Assembly: GCF_006540005.1 (NCBI RefSeq) | Contig: NZ_BJOC01000003.1 | Location: forward strand, 1 to 64,000 | Length of the DNA stretch: 64,000 nt | From: Halomonas halmophila | GTDB taxonomy: Bacteria > Pseudomonadota > Gammaproteobacteria > Pseudomonadales > Halomonadaceae | Reading direction: 5' to 3' | In this document: positions 1-64,000 of the stretch, piece by piece | Numbering within the stretch: the first letter of the stretch is position 1 | Layout: every line of letters begins with the position of its first letter | Notes under the pieces: model-generated | Told to the model about the DNA's origin: nothing | Database searches by the model: none | The model's input: only the letters and a program-made list of their open reading frames with translations | Made by a program: the position numbers and the translations under genes

Positions 1-10
1 GCTAGCCTGC

Positions 11-91
11 TCTTCCCTCTTCCCTCTTCCCTCTTCCCTCTTCCCTCTTCCCTCTTCCCTCTTCCCTCTTCCCTCTTCCCTCTTCCCTCTT
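11..91 (-). repeat. Tandem heptanucleotide array after tatC
   Basis: Eleven perfect consecutive copies of TCTTCCC on the plus strand (GGGAAGA on the minus strand, sense to tatC) fill 11-87, followed by a partial copy that runs into the tatC stop codon at 92-94. The tatC transcript would therefore carry a pure polypurine 3' tail. The same heptad recurs after hslU, priA and gltD. The window starts too close to say what lies beyond. No gene is visible in 1-91. Confidence 0.95.
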
Positions 92-832
92 TTACTCCCC
101 ATCTTCCCGCTTCCGCTTGACGAGTCGGCCGAGCAGCAGGCCGACTTCGTAGAGCAGGTACATGGGCACGGCGAGCAGGCTCTGCGAGACGACGTCGGGC
201 GGAGTCAGCAGCATGCCGATGATGAAACAGCCGAGGATGATGTAGGGCCGCTTGCTGGCCAGGCTCTGGACCGTGGTGGCGCCGGAGAGAATCAGCAGGA
301 AGGTGGCGACGGGAATCTCGAAGGCGATCCCGAAAGCGAAGAACAGCTTGAGCACGAAGTTCAGGTACTGCTGGATGTCGGTCATCACCGCCACCTGGGC
401 CGGTCCGGTCTGGGTGAAGAACTGGAACAGCAGCGGAAAGACCACATAGTAGGCAAAGGCGATGCCGGTGTAGAACAGCAAGATGCTGGAGGCCAGCAGG
501 GGCAGTGCCAGATGTTTCTCGTTGGCGTAGAGCCCCGGGGCGATAAAGGCCCAGGCCTGATGCAACACGAAGGGCACCGCGATCAGGAAGGCCACCATCA
601 GGGTCAGCTTGAAGGGAGCGAGAAAGGGCGACGCCACCTCGGTGGCGATCATCTGCGAGCCTTCCGGCAGCAGGGCCATCAGCGGGTCGGCGACGAAGGT
701 GTAGATATCGTTGGCAAAGGCATAGAGCCCGAGGAAGATGACCAGGATGAGCACCACGGCCCGCATCAGCCGCGAGCGCAGCTCGACCAGGTGCTCGATC
801 AGCGGGGCGTGCTTGTGCTCCTGTTGACTCAT
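92..832 (-). CDS. tatC: Sec-independent protein translocase subunit TatC
   Basis: TatC is the multi-spanning inner-membrane receptor of the twin-arginine pathway; with TatB it binds the twin-arginine signal of folded substrates and then recruits TatA. The 246-residue protein has the normal family length. It opens with the typical [14 protein letters not shown] segment and has six hydrophobic stretches, including the conserved region [21 protein letters not shown]. It is the last gene of tatA-tatB-tatC on the minus strand; its start overlaps the tatB stop by 4 nt, suggesting translational coupling. A run of GGGAAGA heptads begins right after its stop codon. Confidence 0.97.
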
Positions 833-1188
833 CGCGAGGGGGCATCCTTGTCGTCGGCAGCCGCAGAAGAGGTGGTGTTGTCAGGTGTCGAGGTGTTCGG
901 CTTGGTGCGCTCGGCGTCGGGGCGGTCCGTGTCGGCCATGCCTTCGACATCACGCTTGACGCTGTTCACGCCCTCGTCGAGTTGTTTCTGCTGCTCGTCG
1001 AGCTGGCGGCGCAGTTCTTCGGCCTCGAGCTGCGAGTTGATCTCGCGCTGCATGTCGGCAACGGTGCGCTTGATGCGACCGACCCACAGCCCGGCGGTGC
1101 GGGCGGCCCGGGGCAGACGCTCGGGGCCGAGTACCAGCAGACCGACGACGCCGAGGAGGAGGAGTTCGAGAAAGCCGATGTCGAACAT
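829..1188 (-). CDS. tatB: Sec-independent protein translocase subunit TatB
   Basis: TatB forms the substrate-binding complex with TatC in the inner membrane. The 119-residue protein shows the TatA/B fold: a short N-terminal membrane helix ([26 protein letters not shown], with the TatB-type acidic residue and GPERLP hinge), then an amphipathic helix ([22 protein letters not shown]) and a charged, probably disordered tail rich in D, S and T. It lies 6 nt after tatA and overlaps tatC by 4 nt, so the three genes form one operon. The GPERLP hinge and long charged helix separate it from TatA. Confidence 0.95.
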
Positions 1189-1194
1189 GGCGGC

Positions 1195-1455
1195 TTACTT
1201 GCGCTCTTCCTGTTCTTCTGCCTTGCGCTCGGCCTTGACGTCGTAGGTGGTGCCTTCGTCGTCATGGCGAACGTGCGCCTGCGGGTCGTCCTGTGCCTTT
1301 TCGTCGCTTTTTTCGTCCTCGTTCATGGCCTTCTTGAAGCCCTTCAGTGCCCCGCCCAGGTCGCCGCCGACGTTGCGCAGCTTCTTGGTGCCGAAGATCA
1401 GGATGATGATGCCGAGTACGATCAGCAGTTGCCAGATACTGATACCACCTAACAT
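1195..1455 (-). CDS. tatA: Sec-independent protein translocase subunit TatA
   Basis: TatA oligomerises to allow passage of folded twin-arginine substrates across the inner membrane. The start is set at the ATG whose complement is at 1453-1455 because the conserved N-terminus [20 protein letters not shown] begins there and a GAGGAA ribosome-binding site precedes it; an in-frame extension to 1662 would overlap hisE and has no family similarity. The 86-residue product has the membrane helix, the [20 protein letters not shown] hinge and amphipathic helix, and a charged tail. First gene of tatABC, 76 nt downstream of hisE. Confidence 0.95.
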
Positions 1456-1531
1456 GGGAACTTCCTCAGATTTTGGCTCCGCTACCCGCGAAGCGATGGT
1501 GCGAGACGCTGGTGACAGTTCCGTATGGAGT

Positions 1532-1861
1532 CTATCGCGCAGCCTTTTCGTCGTGCCCGGAGATACCGAAACGACGGGCCAGCTCGTCGAGCACCTGATG
1601 ATGGTCCAGGTCCAGGTGCGAGAGCATGACCAGACTATGAAACCACAGGTCGGCGGTCTCATTGATCAAAGCCTGGCGTTGTGTCTCCCCCCCGTGCTCG
1701 GCGTCCTTGGCGGCCAGCAGTGTTTCGGTCGCTTCTTCACCGACCTTTTCGAGTATCTTGTTCAAACCCTTGTGATGCAAGGCCGCGACATAGGAGTCAT
1801 CCGGGTTGGCTTGACGGCGCTGCTCAAGTACGTCGTGAAGGTGTTCCAGGGTATCGCTCAT
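1532..1861 (-). CDS. hisE: Phosphoribosyl-ATP pyrophosphatase HisE
   Basis: HisE hydrolyses phosphoribosyl-ATP to phosphoribosyl-AMP, the second step of histidine synthesis, in the cytoplasm. The 109-residue protein is an all-alpha MazG-like pyrophosphohydrolase with the metal-binding acidic motif [22 protein letters not shown] and the later [15 protein letters not shown] helix. It lies 24 nt downstream of ubiB and upstream of tatA on the same strand, the order seen in Pseudomonas, except that hisI (the next enzyme, usually between ubiB and hisE there) is absent from this spot. Confidence 0.95.
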
Positions 1862-1885
1862 GGGTTACGGTTCCATTGCAGAGGG

Positions 1886-3508
1886 TCAGTTCCAGATCAG
1901 CAGCAGCCCGCCCAGAAGGGCGGCGCCGAGTACAGGCCAGGGCTGCTCGCTGGCCCATGCGAGCAGGGGCTGCCAGGCCAGGGCGCCGATCACCAGGAGT
2001 CCGCCCAGGCGCAGGCGCCGCTGGCGTTGCGCCCGCACATCCAGGCGTCGCTGGATGCGGCCTATGGCCTCGGACTGGCGGCGTTGTTGATGGTGGCCAT
2101 GCTCGGCGCGTACCAGTGCCTGATGAGCCAGCACCGGCAATTCCGGCAGCTGTCGTGACAGCTCGGGCGCCTGGCGCTTGAGGGATTCCCAGAAGCCACG
2201 GGCGCCGGCACGTTCGCGCATCCACTGCTCCAGGAAGGGCTTGGCCGTGGCCCACAGGTCCAGGTCGGGGTAGAGCTGGCGGCCCAGGCCCTCGATGTTG
2301 AGCAGGGTCTTCTGCAGCAATACCAGCTGGGGCTGGACCTCCATGTTGAAGCGTCGCGCGGTCTGGAAGAGCCCCAGCAGCACCTGGCCGAAGGAGATAT
2401 CCTTGAGCGGCTTCTCGAGGATCGGCTCGCAGACGGTGCGCACCGCGGCGGCGAACTCGTTGGCGCGTGTGTCTTCGCCGACCCAGCCGGACTCGATGTG
2501 CAGGGCCGCCACTTCGTAATAGTCCTGATGGAAGAATGCCAGCAGGTTGCGCGCCAGGTAGTCCTGATCCTCGCGGGTCAGGCTGCCGACAATGCCGCAG
2601 TCGATGGCGATGTACTGCGGGTCCGCGGGGGCCTCGCGGGACACGAAAATGTTGCCCGGGTGCATGTCGGCATGGAAGAAGTTGTCACGAAAGACCTGGG
2701 TGAAGAAGATCTCCACCCCACGCTCGGCGAGCTTCTTGAGGTCTGTGCCTTGCGCCGCGAGGGTGTCGGTGTCGGCCACCGGTACGCCATGGATGCGTTC
2801 CTGGACCATGACGCGGTGGCGCGTCAGATCCCAGTAGGTGGCGGGGACATAGAGCAACGGTGAGTGCTGGAAATTGCGCCGCAGCTGGGAGGTGTTTGCG
2901 GCTTCCTTGGTCAGGTCGAGCTCATCGAAGAGCGTCGACTCATAGTCGCGCACCACCTCCACGGGTCGCAGCCGGCGGGCTTCCGGGACATGGGCCAGGA
3001 TGCCGGCGAGGCGGTAAAGCAACGCCATGTCCTGACGCATGACGGCCTCGATGCCGGGGCGGATGATCTTGACCACCACATCCTCGCCGCCGTGCAGGGT
3101 GGCGGCGTGTACCTGGGCGATGGAGGCCGAAGCCAGCGGCTTTTCGGCGAAGCGTGCGAAGGCTTCGTCCAGCGACATCTCCAGCTCTTCCTCGACCAGC
3201 GCTCGTGCCTGATCGCCGGGAAAGGGCGGGACCTGGTCCTGTAGACGTTTCAGCTCATCGGCGATGTCCGGTGGCAGCAGGTCGCGGCGCGTCGACAGCA
3301 CCTGGCCGAATTTGATGTAGATGGGCCCCAGGGTTTCCAGGGCCAGGCGCAGGCGTTCGCCACGCTGGCGCGGGCCAATGCTGATCAGTCGCAGCGGCGA
3401 CAGCATGAAGAGCCCGCGCAACCACCAGGGCAGACGCTCCATGGGCACCAGGGTGTCCAGCCGATAGCGGCTGATCACCCAGACGATGCGCATCAGGCGC
3501 CGGATCAT
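1886..3508 (-). CDS. ubiB: Ubiquinone biosynthesis protein UbiB (ABC1/ADCK-family atypical kinase)
   Basis: UbiB is required for aerobic ubiquinone synthesis, probably as an ATPase that helps extract or present lipid intermediates at the inner membrane. The 540-residue protein has the diagnostic KxGQ-type motif ([23 protein letters not shown]), the Ala-rich nucleotide loop ([15 protein letters not shown]), the catalytic-loop region ([14 protein letters not shown]) and the metal-binding AIDCGIVG. Two hydrophobic segments at the C-terminus should anchor it in the membrane. Its start overlaps the ubiJ stop (ATGA), and ubiE-ubiJ-ubiB form one minus-strand operon continuing towards hisE. Confidence 0.97.
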
Positions 3509-4140
3509 GCGCTGGCCTCCGTCGCCAGCAGGCGGCGGCGCAGGCGAGTCAGGCGGGCTTCGAGACGGTCGGTAGCCAGCTCAAGTTCGGTCAGGTGGTC
3601 ACGCATGGCCTCGAACTGGTGCTGGCCCGGCAGCAACCGTGCTTCCTCGAAGACGTATTCGGCGACATCCGCACGCAGCTCGCGCTGGGTGCGCAGTCCC
3701 CAGCGGCCGACATGGCGCAGGCCCTCGGCCAGGCTGTGGGCCGGCACATCGCCGAGCCAGTGCGCCATTTCGCCTTCCCAGTCCAGGTCGAGATCCACGA
3801 GGAGGTCGCGCATCTCTTCCAGCAGGTGAACGCGGCCGCGCACCGCCAGCTTGCCCTGAAACATCAGGCGCTCGATGTCGGCGCCGCCCAGGAGTTCGCC
3901 GAGGGTTTCGGCATCGAGCTCCACCGTGGCGTCGAAGTCTCCTTCTTCGGCGTCATCGGGGCGCATCAGGTCGATGCCCTGATCATGGAAGTGCAGACTG
4001 AGCGCCAGGGCGGGAGACTCCAGGCGCAGCAGTACGCGCTGCCCGCTCAGGCTCGCGAGCCGCGATGGGGCGGCGGGGTCCCGGGCGAGCAGGGCGTTGA
4101 GGGTGCGTTCCAGGCCGGCCAGCAAGAGGGTCGATGTCAT
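3505..4140 (-). CDS. ubiJ: Ubiquinone biosynthesis accessory factor UbiJ (SCP2 domain)
   Basis: UbiJ is a lipid-binding accessory factor of the soluble Ubi complex that builds ubiquinone. The 211-residue protein has an N-terminal SCP2-like sterol-carrier fold ([25 protein letters not shown], and later [32 protein letters not shown]) and a charged C-terminal helix ending in the basic stretch [14 protein letters not shown], as in the family. It sits 7 nt after ubiE and overlaps ubiB by 4 nt. Sequence similarity in this family is low, so the call rests on domain pattern plus the ubiE-ubiJ-ubiB context. Confidence 0.93.
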
Positions 4141-4147
4141 GTCGTCC

Positions 4148-4900
4148 TCACAGCTTGATACCGCGGTGCAGGGCGACGATGCCGCCGGTCAGATTGGTGT
4201 ACTCGACCCGCTCGAGACCGGCGTTTTCCATCATGCCCTTGAGGGTCTGCTGGTCGGGGTGCATGCGAATCGACTCGGCCAGGTAGCGGTAGCTGTCGGC
4301 GTCACCGGCGACGAACTCGCCCATGCGCGGCAGCAGTCGAAAGGAGTACTCGTCATAGGCGCGATTGAGCGCGGCACTCTGGGGTTTGGAGAACTCCAGC
4401 ACCAGCAGGCGGCCACCGGGTTTGAGCACACGGGTCATGGAGCGCAGGGCGGCATTCTGATCGGTGACATTGCGCAGGCCGAAGGCGATGGTAATGCAGT
4501 CGAAGCTGTTGTCGGGAAAGGGCAGGGTCTCGGCGTTGGCCTGGACATACTCGACGTTGCCGCCGACGCCACGATCCAGCAGCTTGTCACGGCCGACCCG
4601 CAGCATGGACTCGTTGATGTCGGCCAGCACCACCCGGCCTCTTGGCCCCACCAAACGCGCGAACTTGTAGGTCAGGTCACCGGTGCCGCCGGCGATGTCG
4701 AGCACGCTGTGGCCCGGGCGCACCGCGGCGCGCTCGATGGTCAGCCGCTTCCAGACACGATGAATGCCGAATGACATCAGGTCGTTCATGACATCGTAGC
4801 GCGAGGCGACCGAGTCAAAGACATCCGCCACGCGGGAAGCCTTCTCGGTGACCGGGACTTCCTGGTAGCCGAAGTGCGTGGTGTGCTTGTCGCTGGTCAT
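4148..4900 (-). CDS. ubiE: Ubiquinone/menaquinone methyltransferase UbiE
   Basis: UbiE is the SAM-dependent C-methyltransferase of ubiquinone (and menaquinone) synthesis. The 250-residue protein carries the UbiE signatures [17 protein letters not shown] near residues 35-50 and the SAM-binding motif [16 protein letters not shown], then [20 protein letters not shown] and the C-terminal [14 protein letters not shown]. First gene of ubiE-ubiJ-ubiB. Upstream on the same strand lies a DUF971 gene, with a hairpin and T-run between them, so ubiE may have its own promoter in the 115-nt gap. Confidence 0.97.
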
Positions 4901-4928
4901 GCGCGGGGCTCCCGGGTCAGCTGCACTG

Positions 4929-4962
4929 AAAAAACGCGATACCCGTGGGGCTCGCCCACGGG
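4929..4962 (-). terminator. Probable terminator after the DUF971 gene
   Basis: On the minus strand the 8-bp stem CCCGTGGG/CCCACGGG with a 5-nt loop (4942-4962) is followed, after 7 nt, by six T residues (4929-4934). The gap between stem and T-run is longer than ideal. It would separate the DUF971 transcript from ubiE. Confidence 0.45.
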
Positions 4963-5015
4963 CAGGTCATTGTAGCGCCCCGCGACCGCTCTTGTCTTGA
5001 CGCTGGCGCGGCCCG

Positions 5016-5402
5016 TCACAACTGACGGATCTCGATACCCTGGGGCTCGCGCGATGCGCCCGCCTGTTCCAGCTGCTTCAGATAACCGTTCCAGTAGCTT
5101 TCGCGGCGCTGGATGAGATCATACAGATATTCCCAGCTGTAGATGCCGCTGTCATGGCCGTCATCGAAGTGCAGCTTGATGGCATAACGCCCGACCTGGG
5201 AGATGTTGGTGAGGCCGACATGCTTCTTGCCGACCTGCAGGGTCGCCGACTCGGGGCCGCCGTGCCCGCGCACCTCGGCGGAGGGCGAGAAGACGCGCAG
5301 ATATTCCACCGACAAGCGGAAACTGACCTCGTCCTCGTAGATCAACTCCAGCTCACGCGCCTGTTTGTGGTAATGCACCTGGATCGGAATCGGAGCGGAC
5401 AT
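5016..5402 (-). CDS. DUF971 protein (gamma-butyrobetaine hydroxylase-like N-terminal domain)
   Basis: A 128-residue protein made almost only of the DUF971 domain, the beta-rich module also found at the N-terminus of gamma-butyrobetaine hydroxylases. Family-like segments are ELELIYEDEVSFRLSVEYLRVFSPSAEVRGHG and YAIKLHFDDGHDSGIYSWEYLYDL. Bacterial stand-alone members may bind metal and have been linked to iron-sulphur metabolism, but no activity can be read from the sequence. The start was chosen at the ATG preceded by GGAGG (5407-5411); the longer in-frame reading would translate through a purine-repeat locus. It lies downstream of hslU on the same strand, as in many proteobacteria. Confidence 0.88.
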   Translation of the reverse strand: MSAPIPIQVHYHKQARELELIYEDEVSFRLSVEYLRVFSPSAEVRGHGGPESATLQVGKKHVGLTNISQVGRYAIKLHFDDGHDSGIYSWEYLYDLIQRRESYWNGYLKQLEQAGASREPQGIEIRQL

Positions 5403-5412
5403 GGGGACCTCC

Positions 5413-5454
5413 GTTGAGAGGAAAGAAGGAAGAGGGAAGAAAGAAGAGGGAAGC
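5413..5454 (+). repeat. Purine heptad array, inverted partner of the hslU 3' units
   Basis: Plus-strand heptads in register: GTTGAGA, GGAAAGA, AGGAAGA, GGGAAGA, AAGAAGA, GGGAAGC. It points opposite to the two units at 5469-5525. GAAGAGGGAAG (5443-5453) is perfectly complementary to CTTCCCTCTTC (5471-5481), so the hslU-DUF971 transcript could form an 11-bp stem here. Confidence 0.85.
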
Positions 5455-5468
5455 CTGGTTCGAGATTC

Positions 5469-5525
5469 CTCTTCCCTCTTCAAGGCGCGAAGCGCCGTTC
5501 TTCCTTCTTCAAGCGGCATCGCCGC
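5469..5525 (-). repeat. Two tandem 28-nt hairpin-plus-heptad units after hslU
   Basis: Read on the minus strand, each unit is a 13-nt hairpin followed by 15 nt of purine heptads. Unit 1 (5525 to 5498) is GCGGC-GAT-GCCGC then TTGAAGAAGGAAGAA. Unit 2 (5496 to 5469) is GGCGC-TTC-GCGCC then TTGAAGAGGGAAGAG. One nucleotide separates them, and unit 1 begins 3 nt after the hslU stop codon. A third unit of the same build lies at 10129-10156. Confidence 0.9.
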
Positions 5526-5528
5526 GTC

Positions 5529-6851
5529 TTAGAGAATATACCGCGACAGGTCTTCGTCGACGGCGAGTTCGCCGAGCTGGGAGTCGACGTAGGCGGCGTC
5601 GATGGTCAGGCTGTCGCCCATGTCGGAGCCCTTGAACGAGGCTTCCTCGAGCAGGCGTTCCATGACCGTGTGCAGCCGGCGGGCGCCGATGTTCTCGGTG
5701 CCTTCGTTGACCTTGAAGGCGATCTCGGCGATGCGTTCGATGCCGTCTTCGGTGAAGGTCACGTCCAGCCCTTCGGTCTTGAGCAGGGCCTCGTACTGAC
5801 GCGTCAGGGCCGCGGAGGGCTCGGTGAGGATGCGCTTGAAGTCATCCGGCGTCAGGGCATTGAGCTCGACGCGGATCGGCAGACGACCCTGCAGCTCCGG
5901 AATCAGGTCCGAGGGGCGCGACAGGTGGAAGGCGCCGGAGGCGATGAAGAGGATGTGGTCGGTCTTCACCATGCCGTGCTTGGTCGACACCGTGGAGCCC
6001 TCGATCAGCGGCAGCAGATCGCGCTGCACGCCTTCGCGGGAGACTTCGCCGCCGCTCGACTGGCCGCTGCCCTTGGCGACCTTGTCGAGCTCGTCGAGGA
6101 AGACGATGCCATGCTGCTCGACGGCCTCGATGGCGCGCTGCTTGATGTCGTCCTCGTTGACCAGCTTGGCGGCTTCCTCGTCACGCAGCAGCGAGAAGGC
6201 ATCCTTGACCGCGACACGACGCGTCTCGGTCTTCTGCTTGCCCATGCTGGAGAACATGCTCTGCAGCTGGCTGGTCATTTCTTCCATGCCCGGCGGGGTC
6301 ATGATGTCCATGCCCTGCCCCTGGGGCGTGACCTCGACATCGATTTCCTTGTCGTCGAGCTCGCCCTCGCGCAGCTTCTTGCGGAAGCTCTGGCGGGTGG
6401 CGTTGTCGGTGCGCGGCTGATCTTCCTGGCCGCGCGGCGGTGGCAGCAGCACATCGAGGATGCGGTCCTCGGCGGCATCCTCGGCACGATGGCGCACCTC
6501 GTCCTTGGCCTGCTCGCGCACCAGCTTGATGGCGGCTTCGGTGAGGTCGCGGATGATCGATTCGACATCGCGGCCCACATAGCCGACTTCGGTGAACTTG
6601 GTGGCCTCGATCTTGATGAAGGGCGCGCCGGAAAGCTTGGCCAAGCGGCGGGCGATCTCGGTCTTGCCGACACCGGTGGGGCCGATCATCAGGATGTTCT
6701 TGGGCGTGACTTCCTGGCGCAGCTCCTCGTCGAGCTGCATGCGGCGCCAGCGGTTGCGCAGGGCGCTGGCCACGGCACGCTTGGCGTCCTGCTGGCCGAT
6801 GATGTACTGGTCCAGGGCGTGGACGATTTCGCGGGGGGTCATCTGAGTCAT
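5529..6851 (-). CDS. hslU: ATP-dependent protease ATPase subunit HslU (ClpY)
   Basis: HslU is the hexameric AAA+ unfoldase that feeds substrates to the HslV peptidase. The 440-residue protein has the Walker A motif [17 protein letters not shown] (about residue 55), the pore motif GYVGRD, the long inserted I-domain (about residues 110-240), Walker [14 protein letters not shown], sensor region [26 protein letters not shown] and the C-terminal EDLSRYIL tail that inserts between HslV subunits. It follows hslV by 2 nt in the usual hslVU order. Its stop codon is followed directly by two hairpin-plus-purine repeat units. Confidence 0.98.
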
Positions 6852-6853
6852 GA

Positions 6854-7372
6854 TCAGAGCTCTTCCAGCGTGACGTGGTGGTTGGTGTAGACACAGATAT
6901 CGCCGGCGATTTCCAGCGACTTCTCGGTGACCTCGCGGGCCGACAGGTCGGTATTCTCGAGCAGGGCACGCGCCGAGGACAGGGCATAGTTGCCGCCGGA
7001 GCCGATGGCGATGATACCGCGCTCGGGTTCGAGGACGTCGCCATTGCCGGTGATGATCAGCGAGGCATGCTTGTCGGCCACCGCCAGCAGGGCCTCCAGG
7101 CGACGCAGGGCGCGGTCGGTGCGCCAGTCCTTGGCCAGCTCGACGGCCGACTTCACCAAGTTGCCCTGGTATTTCTCCAGCTGGGCCTCGAAGCGCTCGA
7201 ACAGCGTGAAGGCGTCGGCGGTACCGCCGGCAAATCCGGCCAGTACCTGGCCACGGTAGAGGCGACGCACCTTGCTGGCGTTGCCTTTCATCACGGTATC
7301 ACCCAGTGAGACCTGGCCATCGCCGGCCAGAGCCACCTGGTCGCCGCGGCGCACGGAAACGATCGTGGTCAT
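6854..7372 (-). CDS. hslV: ATP-dependent protease peptidase subunit HslV (ClpQ)
   Basis: HslV is the proteasome-like threonine peptidase of the HslUV complex; removal of Met exposes the catalytic Thr2 ([10 protein letters not shown]). The 172-residue protein contains the family segments [49 protein letters not shown] and [21 protein letters not shown]. First gene of hslVU. The leader upstream (7373-7518) contains an 8 to 9 bp hairpin; a stable leader hairpin is known to affect E. coli hslVU expression, but no clear heat-shock promoter was found here. Confidence 0.98.
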
Positions 7373-7415
7373 GGAGGGAACTCCTTGTGGAAGCGAATGG
7401 CTCCCGATGACTGGC

Positions 7416-7435
7416 GGCGTCAGCAGGCTGACGCC
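7416..7435 (-). other. Hairpin in the hslVU leader
   Basis: GGCGTCAGC and GCTGACGCC (7416-7424 and 7427-7435) form a near-perfect hairpin about 44 nt upstream of the hslV start. It lies between the end of the SPOR gene region and hslV, so it could be part of the hslVU 5' leader. No T-run follows on either strand. Confidence 0.5.
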
Positions 7436-7518
7436 GAGAACTAGCGTTATCCGGGTAGGTGCGGGCAGCCGGGGGGAAATTCAACCGCCTGCTGCGGGGC
7501 GGCAGGGCCGCCCCGTGA

Positions 7519-8277
7519 TCAGTTCTGCAACTGGATGAGCAGCGGCTCGATGCCCTGGGTGACCATCAGGTCCTGGGCGCGGACGAGTTCGTTGCGGTCG
7601 GTGTAGGGGCCAACCTGAACACGGTGCCAGGTAGCGCCATCGCCGGTCTTGACCTCGGTGATGTTGGCCAGCAGGCCGAAATCCTTGAGGCGGTTGGCCA
7701 GTTGCCGGGCGTCGGCCGTCGAACGGAAGGAGGCTGCCTGCAGCATGTAGCGGCCTCCCTCCTCGACTCGAGGCTGGCTGGAGGATGGCTCCGAGGACTG
7801 GTTGGTGTTGGCGGCGATGACCTGAGCGATCGGGTCGTCAGCAGGCGCGTCGCTGCTGGTGTCCGACTCGTCGCCGTCAGTGTCCTCACCTTCCTGAGCC
7901 TGATCGCGAGAGGGCGGCGTGGCGGTGGACTCGGGCATGTTGCCGCCCGGTGCGACGACTTCGGATTCCGGCAGCAGGGTGTAGAACTCGAAGGTTGGCA
8001 TGTCAGATTTTTTAGCCTCGGCTGGCGAGGCCTGAGTCGCCTGAGCCGAGGTTGCCTGGTCTGATGATTTGGGCACGGCAGTCGCCACGGGCGAGTCCGG
8101 TGCGTCCTGCCATGGGGCGGTGCCGTGCTGGTGCTGCGAAATCAGGAAACCGGCTACCAGGCCGCATAGCCCCCAGAGCCAGCCGGGGACACCACGCCGT
8201 GGCGCTGCCTGCTTGCTCTTCGAGCGCTGGTTGGTGGCGCCGCGCTTGCGCGGTGGCGCCTTCTTGCGGGTGGCCAT
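7519..8277 (-). CDS. SPOR-domain membrane protein (FtsN-like)
   Basis: A 252-residue single-pass protein: a strongly basic N-terminus (MATRKKAPPRKRGATNQRSKSK), one membrane helix near residues 32-47 (GWLWGLCGLVAGFLIS), a long low-complexity linker rich in S, D, A and T, and a C-terminal SPOR domain (GGRYMLQAASFRSTADARQLANRLKDFGLLANITEV to the end). SPOR domains bind denuded septal peptidoglycan, so a role in cell division or envelope remodelling is likely. The argS-SPOR-hslVU order matches Pseudomonas. Whether it is the functional FtsN cannot be decided from sequence. It begins 3 nt after argS. Confidence 0.9.
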   Translation of the reverse strand: MATRKKAPPRKRGATNQRSKSKQAAPRRGVPGWLWGLCGLVAGFLISQHQHGTAPWQDAPDSPVATAVPKSSDQATSAQATQASPAEAKKSDMPTFEFYTLLPESEVVAPGGNMPESTATPPSRDQAQEGEDTDGDESDTSSDAPADDPIAQVIAANTNQSSEPSSSQPRVEEGGRYMLQAASFRSTADARQLANRLKDFGLLANITEVKTGDGATWHRVQVGPYTDRNELVRAQDLMVTQGIEPLLIQLQN

Positions 8278-8280
8278 GGC

Positions 8281-9966
8281 TTACATCTCCTCGGGGGCGC
8301 TGACACCCAGCATATCCAGGCCGTTGCGCAGCACCTGGCGGGTCGCCAGGCCCAGCGCCAGGCGGGCATTGCGCGCGGCCGCGTCGTCGACCATCACCTT
8401 GACGGCGTTGTAGCAGGTGTGGAATTCCGCAGCGAGGTCCTGCAGGTACTGTGCGACCTGCTGAGGCTCCCGGGCGATGGCGGCACGTTCGACGACTTCC
8501 GGATAGCGCGACAGCCGGTTGAGCAGGGTCTTTTCCTGTTCGGTATCGAGCTGACCGAGGTTGGCCAGGGCCTGGTCGTGGTCGAAGGGGCGTGATTCGG
8601 CCTCGGCCTTGCGCAGCATGCTGCAGACACGGGCATGGGCGTACTGCACGTAGTAGACCGGGTTGTCGTTCGACTGGGAGCGCGCCAGGTCGATATCGAA
8701 GGTCAGCTGAGAGTCGGCGCGGCGCGCGGCCAGGAAGAAGCGCGTCGCATCGCGTCCCACTTCGTCGATCAGGTCGCGCAGGGTGACATAGCTGCCGGCA
8801 CGCTTGGACAGCTTGACCTCGACGCCGGAGCGGGTGACCAGCACCATCTGGTGCAGCACATAGTCCGGCCAGCCAGCGGGGATGCCGGCCTCGAGGGCCT
8901 GCAGGCCGGCACGCACGCGGGTCACGGTGGAGTGATGATCGGCGCCCTGCTCGTTGATCACGGTCGTGAAGCCACGCTGCCACTTGTCCAGGTGGTAGGC
9001 GACATCGGGCAGGAAATAGGTGTAGTGACCATCCTGCTTGCGCATCACCCTGTCCTTGTCGTCACCGAAGTCGGTGGTGCGCAGCCAGGTGGCGCCATCC
9101 TGCTCGTAGGTGTGGCCGTTGTCCGCCAGGCGTGCGGCGGTAGCGGCCACCTTGCCTTCGTCATACAGCGAGGACTCGAGGAAATAGACATCGAAGTTCA
9201 CGCCGAAGGCGTGGAGGTCCAGGTCCTGCTCGCGACGCAGATAGGCCACGGCGAAGTCGCGTATGGCATCCAGGTCCTCGGGGTCGCCGCGGCCGGTGAC
9301 ATGGCGGTCATCCGCATGCACGGTCTCGCCGGCCATGTAGCTACGGGCGACATCCGCGATGTAGCCACCGCGATAGCCGTCCTCGGGCCAGGCGTCGTCG
9401 TCCGGGGTCAGCCCCCGGGCGCGCGTCTGCACGGATAACGCCAGGTTGGCGATCTGCGCGCCGGCGTCGTTGTAATAAAACTCGCGAGTGACCTCGAAGC
9501 CCGAGGCGGCCATCAACCGGCACAGGCAGTCGCCGATGGCGGCGCCACGACCATGGCCGACATGCAGCGGGCCCGTGGGGTTGGCCGAGACGAATTCCAC
9601 CTGGACCTTCTGGCCGCGGCCGATCATGCTGCGGCCGTAGGCATCGCCACTGTCGAGGATGTGGCGTACCACCTGGGCGGCGGCGTCGGTCGCGGCGAAG
9701 AAGTTGACGAAGCCGGGGCCGGCGATCTCGACCCGGCTGACAGCTTCGCTGTCGGGCAGTGCCGCTACCAGCTTGTCGGCCAGTTCGCGCGGGTTGAGGC
9801 CGGCCGGCTTGGCCAGCATCAGCGCCAGGTTGGTGGCGTAGTCGCCATGAGCCTTGTCCCGGGCCGGTTCGACCTTGATGGTCGGCGCCAGCTCGGCGGG
9901 AAGAACCCCCTGGTCCCGGAGCTCGGCCAGGGCGCTCTCCAGTAGCGAGATGATGGTGTCTTTCAT
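8281..9966 (-). CDS. argS: Arginyl-tRNA synthetase
   Basis: ArgS is a class I synthetase charging tRNA-Arg. The start is the ATG at 9966 ([16 protein letters not shown]), which opens the conserved N-terminal Add-1 domain; the in-frame upstream extension has no family character. The 561-residue protein contains the HIGH-type motif [15 protein letters not shown], the KMSKS-like [15 protein letters not shown] and the C-terminal DALR anticodon-binding domain ending LGVSAPEEM. It lies upstream of the SPOR gene with a 3-nt gap. Two tRNA-Arg(ACG) genes are elsewhere in this window. Confidence 0.98.
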
Positions 9967-10082
9967 GGGGCGTCGTCGATGTCCTGTGGCGCGGGCTTGT
10001 GGGGAGCGGCGGATGACGCGGCCCGGCAGGACCGCCACCCGGCGCCCCCGGCGCTCGCCCTTCAATGGGCAGTTGGTCGCGT

Positions 10083-10111
10083 ATTATCGACAATTGTGGC
10101 GCGGCTTTAAA
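10083..10111 (-). promoter_or_regulatory. Candidate sigma70 promoter for argS
   Basis: On the minus strand TTTAAA (10106-10111) and GATAAT (10083-10088) are separated by 17 nt, about 117 nt upstream of argS. The rest of 9967-10298, the 332-nt gap between argS and priA, holds the repeat units listed separately; no gene is seen in it. Confidence 0.45.
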
Positions 10112-10128
10112 CCCCGGTCGGCAAGGAC

Positions 10129-10156
10129 GCGGCTACGCCGCTTGAAGAGGGAAGAG
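10129..10156 (+). repeat. Single 28-nt hairpin-plus-heptad unit
   Basis: GCGGC-TAC-GCCGC (10129-10141) followed by TTGAAGAGGGAAGAG (10142-10156): same build and length as the two units after hslU, on the opposite strand. A second hairpin (GCCCGGCC, TGTC loop, GGCCGGGC, 10158-10177) follows at once. Confidence 0.88.
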
Positions 10157-10267
10157 CGCCCGGCCTGTCGGCCGGGCTGGAAGTCGGAAGGATGGAAACT
10201 CGCGCCGAGCCTTGAGTCATGAAACTGCACTTTAGTATCTGGGCCCAACATACTTTCCTGCGCGCCA

Positions 10268-10293
10268 CCTCCTTCTTCCTTCTTTTCTCTTCC
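10268..10293 (-). repeat. Short purine heptad array after priA
   Basis: On the minus strand, sense to priA, the sequence starting 5 nt after the stop codon reads TGGAAGA, GAAAAGA, AGGAAGA, AGGAGG in heptad register. It faces the unit at 10129-10156, and CTCTTCC here can pair with GGAAGAG there. Confidence 0.75.
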
Positions 10294-10298
10294 AGCCT

Positions 10299-12536
10299 TC
10301 AGCTCAGCGTCTGCGGGTCGATGTCGAGCGACCAGCGGACGCGGCGTGCGCCGGGTTCGGCTTCCATCCAGGCGATCAGCTGGGCGCAGGCGGCGTGCAG
10401 GCGGCTGCGTTTGTCGGCGCCGAGCATGATCTGCATGTGGTAGCGGTTCTGGCGGCGTTCCATGGGCGCGGGGACGGGGCCGAGGCACTCGATGTCCAGC
10501 TCGCTGTGCTCGATGAAGGCACGAGTGGCGGTGGCGGCGCTTTCGGCCAGGCTGCTGACATCCTGCTCTGCGGGACTCTCCAGGCGCAGCAGGGCGAGGA
10601 AGCGAAAGGGCGGCAGGCCGGCGGCGCGGCGTTCCTCCAGCAATTGCTCGGCCAGGGCGTCGTAGCCGCGTGCGGCCAGCAGTCTCAGGTTGGGGTCATC
10701 CGGGTGCAGGGTCTGCACCAGGACACGCCCCGGATGGGCGGAGCGTCCGGCGCGTCCGGCGACCTGTTCCAGCAGCTGGGCGCTGTGCTCCAGGGCGCGG
10801 AAATCGCTGGCGTAGAGGCCGGCATCGGCGTTGACCACCACCACCAGGTTGACGTGTGGCAGGTGGTGCCCCTTGGCCAGCATCTGGGTGCCGACCAGCA
10901 GACAGGGCTCGCCGCGCCTGACCTCGGTCAGGGTCTGTTCCAGGGCGTCGCGGCGCCGCGTGCTGTCCCGGTCGATGCGGTGTACCGGAGTGTCGGGAAA
11001 ACGCTCGGCCAGGGTCTCCTCGGTACGTTCCGTGCCGCTGCCCAGCGGACGCAGGTCGGCGCTGCCGCAGTCGGGACAGGCATCGGGCAGGGGGCGACGG
11101 TGGTCACAATGGTGGCAGGCCAGCAGCGGTGGCTGACGATGCAGTGTCATGTGGGCATCGCAGTGATCGCACTCGGCCAGCCAGCCGCAGGCGTGACAGG
11201 CCAGGGTGGGCGCGAAGCCCCGGCGGTTGATGAAGACCAGCACCTGATGGCCGGCGTTCAGCGTCGTGGTGATGGCCTCGAGGACCGGCGTGATCAGGCC
11301 GCCCTGGCGGGTGCGGCCGCGCAGGTCCACCAGCTCGAGGCGTGCCGGCGCATGCCGGCTGGCACGTTGTGTCAGGCGCAGGTGGTGATAATCCCCGGCA
11401 GTGGCGTGCTGCAGGCTTTCCAGTGCGGGCGTGGCGCTGCCCAGAACGACCGGAATGGCATGATGCTGGGCGCGGATGATGGCCAGGTCGCGGGCGTGGT
11501 AGCGCAGGCCTTCCTGCTGTTTGAAGGAGCCGTCGTGTTCCTCGTCGACGATGATGGCCCCGGGGCGGGCGAGCGGCGTGAAGATGGCCGACCGCGTGCC
11601 GATGACAATGGGCGCGCGGCCGCTGGCGGCGGCCTCCCAGGCGTCCAGGCGGTCGTTGTCGGTGAGCCCGGAATGCAGGGCGACCACGGTGCACTGGAAG
11701 CGTTTGCGAAAGCGCTCCAGGGTCTGGGGTGTCAGGCCGATCTCCGGGACCAGTACCAGTGCCTGGCGCTGCCGGGTGATGACCGCCTCGATCAGTTGCA
11801 GATAGATCTCGGTCTTGCCGCTGCCGGTCACGCCATGCAGCAGGCAGGGATGGAAGGTATCGAGGCCGGCGTGGAGCCTGGCCATGGCGGCAGCCTGCTC
11901 GCCGTTCAGCGGCAGGGCGGGCTCGGCCAGTACCGCCCCCTGCGGCTGTTGCCCGCCGGTCATCGGCTCCTCGTGGCGTTCGATCAGCCCCTTGTTGACC
12001 AGCGCCTTGAGCTGTTCCCGGGTGAACGACTGGGCCAGCACGGCCTGGGTGACCAGGCCGTGGGCATGCTGTTGCAGCATGTTCAGCAGAGCCGCCTGGC
12101 GCGGGGCCCGCGACAGTTCCGGAGGGGCATCGTCGCGGGCCGCATGGGTGGCCGTCCAGCGTTCCCGGGTGCGTGGTGTCAGCGAACGGCCCTGGCGCAG
12201 CAGGGCGGGCATGGCATTCTGCAGGGTGTCGCCGATGGCATGCTGGTAATAGCGCGCGGTGAAGCGGCACAGCCACAGCCAGTCCGCGGGGAGCGGGGCA
12301 TCATCCAGCCGGGCGTCGATGGGCTTGAGCTTGTCCAGCGGCAGGTCACTGGTGTCGCGACACTCGATGACGACGCCGACGACCTGGCGGCGGCCGAAGG
12401 ACACCTGCACACGCAGCCCGGGTTGCCAGCCGTCGGCGGGCGCCGGGCCGTCCGGCCGGTAGTCGAACAGGCGGCGCAGCGGCGAGGGAATGGCGACCCC
12501 CAGGACGCTGGGTGTGGGGCGGGGTGAGTCGAGCAA
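10299..12536 (-). CDS. priA: Primosomal protein N' (replication restart helicase PriA)
   Basis: PriA is the 3'-5' superfamily 2 helicase that recognises stalled forks and loads the replisome. The 745-residue protein has an N-terminal 3'-flap-binding domain ([17 protein letters not shown]), Walker [23 protein letters not shown]-type box [19 protein letters not shown], a zinc cluster ([13 protein letters not shown] then [18 protein letters not shown]) and helicase C motifs ([32 protein letters not shown]). No ATG fits. The TTG at 12536, with GGAGG 4 nt upstream and a promoter just beyond, is taken as start; the longer ORF reads antisense through the rpmE leader. Confidence 0.95.
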
Positions 12537-12560
12537 TTGGCCTCCGGTGCCGGCTCTGCT

Positions 12561-12589
12561 AGAATACCGGCCCGCCGCGTGACTGTCAT
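12561..12589 (-). promoter_or_regulatory. Candidate sigma70 promoter for priA
   Basis: On the minus strand ATGACA (12584-12589) and TATTCT (12561-12566) are separated by 17 nt. Transcription would begin near 12554, only about 18 nt before the TTG start, which supports that start. Confidence 0.5.
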
Positions 12590-12680
12590 CGACGCGGCCA
12601 GCCGGTTGAACGTTCCGATAACCCGTATGCGGTGCCTGGCAATGGATCAGGTGGCGGCATACAGCTTTGCGAGGCTCAAG

Positions 12681-12893
12681 ATGAAACAAGGTATCCATCC
12701 GAATTACAAGACGGTCAGCGCGACCTGTTCCTGTGGCGCCACCTTCGACGTTGGCACCACATCCGGTCAGGACATCAACCTGGACGTCTGCTCTCAGTGC
12801 CACCCCTTCTATACTGGCAAGCAGAAGCAAGCGACCACCGGTGGTCGTGTCGAGCGCTTCAACAAGCGTTTCGGCGCTGCGATGAAGCGCTGA
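12681..12893 (+). CDS. rpmE: 50S ribosomal protein L31 (zinc-binding type)
   Basis: The 70-residue protein is the cysteine-containing (C+) form of L31: [19 protein letters not shown], with Cys16, Cys18, Cys37 and Cys40 as zinc ligands and the C-terminal HPFYTGKQK and [10 protein letters not shown] segments. It sits on the 50S central protuberance and contacts the 30S head. The start at 12681 matches the family N-terminus exactly; longer readings add non-family residues. It is divergent from priA, as in Pseudomonas, and is followed by a strong terminator. A zinc-free paralogue, common in such organisms, is not in this window. Confidence 0.98.
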
Positions 12894-12943
12894 GAACCGC
12901 CGCTGCCGGCACGCCTCACGGCTGCATGCCGTCGAGACGCGAC

Positions 12944-12971
12944 GAACCCGCCCTTCGAGGCGGGTTCTTTT
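12944..12971 (+). terminator. Rho-independent terminator of rpmE
   Basis: A perfect 9-bp stem GAACCCGCC/GGCGGGTTC (12944-12952, 12959-12967) with a CTTCGA loop is followed by CTTTTG. The remaining gap to the malic enzyme gene is AT-rich for this genome and should hold that gene's promoter. Confidence 0.9.
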
Positions 12972-13040
12972 GTTTACGGCGCCGCAATGCGGGTGTGTGA
13001 CCGTAGCGGCCGCAGGGCACCGGGGGTACGGGAAAGGAAT

Positions 13041-13070
13041 TTGGTTATTTTACGAGAAAAGTCATAAAAT
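13041..13070 (+). promoter_or_regulatory. Weak candidate promoter for the malic enzyme gene
   Basis: TTGGTT (13041-13046), 18 nt, TAAAAT (13065-13070) in an unusually AT-rich stretch. An alternative is TTGAGT (13111-13116), 15 nt, TATAAC (13132-13137). Neither is decisive. Confidence 0.3.
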
Positions 13071-13174
13071 AAGTGTGAATATCGCTAAAATGGCGTGAAA
13101 ACCGGTCGAGTTGAGTCCCTGAGGGTTTTTCTATAACCTTTGCCGCCCTACCGCAAGGCAACCGGATCCATAGC

Positions 13175-14446
13175 ATGACAGATGCGAAGAGACAGGCAGC
13201 GCTGGACTATCACGCCCACCCCATCCCGGGGAAACTGTCGGTGGAACTGACCAAGCCCACCGCCACGGCCCGGGACCTCGCCCTGGCCTATAGCCCTGGG
13301 GTAGCCGAGCCGGTTCGCGAAATCGCCAAGGATTCGGAAAATGCCTATCTGTATACCGGCAAGGGAAATCTCGTGGCGGTGATCTCCGACGGCAGCGCCA
13401 TCCTCGGACTCGGCAATCTGGGGCCGCTGGCCAGCAAGCCGGTCATGGAAGGCAAGGGCGTGCTCTTCAAGCGATTTGCCGGCATCAATGCCACGGACGT
13501 CGAAGTCAATGCCGAGAGTCCGCAAGCCTTCATCGACACGGTGGCGCGCATTGCCGACACCTGGGGCGGCATCAACCTCGAGGACATCAAGGCTCCAGAG
13601 TGTTTCGAGATCGAGCGCGCCCTGATCGAACAATGCCATATCCCCGTCTTTCATGATGACCAGCACGGCACCGCCATTGTTACCGCGGCCGGCATGCTGA
13701 ATGCCCTGGATATTGCCGACAAGTCGCTGGAAGAGGCGCGGATCGTCTGCCTGGGCGCGGGTGCGGCCGCGATTGCCTGCATGAAGCTGCTGGTGTCATG
13801 CGGTGCACGCTCCGACAATCTGATCATGCTGGATCGCAAGGGAGTGATCCATACCGGACGCGAAGACCTCAACCAGTACAAGGCCATGTTCGCCGTCGAT
13901 ACCGACAAGCGCACCCTGACCGATGCCATCGAGGGTGCCGATGTCTTCGTCGGGCTCTCCGGCCCCGGCCTGATGTCGGCGGACCATATCCGTCGCATGG
14001 CCGACAATCCGGTGGTCTTCGCCTGTACCAACCCGGACCCGGAAATCGCCCCGGACCTGGCGCATGCGGCACGCCCCGACGTGATCATGGCCACCGGCCG
14101 TTCGGATTACCCCAACCAGGTGAATAATGTGCTGGGCTTTCCGTTCATCTTCCGTGGCGCACTGGATGTGCGGGCCACGCGGATCAATGAGGAAATGAAG
14201 GTGGCAGCCGTGCATGCGCTCAAGGATCTGGCGCGCGAGCCGGTGCCCCGGGCCGTGCTGGAGGCCTATGATAGCCCGGCCATGAGCTTCGGGCGTGACT
14301 ACATCATCCCGACCCCCATCGACGTGCGGCTGCTTGAGCGGGTCTCCTCGGCGGTCGCCCAGGCGGCCGTGGATTCTGGTGTGGCGCGGCGGCCTTATCC
14401 GTCGCATTACCCGCTGAAGACAGTGGCAGACGTCTACGCCAGCTGA
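13175..14446 (+). CDS. Malic enzyme (NAD(P)-dependent, short MaeB-type)
   Basis: Oxidatively decarboxylates malate to pyruvate with production of NAD(P)H. The 423-residue protein has the malic N-domain (KPTATARDLALAYSPGVAEPVREI, GNLVAVISDGSAILGLGNLGPLASKPVMEGK), the metal and substrate region (INLEDIKAPECFEIE, PVFHDDQHGTAIV) and the Rossmann motif CLGAGAAAIACMKLL. It lacks the C-terminal phosphotransacetylase-like domain of E. coli MaeB (about 760 residues), as do the Pseudomonas homologues at this rpmE-ponA locus. Cofactor preference cannot be told by eye. A long hairpin follows the gene. Confidence 0.93.
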   Translation: MTDAKRQAALDYHAHPIPGKLSVELTKPTATARDLALAYSPGVAEPVREIAKDSENAYLYTGKGNLVAVISDGSAILGLGNLGPLASKPVMEGKGVLFKRFAGINATDVEVNAESPQAFIDTVARIADTWGGINLEDIKAPECFEIERALIEQCHIPVFHDDQHGTAIVTAAGMLNALDIADKSLEEARIVCLGAGAAAIACMKLLVSCGARSDNLIMLDRKGVIHTGREDLNQYKAMFAVDTDKRTLTDAIEGADVFVGLSGPGLMSADHIRRMADNPVVFACTNPDPEIAPDLAHAARPDVIMATGRSDYPNQVNNVLGFPFIFRGALDVRATRINEEMKVAAVHALKDLAREPVPRAVLEAYDSPAMSFGRDYIIPTPIDVRLLERVSSAVAQAAVDSGVARRPYPSHYPLKTVADVYAS

Positions 14447-14466
14447 TCGCTGACGCCGGCCAATAC

Positions 14467-14505
14467 GACAATGCCGCCAACGGTTTACCCGCTGGCGGCA
14501 TTGTC
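14467..14505 (+). terminator. Probable terminator of the malic enzyme gene
   Basis: A perfect 13-bp stem GACAATGCCGCCA/TGGCGGCATTGTC (14467-14479, 14493-14505) with a 13-nt loop lies 20 nt after the stop codon and before the convergent ponA gene. Only a short T-rich stretch follows, so termination may be partly Rho-dependent or served in both directions. Confidence 0.65.
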
Positions 14506-14547
14506 TGGTTGGTCATCAGCGGCCAGGGTCAGCGCCCTGGCCCGGTA

Positions 14548-17076
14548 CTAGAAGATGGCTTCATAGGTCCCGGTACCCTGGGAGCCACTTTCCTGCTCGA
14601 TTGCCTCATCGACGCGTCGTGGTTGCTGGCTCGGCAGATAGTCGGCACGGAAGATTTCCGTGATGCCGCCGGCCTGATTATCGCCCAGCAGGCGACCGGT
14701 TTCCGGGTCGATCCGGCGTTCGACTACATCGTCAGGACGCTCGGGCAGGCGCTCCGGGTGTCCTTCCAGGGCCTGGCCCATGAAGTCCACCCAGATGGGC
14801 AGGGCGGCCTGGGAGCCATACTCGGCGGTGGGCGAGTTGTCGTCCTTGCCGACCCAGACGGTGGCGGCGAGCCCCATGTTGAAGCCGGCAAACCAGGCAT
14901 CGCGCTGATCGTTGGTGGTCCCCGTCTTGCCGACGATGTCCTTGCGATCGAGGACCAGGGCGCCTCGGGCGGTGCCACTCTCGACGACTTCACGAAGCAT
15001 GTCGCGCAGAATATACATGGACGCCGGGTCGGCGATGCGTGGCGCAACGCGATAGGTTTCTCCGTTGATCTCGGTGGTCTCCTGGCCGGCAGTGCATTCG
15101 CGACACGCCACTTTGGGGTTGGCCTTCTCCACCAGGGTGTCGTGTTCGCCGCGGGTCACTTTCTGGATGAACCAGGGCTGAACGCGGAAACCGCCATTGG
15201 CGAGAGTGGCATAGGCGCGAGTCATTTCCAGTGGCGTCAGGCTGGCACTGCCCAGTGCCAGCGAGAGGCCATTGGGGAGGCGCTGCGGCTTGAAACCGAA
15301 CTGGTCGAGAAAGTTCAGGGTACTGTTCAAGCCGAGGGACTGCAGCAGGCGAATCGTCACCAGGTTGCGCGAGTGGGCCAGACCGACGCGCAGTCGGGTG
15401 GGGCCCCGGAAGTCGCCGCTGGCGTTGTTGGGACGCCACATCTCGCCGCTGCCATCCTGCATGACTACGGGGGCGTCATTGATGACGGTTGCCGGGTTGA
15501 CCTCGCCGCTCTCGAGACCGGCGAGATAGATGAAGGGCTTGAAGATCGAGCCGGCCTGACGGCGCGCCTGGATGGAACGGTTGAACTTGCTGGCGTCGAA
15601 GTCGAAGCCGCCCTGCAGAGCGAGTATGGCGCCGGTCCTTGGGTCCATTGCCACCAGTGATCCCTGGATATCGGGCTTCTGGGAAAGTCGCCAGCTACCG
15701 TCTTCGCGTTGCAGGATACGTACCAGCGACCCCGGTGCAGCGATGTCGGCGGCACTGTTCGGTGTGGCGCCTCGGCTGCGCGGACTGTGATAGGGGCGGG
15801 CCCATTTCAGCCCGTCCCAGGCGATCGTCTTGATCTCTCGGCCAGTGGTCAGCACGCGCATTTCGCGGTCTTGACTCTCGATCACGATGGCCGGCTTGAG
15901 TGGGCCGAGCTCGGGGGTACGCTCGAGCACCTGCAGCCAGTTGCTGACGTCTCCCTCGATGCCTTCGACCGTGGTCTGGCTGCGCTCGGCGGCCTGACGC
16001 GCGGTTTCCATGACCTCCGGGGACTCGGAGAGCTCTTCCTCGAGGCCCTGACGTTCGGTGCGCTCCTGGGCTTCGGCCAGGCTGCGCGGGATATCGGTCT
16101 CTTCCGGCCCACGCCAACCGTGACGAGTGTCGTAGGCAATCAGACCGTTGGCCAGGGCCTGGCGCGCTAGTGGCTGAAGCTCGCTGTCGATGGTGGTGGT
16201 GATGCGATACCCGCCGGTATAGGCCTTGTCCTCAAAGCGCTCCACGGCGAACTGGCGCGCCATCTCGGCCACATATTGGGCCTGGACTTCGGCCTTGGTC
16301 ACGTGGCGGCGTGCGGTAACCGGCGCCTGCACGGCCTGCTGATATGCCTGCTGGTCGATGTAACCCAGGTCCCGCATGCGGAAGAGGATCCAGTTGCGAC
16401 GGATCAGGGCGCGTTCGGCATTGGCCAAGGGGTTGAAGGCGGAGGGGGCCTTGGGCAGGCCGGCGATCATGGCCTGCTCGGACAGGGTCAACTCATTCAG
16501 CGGGCGGTCGTAGTAGGCCTTCGCTGCTGCCGCAATTCCGTAGGCGCCGTTGCCCAGGTAGATCTTGTTGACGTAGAGCTCAAGGATGTCCTTCTTGCTG
16601 AGGATCTGCTCCATCTCGAGCGACAGCAGGATCTCGCGCACCTTGCGGATATAGGTGCGATCCAGCGTCAGCAGGTAGTTGCGGGCGACCTGCATGGTGA
16701 TGGTCGAGCCCCCCGACTGGATGTTACCGCCACTGGCAATCAATTCGACGGCGGCGCGCGCCAGGCCCTTGGGAGCCACGCCCTGGTGATCGAAGTAGCT
16801 GGCATCCTCGGCGGCCAGCAGTGCCTGGACCATGCCTTGCGGTATCTCGTCGAACTCCACCGGCATGCGCCGCTCGGCTCCATACTCTTTGATGAGCTGA
16901 CCATCCCGGGTATAGATCCGCAGCGGGGTCTGTAGCTCAACGTCCTCCAACTGCCGTACGTCGGGCAGGCCGGGCGCAAAATAGAGCGCTGCACCGGCCA
17001 CGGCCAGCAACGTGGCGGTGGTGAGAGAAACCAGCAGCCAGAATGCTGAAAAAATCAGGGTTCTGAGAAACTTCAT
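14548..17076 (-). CDS. mrcA: Penicillin-binding protein 1A (bifunctional transglycosylase/transpeptidase)
   Basis: A class A PBP that polymerises and cross-links peptidoglycan (called ponA in Pseudomonas). The 842-residue protein has an N-terminal membrane anchor (LIFSAFWLLVSLTTATLLAVAGAALYF), the GT51 glycosyltransferase domain (LLAAEDASYFDHQGVAPKGLARA, GGSTITMQVARNYLL, KDILELYVNKIYLGNGAYGI), an OB-like insert, and the transpeptidase motifs SIFK (RRQAGSIFKPF), SRN (LAHSRNLVTIRL) and KTGT (VGKTGTTNDQRDAWFAGFN). It is divergent from pilM, the same arrangement as in Pseudomonas and many other gammaproteobacteria. Confidence 0.97.
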   Translation of the reverse strand: MKFLRTLIFSAFWLLVSLTTATLLAVAGAALYFAPGLPDVRQLEDVELQTPLRIYTRDGQLIKEYGAERRMPVEFDEIPQGMVQALLAAEDASYFDHQGVAPKGLARAAVELIASGGNIQSGGSTITMQVARNYLLTLDRTYIRKVREILLSLEMEQILSKKDILELYVNKIYLGNGAYGIAAAAKAYYDRPLNELTLSEQAMIAGLPKAPSAFNPLANAERALIRRNWILFRMRDLGYIDQQAYQQAVQAPVTARRHVTKAEVQAQYVAEMARQFAVERFEDKAYTGGYRITTTIDSELQPLARQALANGLIAYDTRHGWRGPEETDIPRSLAEAQERTERQGLEEELSESPEVMETARQAAERSQTTVEGIEGDVSNWLQVLERTPELGPLKPAIVIESQDREMRVLTTGREIKTIAWDGLKWARPYHSPRSRGATPNSAADIAAPGSLVRILQREDGSWRLSQKPDIQGSLVAMDPRTGAILALQGGFDFDASKFNRSIQARRQAGSIFKPFIYLAGLESGEVNPATVINDAPVVMQDGSGEMWRPNNASGDFRGPTRLRVGLAHSRNLVTIRLLQSLGLNSTLNFLDQFGFKPQRLPNGLSLALGSASLTPLEMTRAYATLANGGFRVQPWFIQKVTRGEHDTLVEKANPKVACRECTAGQETTEINGETYRVAPRIADPASMYILRDMLREVVESGTARGALVLDRKDIVGKTGTTNDQRDAWFAGFNMGLAATVWVGKDDNSPTAEYGSQAALPIWVDFMGQALEGHPERLPERPDDVVERRIDPETGRLLGDNQAGGITEIFRADYLPSQQPRRVDEAIEQESGSQGTGTYEAIF

Positions 17077-17312
17077 GAAAACGCGGTATCCGTGCTGAGA
17101 ACGAGGACGTCGTAGCGAGGTGCGCCCAGAGGCCGAGCGGTTCGACGGCCATTATAGGAATACGCCCCGGTGACCACCAGCGTGGATCTTTGGCGACAGT
17201 CGGTTTGTGTGAAATTTGTCATTTATGGCTACCCTCGAATTACGGACCGCTGAGGCGATTCGTCGCAGCGCACGGAAGCGCTGAATGTCTGCACTGGTTG
17301 GAGGTGGCTGCC

Positions 17313-18374
17313 ATGTTGCGACTCGGATCAGCCAGCAAGGGAATGCTCGGCGTCGATATAGGCGTGTCGGCCGTCAAGCTCGTCGAACTTCGCATGGCGC
17401 GCGGCGCAATGCGGTTGTGCGGTCATGGCGTAGCGGCGCTGCCCCGCGGCGCCGTCAGTGACGGGCGCATCCACGATACGGATGGCGTCGTCGAGGCCCT
17501 CCAGCGGGTCAGGCGGCAAGCCGGAACCCGTGCCCAGTGTGCCAGTGTTGCGGTGCCGGCTGAAGCCGCCATCATCAAGTCGCTGTCGTTTCCCGTCGGT
17601 TTGACGGAAGACGAGCTCGAGGCGCACCTGCAACTCGAATCCGACCAGCACATCCCCTTTCCGTTCAGTGAAGTGTCCTTCGATTTCCAGCTTCTGGGCG
17701 CGTCCGCCGATGACCCTGAACAGCAGGCCGTTCTGCTGGTGGCTTGTCGCCGTGAGGCCGTCGAGCAGCGTGCGCAACTGCTGCGTCGTGCCGGCCTGAA
17801 GCCGGTCGCGGTGGATGTTGAGACCTTTGCCGTCGAGCGCTCGATGGCAAGGGTCATGGGCCGAACAGGGGCGCCGGACGATGCCGGGGAGCCAGCGGCG
17901 CTGGTCGACATCGGCAGTGAGCTCAGCAGCTTCCAGGTGCTGCAGCACGGACGCACCCTCTATCGGCACGAGATGACGCTGGGGAGCCGGGCGCTGCTCG
18001 AGGAAGTACAGGTCCACGGCGGGGGCGTTGCGCCCGAGGCCGCTTCGGGCCCCCACGGGATTCTGTCCGACGATGATCATGGCCGGCTGTTGGTGCCCTT
18101 CGTCGAGGACCTGGCCCAGCAGATCGACAGAGCCCTGCAGCTCTACCATACCGCCGGCCAGCGTCGGGAGGTCAATCACTTGTGGCTGGCCGGTGGCGCC
18201 AGCGTGCTGCCCGGGCTGGTCGAGCGACTGGCCGAGGCAACCGGCATGCGGCTCGCCCTGGCCGACCCATTGCACGATGTTGGCTGGCCTCCGGATGTGG
18301 ATGAGGCCGCACTCGCCGGCATGGCTCCGGGGTTGCTGACGGCGTGCGGGCTGGCGATGCGGGGGCGGGCATGA
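17313..18374 (+). CDS. pilM: Type IV pilus assembly protein PilM
   Basis: PilM is a cytoplasmic actin-like (FtsA/MreB fold) ATP-binding protein that docks to the N-terminus of PilN in the pilus alignment complex. The start at 17313 (MLRLGSASKGMLGVDIGVSAVKLVEL) follows a GGAGG site and gives the expected 353 residues; the upstream extension has no family character. Visible features are the phosphate-1 motif GVDIGVSAVKLVEL, VDIGSELSSFQVLQHG and the adenosine-motif region HLWLAGGASVLPGLVERL. First gene of pilMNOPQ, with 4-nt overlap to pilN. Confidence 0.96.
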   Translation: MLRLGSASKGMLGVDIGVSAVKLVELRMARGAMRLCGHGVAALPRGAVSDGRIHDTDGVVEALQRVRRQAGTRAQCASVAVPAEAAIIKSLSFPVGLTEDELEAHLQLESDQHIPFPFSEVSFDFQLLGASADDPEQQAVLLVACRREAVEQRAQLLRRAGLKPVAVDVETFAVERSMARVMGRTGAPDDAGEPAALVDIGSELSSFQVLQHGRTLYRHEMTLGSRALLEEVQVHGGGVAPEAASGPHGILSDDDHGRLLVPFVEDLAQQIDRALQLYHTAGQRREVNHLWLAGGASVLPGLVERLAEATGMRLALADPLHDVGWPPDVDEAALAGMAPGLLTACGLAMRGRA

Positions 18375-18910
18375 CCATCGAGATCAACCTCCTGCCCTGG
18401 CGCGATGTCCGGCGTGAGGCGCGGTGTCGGCGCTGGCGCGGCATGCTGCTGGGCTCGGTGCTGCTCGGGCTGGCCCTGGGATACGCCCTGGATACCCATT
18501 ATGCGGCGCGCCTGGACGCCCAAGAAAAGCGTCTGGCCATGATCGCACGCCATATGCAGGCCCTGCAGCCGTCGCTGCAGGCACTCGCGGAGGTGCAGGC
18601 GCGTCGCGACGTACTGGATCAGCGTCTCGTCGCGCTGCGGGCGCGTCTGGGACAGCGCGGCCGAGGGCTGGCTCTGTTCAACGGCCTGGCCACCACCCTG
18701 ATGGAAGGCGTGACCTACACGCGGCTCGAACAGCGCGAGGACAGGCTGATACTCAAGGGCGTGGCGGCCAGTCATCAGCATATCGCGGCGCAATTGCAAT
18801 CGCTGCGGGCATCGTCAGTCTTCCGCGCGCCTTCGCTGTCGTTGGTGGCGCCGCAGGCATCCGGTTGGCGTTTTCAGTTCAGCGTCGTGCTTGTGGAGGC
18901 TCGCTCATGA
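18371..18910 (+). CDS. pilN: Type IV pilus assembly protein PilN
   Basis: PilN is a bitopic inner-membrane protein that couples PilM to PilO. The 179-residue protein begins MTIEINLLPWRDVRREARCRR, containing the INLLPWR motif that binds PilM, then one membrane helix (MLLGSVLLGLALGYALDTHY), a coiled-coil segment around residues 45-95 and a periplasmic ferredoxin-like domain (FNGLATTLMEGVTYTRLEQREDRLILKGVAASHQHIAAQLQSL). It overlaps pilM and pilO by 4 nt at each end, indicating translational coupling. Confidence 0.95.
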   Translation: MTIEINLLPWRDVRREARCRRWRGMLLGSVLLGLALGYALDTHYAARLDAQEKRLAMIARHMQALQPSLQALAEVQARRDVLDQRLVALRARLGQRGRGLALFNGLATTLMEGVTYTRLEQREDRLILKGVAASHQHIAAQLQSLRASSVFRAPSLSLVAPQASGWRFQFSVVLVEARS

Positions 18911-19524
18911 AAGGGGTGGCCATCAGGCAGCGCCTGGCGCGAGTGGAGTGGCGGGAGCTGGATCTGCGCGATTCGGCGCACTGGCCGCCGCTGGTGCAGT
19001 GGCTGTGTTGTCTGTTGCTGGTCGTTGCCCTGGCGTCGCTCAGCTTGCATTACCTGGTGCGACCCGGCATGCAGGCCCTCGCCATGGCGCAACGCGAGGA
19101 GGTCGAGTTGCTGAGTCGCTATCGTCGTCAGCTGAGTCGGGTGGCGAGCCTGCCGCAGCGGCGTGAGCAACTGGCACGGCATCAGGAGGCCTTGTCCTGG
19201 CTTGCCGGGGCCTTTCCCGCCTCGGCCGAGATGGCCGCGCTGATTGATGCGATCGGCAGGGCGGCGCAGCGACGAGGCGTGGAGCTCACCACCGTTGAGC
19301 TGCAGCCCGTGATCCAGCGACCACCACTGGCCGTGCACCCCGTTTCCCTGGAAATCGCCGGGGCCTTTCATGACCTGGGCCACTTCGTGTCGGATATCTC
19401 GACGCTCGAGCGCCTGGTGACCTGGCACGAACTGCGCATGGTCGAGGGCGATGCCGGGGTGAGGCTCTCGCTGCAGGCGCGCGCCTATCAGTTCGCCGCG
19501 TCGGGTGAGGAGGGTGACGAATGA
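18907..19524 (+). CDS. pilO: Type IV pilus assembly protein PilO
   Basis: PilO partners PilN in the inner-membrane alignment complex of type IV pili. The 205-residue protein has a cytoplasmic N-terminus (MKGVAIRQRLARVEWRELDLRDSAHWP), one membrane helix (LVQWLCCLLLVVALASLSLHYLV), a coiled coil (AQREEVELLSRYRRQLSRVASLPQRREQL) and a C-terminal periplasmic domain with HPVSLEIAGAFHDLGHFVSDISTLERLVTWHELRM, typical of the family. The true reading starts at the ATG within the ATGA overlap with pilN; a longer same-frame ORF upstream is only a shadow of pilN. Confidence 0.95.
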   Translation: MKGVAIRQRLARVEWRELDLRDSAHWPPLVQWLCCLLLVVALASLSLHYLVRPGMQALAMAQREEVELLSRYRRQLSRVASLPQRREQLARHQEALSWLAGAFPASAEMAALIDAIGRAAQRRGVELTTVELQPVIQRPPLAVHPVSLEIAGAFHDLGHFVSDISTLERLVTWHELRMVEGDAGVRLSLQARAYQFAASGEEGDE

Positions 19525-20015
19525 AGACCTGGCGCGGCTGTCTTGCGCTGCTGGGGCTGACCGGGCTGCTGGCAGGCTGCGAAGAAGCTCGGCTGGAAGA
19601 TCTCGAACAGCGCTTGCTGGAGTGGCGTGCCGACGCCACTGTGCCGCCTGGTCAGGGGGTCATGACCTGGGTGCCGTCCGAGTTGCCGGCTTATCGCCAT
19701 GCCCGAGCACGCAGCCCCTTTGGAATCGGGCCGCCTCAGGTGCCGCCGAGCGCAGGGTCGCCGGCGGAGCCCAATACCACGACCGTGGTGCTGGACGAAC
19801 TGCGCCTGGTCGGCACCCTGCGGGTTGGCGGCGAGGCCTGGGCCCTGGTCAAGCCACCCGACGGGCGGGTGCAACTGGTGCGTGCCGGCGACTCGCTCGG
19901 CGGGGGGCGTGTCCTGGTGGTCGAAGCGGCTCGGGTACGCCTGATGGCGGGACGCGGCACTGATACGGCAGGCGAAGCCGGGACACGGGAAGTGCAACTG
20001 ACGCTGGATGATTGA
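19521..20015 (+). CDS. pilP: Type IV pilus assembly lipoprotein PilP
   Basis: PilP is an inner-membrane lipoprotein linking PilN/PilO to the PilQ secretin. The 164-residue precursor has a lipoprotein signal (MKTWRGCLALLGLTGLLAGC) with Cys20 as the lipidated residue, an unstructured Pro-rich region, and the HR-type beta-sandwich domain near the C-terminus (TTVVLDELRLVGTLRVGGEAWALVKPPDGRVQLVRAGDSLG). It overlaps pilO by 4 nt; its 3' end is separated from pilQ by 31 nt. Confidence 0.95.
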   Translation: MKTWRGCLALLGLTGLLAGCEEARLEDLEQRLLEWRADATVPPGQGVMTWVPSELPAYRHARARSPFGIGPPQVPPSAGSPAEPNTTTVVLDELRLVGTLRVGGEAWALVKPPDGRVQLVRAGDSLGGGRVLVVEAARVRLMAGRGTDTAGEAGTREVQLTLDD

Positions 20016-20046
20016 GGCGTCTGCCGATAGCAAGGAGGCTGGGGAC

Positions 20047-21360
20047 ATGCGCAGTGGGTGGCGGTTGGTGCTGGTGGGGGTGGCCTGCCTGGTCGGGAGC
20101 GGTTCGGTATCGGGGCAGGGGGCCTCGTCGGGCGACCCGGGCGAGGAGGTGCCGCCCATCTCGTTGAACCTGCGGGACGTGTCGGTGCGCACGGCGCTGG
20201 CCACCATCGCCGATGTGACCGACCTCAATCTGGTGGCCAGTGACAACGTCACCGGTCGGGTGACCTTGAATCTCGAGGATGTTCCCTGGCAACAGGCGCT
20301 GGCGCTGATTCTCGAGAGTCATGGGTTGGCCAGTCGTCGCCGGGGCAACGTGATCATGGTAGCGCCGCGCGAGACAATGGCTCGGACGCCGGCCGAGGCG
20401 ACCAGTCTGCCAGCGGCGCCGCTGACCACCGAGCGATGGCGCATCAAGTATGCCCGGGCCGCTGAACTGGCTTCCATGTTGCGTGGCGAAAATGGTGTCG
20501 GATTACTTACCGAGCGTGGCCGAGTCGCCGTGGATGAGCGCACCAACAGCCTGCTGGTACAGGACACGGCCGAGCGGATCGCAGCGGTCGGGCAGATCAT
20601 CGCGCAGCTCGATGTCGCGGTACGCCAGGTGCGTATCGAGGCGCGTATCGTGATTGCCCGCGACAGTGTGGCCCGCGAATTGGGCGTTTCCTGGGGCATC
20701 TCCGCCGCTGAGCAGGGCCAGTCGAGCGGCCTCAATGCCAGTGGAGCCTCGAGTGGTATCGCCGAGAATGGTGGGCTGGCGGTGGATCTGGGCAGCGCCG
20801 AGGCGCCGGGGACCCGCTTTGCCTTTGGCTATCTCGCTGATGATGTGCTCCTCGACCTGGAGTTGCGTGCCCTGGAGAGCGAAGGCAGGAGCCGCATCAT
20901 CTCCCAGCCCAGCGTGATCACGGCCAATCAGCGCCAGGCCCTGATCAAGCAGGGCACCGAGATTCCCTATCAGGAAGCGACCTCCAGTGGGGCGACCAAT
21001 GTGGAGTTCAAGGAAGCGGTGCTGTCGCTGGAAGTGACCCCGCGGATCACACCGGATGATCGCATCATCATGTCGCTTTCCATCAACAACGATACCGTGG
21101 CCCAGGAAACCTTCGGCGGAGCGCCGGCCATCGACACCAACCAGATTGCCACCCGGGTGCTGGTGGACGACGGCCAGACCGTGGTACTGGGCGGCATTCT
21201 GACTACCCGAGAGGTCAGTCAGTTGTTCAAGACGCCCCTGCTGGGCGACCTTCCGTGGCTGGGCCACCTATTTCGCTATACCGAGAACAGCAGCGATAAG
21301 GTAGAGTTGCTGGTATTCATCACGCCTCGAATACTGGTCGAAAATTTGGCGGCTCATTAA
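20047..21360 (+). CDS. pilQ: Type IV pilus secretin PilQ, short form without AMIN domains
   Basis: PilQ forms the outer-membrane channel for type IV pili and for DNA uptake. The start at 20047 follows AGGAGG at the right spacing and gives a signal peptide ([25 protein letters not shown]). Order: N0/STN domain ([31 protein letters not shown]), N1 domain ([20 protein letters not shown] to [18 protein letters not shown]), secretin core ending [33 protein letters not shown]. At 437 residues it is far shorter than Pseudomonas PilQ (about 710), because the peptidoglycan-binding AMIN repeats are missing. The stop overlaps the aroK start (TAATG). Confidence 0.95.
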
Positions 21361-21902
21361 TGTCAGCACTACCCAACCTCATCCTCGTCGGCCCCATGGG
21401 CGCCGGAAAAAGCACCATCGGTCGCCTGCTGGCGGCCGAGCTCGCGCGCGATTTCGTGGACAGCGATCACGAGATCCAGTCTCGCTGCGGTGCCGATATT
21501 CCATGGATCTTCGATGTGGAAGGCGAGGCCGGTTTTCGCGATCGCGAGGCCCATATGATCCGTGAGCTCGCGGGGCGCGAGGAGATGGTCATTGCCACGG
21601 GGGGAGGCGCCGTCCTGCGTGAGGAAAATCGCCGGGTGCTGCGCGACAGTGGCACCGTCATCTATCTGTATACCACGGTCAGCCAACAGCTGCGGCGCAC
21701 CGCCAAGGACCGCAATCGCCCCTTGCTGCAGCGCGATGACCGCCGCCAGGTGCTCGAGCGCATGTTCGGGGAGCGGGACCCGCTCTACCGGGCGACGTCG
21801 GACATCGTGGTGCGCACCGACCGGCGCGGCCCCCGCGCCGTGGTGGGCGACATCCTGCGCCGTGTGCAGAGCCTGACCGATCCACTTCACTGCAAGGCCT
21901 GA
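21360..21902 (+). CDS. aroK: Shikimate kinase
   Basis: AroK phosphorylates shikimate at the 3-hydroxyl using ATP, in the chorismate pathway. The 180-residue protein has Walker [10 protein letters not shown] at residues 11-19, the shikimate-binding [32 protein letters not shown], the GGGAV motif ([16 protein letters not shown]) and the lid [27 protein letters not shown]. The ATG shares one base with the pilQ stop codon, and aroB follows after 4 nt. A pil-aroK-aroB order is common in gammaproteobacteria. Confidence 0.97.
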
Positions 21903-21906
21903 TGCC

Positions 21907-23013
21907 ATGAACGAACCCGATGCCGCCCTGAAGACCCTGGGGGTCTCGCTGGGCGACCGCAGTTACCCGATCCATATCGGCCCCGGCCTGCTGGGCGACC
22001 CACAGTGGCTGACGCCGCACCTGGCCGGGCGCCAGGTGATGGTGGTGACCAATGACAGCGTGGCGCCCCTGTATCTCGAGACCCTGAAGCAGGGGCTGCC
22101 CGACGACCTGGACGTGCGCGAGGTCATCCTGCCGGATGGCGAGGCGACCAAGAACCTGGCAAACGTCGAGCGGATCTGGGATGCGCTGCTGGCGGCGGGG
22201 TTCAATCGGCGCTGTACCCTGATAGCCCTGGGGGGCGGGGTGATTGGCGACATGGCCGGCTATGCCGCCGCCAGCTATCAGCGCGGCGTGGCCTTCATCC
22301 AGGTGCCGACGACCCTGCTGGCCCAGGTGGATTCTTCGGTTGGCGGCAAGACAGGCGTCAATCACCCGCGCGGCAAGAACATGATCGGCGCCTTCTGGCA
22401 GCCCCGGGCTGTGCTGGTCGATACGCATACCCTGGCCACACTGCCACCGCGTGAACTGTCCGCGGGGCTCGCCGAAGTCATCAAGTATGGCCTGATTCGT
22501 GATGTCGACTTTCTGGCCTGGCTGGAAGCCAGCATGGCGATGTTGCGTGACCTCGATGCGGCGGCACTGACCACGGCCATCGAGCGAAGCTGCAGCATCA
22601 AGGCCGAGATCGTCGCCGAGGATGAAACCGAACAGGGGGTGCGGGCATTGTTGAACCTGGGGCACACCTTCGGTCATGCCATTGAAACCCATCAGGGTTA
22701 TGGTCACTGGCTGCATGGCGAGGCCGTGGGTGCCGGCATGCAGATGGCCGCCGAGCTTTCCCATCGGCTGGGCTGGCTCGAAGCATCCGATGTGGCCCGT
22801 GTCCGCAACCTCCTGGCGGCCGCCGCCCTGCCGTTGGCGGCGCCGGGCGACATGCGGGCCGAGGACTTCCTGTCGCTGATGCGCCTGGACAAGAAGAACC
22901 TCGACGGGCGACTGCGCCTGATCCTGCTGGGGTGCCTCGGCGATGCTTGTGTTCACGACGCGACACCACCCGAGATGCTGGTGTCATTGCTCGAGGAATT
23001 CCCGCGTGCCTGA
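21907..23013 (+). CDS. aroB: 3-dehydroquinate synthase
   Basis: AroB converts DAHP to 3-dehydroquinate, second step of the shikimate pathway, using NAD and a divalent metal. The 368-residue protein shows the family motifs: [74 protein letters not shown], metal-binding Glu and His residues in [13 protein letters not shown] and [11 protein letters not shown], and the later [10 protein letters not shown]. Last gene of the pil-aro operon; a 12-bp hairpin lies 27 nt after its stop. Confidence 0.97.
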
Positions 23014-23040
23014 CTGCTGACGCCAATCCCCTGCCTGCAT

Positions 23041-23067
23041 GACGCCCGCGTTTCGAACGCGGGCGTC
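23041..23067 (+). terminator. Hairpin after aroB, possible terminator
   Basis: A perfect 12-bp inverted repeat GACGCCCGCGTT/AACGCGGGCGTC with a 3-nt TCG loop. No T-run follows, so it may only mark the transcript end or protect the 3' end. Confidence 0.5.
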
Positions 23068-23442
23068 GTCGTCTGGGGGCAGGTCAGTGTTCTGCTTGCG
23101 GCAATCTGCATGTGTTATGCCATATCGGCATGGGGAAAATAGGCGGCATTCGACTAAAGTCGTATGTTTAACATGGCGCAGTGGCAGCCGCCGCGGGTGC
23201 TTTGCAAGCCGTTGAGTTGCAGGGGGTTTTTTATCGAGACGGAGTGCAAGTCGCGGATTTTCTGGACAAAAAAGCGAGATGGAAGCTGCCAGGCGTTGCG
23301 CTGCTGGCGAGGGGTGGCTATTCTGGATTGCCTTTTACCGCGCAATAGACAGGCTGTTTTTCAAGCCTTTATAAAAAGAAAAACCATAAACTATAACACG
23401 CAATACTATTGTATAAAATACCTACCTAGCTGAGGCACGTCC
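23068..23442 (+). promoter_or_regulatory. AT-rich upstream region of gltB
   Basis: The 429 nt between aroB and gltB hold no convincing gene; an 89-codon reading at 23164-23433 was judged spurious. 23340-23420 is strikingly AT-rich and contains several -10-like hexamers (TATAAA at 23370 and 23412, TATAAC at 23393) but no good -35, so the promoter may be activator-dependent. An imperfect 20-nt palindrome lies at 23147-23166 and a smaller one (ATGCC, 5 nt, GGCAT) at 23117-23131. Confidence 0.4.
23147..23166. promoter_or_regulatory. Palindromic candidate operator upstream of gltB
   Basis: CATTCGACT-AA-AGTCGTATG: two 9-nt arms with one mismatch around an AA centre. Its size and symmetry fit a dimeric regulator site. 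The regulator is not identified. Confidence 0.4.
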
Positions 23443-26400
23443 ATGAACCGAGGTCTCCACCAGCCCGACGAATTCCGTGACAATTGCGGGTTCGGCTTGA
23501 TCGCCCACATGGAAGGGCAGGCAAGCCATGACCTGCTGAAGACGGCCATCGAGTCACTGACCTGCATGACCCACCGCGGCGGCATCGCCGCCGATGGCAA
23601 GACCGGGGATGGCTGCGGCCTGTTGCTGAAGATGCCCGATGCCTTCATGCGCGACGTGGCCCGCGAGGCGCTGGGCGTCGAGCTGGGCGAGCGCTATGCC
23701 GTGGGCGCGGTGTTCCTGCCGGATGATGATGCGCGTGAAGCCCATTGCCGCGAGACCCTGGAAGGCGAGCTCACCCGGCGCGGCCTGAAGGTGTTGGGCT
23801 GGCGCGAGATGCCGGTGGACCCGAGCGTCTGTGGCCCCATGGCCCTGGAGTGCCTGCCGCGGATTCGTCAAGTCTTCGTCGAGCCGGGCGACGTCGATGA
23901 CACGACCTTCGATGTCGAGCTGTTCATGGGGCGTCGCCATGCCGAGCAGGCCCTGGCCGCCGAGACCGATTTCTATGTCAGCTCGCTGTCACCCAGGGTC
24001 GTGTCCTACAAGGGGCTGGTCATGCCGGTGGACCTGCCGGCCTTCTATCGCGACCTGGGAGACGAGCGCCTGGAAACGGCGATCTGCGTCTTCCATCAGC
24101 GCTTTTCCACCAATACGGCGCCGCGCTGGCCGCTGGCTCAGCCGTTTCGCCTGCTGGCGCACAATGGCGAGATCAACACCATCCAGGCCAACCGCGGCTG
24201 GGCCAATTCGCGCAAGGAAAACTTCACCAGCGAGCGTCTGCCCGACATCGCCGAGCTCGACGAGATCGTCAATACCACTGGCTCGGATTCGTCGAGCATG
24301 GACAACATGCTGGAGGTTCTGCTCACCGGCGGCATGGACCTGCACCGGGCGGTGCGCATGATGGTGCCTCCGGCCTGGCAGAACGTCGAGATGATGGACG
24401 GCGACCTGCGCGCCTTCTATGAATACAACTCCATGCATGCCGAGCCCTGGGACGGGCCAGCGGGCGTGGTCATGACCGATGGTCGCCAGGCGCTGTGCAT
24501 GCTCGACCGCAACGGCCTGCGGCCGGCGCGCTGGGTCATCACCCGCAATGGTTATATCACCCTGGCCTCGGAAATCGGCACCTATGATTACCGGCCCGAG
24601 GACGTGGTCGCCAAGGGCAGGGTCGGTCCCGGCCAGGTGCTGGCGGTGGATACCGAGACCGGCGAGGTGCTGCACACCCGCGATATCGACGAGCGACTCA
24701 AGTCGGCCTATCCCTACAAGCGCTGGCTCAAGCAGGAAGCCAATTATCTGGAGTCGGCGCTCACCGAGCTGGCCCGCTTCCAGAACATGGATGCCGACAG
24801 CCTGGCGGTGCAGCAGAAGATGTTTCAGGTCAGCTTCGAGGAGCGCGATCAGGTGCTGCGGCCGCTGGCCGAGAGCGGCCAGGAAGGCGTCGGTTCGATG
24901 GGTGACGACACCCCCATGGCGGTGCTCTCCCGCAAGCAGCGCTTGCTGACCGACTACTTCCGCCAGAAGTTCGCTCAGGTCACCAATCCGGCCATTGATC
25001 CGTTGCGCGAGGCCATCGTGATGTCGCTGGAAAGCTGCATCGGTGCCGAGCGCAATGTCTTCAAGTCGACCCCGGAGCATGCCCACCGCCTGATCCTGAC
25101 CACGCCGGTGCTGTCGCCGCGCAAGTATACGGCCCTGGTGACGCACGAGGATCCGGCCTTTGCCAGCCAGACCCTGTCGTTGGCCTATGATCCCCAGACC
25201 ACCGGGCTCAAGGCGGCGCTGCAGGCGCTGTGTGCCGAGGCGGAAGAAGCCGCACGCGGCGACCGGGTATTGTTGGTGCTGTCGGATGCCGAGCTCGAGA
25301 AGGGGCAGCTGCCGATCCAGGCGGCGCTGGCCGTCGGGGCCGTGCACCACCACCTGAACAAGACCGCGCTGCGCCCGCGGGTCAACCTGATCGTCGAGAC
25401 CGGCTATGCCCGTGACGCCCATCAGATGGCCGTGCTGTTCGGCGTGGGCGCCACAGCGGTCTACCCCTGGCTGGCCTATCAGGTCATGGCCGACATGCAT
25501 CGCACCGGCGAGCTGGTCGGCAATCCGGCGGATGCCCGCGAGAACTATCGCAAGGGTCTGCAGAAGGGCCTGTTCAAGATCCTCTCCAAGATGGGCATCT
25601 CGACCCTGGCCTCGTATCGCGGCTCCCAGCTGTTCGAGGCGGTGGGTCTGGCCTCCGAGGTCATGGAGCTGTGCTTCGACGGCATGGCGTCACGCATCGA
25701 GGGCACCGGCTTCGCCGAGCTGCAGCTCCAGCAGGAGCTGCTGGCCAAGGATGCCTGGAAGCCGCGCAAGCATATCGCCCAGGGTGGCCTGATGAAGTAT
25801 GTGCATGGCCACGAATACCATGCCTACAACCCGGACGTGATCAAGGCCCTGCAGGAAGCCGTGCAGGAAGGCGATTACGCCAAGTGGAAGAAGTTTGCTT
25901 CGCTGGTCAACGAACGCGACCCGGCGACCATCCGCGACCTGCTCAAGCTCAAGCCCGCGGAGGCGGCCTTGCCGCTGGAGGAGGTCGAACCCGTCGCGGA
26001 TCTGCTGCCGCGTTTCGACAGTGCCGGCATGTCGCTCGGTGCCCTGTCGCCCGAGGCCCACGAGGCCCTGGCCCAGGCCATGAACGAGACGGGCGGGCGC
26101 TCCAACTCCGGTGAAGGCGGCGAGGACCCGGTGCGCTACGGCACCATTCGCAGTTCCAAGATCAAGCAGATCGCCTCCGGGCGTTTCGGCGTCACGCCGG
26201 CCTATCTGGCCAATGCCGAGGTCCTGCAGATCAAGGTGGCCCAGGGCGCCAAGCCCGGCGAGGGTGGTCAGCTGCCCGGCGGCAAGGTCAACGGCCTGAT
26301 TGCGCGCCTGCGTTATGCGGTGCCCGGCGTGACGCTGATTTCGCCGCCGCCGCACCATGACATCTATTCCATCGAGGACCTGTCCCAGCTGATCTTCGAC

Positions 26401-27891
26401 CTCAAACAGGTCAACCCGGAGGCCCAGGTCTCGGTGAAGCTTGTCTCGGAGCCCGGCATCGGCACCATCGCCACCGGTGTCGCCAAGGCCTATGCCGACC
26501 TGATCACGGTGTCCGGCTATGATGGCGGCACGGCGGCCAGTCCGCTGACGTCGATCAAGCATGCCGGCAGCCCCTGGGAGCTCGGCCTGCCCGAGGTGCA
26601 CCAGGCACTGCGCGTCAACGGCCTGCGCGACAAGATTCGTCTGCAGACCGATGGCGGCCTGAAGACCGGTCTGGACGTGATCAAGGCGGCCATTCTGGGC
26701 GCCGAGAGCTTCGGCTTCGGCACGGCCCCGATGGTGGCGCTTGGCTGCAAGTACCTGCGTATCTGTCACCTCAACAACTGCGCCACCGGTGTTGCCACCC
26801 AGCATCAGGCGCTGCGCGACGAGCACTTCCGCGGCACGGTGGACATGGTCAAGCACTATTTCCGTTTCATCGCCGAGGAAGTGCGCGAGCTCATGGCCAT
26901 GCTGGGGGTTCGCCAGCTGACCGACCTGATCGGGCGTACCGATCTGCTCGAGATCCTGGAAGGCACCACGGCGTCGCAGCGCGGGCTGGACCTGTCGCCG
27001 CTGATGACCAATGACTTCGTGCCGGCCGAGGCGCCGCAGTTCTGTCGCGTGAATCGCAACGAGCCTCACGATCCGGGGGCCAAGAACCAGGAGGTGCTGG
27101 CGGCGCTAAAGACGGCCATCGAGACCAAATCCGGCGGCGAGTTCGACTTCGCGATCACCAATTGCGACCGCAGCGTGGGTGCCCTGGCGTCCGGCGCCAT
27201 CGCCAAGCGCTATGGCGAGGCCGGCCTGGAGGATGCACCGGTGACGGTGCGTTTCCGCGGCGTGGCCGGCCAGAGCTTCGGGGTCTGGAACGCCCGTGGC
27301 CTCCATCTCTATCTGGAAGGCGATGCCAACGACTATGTCGGCAAGGGCATGAATGGGGGGCGTGTGGTGGTCGTGCCGCCCCGCGAGAGCCATTTCGAGA
27401 GCCACAGGACCGCCATCATCGGTAATACCTGCCTGTATGGCGCCACCGACGGCAAGCTGTTTGCCTCCGGCACGGCCGGCGAGCGCTTCGGGGTGCGCAA
27501 CTCGGGCGCCCATGCGGTCATCGAGGGCGCCGGCGACCACTGCTGCGAGTACATGACCGGCGGCGTGGTGGCGGTGCTCGGCGAGACCGGCATCAACTTC
27601 GGTGCCGGCATGACCGGCGGCTTTGCTTATGTCTACGACGCGGACCGCACCTTCGTCGACAAGTACAACCACGAACTGGTAGAGATTCACCGGGTCAACA
27701 CCGAGGCCATGGAGGCCCATCGCCGACACCTGAGGGAAGTCATCGAGGAGTTCGTCGCCGAAACCGGCTCGCAGCGCGGGCGCGACATGCTCGAGGACTT
27801 CAGCGACTACATCCGCCATTTCTGGCTGGTGAAGCCCAAGGCGGCGAGCCTCGCCAGCCTGCTGGATCAGTCCCGGCGCCAACCGGAATGA
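23443..27891 (+). CDS. gltB: Glutamate synthase large subunit
   Basis: GltB, with GltD, makes two glutamates from glutamine and 2-oxoglutarate using NADPH; it is the assimilating half of the GS-GOGAT cycle. The 1482-residue protein has an N-terminal class II amidotransferase domain whose nucleophile is Cys15 ([14 protein letters not shown]), implying removal of a 14-residue propeptide, then the central domain, the FMN-binding synthase domain ([38 protein letters not shown]), the 3Fe-4S cysteines ([19 protein letters not shown]) and a C-terminal GXGXG beta-helix. gltD follows after 42 nt. Confidence 0.98.
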
Positions 27892-29352
<1,461 letters not shown>

Positions 29353-29362
29353 CGCGCTGTTG

Positions 29363-29481
29363 GCGACGAGCTACGAGCGACGAGCGACGAGCGACGAGCT
29401 AAGAGCTGCGAGTGAAGAGCTGCGAGGGAAGAAGGAAGAAGGAAGAAGGAAGAAGGAAGAAGGAAGAAGGAAGAAGGAAGA
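29363..29481 (+). repeat. Seventeen-unit heptanucleotide array after gltD
   Basis: An unbroken 7-nt register starting 11 nt after the gltD stop codon: GCGACGA, GCTACGA, three GCGACGA, GCTAAGA, GCTGCGA, GTGAAGA, GCTGCGA, GGGAAGA, then seven AGGAAGA. Every unit ends in GA, and the type shifts gradually from GCGACGA to AGGAAGA. The last units are identical to heptads found after hslU and priA. The 401-nt gltD-pyrG gap holds no gene; it also has a structured element at 29549-29643. Confidence 0.95.
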
Positions 29482-29548
29482 AACCCCAACACCGGGCCGC
29501 AGTCTGTCACTCGACGTTTGCGGTGTAAGCACTGATAGTGAGACGGCG

Positions 29549-33600
<4,052 letters not shown>

Positions 33601-33630
33601 GGCGGTTTCGCCGCCTTCCGCGCTTTGCCA

Positions 33631-33648
33631 TGTAAGAGATATCCTACG
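33631..33648 (+). promoter_or_regulatory. GacA-box-like site upstream of the RsmZ-like RNA
   Basis: TGTAAG-AGATAT-CCTACG compared with the GacA consensus TGTAAG-N6-CTTACA: the left half is perfect, the right half matches 4 of 6. Its centre is about 182 nt upstream of the predicted RNA start, with the eno terminator and an AT-rich stretch between. A distant GacA box with an AT-rich spacer is, as I recall, also the situation at Pseudomonas aeruginosa rsmZ. Confidence 0.5.
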
Positions 33649-33682
33649 CATGGCCGAAGAGATCTGATACAAAACTCCTCGG

Positions 33683-33713
33683 AAGACCGCTGCCTCGGGC
33701 AGTGGTCTTTTTT
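33683..33713 (+). terminator. Rho-independent terminator of eno
   Basis: A 12-bp stem AAGACCGCTGCC/GGCAGTGGTCTT (one G-T wobble) with a TCG loop, running straight into a T-run. It isolates pyrG-kdsA-eno from the small RNA gene downstream. Confidence 0.93.
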
Positions 33714-33787
33714 TATCCATTTGATTCTCGGGAATTTTTTCTGAGAGATCGAGCCTGATGGTATCCGTTTCCGGCCGAGCCGCCGGC

Positions 33788-33815
33788 TTGTTAAGCCATC
33801 CAGACATGCCACAAT
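33788..33815 (+). promoter_or_regulatory. Predicted promoter of the RsmZ-like RNA
   Basis: TTGTTA (33788-33793), 16 nt, CACAAT (33810-33815). This places the RNA start near 33822, just before the first GGA motif. Confidence 0.5.
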
Positions 33816-33821
33816 GTACTC

Positions 33822-33991
33822 GGGACAAGGGAGAGCGGAGCTCTTCCGGCAGGATGCTACGGGATGCATCTCGAGTGCGCACGGTGTGACAGGAGGTCGC
33901 CTCCGTGCAGGGACAGCACTCACAGGAAGTGGGCGAATGGATTCGCTCGAGGACTTTGCTAGGAGCGGGCGGCCTGCGGGCCGCCTTTTTT
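33822..33991 (+). ncRNA. rsmZ: RsmZ/CsrB-type regulatory small RNA (CsrA decoy)
   Basis: A roughly 170-nt RNA predicted from sequence. It holds 11 GGA motifs in 142 nt (33823 to 33964). Several sit in hairpin loops: GAGC-GGA-GCTC (33833-33843), GATGC-TACGGGAT-GCATC (33853-33870), a stem of two 5-bp blocks with an AGGAG loop (33880-33907), CAC-AGGAA-GTG (33921-33931) and GCGAA-TGGA-TTCGC (33933-33946). Others are in single-stranded linkers. It ends in a strong terminator. Such RNAs bind and titrate CsrA/RsmA. Its place next to fdxA-mutS-pncC-recA is that of rsmZ in Pseudomonas. csrA itself is at 43924. No reading frame of note lies here. Confidence 0.88.
33968..33991 (+). terminator. Terminator of the RsmZ-like RNA
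   Basis: A 7-bp GC stem GGCGGCC/GGCCGCC with a TGCG loop followed by six T residues. Confidence 0.93.
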
Positions 33992-34023
33992 ATGTCTGGC
34001 CACCGGGCATGCAGGGCCGGAAA

Positions 34024-34061
34024 CAGGAGCGCCGAATGTCGCGAGACATCCGGCGCTCCTG
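34024..34061 (-). terminator. Probable terminator of fdxA
   Basis: An 11-bp stem CAGGAGCGCCG/CGGCGCTCCTG continued, after one mismatch, by 5 bp and a tetraloop. On the minus strand TTT follows. It lies between the convergent fdxA and small RNA genes. Confidence 0.7.
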
Positions 34062-34089
34062 TGTATCGGGGCCCTGGTCGGCCAGGCGT

Positions 34090-34413
34090 TCAACGTTCCA
34101 GGTGTTCCAGCTTGCCGGGCTGACCGTCCCACTGTTCGGCGTCCTCCGGGGGATCCTGCTTCTCGGTGATGTTCGGCCAGGTCTCGGAGAGTTCGGCGTT
34201 GATCTCGATGAACTGCTCCTGACCCTCGGGCAGCTCGTCCTCCGAATAGATGGCCTCGGCGGGGCACTCCGGTTCGCACAGGGCGCAGTCGATGCACTCG
34301 TCGGGTTGGATCACCAGAAAGTTGGGTCCTTCGTAGAAGCAGTCCACCGGGCAGACCTCGACACAGTCGGTGTACTTGCACTTGATGCAGTTTTCGGTGA
34401 CGACGAATGTCAT
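34090..34413 (-). CDS. fdxA: 7Fe ferredoxin (3Fe-4S and 4Fe-4S)
   Basis: A small electron carrier of the Azotobacter/Pseudomonas seven-iron type. The 107-residue protein has Cys9, 12, 17, 21, 25 and Cys40, 43, 46, 50 in the exact family spacing ([20 protein letters not shown] and [17 protein letters not shown]), plus the long C-terminal extension ([31 protein letters not shown]) that marks FdxA. It lies beside mutS on the minus strand. The 144-nt gap upstream is AT-rich and probably holds its promoter. Its electron partner is unknown. Confidence 0.97.
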
Positions 34414-34557
34414 GTCTGTCTCCCTTCCTCGGGCCGAGGTATTGTCGCGGCCAGTCGGTCACTTGTGATGAAGTTTGGTTATAAAAAAGAGCGATTTTAT
34501 AATATGTTGGTGCTTTGGGCCCATTTTAGTCGCGGCGCGGCGCCGATCGCAAGACGA

Positions 34558-37143
34558 CTAGAGCCTTTCCTTCCAGTGATACAGCCACTCCAGCGCCTCG
34601 CGCGGTGTCATGTTGTCGATGCCCAGGTTGCTCAGGCTTTCGACCACCGGGTGGGGAGCGCTGGCGAAGAGGTCGGCCTGCTGAGGCGCCTGGCGCGTCG
34701 CGCTGCCTTCCGGCAGTGACGGACCGCGCTGTCCCTGGTCGATCTCCTGCTGCTCGAGCAGCGCCAGCTTGTCGCGCGCGCGGGCGATGACGTCCTGGGG
34801 CACGCCCGCCAGCTGGGCGACCTGCAGGCCATAACTCTGACTGGCCGGCCCGTCTTCCACGCGATGCATGAAGACGATGCCGTCCTGGTGCTCGGTGGCG
34901 GTCAGGTGAACGTTGGCCACGCCCTCGACCTGTTCGGCCAGTGCCGTCATCTCGAAGTAGTGGGTGGCAAAGAGCGTGAAGGCCCGGCTGCGGGTCAGCT
35001 GTTCGGCACTGGCCCAGGCCAGCGACAGGCCGTCGAAGGTGCTGGTGCCACGCCCAATCTCGTCCATCAGCACCAGGCTGTGGTCGGTGGCATTGTGCAG
35101 GATGTTGGCGGTCTCGGTCATCTCGACCATGAAGGTCGAGCGCCCTCCGGCCAGGTCATCCGAGGAGCCGATGCGAGTGAAGATGCGGTCCACCGGCCCG
35201 ACCGAGGCGGCATCGGCGGGCACGAAGCTGCCGGTATGCGCGAGCAGGGTGATCAGCGCCGCCTGACGCATGTAGGTGGACTTGCCGCCCATGTTGGGGC
35301 CGGTGATCACCAGCATGCGCCGCTCGTCGTCCATGCGCAGGTCGTTGGGCACGAAGGGCGCGTCGCTGACCTGTTCGACCACCGGATGCCGGCCGCCCCG
35401 GATGTCCAGCCCGGGGGCTTCGGCCAGCTCGGGCTGCACGAAGTCGAGGGCTCGGGCGCGCTCGGCCAGGGTGGCCAGCACGTCGAGGGCGGCGAGCGCC
35501 TGGCCGGTGGCCTGCAGTGTCGCCAGCTCGGCGTTGAGGTCGTCCAGCAGGCTGTCATACAGCAGCTTCTCGCGTGCCAGGGCGCGGGACTTGGCGGACA
35601 GGGCCTTGTCCTCGAACTCCTTGAGCTCGGGGATGATGAAGCGCTCGGCGTTCTTGAGTGTCTGGCGGCGGATGTAGTCCACCGGCGCGTCCTGGGCCTG
35701 GGCGCGGGGGATCTCGATGAAGTAGCCGTGCACCCGGTTGTAGCCGACCTTGAGGCCGGGCAGGCCGGTGCGCTCACGCTCGCGGGTTTCGAGCTCGACC
35801 AGGTAGTCGCCGGCATGTTCGGCCAGTCCACGATGCTCGTCGAGCTCGGCGTCGAAGCCTTCGGCGATGACGCCGCCGTCGCGGATGACCACCGGCGGGT
35901 TGTCGACCAGGGCGCGACTCAGGGTATCGGCCAGCGTCGGGTAGGGGTGAATACGGTGCTTGAGGTCGTCGAGCGCGGTGCCCGCGTCGAAGCGCGCGAG
36001 CCCGGCCTCGAGCTCGGGCAGGGCGTTCAGGGCATCGCGCAGCCGGGCCAGGTCGCGTGGGCGCGCACTGTAGAGGGCCACCCGGGCCAGGATGCGCTCC
36101 ACGTCGCCGATGGCCTTGAGGGCGGCACGCGGGGCCTCATGGGCATCGCCATCCAGCAGTGCGGCAACGGCCGCCTGGCGCCCGGCGACCTGGGCACGAT
36201 CGCGCAGCGGGCGGTTCAGCCACCGCTTGAGCAGGCGCGAGCCCATGGCGGTGGTGGTGGTATCGAGCACGCTGGCCAGGGTGTTGTCGTGGCCGCCGCC
36301 GAGATTGACGCCGATTTCCAGGTTGCGGCGACTGGCCGCGTCGATCACCACGGCGTCGTCGCGGTTCTCCACGCCGATGGCGGTGACGTGGGGCAATTGC
36401 GACCGCTGCGTATCGCGCGCATAGTCGACCAGCACGCCGGCGGCGGTGATGGCGGCTTCCAGGTGGGCGCAGCCGAAACCCTTGAGGTCCTGAACGGCAA
36501 ACTGGTCACAGAGGGTGCGGGTGGCGCTTTCCAGGTCGAACAGCCAGTCGTTCTCGCGGCGCAGGCCCTGATGGGTTTCCAGTTCCGGCGGCAGGGCCAG
36601 GCTCTCGGCGACCAGCAGCTCCGCCGGGTCGAGACGCGTGATCTCGGCCAGGGCCTCGCTCTCGCTGTCGACCTCGAGCACGCTGAAGCGGCCACTGGAG
36701 AGCTCCAGCCAGGCCAGCCCCCAGCGCTCTCCCGCGGCGTTCAGGGCGACCACCAGGTTGTCGCGACGGGCATCCAGCAGGGCCTCGTCATACAGGGTCC
36801 CCGGGGTGACGATGCGCACGACCTGGCGTTCCACCGGCCCCTTGGCGGTATTCGGGTCGCCCAGCTGCTCGCAGATGGCCACCGACTCGCCGGCGGCGAC
36901 CAGTCGAGCCAGGTAACCTTCGGCGCTGTGGTAGGGCACGCCCGCCATGGGAATCGGCTGTCCGGCGGACTGGCCACGCTGGGTCAGGGTGATGTCCAGC
37001 AGGGCGGCGGCACGCTTGGCATCGTCATAGAAGAGTTCGTAGAAATCGCCCATACGATAGAAGAGCAGCACGTTCGGGTGTTCGCGCTTGATCTTCAGAT
37101 ACTGGGTCATCATCGGGGTGTGAGAGGTGCTGGCCTTTGACAT
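34558..37143 (-). CDS. mutS: DNA mismatch repair protein MutS
   Basis: MutS recognises mismatches and, with MutL, starts repair. The 861-residue protein begins [46 protein letters not shown], including the Phe-x-Glu mismatch-reading motif (DFYELF). The ATPase domain has Walker [30 protein letters not shown], then [18 protein letters not shown], the Walker [24 protein letters not shown] and [13 protein letters not shown]-terminal tail ([19 protein letters not shown]) matches the tetramer and MutL contact region. Divergent from pncC. Confidence 0.98.
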
Positions 37144-37305
37144 GGGCTTCCTTGGCTAGCCAGTGGCATGTGGCGATGAATGACAGTGGCGTACGTCATG
37201 CATGTCGCGGACAAAGCCAGTATTCTACGCTCAAGGAAGTGTGGCGTCAGGGCCTCGCGCGCTTCGTTGTTGCCCATCACCCTGTCAGCGACCGGAGGAG
37301 ACATC

Positions 37306-37821
37306 ATGGCGGTGCATGCCGAAAGCTCGGAACCCCTCGATATCGTGAGCCTGGCCGAGCGCCTGGGGGCCCTGTGTCGTCAGCGCCGGGTGGTGCTGAG
37401 CACGGCGGAGTCGTGTACCGGCGGGGGTGTCGCCAGTGCCATCACGGCCATTGCCGGCAGTTCCGACTACTTCGAGACGGGTTACGTGACCTATTCGAAT
37501 GCCGCCAAGATGCGTCTGCTCGGCGTCGACGAGTCGCTGCTGATCACCCACGGCGCGGTCAGTCGAGCGGTGGTCGAGGCCATGGTCGCCGGTGCCTGTG
37601 CCGACAGCGGTGCCGACCTGGCGGTGGCCATCAGTGGGGTAGCCGGGCCCGGTGGCGGCAGCCCGGAGAAGCCGGTGGGCACCGTCTGGCTGGCGTGGGG
37701 GCATCAGGGGCAGAGCGTGGCGGAATGCCTGCACCTGACCGGAGACCGTGATGCGGTACGCCAGGCCGCGGTACAGGAAGCCCTGGCGGGGCTGGTGCGC
37801 TGGTTGTCCGGGGATGAGTGA
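37306..37821 (+). CDS. pncC: Nicotinamide-nucleotide amidohydrolase PncC (CinA C-terminal domain)
   Basis: PncC deamidates NMN to nicotinic acid mononucleotide in pyridine nucleotide salvage. The 171-residue protein corresponds to the CinA C-terminal domain alone: LSTAESCTGGGVASAITAIAGSSDYFETGYVTYSNAAKMRLLGV, GAVSRAVVEAMVAGA and AVAISGVAGPGGGSPEKPVGTVWLA. The start at 37306 follows GGAGGAG with good spacing; earlier in-frame ATGs lack a site. It sits just upstream of recA, the usual pseudomonad order, but a terminator and a LexA box between them suggest separate transcription. Confidence 0.95.
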   Translation: MAVHAESSEPLDIVSLAERLGALCRQRRVVLSTAESCTGGGVASAITAIAGSSDYFETGYVTYSNAAKMRLLGVDESLLITHGAVSRAVVEAMVAGACADSGADLAVAISGVAGPGGGSPEKPVGTVWLAWGHQGQSVAECLHLTGDRDAVRQAAVQEALAGLVRWLSGDE

Positions 37822-37829
37822 GTCCCGCT

Positions 37830-37856
37830 GCGGGGCTGGCCGAGCGCCGCTTTTTT
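37830..37856 (+). terminator. Rho-independent terminator of pncC
   Basis: GCGG-G-GCT and AGC-G-CCGC pair around a 5-nt loop with one internal mismatch, followed by six T residues. Confidence 0.6.
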
Positions 37857-37866
37857 CGCCATAATA

Positions 37867-37882
37867 CTGTTCAATCATACAG
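37867..37882. promoter_or_regulatory. LexA box of recA
   Basis: CTGTTCAATCATACAG matches the CTGT-N8-ACAG SOS operator consensus exactly, 60 nt upstream of the recA ATG. It resembles the box at 52494-52509 closely. Confidence 0.93.
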
Positions 37883-37911
37883 TGACAGGGGCGGCCCCGT
37901 TCCGCTGTCAC
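37882..37911 (+). other. Hairpin in the recA leader
   Basis: GTGACAG and CTGTCAC (37882-37888, 37905-37911) enclose a second GC-rich hairpin (GGGG-CGG-CCCC). It lies between the LexA box and the ribosome-binding site. No T-run follows. Confidence 0.5.
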
Positions 37912-37942
37912 CGATATTCTGCTATCGCTTAGGAGGCCTTTC

Positions 37943-39013
<1,071 letters not shown>

Positions 39014-39016
39014 GCC

Positions 39017-39481
39017 ATGCAGGCGACGAGCGACAGCACGCCGCGCGATGATGCCATCCGCTTGCTGGCGCGGCGCGAATATGCCCGGGGCGAGCTGCGG
39101 CAACGCCTCTCGGCCAAGGGGCATGCGCCGGACGAAGTGGAGTCCTGCCTGCACGAGCTGGAGCAGCAGGGGCTTCAATCGGACCGGCGCTTTGCCGAGA
39201 GCTTCCTGCGTTCACGCGTGGCTCGCGGGCAGGGCCCCGTCAAGCTGCGCGCCGAGCTCGGGCAGCGCGGCATCGATGACGCCATCATGCGCGAGGCCTT
39301 CGAGGCAGTGGCCGACGAGGTCGACTGGTTCGAGCTCGCGGCGCAGGTGTTGGCGCGACGCTTTGCGGGCCCCGGCGACTCCCCGCGTGACAGAGCGCGG
39401 CGGGAGCGCTTCCTGGCCGGTCGCGGTTTTGATTTCGATCAGCTCAGGCACGCCATGACGCACGCCTGGGACGACATCTGA
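39017..39481 (+). CDS. recX: Regulatory protein RecX
   Basis: RecX limits RecA filament growth and ATPase. The 154-residue protein has the three-helix repeat pattern: DDAIRLLARREYARGELRQRLSAKGHAPDEVESCLHELEQQGLQSDRRFAESFLRSRVARGQGPVKLRAELGQRGIDDAIMREAF and the C-terminal LARRFAGPGDSPRDRARRERFLAGRGFDFDQLRHAM. It follows recA by 3 nt and should be co-transcribed and SOS-induced. Confidence 0.96.
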   Translation: MQATSDSTPRDDAIRLLARREYARGELRQRLSAKGHAPDEVESCLHELEQQGLQSDRRFAESFLRSRVARGQGPVKLRAELGQRGIDDAIMREAFEAVADEVDWFELAAQVLARRFAGPGDSPRDRARRERFLAGRGFDFDQLRHAMTHAWDDI

Positions 39482-39502
39482 CCCTGACCGGCCATTCCCA
39501 CC

Positions 39503-39531
39503 CTGTCGTTGACGGATGACTGCGCTATAAT
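39503..39531 (+). promoter_or_regulatory. Candidate sigma70 promoter for alaS
   Basis: A perfect TATAAT (39526-39531) with CTGTCG (39503-39508) 17 nt upstream, 22 nt after recX. It would give alaS a leader of about 210 nt. Confidence 0.6.
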
Positions 39532-39746
39532 GGCCGCCTTTGCCACGAAAGCAAGGTCGTCATGCCGCAAGGTGCCGGGCCAGGAGCCGGCGCATCCCGG
39601 AGCCTTCCCGCGGGCCGGATGCCGCCCGGACCGACACCTCTCTGCATCGTTATAAAGCAGCACAACAACGGGCATGTTCATCTGGCTTTCCAGTGCCCCG
39701 GGCAGCATGCCCGGCGGGCCACCATGCTTATTGTCACGGATATTCC

Positions 39747-42356
39747 ATGAAAAGTGCAGACATCAGACAGGCCTTTCTGAGCTACTTCGCGGAGCGTGGG
39801 CATACCATCGTCCCGACGAGCTCCCTAGTGCCGGACAACGACCCGACCCTGCTGTTCACCAATGCCGGCATGGTGCCGTTCAAGGACGTCTTCCTGGGCC
39901 GCGACCCGCGTCCCTATGTGCGCGCGACATCGGCGCAGCGTTGCGTGCGTGCCGGCGGCAAGCACAATGACCTGGACAACGTCGGCTACACCGCGCGCCA
40001 CCACACCTTTTTCGAGATGCTGGGCAACTTCAGCTTCGGCGATTATTTCAAGCGTGATGCCATCCAGTTCGCCTGGAGCTTTCTGACCGAAGTGCTGGGG
40101 CTGCCGCGCGAGAAACTGTGGGTCACGGTGCACGTCAGCGATGAAGAAGCCGAGCGCATCTGGAAGGATGAAGTCGGCATCGACCCCGAGCGCTTCTCGC
40201 GACTCGAGGACGACAACTTCTGGCAGATGGGCGATACGGGCCCCTGCGGGCCGAGCTCCGAGGTCTTCTTCGATCACGGCTCCGAGGTCTGGGGTGGCCC
40301 GCCCGGCAGTCCGGAAGAGGACGGGGATCGCTACATCGAGATCTGGAACCTGGTGTTCATGCAGTTCGATCGCGACGCCGGCGGCAACATGAACCCGCTG
40401 CCCAAGCCGTCCATCGATACCGGCATGGGGCTGGAGCGCATCGCGGCGGTCATGCAAGGCGTGCACTCCAACTACGAGATCGATCTCTTCCAGAATCTGC
40501 TGCAGGCCGCCGCCGGGGCCACCGGGCATGACGACATCATGGCGCCGTCACTCTGCGTGATCGCCGATCATATCCGTTCCTGCTCCTTCCTGATTGCCGA
40601 TGGCGTCATGCCGTCCAACGAGGGGCGCGGCTATGTGCTGCGGCGGATCATTCGCCGCGCCGTGCGGCATGGCCACAAGCTGGGCGCCCAGGGCAACTTC
40701 TTCCACAAGCTGGTGACGGCGCTGGATGCAGAGATGGGCGCGGCCTATCCCGAGCTGCGCGAGGCCCGCGACCAGATCGAGCGTGTCCTGCTCAAGGAGG
40801 AAGAACAGTTTGCCCGCACCCTGGAACACGGCATGGGGATGCTGGGAGAGGCGCTGGACGCCCTGGAAGGCGATACGCTGGCCGGCGAGACGGTGTTCAA
40901 GCTCTATGACACCTACGGCTTTCCCTACGACCTCACCGCGGATGTCTGCCGCGAGCGAGGAGTGTCGCTGGACGAGGCGGGCTTCGAACGCGCGCTGGAA
41001 GCCCAGCGCCAGCGTGCCCGCGCGGCCAGTCAGTTCGGCGTCGACTATGGGGCGGCGCTGGAACTCGACGGCGAGACCGAGTTCACCGGCTATGAGCGCC
41101 TCGATGACACGGCCGGCGTGGTCGCCCTGGTCGACGCACAGGGCAATCCCCTGGAGCGTCTCGAGGCCGAGCAGGCCGGTGTCGTGGTGCTCGAGCGCAC
41201 GCCCTTCTACGGTGAGTCCGGCGGCCAGGTGGGTGACACCGGCTACCTGGAACTCGAGGGCGGGCGTTTCCTGGTCGAGGATACCCAGAAGCAGGGCGGA
41301 CACCACCTCCACCATGGGCGGCTGCTCGAGGGCGAACTGCGGGTCGGAACAAGCGTGACGCCGCGTGTCGACCCGCAGCTGCGCGCCGCCACGGTGCGCA
41401 ATCACTCGGCGACTCACCTGCTGCACCAGGCCCTGCGCATGGTGCTCGGCGACCACGTCCAGCAGAAGGGCTCGCTGGTGACGCCGGAACGCCTGCGTTT
41501 CGACTTCAGTCACTTCGAACCGCTGACGGCGGAGCAGCTGGCCGAGGTCGAGCGCCTGATCAATGACCAGGTACTGGCCAATGCGCCCACCCGTATCGAG
41601 CAGATGACCCTCGACGAGGCCAAGGACAAGGGAGCGGCGGCGCTGTTCGAGGCCAAGTACGCCGACAGCGTGCGTGTCCTGACCATCGGCGCCGACGACT
41701 TCTCCATCGAGCTGTGTGGCGGCACGCACGTGGCGCGCAGCGGCGACATCGGCTGCTGCCACATCGTCGCCGAAGTCGGTATTGCCAGTGGCGTACGTCG
41801 CATCGAGGCCATCACCGGGGAGGCGGCGCTGGCCTACTTCCGTGAGCAGGAGGCACGCCTGGCCCGGATCGGCGAACGCCTCAAGGCCAAGCCGGAACAG
41901 GTCGAGGAGCGCGTGACCTCGCTGGTCGACAGCAACCGCCAGCTCGAAAAGGAGCTCGAGCGCCTCAAGGCCAAGGTGGCCAGCGCGGCCGGCAGTGACA
42001 TGCTCGCCGAAGCCCGCGATATCCAGGGCGTGAAGGTGTTGGCCAAGCGCCTCGAGGGAGTGTCCGGCAAGGAATTGCGCGGCCTGCTCGATCAGGTGAA
42101 GAACAAGCTGGGATCGGCCGTGGTGGTTCTCGGCGTCGGTGACGAGGCCTCCGGCAAGGTCAGCCTGATCGCCGGTGTCACCGCGGACCTGACCGGCCAG
42201 CTGCAGGCCGGCGAACTGGTCAACCATGTGGCCTCCCAGGTGGGCGGCAAGGGCGGTGGGCGCCCCGACATGGCACAGGCGGGCGGCAGCGATGTACCGG
42301 CACTGCCGGGCGCGCTGGACAGCGTCCCGGACTGGGTCGACTCCAAGCTCCAGTGA
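39747..42356 (+). CDS. alaS: Alanyl-tRNA synthetase
   Basis: AlaS charges tRNA-Ala and edits mischarged Ser and Gly. The start at 39747 opens the conserved [29 protein letters not shown]; the longer in-frame ORF is leader sequence. The 869-residue protein has the class II core ([54 protein letters not shown]), the editing-site zinc motif HSATHLLH and [13 protein letters not shown], and the C-Ala domain ending [18 protein letters not shown]-rich terminator follows, then lysC. Confidence 0.98.
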
Positions 42357-42362
42357 CGCTCC

Positions 42363-42399
42363 CCGGGGCCGAAGGCGCAATACCTTCGGCCCCGGCTTT
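42363..42399 (+). terminator. Probable terminator of alaS
   Basis: A 13-bp stem CCGGGGCCGAAGG/CCTTCGGCCCCGG with a 7-nt loop, followed by CTTTA, starting 7 nt after the alaS stop. The T-run is short. Confidence 0.65.
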
Positions 42400-42455
42400 A
42401 TCCGGAGCGTCCGCTTTCATTCGAACGTTAACCCGCAGATGAGGGGCAACGATAA

Positions 42456-43706
42456 ATGGCACTATACGTACAGAAGTTTGGCGGTACCTCGGTGGGCTCG
42501 GTCGAGCGCATCAAGGCCGTGGCCGAGAAGGTCAAGCGATACCGCGATGAAGGACACCAGGTGGTGGTCGTGGTATCGGCGATGAGCGGTGAGACGAATC
42601 GCCTGATCGGCCTGGCCAACGACATCAATGACGAACCGACGCCACGCGAGATGGACATGCTGGTCTCCACCGGCGAGCAGGTCACCATCTCGCTGCTGGC
42701 CATGGCGCTGCACAGGCTCGGCGTGCCGGCCACCTCCTACACCGGCTCCCAGGTCGGCATCCTGACCGACAGCTCGCACACCAAGGCGCGAATCCAGCGC
42801 ATCGAGACCGAGGACATGCGTGCCGACCTGAATGATGGTCAGGTGGCCGTGGTGGCCGGTTTCCAGGGCGTCGACGAGGAAGGCAACATCACGACCCTGG
42901 GGCGTGGCGGGTCCGACACCACGGGCGTTGCCCTGGCCGCCGCCCTGAATGCCGATGAGTGCCAGATCTACACCGATGTCGATGGCGTCTATACCACGGA
43001 CCCGCGGGTCTGCTCCCGGGCCCGGCGCCTGGACGCCATCACCGTGGAGGAAATGCTCGAGCTGGCCAGCCTGGGCTCCAAGGTCCTGCAGATTCGCGCC
43101 GTCGAATTTGCCGGCAAATACAATGTCCCGCTGCGTGTGCTGTCCAGCTTCGAAGAGGGCCCGGGCACGCTGATCGTCGCTGACTCCGATAAAGACGAGG
43201 ATTCCATGGAAGAACCGCTGATCTCCGGTATTGCCTTTACCGCCAATGAAGCCAAGCTGACCCTGCTCAATACGCCGGACGTGCCGGGCGTGGCGTCGAA
43301 GATTCTGGGGCCGATTGCCGATGCCAACATCGAAATCGACATGATCGTGCAGAACGTTGCCCCATCGGGTGGCTATACCGACTTCACTTTCACGGTCGCC
43401 AAGGGCGATTACAAGCAGACACTCGGCATCCTCAAGGACCAGGTGCTGCCGTCGCTGGGTGAAGGGGAGATCAAGGCCGACGACAATATCGCCAAGGTCT
43501 CGCTGGTCGGGGTCGGGATGCGCTCCCATGCCGGCGTGGCGTCCAAGATGTTCCGTGTGCTGTCGGCGGAGAACATCAATATCCGTATGGTGTCCACGTC
43601 CGAGATCAAGATCTCGGTGGTCATCGACGAGAAGCACATGGAGCTGGCGGTGCGTGCGCTGCACGAGGCGTTCGGGCTCGACAAGGCCGACATCGAGCAA
43701 GAATAA
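42456..43706 (+). CDS. lysC: Aspartate kinase (ACT-domain regulated)
   Basis: Phosphorylates aspartate, the entry to lysine, threonine, methionine and, in halophiles, ectoine precursors. The 416-residue protein has the kinase motifs [65 protein letters not shown] and a C-terminal tandem ACT regulatory region ([33 protein letters not shown] and [43 protein letters not shown]). The lysC-csrA-tRNA order is that of Pseudomonas. The effector specificity cannot be read directly. Confidence 0.96.
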
Positions 43707-43778
43707 TACGCCAGATTCCGGCGACAACTTCTACGCTGGTAATCAGGCATCCGGGCACGGCCATCTGTGCACCTACGT

Positions 43779-43807
43779 GCGTACTGCCTCATGTCCCGGC
43801 AGTACGC
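43779..43807 (+). terminator. Hairpin between lysC and csrA
   Basis: A 10-bp stem GCGTACTGCC/GGCAGTACGC with a 9-nt loop, followed by only two T residues. It may be a weak terminator of lysC or part of the csrA promoter region. Confidence 0.4.
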
Positions 43808-43923
43808 TTGGCTCGAGGGCGACGACGTGCCATGGTCTAGATGCTATGGTGCTAGTCGTGTCGTTCTCGGCCGATGAATGCATCCCATAGCTGCAAGCCA
43901 AAAGTCTGAAAAGGAGATCAGTC

Positions 43924-44121
43924 ATGCTCATCCTGACCCGCCGTGTGGGCGAAACCCTGATGGTGGGTGACGAGATTACCGTCACCGTTCTCGGGGTCAA
44001 AGGAAACCAGGTCCGCATCGGCGTGAATGCGCCCAAGGATGTCGCCGTGCATCGTGAAGAGATCTATCAGCGCATTCAGCGCGAGAAGACCGACGACGAG
44101 CCCGATGACGAGACCCCTTGA
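43924..44121 (+). CDS. csrA: Carbon storage regulator CsrA (RsmA)
   Basis: CsrA is a dimeric RNA-binding protein that represses or stabilises mRNAs by binding GGA motifs in leaders. The 65-residue protein begins [34 protein letters not shown] and keeps the RNA-contact residues Leu4, Arg6, Arg7 and Arg44 ([10 protein letters not shown]). It has an acidic tail. Its own ribosome-binding site reads AAAAGGAGAT, containing a GGA, so autoregulation is possible. The RsmZ-like RNA at 33822-33991 is its likely antagonist. Serine and arginine tRNA genes follow. Confidence 0.98.
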
Positions 44122-44224
44122 GCCGTATTCCGATAGCGCTTGATGCCGGATTTCAACGAGAAAAATCCACCGAGCACTGGACAAGGCGCTATGTGATCGG
44201 TAGTATGCGCACCGTGCCGATGAG

Positions 44225-44317
44225 GGAGAGGTGGCCGAGTGGCTGAAGGCGCTCCCCTGCTAAGGGAGTAAGGGGTTAATAGCCCCTTCGAGGGTTCGAA
44301 TCCCTCCCTCTCCGCCA
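44225..44317 (+). tRNA. tRNA-Ser (anticodon GCT)
   Basis: 93 nt with encoded CCA. Acceptor stem GGAGAGG/CCTCTCC, anticodon stem CTCCC/GGGAG around CTGCTAA, a long class II variable arm as expected for serine, and the T loop GGTTCGAATCC. Reads AGC and AGT codons. Confidence 0.97.
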
Positions 44318-44338
44318 CACTTGGCACACTGAAGGTAA

Positions 44339-44415
44339 GCGCCCGTAGCTCAGCTGGATAGAGTACCTGACTACGAATCAGGCGGTCGGAGGTTCGAATC
44401 CTCCCGGGCGCGCCA
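44339..44415 (+). tRNA. tRNA-Arg (anticodon ACG)
   Basis: 77 nt with encoded CCA. Acceptor stem GCGCCCG/CGGGCGC, anticodon loop CTACGAA with ACG at 44373-44375, T loop GTTCGAATC. A34 should be converted to inosine by TadA to read CGU, CGC and CGA. Confidence 0.97.
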
Positions 44416-44504
44416 CTTGCGAGATGAGTCCTGCTTGTCCCGTCTGTTGAATCCCCTTCTTGCACGCCGACCATCACTCGAGCCGTGTGATGCCTCGTGC
44501 CCCA

Positions 44505-44581
44505 GCGCCCGTAGCTCAGCTGGATAGAGTACCTGACTACGAATCAGGTGGTCGGAGGTTCGAATCCTCCCGGGCGCGCCA
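44505..44581 (+). tRNA. tRNA-Arg (anticodon ACG), second copy
   Basis: 77 nt, identical to the copy at 44339-44415 except for one base in the variable region (T at 44549 for C at 44383). Encoded CCA. The 89 nt between the copies holds nothing recognisable. A terminator follows at 44588. Confidence 0.97.
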
Positions 44582-44587
44582 GATATT

Positions 44588-44623
44588 GACCCGTCCTCTT
44601 CGCGAGGGCGGGTCTTCCTTTTT
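44588..44623 (+). terminator. Rho-independent terminator of the tRNA cluster
   Basis: An 11-bp stem GACCCGTCCTC/GAGGGCGGGTC (one wobble) with a 5-nt loop, followed by TTCCTTTTT. Confidence 0.9.
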
Positions 44624-44772
44624 GGCAAGCTTGCCATTGGCGGAATCCGCGCGATCATTGCCCGGATTCCGCGATCGTTGAAGCGCCACTGCCTCGCCAG
44701 TCCCTGTCATCGGGGGTGTCGAGCGGTGAGCGCTTCTTTTTTTGTGGGCGTTTGGCGTCCGGGGTCCGGCGG

Positions 44773-45789
44773 TCAGGCCGTGGATGCCAGCCGGGTGGCG
44801 CCCCGCGAATCACGCAGTCCTGCCAGGAAGTCCTCCAGCTCAGTGACCCGACGCAAGGCCTGGAAACAGGTCGCGGCCTCGGCATCATGGGCGCGCATGT
44901 GGTTCATCCACTGCTTTAGTCGAGCGACCACCACCCGCGCGGAAAGTGTGCTACGCTGCAATGCAGCATAGGCGAGCAGGGTATCAGCCTTGCGCGACCA
45001 GGGGGTGGCCGGCAGCCGTTCGCCGGTGCGTTGCCAATGGCGGATCCGCGCTGCCAGGTCGGGATCGGCGAGGGCGCTGCGTCCCAGCATGACATCGCGG
45101 CACCCCGAGAGGGTGCGGGCCTTCCAGTAATCCTCGAGGCTCCAGATATCACCGTTGGCCACGACCGGAATGCTCAGGCGCTCGCGCATGCGGCCGATCC
45201 ATTCCCAGTGTGCCGGGGGACGATAACCCTCGTTGCGGGTTCGGGCATGGACCACTAGCTGTTGCGCCCCGCCATCCTCGGCGGCATGGGCGCACTCCAG
45301 TGCCCGGCGCCGGTCGGCGAAGCCGAGCCGGACCTTGGCGGTTACCGGGATGGTGTCGCCCACGGCGTCATGAACGGCGGTGACGGCGGCGCGAAGACGC
45401 TCCGGGTCGCGCAGCATGGAGGCGCCCCCGTCGTGCCGGTTGACCAGTTTGGCGGGGCAGCCGAAATTGAGGTCGAGGCTGGTCGTGCCCAGGGCCAACG
45501 CCTGGCGCGCATTGGCGGCCAGCGCGGCGGGGTCCGAGCCCAGCAGCTGCAGATGCACGGGTGCGCCGCCGGGCGTGAGCGGCCTGCCATCGGCCAGCTC
45601 AGGGCAGTGGCGCAGGAAGACGCGCGGCGGCAGGCGGGTGTCCACCACGCGCACGAATTCGGTCACGGTCCAGTCAATGCCGGGCGAGCGGGTGAGGAGG
45701 TCGCGAGTCGCGGCATCGATGACCCCTTCCATGGGGGCTAGGCCGATACGACCCTGATGTTGTAAATTAACTACGTCAATGTGTGGCAT
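44773..45789 (-). CDS. dusC: tRNA-dihydrouridine(16) synthase DusC
   Basis: A flavin enzyme that reduces uridine 16 in the D-loop of tRNAs. The 338-residue protein begins its barrel at GRIGLAPMEGVIDAATRDLL and has the C-type active-site region LDLNFGCPAKLVNRHDGGASML with the catalytic Cys, then VTAKVRLGFADRR, LVVHARTRNEGYRPPAHWEWIG, VVANGDIWSLEDY and the FMN phosphate-binding GCRDVMLGRSAL. The residues after GCPAK fit DusC better than DusA or DusB. The start is uncertain: ATGs at 45789 and 45807 both lack a clear ribosome-binding site. Convergent with the tRNA cluster and divergent from oadG. Confidence 0.9.
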   Translation of the reverse strand: MPHIDVVNLQHQGRIGLAPMEGVIDAATRDLLTRSPGIDWTVTEFVRVVDTRLPPRVFLRHCPELADGRPLTPGGAPVHLQLLGSDPAALAANARQALALGTTSLDLNFGCPAKLVNRHDGGASMLRDPERLRAAVTAVHDAVGDTIPVTAKVRLGFADRRRALECAHAAEDGGAQQLVVHARTRNEGYRPPAHWEWIGRMRERLSIPVVANGDIWSLEDYWKARTLSGCRDVMLGRSALADPDLAARIRHWQRTGERLPATPWSRKADTLLAYAALQRSTLSARVVVARLKQWMNHMRAHDAEAATCFQALRRVTELEDFLAGLRDSRGATRLASTA

Positions 45790-45889
45790 GACGTCATTGT
45801 AATGCATAACGAAGCGGGCAGGTCACCCGGCCCCGAGATACACGCGCCCGTCGGCCCGGCGGCTGTCGGGCGCGGCAGGAGAAGATCGC

Positions 45890-46141
45890 ATGCAGGATAC
45901 ACAGTTGTTGAACGAGGGCCTGGCCCTGATGGGGCTCGGCATGGGTTTCGTGTTCGTCTTCCTGACGGTTCTGGTCATCACGACCACCCTGATGTCGCGG
46001 GTGATCGGCCGTTACTTTCCCGAGCCGGCGCCGCCCGGGCCGCCATCGGTAGCCGGGCGTTCGACACCGACACGCGATGAGGACGTCATGGCTGCCATCA
46101 GTGTCGCCGTGCATCGGCACCGCCAGCGCCATCGGCGCTGA
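45890..46141 (+). CDS. oadG: Oxaloacetate decarboxylase gamma subunit
   Basis: OadG is the small membrane subunit that holds the sodium-pumping decarboxylase together. The 83-residue protein has one N-terminal membrane helix (LLNEGLALMGLGMGFVFVFLTVLVITTTLMSRVI), a short Pro-rich linker and a polar C-terminus with several His (VAVHRHRQRHRR), in line with the zinc-binding tail of the family. GGAG precedes the ATG. First gene of oadG-oadA-oadB; sequence conservation in this family is low, so identity rests on topology plus context. Confidence 0.92.
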   Translation: MQDTQLLNEGLALMGLGMGFVFVFLTVLVITTTLMSRVIGRYFPEPAPPGPPSVAGRSTPTRDEDVMAAISVAVHRHRQRHRR

Positions 46142-46216
46142 ATGGGCGGCCGCGGGATCCGCTCTCGTCTAGTTATATAACAAGATATTCAGGTTACAAC
46201 GATAAGGAAACCTCTC

Positions 46217-48022
46217 ATGACGGAGAATGCCAACCCTCTCGGGATCACGGATGTGGTGCTGCGTGATGCGCATCAGTCGCTGTTTGCCACGCGCCTGCGT
46301 CTGGACGATATGCTGCCGATTGCCGAAAAGCTCGATCGGATCGGCTTCTGGTCACTGGAGTCCTGGGGCGGCGCGACCTTCGATGCCTGCATTCGCTATC
46401 TCGGTGAAGACCCCTGGGAGCGCATTCGGGCATTGAAGGAGGCCATGCCCAATACACGCCAGCAGATGCTGCTGCGCGGGCAGAACCTGCTGGGCTACCG
46501 TCACTATGCCGATGATGTGGTCGATCGCTTCGTCGAGCGCGCCAGGACCAACGGGGTCGATGTGTTTCGCGTCTTCGACGCCATGAATGACCCGCGCAAT
46601 CTGGAGCGGGCGCTGCGTGCCGTGCGTGCCAATGACGGCCATGCCCAGGGCACCATTTCCTACACGGTGAGCCCGGTGCACACCATGGAGAGCTGGGTCG
46701 AGCTGGCCGGCACCATTGCCGACATGGGCGCCGACTCGCTGGCCATCAAGGACATGGCGGGCCTGTTGACGCCCTATGATGCCCATGAGCTGGTTTCGCG
46801 CCTCAAGCAGACGCTGGACATCCCCGTGCATCTGCACTGCCATGCCACCACCGGGATGTCCACGGCCACGGCGCTCAAGGCGGTAGAGGCCGGCGTCGAC
46901 AATGTCGATACCGCCATCTCGTCGATGTCGATGACCTATGGTCACAGCCCCACCGAATCGCTGGTGGCCATGCTCAAGGGCACGCAGCGGGATACCGGCC
47001 TGGATCTCGAGGCGCTCGAGGACATCGCCGGCTACTTCCGCGCCGTCCGCAAGAAGTATGCGTCATTCGAGGGCGCCCTCAAGGGCATCGATTCGCGCAT
47101 CCTGGTGGCTCAGGTGCCGGGCGGCATGCTGACCAACATGGAAGGCCAGCTCAAGGAGCAGGGGGCCGGCGACAAGCTGGACGACGTGCTGGCGGAGATT
47201 CCGCGGGTGCGCGAGGACCTCGGTTACATCCCGCTGGTTACCCCGACATCGCAGATCGTCGGGACCCAGGCGGTGATGAACGTGATGATGGGCGAGCGTT
47301 ACAAGTCCATCTCCAAGGAGGTCCAGGCGCTGCTCAAGGGCGAATACGGAGCCGCGCCGGCCGACTACAACAGCCAGCTCCAGGCCCGCGTCCTCGAGGG
47401 GGCCGAACCGATCACCGAACGTCCGGCGGATCGCCTGTCGCCGGAGATGGAGCGCCTGTCCAGCGAGCTCGAGGACAAGGCTGAGGCCGATGGCATGCGC
47501 CTGGCCGAAGGCCAGTGTCGGGTCGACGATGTCCTCACCTATGCGCTCTTCCCGCAGATCGGCCTGAAGTACCTGGCCAACCGGGATGATCCGGGTGCCT
47601 TCGAGCCGGCGCCACAGGCCCCGGAGGAAGCATCGGCGACGGCCGCGCCCGTCACTGCGCCCGCCGGTGAGCCCGGTGCGCCCGAGACCTACACCGTCAA
47701 GGTCAATGGCAAGAGCTATGTGGTCGAGGTCGCCGAGGGCGGAGAGATCGACCGGGTCCAGGAGCAGGGCACGGCGCCCCAGGCCGGCGCCGCGCCTGCT
47801 GTCACCTCCACGGGCGAGGCCATCGCCGCGCCCCTGGCCGGCAACATCTTCAAGGTCAACGTCAAGCCCGGTGACACTGTGGCCGAGGGCGATGTCGTGA
47901 TCATCCTCGAGGCCATGAAGATGGAGACCGAGGTACGGGCCGCCAGTGCGGGCATCGTCTCGGAGGTCAGGGTCAGCGAAGGGGATAGCGTGGCCGTCGG
48001 CGATACGCTGATCGCCCTCTAG
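46217..48022 (+). CDS. oadA: Oxaloacetate decarboxylase alpha subunit (biotin carrier)
   Basis: OadA transfers the carboxyl group of oxaloacetate to its own biotin. The 601-residue protein has the carboxyltransferase TIM barrel ([82 protein letters not shown]), the PYC_OADA domain ([33 protein letters not shown]), a Pro/Ala linker, and a biotinyl domain with the target Lys568 in EAMKMET. Codon use is like the neighbours. Together with oadB it links decarboxylation to sodium export. Confidence 0.97.
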
Positions 48023-48108
48023 GCGGTCGCACGTGCTCTGCGGAAAGCGCCGTGGCGGGCCTCGGTCCCGCCAGGCATTCTTTCGGCGCCTTCATCAAGG
48101 ACATGGTA

Positions 48109-49434
48109 ATGACAGATAAACTACTGACCCTGTGGCATGGCTCGGGACTCTACAATCTGGACCTCGGCCAGGCGGTCATGATTCTGGTGGGGCTGGCATT
48201 GCTCTACCTGGCCATCAACAAGAAATTCGAGCCGCTGCTGCTGGTGCCGATCGGCTTCGGCGGCATTCTGGCCAATATTCCCGAAGCCGGGCTGGCCCTG
48301 TCGGCCGCCGAGCAGGCCGCGCATCAAGCCGGCCCCCAGTTGCTCGAGCGCATGGCGGTGGCGCTGGACGTGTCGCTGGACCCGTCGGCGAGCATCGAGG
48401 CCAGCCGGCATCTGGTGAGTGAAACCCTGCATGGCAATACCCCGCCGGATCTGGTACGTGCCGCCAATGACGTGGCGGCCTCCGCCGGCTTTGCCCCGGG
48501 CATGCTCTATCAGTTCTACAGCGTGGCCATTGCGTCCGGCGTGGCGCCCCTGGTGATCTTCATGGGGGTGGGGGCGATGACCGACTTCGGTCCGCTGCTG
48601 GCCAATCCGCGCACCCTCTTCCTGGGCGCCGCGGCGCAGTTCGGCATCTTCGCCACCCTGCTCGGGGCGGTGGGACTCTCGGCCATGGGAGTGTTCGACT
48701 TCTCGCTCAAGCAGGCGGCGGCCATCGGTATCATCGGTGGCGCCGACGGCCCGACCTCGATCTATGTCTCCAGCCTGCTGGCCCCCGAACTGCTGGGCGC
48801 CATCGCGGTGGCTTCCTACTCCTACATGGCGCTGGTGCCGCTGATCCAGCCGCCGATCATGCGCGCCCTGACCTCGCAGCGCGAGCGCGAGATCACCATG
48901 ACCCAGTTGCGCCCGGTCTCCAAGCTGGAAAAGATCGTCTTTCCGCTGGCGCTGCTGGTGCTGGTGGTGCTCTTCCTGCCGGACGCCGCGCCGCTGCTGG
49001 GCATGTTCTGTTTCGGCAACCTGATGCGCGAATGCGGGGTGGTCGAGCGCCTCTCGGACACGGCGCAGAATGCCCTGATCAATACCGTGACCATCTTCCT
49101 GGGACTCTCGGTGGGATCCAAGTTGATGGCAGACCGCTTCCTGGCCGTGGAAACCCTGGGGATCCTGGGACTCGGCATGGTCGCCTTCGCCATCGGTACC
49201 GCCTGCGGCATCCTCATGGCCAAGCTGCTCAACGGTGTCAGCAAGCAGGCGATCAATCCGCTGATCGGTTCCGCCGGTGTTTCGGCCGTGCCCATGGCCG
49301 CCCGGGTCTCCAACAAGATGGGGCTCGAGTCCAATCCGCACAACTTCCTGCTGATGCACGCCATGGGGCCCAATGTGGCGGGTGTCATCGGCTCGGCGGT
49401 GGCGGCCGGGGTAATGATCAAGTATCTCGGCTGA
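48109..49434 (+). CDS. oadB: Oxaloacetate decarboxylase beta subunit (sodium pump)
   Basis: OadB decarboxylates carboxybiotin and exports sodium ions across the inner membrane. The start at 48109 ([17 protein letters not shown]) follows AAGGA by 7 nt; the ATG 6 nt earlier is too close to it. The 441-residue protein is highly hydrophobic, with the conserved [69 protein letters not shown] (functional Asp in GGADGP), [16 protein letters not shown] and [21 protein letters not shown]. Last gene of oadGAB. A sodium-coupled enzyme suits a halophile. Confidence 0.97.
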
Positions 49435-49466
49435 ACGGCACTGCCTGCTCGACGCTGAACCCCTTC

Positions 49467-49489
49467 CGCGGCGCCCGAGTGGCGCCGCG
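49467..49489 (+). terminator. Hairpin after oadB, possible terminator
   Basis: A 9-bp stem CGCGGCGCC/GGCGCCGCG with a 5-nt loop, 32 nt after the stop codon. No T-run follows closely. Confidence 0.4.
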
Positions 49490-49562
49490 CCATCGTTCTG
49501 TCATCTTTCGCTCCTAGTCTGTGGTCATCGGCGCGCGGGCGCCCGGCTGGAGCGAGTCTCGA

Positions 49563-51341
49563 ATGATCGATATCGAACAATCCCTGCTGAGCAAGTCCTC
49601 CCGAGTGGCGGCCTGGCCCGCCTGGATGCGCCGGCCACTGGTGGCCGGGTTGCGACGGCTGGTGCATGAGCGCGAGGTCAACGACTTCCTGTCGCGCCAT
49701 GGCGAGCTGGGCTGGCTGGAGTTCATCGACCAGGTCTTCGATCATTTCCGCTTCGGCTACACCCTGTCGTCCCGGCAGCGCGACAATATTCCCGCGACCG
49801 GCCGGGTGGTCATCGTAGCCAATCATCCCCTCGGGGCCCTGGATGGTCTGGCACTGATCCGGATGGTCGCCGAGCTGCGTCCCGATGTCTGCATTCTGGC
49901 CAATGATCTGCTGTGCCAGATCGGTCCCTTGAGCGACGTGATCCTGCCGGTGGACAACCTGTCGCGCAAGGGCTATCGGCGCAGCCTGGGGCGCATGGTC
50001 GAGGCCCTGGAAGATGACCGTGCGGTGATCGTCTTCCCGGCCGGCGAGGTATCCCGAGCTGGCCCTGCCGGCGTGCGCGATGGCAAGTGGCTGTCCGGGT
50101 TTCTGCACGCCGCACGGCGTACCAATGCGCCGATCCTGCCGGTGCATATCAACGGCCGCAATTCCTCGTGGTTCTACGGCCTGGCGCATCTCCACAGTCA
50201 ACTGGGCACCCTGATGCTGCCCAGCGAGATGTTTCGGCAGCGGGATCGCCAGCTGGCACTGCGCGTCGGTGGCCTGATCCCGCTGGCACGCTTCGACCGC
50301 GAGGATCTGACCACCGCCGTCAAGATGAAGCTGCTGCGCAAGCATGTGTATCGCCTGGGGCGGGGGCGCAAGGGCGTCTTCGTCAGCGAGACCGGCATCG
50401 CGCGCCCCGAAAGTCGTCAGCGTCTGCGCGAGGAACTGCGCGAAGCCAGGCGCCTGGGGGTCACTCAGGACGGCAAGCGGATCCTGTTATTCGACAGCCA
50501 CCCCGACTCGGCGGTAATGCGCGAGCTCGGCCGGCTGCGGGAGATCACCTTCCGGCGCGTGGGGGAGGGCTCCGGCAGCAAGCGTGACCTGGATGATTTC
50601 GACCATTACTATCGCCACCTGATCCTGTGGGATGACCAGGATCTGGAAATCGCCGGCGCCTATCGCCTGGGAGAGGTCGGCGCGATTCTCGATCGCCACG
50701 GCGTGGCCGGCCTCTACACTTCCACGATCTTCCAGCTCGATCAGGCCCCCTGGGAGCGGTGGCGCCATGGCGTCGAGCTGGGGCGCAGCTTTGTCCAGCC
50801 GCGCTACTGGGGACGGCGCAGCCTGGAATACCTGTGGGTCGGACTGGGGGCCTATCTGCGCGAGCATCCCGAGGTGCGCTGGCTGTTCGGGCCGGTCACC
50901 ATTCCCAACCTGATGCCGCCCCTGGCGCGCGAGCTGCTGGTGGGCTACTACCAGCACTATCATGGTGATGGCAGCACCGGGATTCGGCCGCGGGCGCCCT
51001 ATCGACTGTCGCTGGCGGGCGAGCAGGAGGTCGAGCGCCTGCTGAGCGGTGATGATGCCCAGCAGGACTTCCGTCGCCTGCGTCATGCCCTGCAGGCGAT
51101 GGGGGCCGGTGTGCCGGCGCTGTACAAGCAGTACATCGAGGTCGCCGAACCCGGCGGGGCTCGCTTTCTGGCATTCGGCGTGGATGCCGGCTTTGGGTAC
51201 TGCACCGATGGCCTGGTGGAAGTGGATGTCACCCGGCTGAAGCCGGAAAAGCGGGCGCGCTACATCGGCCATGCGACACGGGGCGAGGAGCCGGCCGGGC
51301 GGCCCCGGGAGCTCCGTGATCCGCCGCTTGCCGTCGAGTGA
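49563..51341 (+). CDS. olsF: Bifunctional acyltransferase, OlsF-type ornithine lipid synthase
   Basis: A 592-residue fusion. Residues about 60-270 form a PlsC-like O-acyltransferase with His88 and Asp94 in NHPLGALDG (HX5D, as in the hemolysin-like branch rather than HX4D) and VIVFPAGEVSR. Residues about 330-570 form a GNAT-like N-acyltransferase of the OlsB type (DLDDFDHYYRHLILWDDQDLEIAGAYRLG, RSFVQPRYWGRRSLEYLWVGLGAYLREHPEVRWLFGPVTIPN). This is the architecture of OlsF, which makes ornithine lipids in one protein. The start MIDIEQSLL was chosen by protein look; its ribosome-binding site is weak. A related use on another amino acid is possible. Confidence 0.85.
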   Translation: MIDIEQSLLSKSSRVAAWPAWMRRPLVAGLRRLVHEREVNDFLSRHGELGWLEFIDQVFDHFRFGYTLSSRQRDNIPATGRVVIVANHPLGALDGLALIRMVAELRPDVCILANDLLCQIGPLSDVILPVDNLSRKGYRRSLGRMVEALEDDRAVIVFPAGEVSRAGPAGVRDGKWLSGFLHAARRTNAPILPVHINGRNSSWFYGLAHLHSQLGTLMLPSEMFRQRDRQLALRVGGLIPLARFDREDLTTAVKMKLLRKHVYRLGRGRKGVFVSETGIARPESRQRLREELREARRLGVTQDGKRILLFDSHPDSAVMRELGRLREITFRRVGEGSGSKRDLDDFDHYYRHLILWDDQDLEIAGAYRLGEVGAILDRHGVAGLYTSTIFQLDQAPWERWRHGVELGRSFVQPRYWGRRSLEYLWVGLGAYLREHPEVRWLFGPVTIPNLMPPLARELLVGYYQHYHGDGSTGIRPRAPYRLSLAGEQEVERLLSGDDAQQDFRRLRHALQAMGAGVPALYKQYIEVAEPGGARFLAFGVDAGFGYCTDGLVEVDVTRLKPEKRARYIGHATRGEEPAGRPRELRDPPLAVE

Positions 51342-51366
51342 CAGCCGGAGCCGCGGGCTGGGGCGA

Positions 51367-51987
51367 TCAGCTCGGCGTGAGCAGGGTCATGCGGCCCTTC
51401 AGCCGAGCATTCAACGGGTCGAGGTCCTGGTCGCTGTCGAGTGGCCAGCCCAGGGTCAGGGTCACGCCATCGGCCTGGTAGTCGACCGCTTCGACGGGAA
51501 TGTCGTGCTCGCTGCACCAGGTACGGGCAATGGCTTCCCCGGCGAAGTCGACCCTGACGTCGAGCGGGGTACGCTCGACGACCTCGCGGCGCGGCAGGCT
51601 TGCCAGAGCGTCGCTCACGGCCTGGGCATAGGCGCGCGCCAGGCCGCCCGTTCCCAGCTTGATGCCGCCGAAGTAGCGGATCACGACGCAGCCGACCCGG
51701 CCCAGGTCGGCGCCTTCCAGCACCTGAAACATGGGGCGGCCGGCGGTGCCGCCGGGCTCGCCGTCATCGGAGAAGCCGATGGCGTTCTGCTCCCCGGGCG
51801 GGCCGGCGATGAAGGCCGAACAATGGTGGCTGGCGTTCGGATGGGCCCGCCTGGCGGCGTCGAGCAGCGCCTCGAAGGTAGCCGTATCCGCGAGGCAGGC
51901 GGTCCAGGTGAGGAAGCGGCTGCGTTCTATCTCGAGCTCGGTCTCGCGCCACTCGCCCTCGGCCAGGTCGGGAATCGCGTAGCGCAT
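51367..51987 (-). CDS. YigZ/IMPACT-family protein
   Basis: The 206-residue protein has the UPF0029/IMPACT N-terminal domain (EIERSRFLTWTACLADTATFEALLDAARRAHPNASHHCSAFIAG, FSDDGEPGGTAGRPMFQVLEGADLGRVGCVVIRYFGGIKLGTGGLARAYAQAVSDAL) and a C-terminal DUF1949 ferredoxin-like domain. Eukaryotic IMPACT acts on translational control and E. coli YigZ is structurally known, but the bacterial role is not settled. Its start overlaps the stop of the LexA-like gene (ATGA), so it is likely co-transcribed and may be SOS-induced here. Convergent with olsF. Confidence 0.92.
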   Translation of the reverse strand: MRYAIPDLAEGEWRETELEIERSRFLTWTACLADTATFEALLDAARRAHPNASHHCSAFIAGPPGEQNAIGFSDDGEPGGTAGRPMFQVLEGADLGRVGCVVIRYFGGIKLGTGGLARAYAQAVSDALASLPRREVVERTPLDVRVDFAGEAIARTWCSEHDIPVEAVDYQADGVTLTLGWPLDSDQDLDPLNARLKGRMTLLTPS

Positions 51988-52466
51988 CAGGCGGCCAGGT
52001 CCGGCTGGCGCACCACGCCCATGACCATGCCCAGTACCTGGATATCACTGTTGTGCAGGAAGATGGGCGCCATGGATTCATTGGCCGGCTGCAGGCGAAC
52101 GCCGGATTTCTCGATATAGAACTTCTTCAGCGTGACCTCCTGATCATTGATCATCACCACCGCGGTTTCGCCGTTCTCGGCACTCTCGCGGCGCTCGATG
52201 ATAATGACATCGCCATCGAAGATGTTGCAATCGACCATGGAGTTGCCGTTCACTCGCAGTGCATAGGTGTTGCGGCGAACCATGCGCGTGGGGACCTCGA
52301 TGCTGTCTGCATCCAGGCAGGCTTCGATGGGCATGCCCGCCGATACGCGCCCCAGCAGGGGGATCTCGACCTGCTCCTCAAGGTCGGCGGCGTCCAGCGG
52401 TGCCCAGGCCTCGGCAATCGGCAGGTTGGGCTGACGAAACAGGTACTGTGGTGAAGAACTGGGCAT
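51987..52466 (-). CDS. S24-family autoproteolytic protein, LexA/UmuD-like without DNA-binding domain
   Basis: A 159-residue protein that is nearly all S24 peptidase domain: IPLLGRVSAGMPIEA with the Ala43-Gly44 self-cleavage site, catalytic Ser76 (VNGNSMVDCNIFDGDVIII) and Lys114 (EVTLKKFYIEK), then GMVMGVVRQPD. LexA (about 200 residues) would have an N-terminal winged helix; only 42 residues precede the cleavage site here and there is no room upstream for more. The Ala-Gly site is LexA-like, the size is UmuD-like. A perfect LexA box lies 28 nt before the ATG. No umuC is adjacent; yigZ follows with a 4-nt overlap. Function unproven. Confidence 0.88.
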   Translation of the reverse strand: MPSSSPQYLFRQPNLPIAEAWAPLDAADLEEQVEIPLLGRVSAGMPIEACLDADSIEVPTRMVRRNTYALRVNGNSMVDCNIFDGDVIIIERRESAENGETAVVMINDQEVTLKKFYIEKSGVRLQPANESMAPIFLHNSDIQVLGMVMGVVRQPDLAA

Positions 52467-52493
52467 GGCGTGACGTCTCCCTGTTGGCAATGA

Positions 52494-52509
52494 CTGTCTA
52501 TTCATACAG
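52494..52509. promoter_or_regulatory. LexA box upstream of the S24-family gene
   Basis: CTGTCTATTCATACAG fits CTGT-N8-ACAG exactly and differs from the recA box at 37867 at only a few central bases. It could also influence the divergent ccmA promoter, which is about 150 nt away. Confidence 0.93.
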
Positions 52510-52665
52510 TACTTGGTCAGGATAGCAGGCAATTCGCATCTGGCAAGGGTCATGCCGTTGAAGCGTTGCCGGCCGCGTCGGGGCTCCGTGAGCCCGGCCC
52601 GACTGGCGATGCGAACGATTTGCGTGTAACGTGCCGGGCCTGATGCCTGTTGTCCGGAGCCTATC

Positions 52666-53310
52666 TTGAGCCTGCAGCTGCAAGCCCGAAATCTGGCCTG
52701 TGAGCGAGACGGCCGCTGGTTGTTCGGTGCGCTCGATCTGGAGATCCAGGGCGGTGACATCCTGCGTGTCGAGGGCGCCAACGGCAGCGGCAAGACGACA
52801 CTGTTGAAGCTCCTGTCGGCCCAGTCCCTCGACTATCAGGGCACCCTGCTGTGGCGGGGTGAGCCATTGCGCCGCGTCCGCCGGGACTTCCTGTCGCATC
52901 TGCTGTACATCGGTCATGCCTCGGCCCTCAAGCCGGCGCTCAGCGCACTGGAGAACCTGGCCTGGCATGCTGCCCTGGCCGGCCAGCCGTCCAGCGAGGC
53001 GGAACGGGTTGCGGCCCTGGCGACGCTGGGGCTGTCGGGCTTCGAGGACCTGCCGGTCGGTCAGTTGTCGGCCGGTCAACAGCGCCGCGTCGCCCTGGCG
53101 AGGCTGGTGCTCGTGCGCCGCCGTCTGTGGATGCTCGACGAGCCTTTCACCGCCCTGGACCGGGACGGCATCCAGACGCTGGAAGCGCTGCTGTCATCCC
53201 ATGTCGGACAGGGCGGGAGTGTGGTGCTGACCACGCATCAGCCGCTGCGGGTCGAGGTGCCGGTGAATCGCTTGCATCTCGGCGAGGAGGGCGTGGATGT
53301 CACGACCTGA
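52666..53310 (+). CDS. ccmA: Cytochrome c maturation ATP-binding protein CcmA
   Basis: ATPase of the CcmABCD complex that releases holo-CcmE for heme delivery. The 214-residue protein has Walker A GANGSGKT at residues 37-44, signature LSAGQQRRVALARL and Walker B RLWMLDEPFTALD. The start is a TTG with GGAG 6 nt upstream; no suitable ATG exists and the family N-terminus begins here (MSLQLQARNLACERDGRWLF). First gene of a complete ccmABCDEFGHI operon; it overlaps ccmB by 14 nt. Confidence 0.95.
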   Translation: MSLQLQARNLACERDGRWLFGALDLEIQGGDILRVEGANGSGKTTLLKLLSAQSLDYQGTLLWRGEPLRRVRRDFLSHLLYIGHASALKPALSALENLAWHAALAGQPSSEAERVAALATLGLSGFEDLPVGQLSAGQQRRVALARLVLVRRRLWMLDEPFTALDRDGIQTLEALLSSHVGQGGSVVLTTHQPLRVEVPVNRLHLGEEGVDVTT

Positions 53311-54004
53311 GCGATACGCCGAGCCCTCGGGGGCGAACAGGCCCCTGATCGCCATGATGCGCCGCGATCTGCTGCTGATGATGCGATCTCCGGGCGCCTG
53401 GCTCAATCCGTTGGCCTTTTTCGCCCTGGTGATTACCCTTTTCCCCGTGGGCATCTCGCCGGCGGCGTCGGTGTTGTCGACCCTGGCCCCCGGTCTGCTG
53501 TGGGTGGCGGCGCTGCTCGCGACGCTGCTGTCGCTGGAGGGCATGTTCCGGGATGATGCCGAGGATGGCAGCCTCGAACAGTTGTTGCTGGCGCCTCAGC
53601 CACTGCCGTTGCTGGTACTCGCCAGGGTCGCGGTACACTGGGTATCGACGGGGTTGCCCCTGGCGCTGATGGCGCCGGTCCTGGGGATCATGCTGGCGTT
53701 GCCATCCGGGAGCTACCCGATGCTGATGGCCTCGCTTGCCCTGGGCAGTGCTGCGCTCAGTCTGATCGGTGCCATCGGGGCGGCACTGACCATCGGGGTG
53801 GCACGTGGCGGCATCCTGCTCTCGCTGCTGGTACTGCCTCTTTACGTGCCGGTGCTGATCTTCGGCAGCGGGGCGGTTCAGGCGGCCATCGGTGGCACGC
53901 CCGTGGCACCACACCTGGCGCTGCTGGGTGCCTTGCTGGCGCTGGCGCTGGCGCTGGCACCCTGGGCCACGGCGGCGGCGCTGCGTATCAGTCTCAACGC
54001 TTGA
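53297..54004 (+). CDS. ccmB: Heme exporter membrane protein CcmB
   Basis: Membrane component of the CcmABCD complex. The 235-residue protein has about six hydrophobic helices and the family segments MMRRDLLLMMRSPGAWLNPLAFFALVITLFPVG, LLATLLSLEGMFRDDAEDGSLEQLLL and RGGILLSLLVLPLYVPVLIFGSGAV. It starts inside the ccmA end. A 15-nt gap separates it from ccmC. Confidence 0.95.
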   Translation: MSRPERYAEPSGANRPLIAMMRRDLLLMMRSPGAWLNPLAFFALVITLFPVGISPAASVLSTLAPGLLWVAALLATLLSLEGMFRDDAEDGSLEQLLLAPQPLPLLVLARVAVHWVSTGLPLALMAPVLGIMLALPSGSYPMLMASLALGSAALSLIGAIGAALTIGVARGGILLSLLVLPLYVPVLIFGSGAVQAAIGGTPVAPHLALLGALLALALALAPWATAAALRISLNA

Positions 54005-54019
54005 GGTAACGTCGCATTG

Positions 54020-54760
54020 ATGTGGGCCTTTCTTCACAAGCTGGCTTCCCCGCAGGGCTTCTATGCCTTGAGTGCAAGGCTGTCGCCCTGGTGCTGGGGG
54101 CTGGCGGCGTGCCTGATCGGGGGCGGCATGATCTGGGGGCTGGGCTTCGCCCCGGCCGACTATCAACAGGGCAACAGCTTCCGCATCATCTATGTGCATG
54201 TGCCCGCGGCCCTGCTGGCGCAGTCGATCTATGTGGCCATGGCCTTGGCCGGGCTGGTGTTTCTTGTGTGGCGGGTCAAGCTGGCCGACATGGCCGCCAC
54301 GGCGATGGCTCCGCTGGGCGCCGGCATGACCTTTCTGGCGCTGTTCTCTGGTGCCGTCTGGGGCGTGCCGACCTGGGGTACCTGGTGGCAGTGGGATGCC
54401 CGCCTGACCTCGATGCTCATCCTGCTATTCCTGTATATCGGCGTCCTGGCGCTGCGCGGGGCGCTCGGTACCCGCCAGAGCGCGGCACGGGCAGCGTCGG
54501 TGCTTACCCTGGTGGGGGTGATCAACATTCCGATCATCAAGTACTCGGTGGAGTGGTGGTATACCCTGCATCAACCGGCGACCTTCTCCGTGACCTCGCG
54601 TCCCGCCATGCCCGCCGAGATGTGGCTGCCGCTGCTGGTCATGGTGCTGGGGTTCTACTGTCTGTTCCTGGCCGTGACCCTGACGCGAACCCGCCACGAG
54701 ATCCTGCGTCGCGAAGCGTCCCGGCGCTGGGTCCAGGCGCTGACCGGGGAGGGGCCCTGA
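54020..54760 (+). CDS. ccmC: Heme-handling protein CcmC
   Basis: CcmC places heme on the periplasmic chaperone CcmE. The 246-residue protein has six membrane helices, the tryptophan-rich WWD signature ([32 protein letters not shown]) and two flanking heme-ligand His regions ([14 protein letters not shown] and TLHQPATFS). The ATG at 54020 is preceded directly by an in-frame TTG at 54017; either could be used with the GAGG at 54003. The stop overlaps the ccmD start (TGATG). Confidence 0.95.
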
Positions 54761-54966
54761 TGGCTTTCGATTCCTGGCATGCCTTTCTGGCCATGGGCGG
54801 CCATGCCGCTTATGTCTGGTCTGCCTATGGTGTCACGCTGCTGCTGCTGGCGGGCGTCGGCCTGCATGTGCGCCTGGAACGCCGGCAGCTGTGGCGCAGG
54901 CTGCAACGCCAGGCGCGACGCGAGCAGCGTCCGGTGCGCCGGGCGCAGGAAGGGAGGTCGCCATGA
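54760..54966 (+). CDS. ccmD: Heme exporter protein CcmD
   Basis: CcmD is a small membrane protein needed for release of holo-CcmE. The 68-residue product has one membrane helix ([22 protein letters not shown]) after the conserved [10 protein letters not shown] and a strongly basic cytoplasmic tail ([24 protein letters not shown]). It overlaps ccmC by 1 nt and ccmE by 4 nt. Identified by position, size and the GGHAAYVW motif. Confidence 0.93.
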
Positions 54967-55466
54967 GGGCGCGCCGCAGGCAACGCTTGCTGATCATCCT
55001 GGCGATGCTGGCCCTGGCTGCGATTGCCGCCGGGCTGATGTTGTATGCGCTGCGCAGCAACATCAACCTTTTCTTCAGCCCGGTACAGGTAGTGGCCGGT
55101 GAGGCACCGCTGGGCCGGCCAATACGTGCCGGCGGCCTGGTCGCCGAGGGGTCGGTCGAGCGTGACCCGCAAAGTCTGGATATACGCTTCTCGGTCACCG
55201 ACCATGTGGAATCCATCGAGGTTCGCTACAGCGGCATCCTGCCCGACCTGTTCCGCGAGGGGCAGGGGGTGGTCGTGCTCGGCGAGCTGCAACCGGGAGG
55301 CTGGGTACGTGCCGAGGAGGTACTGGCCCGCCACGATGAAAACTACATGCCGCCGGAAGTGGCCGAGGCGCTGAAGGAAGCCGGCCATGCGCCGGAAGAC
55401 TATCGCGACAAGGCTGCCGAGGTGGGCCAGCGACTGGACAGCCGGCAGCGTGCCGACCAGGAGTAG
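54963..55466 (+). CDS. ccmE: Cytochrome c maturation heme chaperone CcmE
   Basis: Periplasmic chaperone that binds heme covalently and passes it to CcmF. The 167-residue protein has an N-terminal signal anchor ([27 protein letters not shown]), an OB-fold domain and the heme-binding His124 with Tyr128 in [13 protein letters not shown]. The ATG overlaps the ccmD stop (ATGA). The longer in-frame ORF upstream lies over ccmD and is not family-like. Confidence 0.97.
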
Positions 55467-55478
55467 AACGGAGTCGCC

Positions 55479-57464
55479 ATGCTGATCGAGATGATCCCGG
55501 AAGTCGGCCTTTTCGCCCTGATCATTGCCCTGCTGATGGCCGTGATCCAGGGCACGGTACCGCTGGTCGGCGCCGCCACGCGACACCCGCTGTGGATGGC
55601 CTATGCGCGGCCCATGGCCAGCGGGCAATTCGCCTTCGTGCTGCTGGCCTACGCCTGCCTGACCGCCAGCTATATGCTGGATGACTTCAGTGTGGCCACG
55701 GTTGCCAACAACTCGAACTCGATGCTGCCCTGGTACTACAAGTTCAGCGCGGTATGGGGCAATCACGAAGGTTCCATGCTGCTGTGGAGCCTGATTCTGG
55801 CCGGCTGGACCTTCGCCGTAGGCCATGCTTCCCGGGCACTGCCCCATGACATTCTGGCGCGGGTGCTGGGGGTGATGGGCCTGGTCAGCAGTGGTTTCCT
55901 GGCCTTCGTGCTGTTGACGTCCAACCCCTTCGCGCGGCTACTGCCGGACGTGCCCGCTGACGGCTCGGACCTGAATCCGCTGCTGCAGGACGTCGGCCTG
56001 ATCATTCATCCGCCGATGCTCTACATGGGCTATGTGGGATTCTCGGTGGTCTTCGCCTTTGCCATTGCCGCCCTGCTGAGCGGGCGACTGGACGCCGCCT
56101 GGACACGCTGGGTGCGCCCCTGGACCAATATTGCCTGGGCCTTTCTGACCCTGGGGATCGCCCTGGGCAGCTGGTGGGCCTACTACGAGCTGGGCTGGGG
56201 TGGCTGGTGGTTCTGGGACCCGGTGGAGAATGCGTCGCTGCTGCCCTGGCTGGCCGGTACGGCGCTGATTCACTCGCTGGCGGTGACCGAGAAGCGCGGC
56301 GCCTTCAAGAGCTGGACGCTGCTGCTGGCCATCTCGACCTTCTCGCTCTCGCTGCTGGGCACCTTCCTGGTCCGTTCCGGCGTGCTGACGTCGGTGCATG
56401 CCTTCGCCAATGACCCGTCGCGAGGGGTCTTCATCCTGATGCTGCTGGGCCTGACCGTGGGCGCCTCGCTGTTGCTGTTTGCCCTGCGGGCGCCGCGGGT
56501 CGGGCAGCGAGTGGGGTTCACCGGGTTGTCCCGGGATACCCTGCTGCTGGTCAACAACCTGCTGCTGGTGATCATGACGGTCAGCGTGCTGCTGGGCACC
56601 ATCTATCCGCTGCTGCTCGATGCCCTGGGGCTCGGCAAGATCAGTGTCGGCGCACCCTATTTCAACAGCCTCTTCGTGCCGCTGACGGTGCTGCTTTGCC
56701 TCTTCATGGGGCTCGGCCCGGTGTCACAGTGGAAGCGCACGCCGGCGCGGGCGTTGTGGCGTCACTGCTGGCCGTCTGCCGTCCTGGCCGTGGTCATCGC
56801 CGCCCTGGTGCCGCTGATCTATCGCGGGGCCTGGAATCCGCGTGTCTCGCTGGGGCTGGCGGCTGCCCTGTGGATCCTGTTGCCGATGCTGAAAGGGCTC
56901 GTCGTGCGCATCCGGCAGGGGACGTCGTGGCGTGCCGGCCTGCGCCGCCTGTCGCTGGCCTACTGGGGCATGCTGGTGGCCCATCTGGGCGTGGCGGTGA
57001 CCATCATCGGTGTCAGTGTGGTGGCCAATTACTCCATCGAACGCAATGTCCGCATGGCCGAGGGCGACACGGCGACCCTGGCCGGTTACACCTTCACCCT
57101 GACCGAGCTCGGCAAGCGTCGCGGGGCCAACTTCGTCGCCGACACTGCGCGGCTCGAGGTGCGTCATCAGGGGCAGTCGCAAGGGTTCGTGATGACACCG
57201 GAGAAACGCCTGTATCTGGCCACCGGCATGCCGATGACCGATGTTGCCCTGCGCCCGGGGCTCTGGCGGGATCTGTACGTGGCCATGGGCGAAGAACTGG
57301 AAGATGGCAGCTGGGCCCTGCGGCTGCAGTACAAGCCGCTGGTGCGCTGGCTGTGGCTGGGGGCCCTGCTGATGGCAGTGGGCGGCCTGCTGGCCGTGGT
57401 GGATCGCCGCTATCGCCGTCGCCGTCGCTCGGCACATCATGGTGCCGAGGAGACCCCGGCATGA
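55479..57464 (+). CDS. ccmF: Heme lyase CcmF
   Basis: CcmF attaches heme to apocytochrome c thiols. The 661-residue polytopic protein has the WWD domain (GSWWAYYELGWGGWWFWDPVENASLLPWLAGTALIHSLAVTEKRGAFKSWT), WYYKFSAVWGNHEGSMLLWSLIL, IHPPMLYMGYVGFSVVFAFAIAAL, and a C-terminal periplasmic beta domain (FVMTPEKRLYLATGMPMTDVALRPGLWRDLYVAMGEEL). It overlaps ccmG by 4 nt. Confidence 0.97.
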   Translation: MLIEMIPEVGLFALIIALLMAVIQGTVPLVGAATRHPLWMAYARPMASGQFAFVLLAYACLTASYMLDDFSVATVANNSNSMLPWYYKFSAVWGNHEGSMLLWSLILAGWTFAVGHASRALPHDILARVLGVMGLVSSGFLAFVLLTSNPFARLLPDVPADGSDLNPLLQDVGLIIHPPMLYMGYVGFSVVFAFAIAALLSGRLDAAWTRWVRPWTNIAWAFLTLGIALGSWWAYYELGWGGWWFWDPVENASLLPWLAGTALIHSLAVTEKRGAFKSWTLLLAISTFSLSLLGTFLVRSGVLTSVHAFANDPSRGVFILMLLGLTVGASLLLFALRAPRVGQRVGFTGLSRDTLLLVNNLLLVIMTVSVLLGTIYPLLLDALGLGKISVGAPYFNSLFVPLTVLLCLFMGLGPVSQWKRTPARALWRHCWPSAVLAVVIAALVPLIYRGAWNPRVSLGLAAALWILLPMLKGLVVRIRQGTSWRAGLRRLSLAYWGMLVAHLGVAVTIIGVSVVANYSIERNVRMAEGDTATLAGYTFTLTELGKRRGANFVADTARLEVRHQGQSQGFVMTPEKRLYLATGMPMTDVALRPGLWRDLYVAMGEELEDGSWALRLQYKPLVRWLWLGALLMAVGGLLAVVDRRYRRRRRSAHHGAEETPA

Positions 57465-57991
57465 AACGACGCCTCCTGCTCTCGCTGCCGTTGCTCGGAT
57501 TCGTCGTGCTCAGTGCGCTGCTGTATCGTGGCCTGGCAATGGACCCGGCGACGCGTGAGTCGGCGATGCTCGGCGAGCCTTTTCCCGACTTCGAGCTCAC
57601 CACCCTGGCGGACGCCGATCGGCGGGTGGATGCCTCCCTGCTGCAGGGCGAGGTGACGCTGGTCAATGTCTGGGGCGAGTGGTGCCCCACCTGCAAGCAG
57701 GAAATGCCCCAGTTGCAGGCCCTCGCCGAGCGCGGCATTCGCCTGGTAGGCGTCGACTACAAGGACTCCCGGGCCAAGGGGCGGGCTTTCCTGGAGGAGT
57801 TCGGCGACCCCTTCGCGGTCAACATCTTCGATCCCGAGGGCCGCCTGGGCTTCGACCTGGGAGTCTATGGTGCTCCGGAGACCTTCCTGGTCGATGCCGA
57901 TGGCATCATTCGTTATCACCACACCGGTTACATTGCCCCACATGAAGTAACCGACGTGATCCTGCCGGAGGTGACAAGATGGCGCGATTGA
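57461..57991 (+). CDS. ccmG: Thiol:disulfide interchange protein CcmG (DsbE)
   Basis: A membrane-anchored thioredoxin-fold protein that reduces apocytochrome c cysteines. The 176-residue protein has an N-terminal anchor (LLLSLPLLGFVVLSALLYRGL), the active site Cys75-Pro-Thr-Cys78 in VNVWGEWCPTCKQEMP, and the cis-Pro region YGAPETFLVDADGIIRYHHTG. The ATG lies in an ATGA overlap with the ccmF stop, and it overlaps ccmH by 13 nt. Confidence 0.97.
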   Translation: MKRRLLLSLPLLGFVVLSALLYRGLAMDPATRESAMLGEPFPDFELTTLADADRRVDASLLQGEVTLVNVWGEWCPTCKQEMPQLQALAERGIRLVGVDYKDSRAKGRAFLEEFGDPFAVNIFDPEGRLGFDLGVYGAPETFLVDADGIIRYHHTGYIAPHEVTDVILPEVTRWRD

Positions 57992-58500
57992 CGACCTGGC
58001 TGCCGTGCCTGCTGCTGGCCGTCTGCATGCCGGCTCTGGCCGCCGTGGAGGTGCGTTACTTCGATGATCCAGTGCTGGAGGCGCGTTACGCTGAACTGAT
58101 CGCGGTGCTGCGCTGCCCCAAGTGCCAGAATCAGGCCATCGATGCTTCCGCTTCGCCGATTGCCGGCGACATGCGCGACCGGGTTTACCAACTTTTACAG
58201 CAGGGGCAGTCGGATCAGCAGATCCTGGACTACATGGTGCAGCGCTTCGGCGACTATGTGCTTTACAATCCGCGCCTCGAGGGCCGCACCCTGCTGCTCT
58301 GGGGCCTGCCGGTCGCCCTGGTGCTGTTGAGCGGCCTGCTGGTGTTCATGCTGGTACGCGCGCGTCGCCATGTGGCGGCGCGCGGGCTCAGCGAGACAGA
58401 GCGCGCCAGGCTCGATTCGCTGGTGAAAGGCTCGTCGCCAGACGCTGCCGGGACCTCACGCGAGTCGACACTGGACTCCTCGCGCGGGAAGGACTCATGA
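57979..58500 (+). CDS. ccmH: Cytochrome c maturation protein CcmH (thioredoxin-like reductant)
   Basis: CcmH presents apocytochrome c with reduced CXXCH thiols to the lyase. The 173-residue precursor has a signal peptide (MARLTTWLPCLLLAVCMPALA), the redox motif LRCPKCQNQ (Cys46, Cys49), the three-helix domain (DMRDRVYQLLQQGQSDQQILDYMVQRFGDYVLYNP) and a C-terminal membrane helix (LLLWGLPVALVLLSGLLVFMLV). This is the short form; the TPR part is a separate gene, ccmI, overlapping by 4 nt. Confidence 0.97.
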   Translation: MARLTTWLPCLLLAVCMPALAAVEVRYFDDPVLEARYAELIAVLRCPKCQNQAIDASASPIAGDMRDRVYQLLQQGQSDQQILDYMVQRFGDYVLYNPRLEGRTLLLWGLPVALVLLSGLLVFMLVRARRHVAARGLSETERARLDSLVKGSSPDAAGTSRESTLDSSRGKDS

Positions 58501-59444
58501 CCGTGCTGTGGCTAGCCTTTGGCGCCCTGCTGGTGCCGACATTGTGGTGGCTGGTGGTGCCCCTGCGCCTGGCCGACGGCGTACGCGCCGCACAGCGGGA
58601 TGCCGAAGCTCGGGAGCCGGGCACCGAGGACAATCTGGCGGTCTATCGGCGTCGCCTGGCCTCCCTCGAGTCGGCGTTGGCCCGCGGCGATATATCGGCG
58701 CAAGACTTCGAGGCTGACCGCCTGGAGCTCGAGCGCGAGTTGCTCGAGGATACGCGGCGCACCCAGCGGTCGCCGCTCAGGGCCAGCCGTGCCGGTCGCT
58801 CCCTGGTCCCGGTGTTGATGGTGGCCGTGGTGATCGCCAGTCTACTGGCCTATCACCAGGCGGGGTCCGCAGGCGACCTGGCCCTGCGTGCCGCCCAGCA
58901 GCAGGTGCTGAACGGGCCCGAGGCGTCGCCTGACCGGCTCATCGAGGCGCTCGAAAAGCAGGCGGCGCGCCAGCCTGACAACCCGAATGTCTGGCGTTCG
59001 CTGTTTCCGCTGTACCGCGACAGCGGGCGCCTCGAGGCGGCGGCACGGGCGCTGCAGCGCCTGATCGAGCTCCAGGGCCGGCGTCCCGCGCTGCTCGCCG
59101 AACTGGCGCAGTTGCGCTACTTCGCGGGTGGGCGGCGACTCGATGCCGACATCCAGGCACTGGTAGACGAAGTACTGGCCGAGGCGCCGGCACAGCCCAC
59201 CATCATGGGCATGCTGGGCATCGAGGCCTTTCAGAATGCCGAGTATCAGCTGGCCATCGAGCGCTGGCGCAAGGCCATTGCAGGCATGGGCGACGAGCGT
59301 TCGAGTCGCGCCCTGCGTCAGGGCATCGAGGCGGCCAGGCAGCGACTCGCTGCCGATCAGGCGCCGCGCCCTGATCCCAAGGACAAGGCGAGCACAGAGA
59401 ATTCCCGGGCGCCCGAGCGCGTCATCGACAAGGTGGTCGAATAA
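58497..59444 (+). CDS. ccmI: Cytochrome c maturation protein CcmI (TPR apocytochrome chaperone)
   Basis: CcmI (CycH) binds apocytochrome c C-termini and hands them to the lyase. The 315-residue protein has two membrane helices (MTVLWLAFGALLVPTLWWLVVPL and SLVPVLMVAVVIASLLAYH) around a cytoplasmic coiled-coil loop (TEDNLAVYRRRLASLESALARGDISAQDFEADRLELERELLED, typical of the family), then periplasmic TPR repeats (NVWRSLFPLYRDSGRLEAAARALQRLIEL and following). It overlaps ccmH by 4 nt and ends the ccm operon; smc starts 3 nt later. Confidence 0.95.
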   Translation: MTVLWLAFGALLVPTLWWLVVPLRLADGVRAAQRDAEAREPGTEDNLAVYRRRLASLESALARGDISAQDFEADRLELERELLEDTRRTQRSPLRASRAGRSLVPVLMVAVVIASLLAYHQAGSAGDLALRAAQQQVLNGPEASPDRLIEALEKQAARQPDNPNVWRSLFPLYRDSGRLEAAARALQRLIELQGRRPALLAELAQLRYFAGGRRLDADIQALVDEVLAEAPAQPTIMGMLGIEAFQNAEYQLAIERWRKAIAGMGDERSSRALRQGIEAARQRLAADQAPRPDPKDKASTENSRAPERVIDKVVE

Positions 59445-59447
59445 AGC

Positions 59448-62400
59448 ATGCGTCTGACATCTATCCGCCTGGCCGGCTTCAAGTCCTTCGTCGATCCCAT
59501 CAATGTGCCCTTCGACGGCAACATGACGGCGATCGTCGGCCCCAATGGCTGCGGCAAGTCGAACATCATCGATGCCGTGCGCTGGGTGATGGGCGAGTCC
59601 TCGGCCAAGACGCTGCGCGGCGAGTCGATGGCCGATGTCATCTTCAACGGCTCGACCGGTCGCAAGCCGGTCGGCCAGGCGTCCATCGAGCTGATGTTCG
59701 ACAACCGTGATGGTTCCATGGGCGGCGCCTACGCCCAGTATGCCGAGATCTCGGTCAAGCGCCAGGTCACCCGGGAAGGCCAGTCCAGCTACTTCTTCAA
59801 TGGCCAGAAGTGCCGGCGGCGGGACATCGCCGATCTCTTTCTGGGCACCGGGCTGGGGCCGCGCTCCTATGCCATCATTGGTCAGGGCATGATCTCGCGC
59901 CTGATCGAGTCGCGCCCCGAGGAGCTGCGCGCCACCCTCGAGGAAGCGGCGGGCATTTCCAAGTACAAGGAGCGTCGGCGCGAAACCGAGAATCGCATGC
60001 GCCGCACCCAGGAAAACCTCGAGCGGCTGGAAGATATCCGCGAAGAGCTCGACAAGCAGCTGGAAAAGCTCAAGCGCCAGGCCGATGCCGCGAAGCGCTA
60101 CCAGACGCTCCAGCAGGAGGAGTACCAGCTCAAGGGCGAGCTGGCGGTGCTGCGTAAAAGAGCGCTGGCGGCCAGCCAGGCAGAGGAAGAAGCGCGCGTC
60201 GCCGAGCTCGAGACCAGCGTCGAGCGCGAGGTCCTGGGGCTGCGCCAGTGCGAAACGCGCCTCGAGGAAGCCCGGGCCGAGCATGATCGCCTGGCCTCCG
60301 AACTGGAGGGATATCAGGCGCGGTTTCACGAGACCACCACGGCCATCGCGCGGCTCGAGCAGGACCTGGAACACACCCGCTCGCGTGATCAGCAGCTGGC
60401 CAGCGACCTGGAGAGTGCGCGTCGCGAGCTGGAGGACCTCAAGCAGGTCGGCGAGGACGATGGCGATCGCCTGGCGCGCCTCGACGAGCGCCTCGAAACC
60501 CTCGGGCCGGAACAGGAAGAGGTCGCCGAACGCCTGGCCGAACTGGACGCTGCCCTGGAGGACGCCGAGCCGCATGCCGAACAGGCCGACGCCGACTGGG
60601 AAGCCTTCGGCGAACGCTGGCAGGCGGACAGCCGCGAAGCCGAGCGCGCCCAGGACCGGCTGCGCGAACAGGAGTCACGGCTGGAGCGCATTCAGGGTGA
60701 CATCGCCAAGCGTCGCGAGCAGCGCGAGGAACTACCGGACCTGGCCGAACTGGAGGCGCAGCGCGGCGAGGTGGCGGAACGGCTGGCCGAGTTCGATGAA
60801 CGGCTCGCCGCCAGCGAGGAGCAGCGCGCCAGTTGGCAGGCGCAGCGCGATGACGCCCGGGAGCGTGGGCGTCAGGATGAAGAGGCCCGCGACCTCGAGC
60901 GCCAGCGTCGCAGTACCTTGCAGGGCGAGCTGGCCTCGCTGGAAGCCCTGATTCAGGCGGCGCTGGCCGATCATGACGAGCAACTCGACCAGCATCTGGC
61001 CGAGCATGGCCTGGAAGCGGCCCCGCGACTCGGCGAGCGGCTCGAGGTTACCCCGGGCTGGGAGGACAGCGTCTCCTGGGTGCTGGCGCCCTGGCTCAAG
61101 GCGCGCATGACAGACACCGATGACGCCGCCGGGGTGTTCGGTGCCGAGCTTTCGGCCGAGCTCGGACTGTTGTCCGAGGCCAGGCACAGCAGCCCGGCAG
61201 GCAGCCTGGCGGCCGAAGTCCAGGGGGCAGGGGCCGCGACCCAGTGGCTGGCCTCGATTCGCTGCGTGACCAGTCGCGAGGCGGCCTGGGCCGGTCAGGC
61301 ATCCTTGGCCCCCGGGGAAAGCCTGATCACGGCGGACGGTCTCTGGGTCGGTGATGGCTGGGCGCGGCATCGTGGCCAGGCGGACGGCCCGGATGCCTTG
61401 CTGGTCAGTCGGCGCCGCGAGGCCGAGGTGCGCGAGGAGCTCGCCGAGGTCGAGGAGCGCCTGGACAGCCTGGCGCAGCGTCTCGCCGATGCCGGCGAGG
61501 AAGAGCAACGCGCCGAGGCCGGACTGGAAGACGTCCGGGTCGCACAACGCGAGCTCGACCAGCAGCGTCAGCAACTGGCGGTTCAGGACAGCGGGCTGGC
61601 GAGCCGTCTCGAGCATCTTCAGGGCAGATCCGTGGAGCTGGCGGATGAGCTCGAGGGGCTCGAGGCCTCGGCGGAACAGGCCCGTCTGACCATCGAGGAG
61701 ACGCGCGAGCACTGGCAGGCCGCCCTGGAGCGGCTGGAAGACGGGGCCGAAACCCGCGAGCGACTGGAACGCGAACGACGCGAGGCACGCGAGCGACTGA
61801 CATCCCTGCGCAGCCAGCGGCAACCACTGGCCGAGCAGGCGCAGCGGCTGGCCCTGGAGCAGCAGCGCCTGTCCGCCGAACGCGCCGGCCTGGCCGAACA
61901 GCAGGGGCGCTCGGGGGAGGCCCGCCAGCGTCTCGAACAGCGCTGCCGCGAGCTCGAGGAAGCCCGCGAGGGGCTGCACGAGCCGGATGAAGAACGCCGC
62001 GAGCAGCTCGACGAGCTGCTGCACCGCCGCGAGCGCGAGGAACGCGAGCTCAACGAGGCGCGCTCGCGTGCCTCGGCCCTCGTCGAACGCCTGCGCGAGG
62101 ACGAACAGTCCCGGCAGGGGCACGAGCGGCAGCTGGAGGGGATGCGCGAGCGTCTTCAGGAAGCACGCATGCAGGGGCAGGCACTGGCGCTGAAGGCCGA
62201 ATCCCAGGACGAGCAGCTACGCGAGCTGGGCCATGACGCGGATGCTCTGGCCGAGGGGCTGGATGCCAATGCCACGGAGTCGGCCTGGCAGACGCGCCTG
62301 GAAGAGGTCGGCGAACGCATTCGCCGGCTCGGGGCCATCAACCTCGCGGCGATCGAGGAGTACGACCAGCAGGCCGAACGGCGGGACTACCTGGAAGGCC

Positions 62401-62942
62401 AGCATGCCGAGCTCAGTGATGCACTGGAAACCCTCGACCGGGCTATCCGCCGTATTGACCAGGAAACCCGCACGCGTTTCCGCGATACCTTCGAACGAGT
62501 CAATACCGGGCTGCAGACACTTTTTCCCAAGGTCTTCGGCGGCGGGACCGCGTGGTTGACGCTGACCGGCGACGATTTGCTGGAGACCGGTGTCGCCATC
62601 ATGGCACGCCCGCCCGGCAAGAAGAACACCACGATTCACTTGCTCTCCGGGGGAGAAAAGGCTCTGACAGCGTTGGCCATGGTGTTTGCCATCTTCCAGC
62701 TGAATCCGGCACCTTTCTGTATGCTGGACGAAGTCGATGCGCCGCTGGATGATGCCAATGTGGGACGCTATGCCAGATTGGTGAAGGAAATGTCGGAGTC
62801 GGTACAGTTCATCTATATCACCCACAACAAGATTGCCATGGAGTCATCGGAGCGACTGATGGGGGTGACCATGCAAGAGCCGGGGGTATCGCGGCTCGTC
62901 TCGGTCGGCGTCGAGGAGGCCGCAGCCTTGGCCGATGCCTGA
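59448..62942 (+). CDS. smc: Chromosome partition protein SMC
   Basis: SMC dimerises to loop and compact chromosomal DNA with ScpAB. The 1164-residue protein has an N-terminal head (MRLTSIRLAGFKSFVDPINVPF, Walker A GPNGCGKSNI), long Glu/Arg-rich coiled coils (about residues 170-500 and 660-990), a central hinge (about 505-650) and a C-terminal head with signature LLSGGEKALTALAMVFAIF and Walker B FCMLDEVDAPLDDANVGRYARL. The smc-zipA order is that of Pseudomonas, which also uses SMC rather than only MukBEF. It is 3 nt from ccmI, an unusual tight junction to the ccm operon. Confidence 0.97.
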   Translation: MRLTSIRLAGFKSFVDPINVPFDGNMTAIVGPNGCGKSNIIDAVRWVMGESSAKTLRGESMADVIFNGSTGRKPVGQASIELMFDNRDGSMGGAYAQYAEISVKRQVTREGQSSYFFNGQKCRRRDIADLFLGTGLGPRSYAIIGQGMISRLIESRPEELRATLEEAAGISKYKERRRETENRMRRTQENLERLEDIREELDKQLEKLKRQADAAKRYQTLQQEEYQLKGELAVLRKRALAASQAEEEARVAELETSVEREVLGLRQCETRLEEARAEHDRLASELEGYQARFHETTTAIARLEQDLEHTRSRDQQLASDLESARRELEDLKQVGEDDGDRLARLDERLETLGPEQEEVAERLAELDAALEDAEPHAEQADADWEAFGERWQADSREAERAQDRLREQESRLERIQGDIAKRREQREELPDLAELEAQRGEVAERLAEFDERLAASEEQRASWQAQRDDARERGRQDEEARDLERQRRSTLQGELASLEALIQAALADHDEQLDQHLAEHGLEAAPRLGERLEVTPGWEDSVSWVLAPWLKARMTDTDDAAGVFGAELSAELGLLSEARHSSPAGSLAAEVQGAGAATQWLASIRCVTSREAAWAGQASLAPGESLITADGLWVGDGWARHRGQADGPDALLVSRRREAEVREELAEVEERLDSLAQRLADAGEEEQRAEAGLEDVRVAQRELDQQRQQLAVQDSGLASRLEHLQGRSVELADELEGLEASAEQARLTIEETREHWQAALERLEDGAETRERLERERREARERLTSLRSQRQPLAEQAQRLALEQQRLSAERAGLAEQQGRSGEARQRLEQRCRELEEAREGLHEPDEERREQLDELLHRREREERELNEARSRASALVERLREDEQSRQGHERQLEGMRERLQEARMQGQALALKAESQDEQLRELGHDADALAEGLDANATESAWQTRLEEVGERIRRLGAINLAAIEEYDQQAERRDYLEGQHAELSDALETLDRAIRRIDQETRTRFRDTFERVNTGLQTLFPKVFGGGTAWLTLTGDDLLETGVAIMARPPGKKNTTIHLLSGGEKALTALAMVFAIFQLNPAPFCMLDEVDAPLDDANVGRYARLVKEMSESVQFIYITHNKIAMESSERLMGVTMQEPGVSRLVSVGVEEAAALADA

Positions 62943-63169
62943 TGGACTTGAACAATAATGACCCGAGGGTTTACAACTAAGGCAGCAATGTTGCAATGCG
63001 TGCTTCTGCAGGGATTGGTGAAGGGTGAACGTTCAAGGCCCATTCCTGGCTCGAGGGAAATTTTTCGAGCTTGACAAACAAAAAAAGTGGTCTTTTTTGG
63101 GGCAATCGCGCTATGCTGTTGTCGAACAACCTTCAGGCATGGAGCCTTAGCAAAAAGGCATGACGACCC

Positions 63170-64000
63170 ATGGAACTTAGAGAGTGGCTGATCATTCTTG
63201 GGCTGGCACTGGTGACCCTCATCGTCATCGATGGGGTGCGTCGCCTCCAGCGCCAACGTCAGGTACCGCGTCTCGACCGGGCCGGCTCCGAGCCGGCAAA
63301 CGACGAGGCAGCGGATTCCGAACAGGACCCGGATGAGGCGGCGCGTCAGGCCGAGCTCAGCTGGGAGCTGCCCAATGGAGGGGCCCGCGTCGTCAGACCG
63401 GCTGAGCAGTCCGATGTTCAGTCCAAGCCCAAGCTGCAGCGCCAGGATCACCCCGGTCCATCCCGCGTGCTCTCGGAATTCCGTCGCCAGCGTCACGAGG
63501 ATGACGCCGAGGTCGGAGTCGCGGATGAACCAGCAGCGGCGCAGACGGCCTTCACCGCACGATCCGCCGATGCCGGCATGGCACCTTCGTATGCGAGTGC
63601 CGACATGGCCGGTGCCGGTCGACCCGCGGCCGAGCCCTTCGCAGCGCATCCCGGCGATGCGTCGCCCGGAGCCGCCGAGCAGCCGGCGCCGACGTCCGCG
63701 GATGATGAGCAGCGCCAGGCGCCTCTTGCGGCCGACCCGAGCGACCATGACGCCTATCAGGATGAGGAGGAGCGTTATCGCCTCGTCGACCTGGAAGGCA
63801 TGGGCGACTCGTTGAAGAGTGGCTCCAGGCGTATGGGGTCCTCGGTGCATCGCTTCGGCTCATCGCTGCAGAAGTCGCTTTCCCAGCGTCGTGCCCGCAA
63901 GGAGCAGGAACGCGCCGAGCGCCGCAAGCGTGAAGAAGCCGAGCGCGAGGAAAAGGCGCGCCGCGAGCGTGAGGCGGCGGAAGCCAGGGCGGCCCGCGAA
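63170..64000 (+). CDS. zipA: Cell division protein ZipA (partial, runs off the window)
   Basis: ZipA tethers FtsZ to the membrane at the division site. The visible 277 codons start MELREWLIILGLALVTLIVIDGVRRLQRQRQVPRL, the N-terminal membrane anchor and basic segment typical of ZipA, followed by a long Pro/Ala/Asp/Glu linker and a very basic and acidic coiled stretch (RRARKEQERAERRKREEAEREEKARREREAAEARAARE). The C-terminal FtsZ-binding domain would lie beyond 64000. Placement after smc supports the call. The 227-nt gap upstream holds an A/T-rich inverted repeat (63079-63099) but no clear promoter. Confidence 0.93.
   Translation, partial: MELREWLIILGLALVTLIVIDGVRRLQRQRQVPRLDRAGSEPANDEAADSEQDPDEAARQAELSWELPNGGARVVRPAEQSDVQSKPKLQRQDHPGPSRVLSEFRRQRHEDDAEVGVADEPAAAQTAFTARSADAGMAPSYASADMAGAGRPAAEPFAAHPGDASPGAAEQPAPTSADDEQRQAPLAADPSDHDAYQDEEERYRLVDLEGMGDSLKSGSRRMGSSVHRFGSSLQKSLSQRRARKEQERAERRKREEAEREEKARREREAAEARAARE

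Follow-up and report, generated by a model that had tools for sequence, protein, structure and literature searches.

Arrangement of the eno-fdxA intergenic region

In the window, i.e., the whole 64,000-nt stretch of Halomonas halmophila DNA analysed here, eno is followed at a distance of 221 bp by a segment that an earlier note on this DNA had read as a small RNA of the RsmZ/CsrB type, and the segment faces fdxA tail-to-tail. The features of the region are listed in Table 1. The hairpin behind eno was recognised by eye and is absent from the output of the terminator scan. Directly past fdxA lies a near-perfect long inverted repeat (34018-34067), which was matched on both strands in the permissive Rfam search described below and is perhaps part of the fdxA terminator.

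Table 1. Features of the eno-fdxA region and the csrA gene (window positions)
Feature	Position	Strand	Basis
eno, upstream neighbour	32296..33600	+	ORF; upstream, same direction, in 86/86 same-genus loci
GacA/UvrY-box-like palindrome TGTAAG-N6-CCTACG, presumed upstream activating sequence	33631..33648	+	relatives carry it at a similar distance
Terminator-like hairpin with T run, probably of eno	33683..33715	+	read by eye
Tentative IHF-like site between palindrome and promoter	33714..33726	+	score 8 of 9
-35-like hexamer TTGTTA	33788..33793	+	conserved TTG block in alignment; promoter scan without listing
-10-like hexamer CACAAT, TG one base before	33810..33815	+	conserved GCCACAAT/GCCAGAAT block; promoter scan without listing
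Small RNA, RsmZ/CsrB type, 11 GGA motifs	33822..33991	+	inferred start from the promoter position; end set by the terminator
Hairpin 1, loop GGA 33837	33829..33847	+	MFE; GGA column kept in only 17/85 sequences
Hairpin 2 region, GGA 33852 (paired in MFE) and loop GGA 33862	33848..33871	+	fold; GGA columns kept in 78/85 and 80/85
Hairpin 3, inner-loop GGA 33892 in ACAGGA-N-GU context, GGA 33911 unpaired	33873..33921	+	helices 1 and 2, both-side changes in 10/15 pairs; GGA columns 80/85 and 84/85
Hairpin 4, loop GGA 33939	33930..33949	+	helix 3, both-side changes in 3/6 pairs; GGA kept in 85/85
Intrinsic terminator	33967..33991	+	terminator scan (1 found; shuffles of region average 0.7); helix 4 of covariation analysis
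fdxA, tail-to-tail neighbour	34090..34413	-	ORF; opposite strand in 80/86 same-genus loci
csrA, presumed ligand, only match in genome	43924..44121	+	Pfam PF02599, 90.4 bits, 1 match

Eleven GGA trinucleotides occur from 33823 to 33964 (142 nt), exactly as the earlier note had counted them. Dinucleotide-preserving shuffles of the 170-nt stretch contain a mean of 6.2 (P = 0.004), and the stretch (33822-33991) folds better than its shuffles (z = -2.46; 1 of 200 shuffles as good). In the minimum free energy (MFE) structure, four GGAs (33837, 33862, 33892, and 33939) lie entirely inside hairpin loops and two others (33911 and 33951) in interior or multibranch loops; the earlier statement that at least five are in or next to hairpin loops is thus fair, although the MFE structure of the window sequence has 33830 and 33852 base-paired. 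The mean unpaired probability was 0.72 for GGA versus 0.36 for all trinucleotides. The terminator that had been proposed behind the RNA was also recovered by the scan. Simple repeats of the GGAAGAA- and GGGAAGA-type, at 29420-29480 (+ strand) upstream of pyrG and at 1-120 (- strand) at the start of the window, have a GGA density equal to or above that of the sRNA. Density, loop placement, and size had been taken as the defining properties; of these, the exposure of the GGAs stands, but density by itself is not unique in the window, and it is conservation that makes the case.

A promoter-like sequence had likewise been claimed in front of the RNA. The arrangement TTGTTA-N16-CACAAT (33788-33815) does agree with a block conserved in the relatives, but a consensus promoter scan of the region listed none. 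The promoter is probably weak, which would fit an activator-dependent promoter.

The best evidence, absent from the earlier note, is a GacA-box-like palindrome at the distance known from csrB. It differs from TGTAAG-N6-CTTACA at 2 of 12 positions, and no other site in the assembly matches TGTARG-N6-CYTACR exactly. Counted from 33822, a start that is itself inferred from the promoter, its centre falls at -183/-182, the same place as the centre of the UvrY palindrome in front of E. coli csrB (-183/-182; PMC4682653). The boxes of the relatives read TGTAGG or TGTAAG, N6, and CCTACA or CTTACA at about the same distance, with a score of at least 10 of 12 in 103 of 111 loci; the eight loci below 10 are seven GacA-less loci and L081 (score 9). 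Among the 43 loci from named genomes, 41 were scannable and 40 scored at least 10. Genome-wide, box-like sites with at most one mismatch were not commoner than in the reversed control (12 and 16 versus 24 and 18).

One further palindrome of this kind, TGTAGG-N6-ACTACA (L214, G000:C13:49481-49498), precedes an ORF that by eye resembles a GGDEF-type protein and is a possible candidate for a direct GacA target other than an sRNA.

The site between palindrome and promoter was scored against the IHF consensus. In the relatives, the best such site scores at least 8 in 40 of 86, versus about 13% of shuffles, and 28 of those 40 start at about -100 to -120. This is no more than suggestive of an IHF-like site.

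Conservation and covariation within the genus

By DNA search, 86 of the 90 same-genus genomes contain a relative of the region. Of the four genomes missed, G051 was positive by covariance model and the other three are 72-79% complete. Four of the six loci in which fdxA was not seen reach a contig end, and L079 and L080 lack it inside the 1.2 kb fetched. The five nearest relatives are 89-92% identical to the window at the locus.

Of the 11 GGA columns, eight are retained by 74 to 85 of the 85 sequences (L088 was left out of the GGA counts owing to masked bases), and those at 33830, 33837, and 33925 by only 37, 17, and 2. The GGA count per sequence is 10-13 in 76 of the 85. Covariation was assessed in 33 of 39 non-redundant sequences, the long or odd variants L067, L072, L074, L077, L079, and L089 having been excluded from the model alignment. 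Across the four main helices, 98.7% of the cells are paired and 15 of 29 pairs have changes on both sides. A total of 97 cells changed on both sides, versus 22 expected from shuffles (0 of 500 shuffles as high), and sliding the helix partner destroys the signal. These compensatory changes support the predicted stems. A lack of GGA-hairpin conservation in related Halomonas genomes, which the earlier note had named as a ground for rejecting its reading, is not what was observed, given the eight kept columns and the covarying stems.

The same data bear on what else the segment could be. A 301-aa ORF from 33814 spans the RNA, as if a small protein were encoded here; open frames of this kind are common in G+C-rich DNA, the lengths of the 85 sequences are even across the classes modulo 3 (31, 27, and 27), any one frame, set by the RNA start rather than by alignment column, stays open in at most 41 of the 85, and the changes follow base pairs. 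We regard a coding gene as extremely improbable. Very improbable, too, is the suggestion that there is no independent RNA and that the segment belongs to eno or fdxA as a conserved terminator or 3' untranslated element. Its placement directly between both genes, 221 bp after eno, would suit such an element, but conservation extends from the RNA to its own upstream palindrome, promoter-like block, and terminator, a separate terminator-like hairpin seen by eye stands behind eno, and a terminator alone needs no conserved GGA hairpins. A GacA-regulated sRNA that acts mainly by base pairing with mRNAs (e.g., with Hfq), its GGAs being incidental, has slightly more in its favour and is still improbable: the terminator and GacA box are compatible with either mode of action and CsrA binding is only predicted, but the GGA triplets in the loops are kept while the stems change by compensation, and the narrow range of the GGA count points the same way.

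Distribution, the GacA connection, and variants of the locus

A covariance model (R1) was built from 33 relatives. In its own genome, R1 scored 165.1 bits at the locus and 17.1 bits at the next match. In the family, 221 of 250 genomes and 19 of 24 genera had a match at E ≤ 0.01, and 16 of 24 genera had matches above 60 bits; family matches of 17-27 bits (g3, g4, g5, g18, g19, and g22) were at noise level and not counted. In a sample of 390 genomes of the order that also contained members of the family, strict filters gave nothing above 30 bits outside the family; matches of 20-29 bits, in scattered places and with rough E-values, were taken as noise. The strong R1 loci that were read in the wider family lie between eno and fdxA-mutS, except L237 (g17), which has eno only. 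An exact-pattern scan of named genomes returned 43 records assigned to Halomonas, Billgrantia, Litchfieldella, Modicisalibacter, Franzmannia, or Bisbaumannia, all of which we take to be Halomonadaceae; H. elongata and L. anticariensis are included.

No second Rsm RNA was found in the genome by a non-exhaustive search of R1 matches and box-like sites. Read by eye, the R1 matches that follow in score (17.1, 16.7, and 15.1 bits) are not GGA-rich RNAs. The 150 nt after the palindrome at 33631 contain 11 GGA, and at most 7 follow the other box-like sites for which the script gave rows; it gave none for 4 of 19 loci (L216, L218, L219, and L224), and the + strand of L214 was read by eye.

The presumed ligand is encoded in the window: the csrA product is nearly identical across its first 57 residues to solved CsrA/RsmA proteins (PDB, best E 4.2e-30). 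One GacA exceeds its cut-off in the genome (C14:36568-37194; 283.8 bits versus 280), and a GacS-like hybrid kinase at C25 scores 641.7 bits, short of the curated cut-off of 890. Many GGAs exposed in loops or single strands, a conserved secondary structure, a GacA/UvrY palindrome far upstream, and CsrA and GacA (plus GacS) encoded in the genome are the features by which CsrA-titrating sRNAs are recognised; each was found, with the kinase below its curated cut-off.

The relationship between the box and GacA was examined in the family. GacA was searched in 39 family genomes with NF007018 (E up to 1e-40) and GacS/BarA with NF008318 (E up to 1e-100, with no more than 16 candidates scored in each genome), and the eno-side locus was examined in 29 of the 39. 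The box was upstream in all 22 genomes with a GacA match (only partial, 193 bits, in G196), and an upstream box scoring 10 in none of the seven without a GacA or GacS match; the score limit of 10 of 12 was set after the scores were known, and the genomes share ancestry. The GacA-bearing loci L264 and L067 reach no more than 10 (shuffle P 0.12 and 0.14), and the GacA-less locus L246 has one box score of 10, downstream of its RNAs. G095 was considered as an exception and dismissed, as its box is present far upstream of a longer RNA. In a tree from the eno, FdxA, and MutS parts, the seven GacA-less genomes fall in two places, a clade of g8, g10, g16, and g17 (support 0.99) and G033 inside the genus, and therefore stand for two or more separate losses rather than seven. 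The other ten of the 39 genomes all lack a strong R1 match; GacA was found in six (G091, G092, G093, G110, G112, and G194) and in none of the remaining four. The Csr RNAs of those six, if any, would be elsewhere or diverged.

The size of the RNA varies at this locus, the variant lengths being predicted from where the box and the terminator lie. Seven Halomonas loci (L067, L072, L074, L077, L079, L080, and L088) have a longer RNA region, of about 290-330 nt where the ends are clear. Four of them (L067, L072, L074, and L088) have a second box or half-box 5 bp past the first, and E. coli csrB likewise has a second, partial site spaced 5 bp from the first (PMC4682653). In one genome of g7 (G095, L236), the eno-fdxA intergenic region holds a candidate RNA of about 708 nt with 34 GGA and a 12/12 box upstream; a promoter-like site is listed just before its predicted start (shuffles average 0.9 such sites), and the scan listed no terminator inside the predicted 708-nt RNA. 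In g8 (G119, L246; G133, L245), four successive R1 matches, some overlapping, lie between eno and fdxA as a block repeated four times, with 28-29 GGA in the intergenic region; GacA, GacS, and the upstream box were not found in either genome. The array may be one transcript, given that by eye only the last unit has a clear T run. The copy in G033 (L089) is degenerate, poor in GGA, and lacks a box; this 2.9-Mb genome gave no match to GacA or GacS.

Most loci read hold a single RNA of about 170 nt; from there the locus ranges to 290-330 nt in a few Halomonas, the 708-nt candidate in g7, and four tandem units in g8, and the g8/g10/g16/g17 clade retains a GGA-bearing RNA relative with no GacA, GacS, or box found. 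A tentative reading, to which we give slightly less than an even chance, is that the eno-fdxA locus serves as a dial for CsrA-sponge dosage across the family and that sponging in this clade has passed to another regulator.

Assignment and comparison with known Csr/Rsm RNAs

At gathering thresholds, a search of the whole window with 4227 Rfam families gave three tRNAs only. The earlier note had named the RsmZ and CsrB covariance models as a check, and on this point its reading was not borne out: a permissive search of 33000-35000 with the same 4227 families gave PrrB_RsmZ (RF00166) as the best match with 19.5 bits, below the gathering threshold of 44 (E 0.093), CsrB was not listed even at E up to 10, and none of the seven matches was to a further Csr-type family. 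The eno-fdxA place was also absent from the matches when RF00166 was run on the whole genome at E up to 10. Standard RNA annotation misses the Halomonas RNA. The weak RF00166 matches elsewhere in the genome (L001 and L002) resemble coding DNA by eye. Another genome of the genus has a weak RF00166 match at G065:C12 (L204).

Position gives a different result. The 13 loci above the RF00166 threshold all belong to one other family (f21), which we take to be Pseudomonadaceae. Nine of the 13 lie tail-to-tail with fdxA and beside mutS, the same position and orientation as in Halomonas, which bears out the earlier remark on the rsmZ position; the other four are without fdxA in the stretch examined. 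In all 13, a box lies between -169 and -181 relative to the start of the match. The below-threshold matches number 19, of which 17 were examined; nine of the 17, in six further families, are also beside fdxA, and six of the nine have an upstream box scoring at least 10. L203 and L207, with only 0 and 2 GGA, are doubtful. The placement by which RsmZ orthology is judged, beside fdxA-mutS and tail-to-tail with fdxA, is thus found here, and we read these loci as one ancestral Rsm-RNA locus beside fdxA, flanked on its far side by eno in Halomonas. Since the RNA is below the RF00166 threshold and R1 gave nothing above 30 bits outside the family, the argument for descent from RsmZ is one of position only.

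Collectively, the anatomy of the locus, its conservation and covariation, the co-occurrence of box and GacA, and synteny make it very probable that the Halomonas RNA is a GacA-activated CsrA-titrating small RNA and the positional orthologue of Pseudomonas RsmZ. The earlier RsmZ/CsrB reading is upheld by the conserved GGA columns, the covariation, the box at the csrB distance, the lack of a box where GacA has no match, the single csrA and single GacA, and the fdxA-mutS position. The assignment that is supported concerns functional class and position, the sequence falling outside Rfam RsmZ membership. Counted against it are the 19.5 of 44 RsmZ bits, the GacS-like kinase below cut-off, the negative promoter scan, the three of 11 GGAs not conserved as columns, and the six GacA genomes without a strong R1 match.

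We infer transcription, GacA binding, CsrA binding, and titration for the Halomonas RNA as follows. Phosphorylated GacA would bind the palindrome at 33631-33648 and activate the weak promoter, perhaps with a DNA bend, with a start near 33822. The resulting RNA of about 170 nt would end at the terminator, and its GGA-bearing hairpin loops and single-stranded GGAs would bind CsrA dimers, a capture that would free the mRNAs under CsrA control.

Halomonas species serve as industrial hosts. The predictions reported by Kulkarni and colleagues in 2006 could include a relative. For Halomonas anticariensis, a table in a 2020 review gives GacS-GacA, CsrA by genome inspection, and the sRNA as 'Unknown', and places quorum sensing, exopolysaccharide, and biofilm under GacS-GacA (PMC7366521). 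CsrA of H. hydrothermalis has been modelled in a 2026 preprint, which leaves sponge sRNAs to future models (PMC12889724). The RNA was not described in the titles, abstract starts, and open-licence literature searched for Csr-Gac small RNAs of Halomonas, H. elongata, Halomonadaceae, and Chromohalobacter, and the eno-fdxA RNA was not described in the available parts of PMC7366521, PMC12889724, PMC4187203, PMC13414033, PMC4597393, and PMC9049629. The RNA is a strong candidate for the missing Csr sRNA link in Halomonas, listed as 'Unknown' for H. anticariensis in the review table (PMC7366521). Its place is given here in H. elongata and Litchfieldella anticariensis, and a covariance model is supplied for a group missed by Rfam. 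The clade with an RNA relative but no GacS/GacA match makes the control of a CsrA sponge without its usual activator testable.

With RsmZ/PrrB (RF00166) of Pseudomonas, the Halomonas RNA shares GGA hairpins, a terminator, a GacA box about 170-183 bp upstream, and the tail-to-tail position with fdxA-mutS. It differs in sequence, which is below the Rfam threshold, and in size, at about 170 nt with 11 GGA versus 118-137 nt with 6-9 GGA for the 13 above-threshold RsmZ matches. E. coli CsrB and CsrC contain many GGA hairpins, and CsrB is longer than the Halomonas RNA and located elsewhere. The Halomonas RNA also shares with csrB the palindrome centre at -183/-182 (PMC4682653). According to a figure legend, the rsmZ region of P. 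fluorescens SS101 comprises fdxA, mutS, nlpD, and rpoS with the box TGTAAG-N6-CTTACT, so that the upstream neighbour is rpoS in that Pseudomonas legend and eno in Halomonas (PMC4353343). By their description, CsrB and CsrC of Marinomonas mediterranea share a GacA box, A(N)GGA motifs, and a terminator with the Halomonas RNA; they were predicted from these features, and RNA-seq then showed their dependence on the GacS/GacA homologues (PMC8523701).
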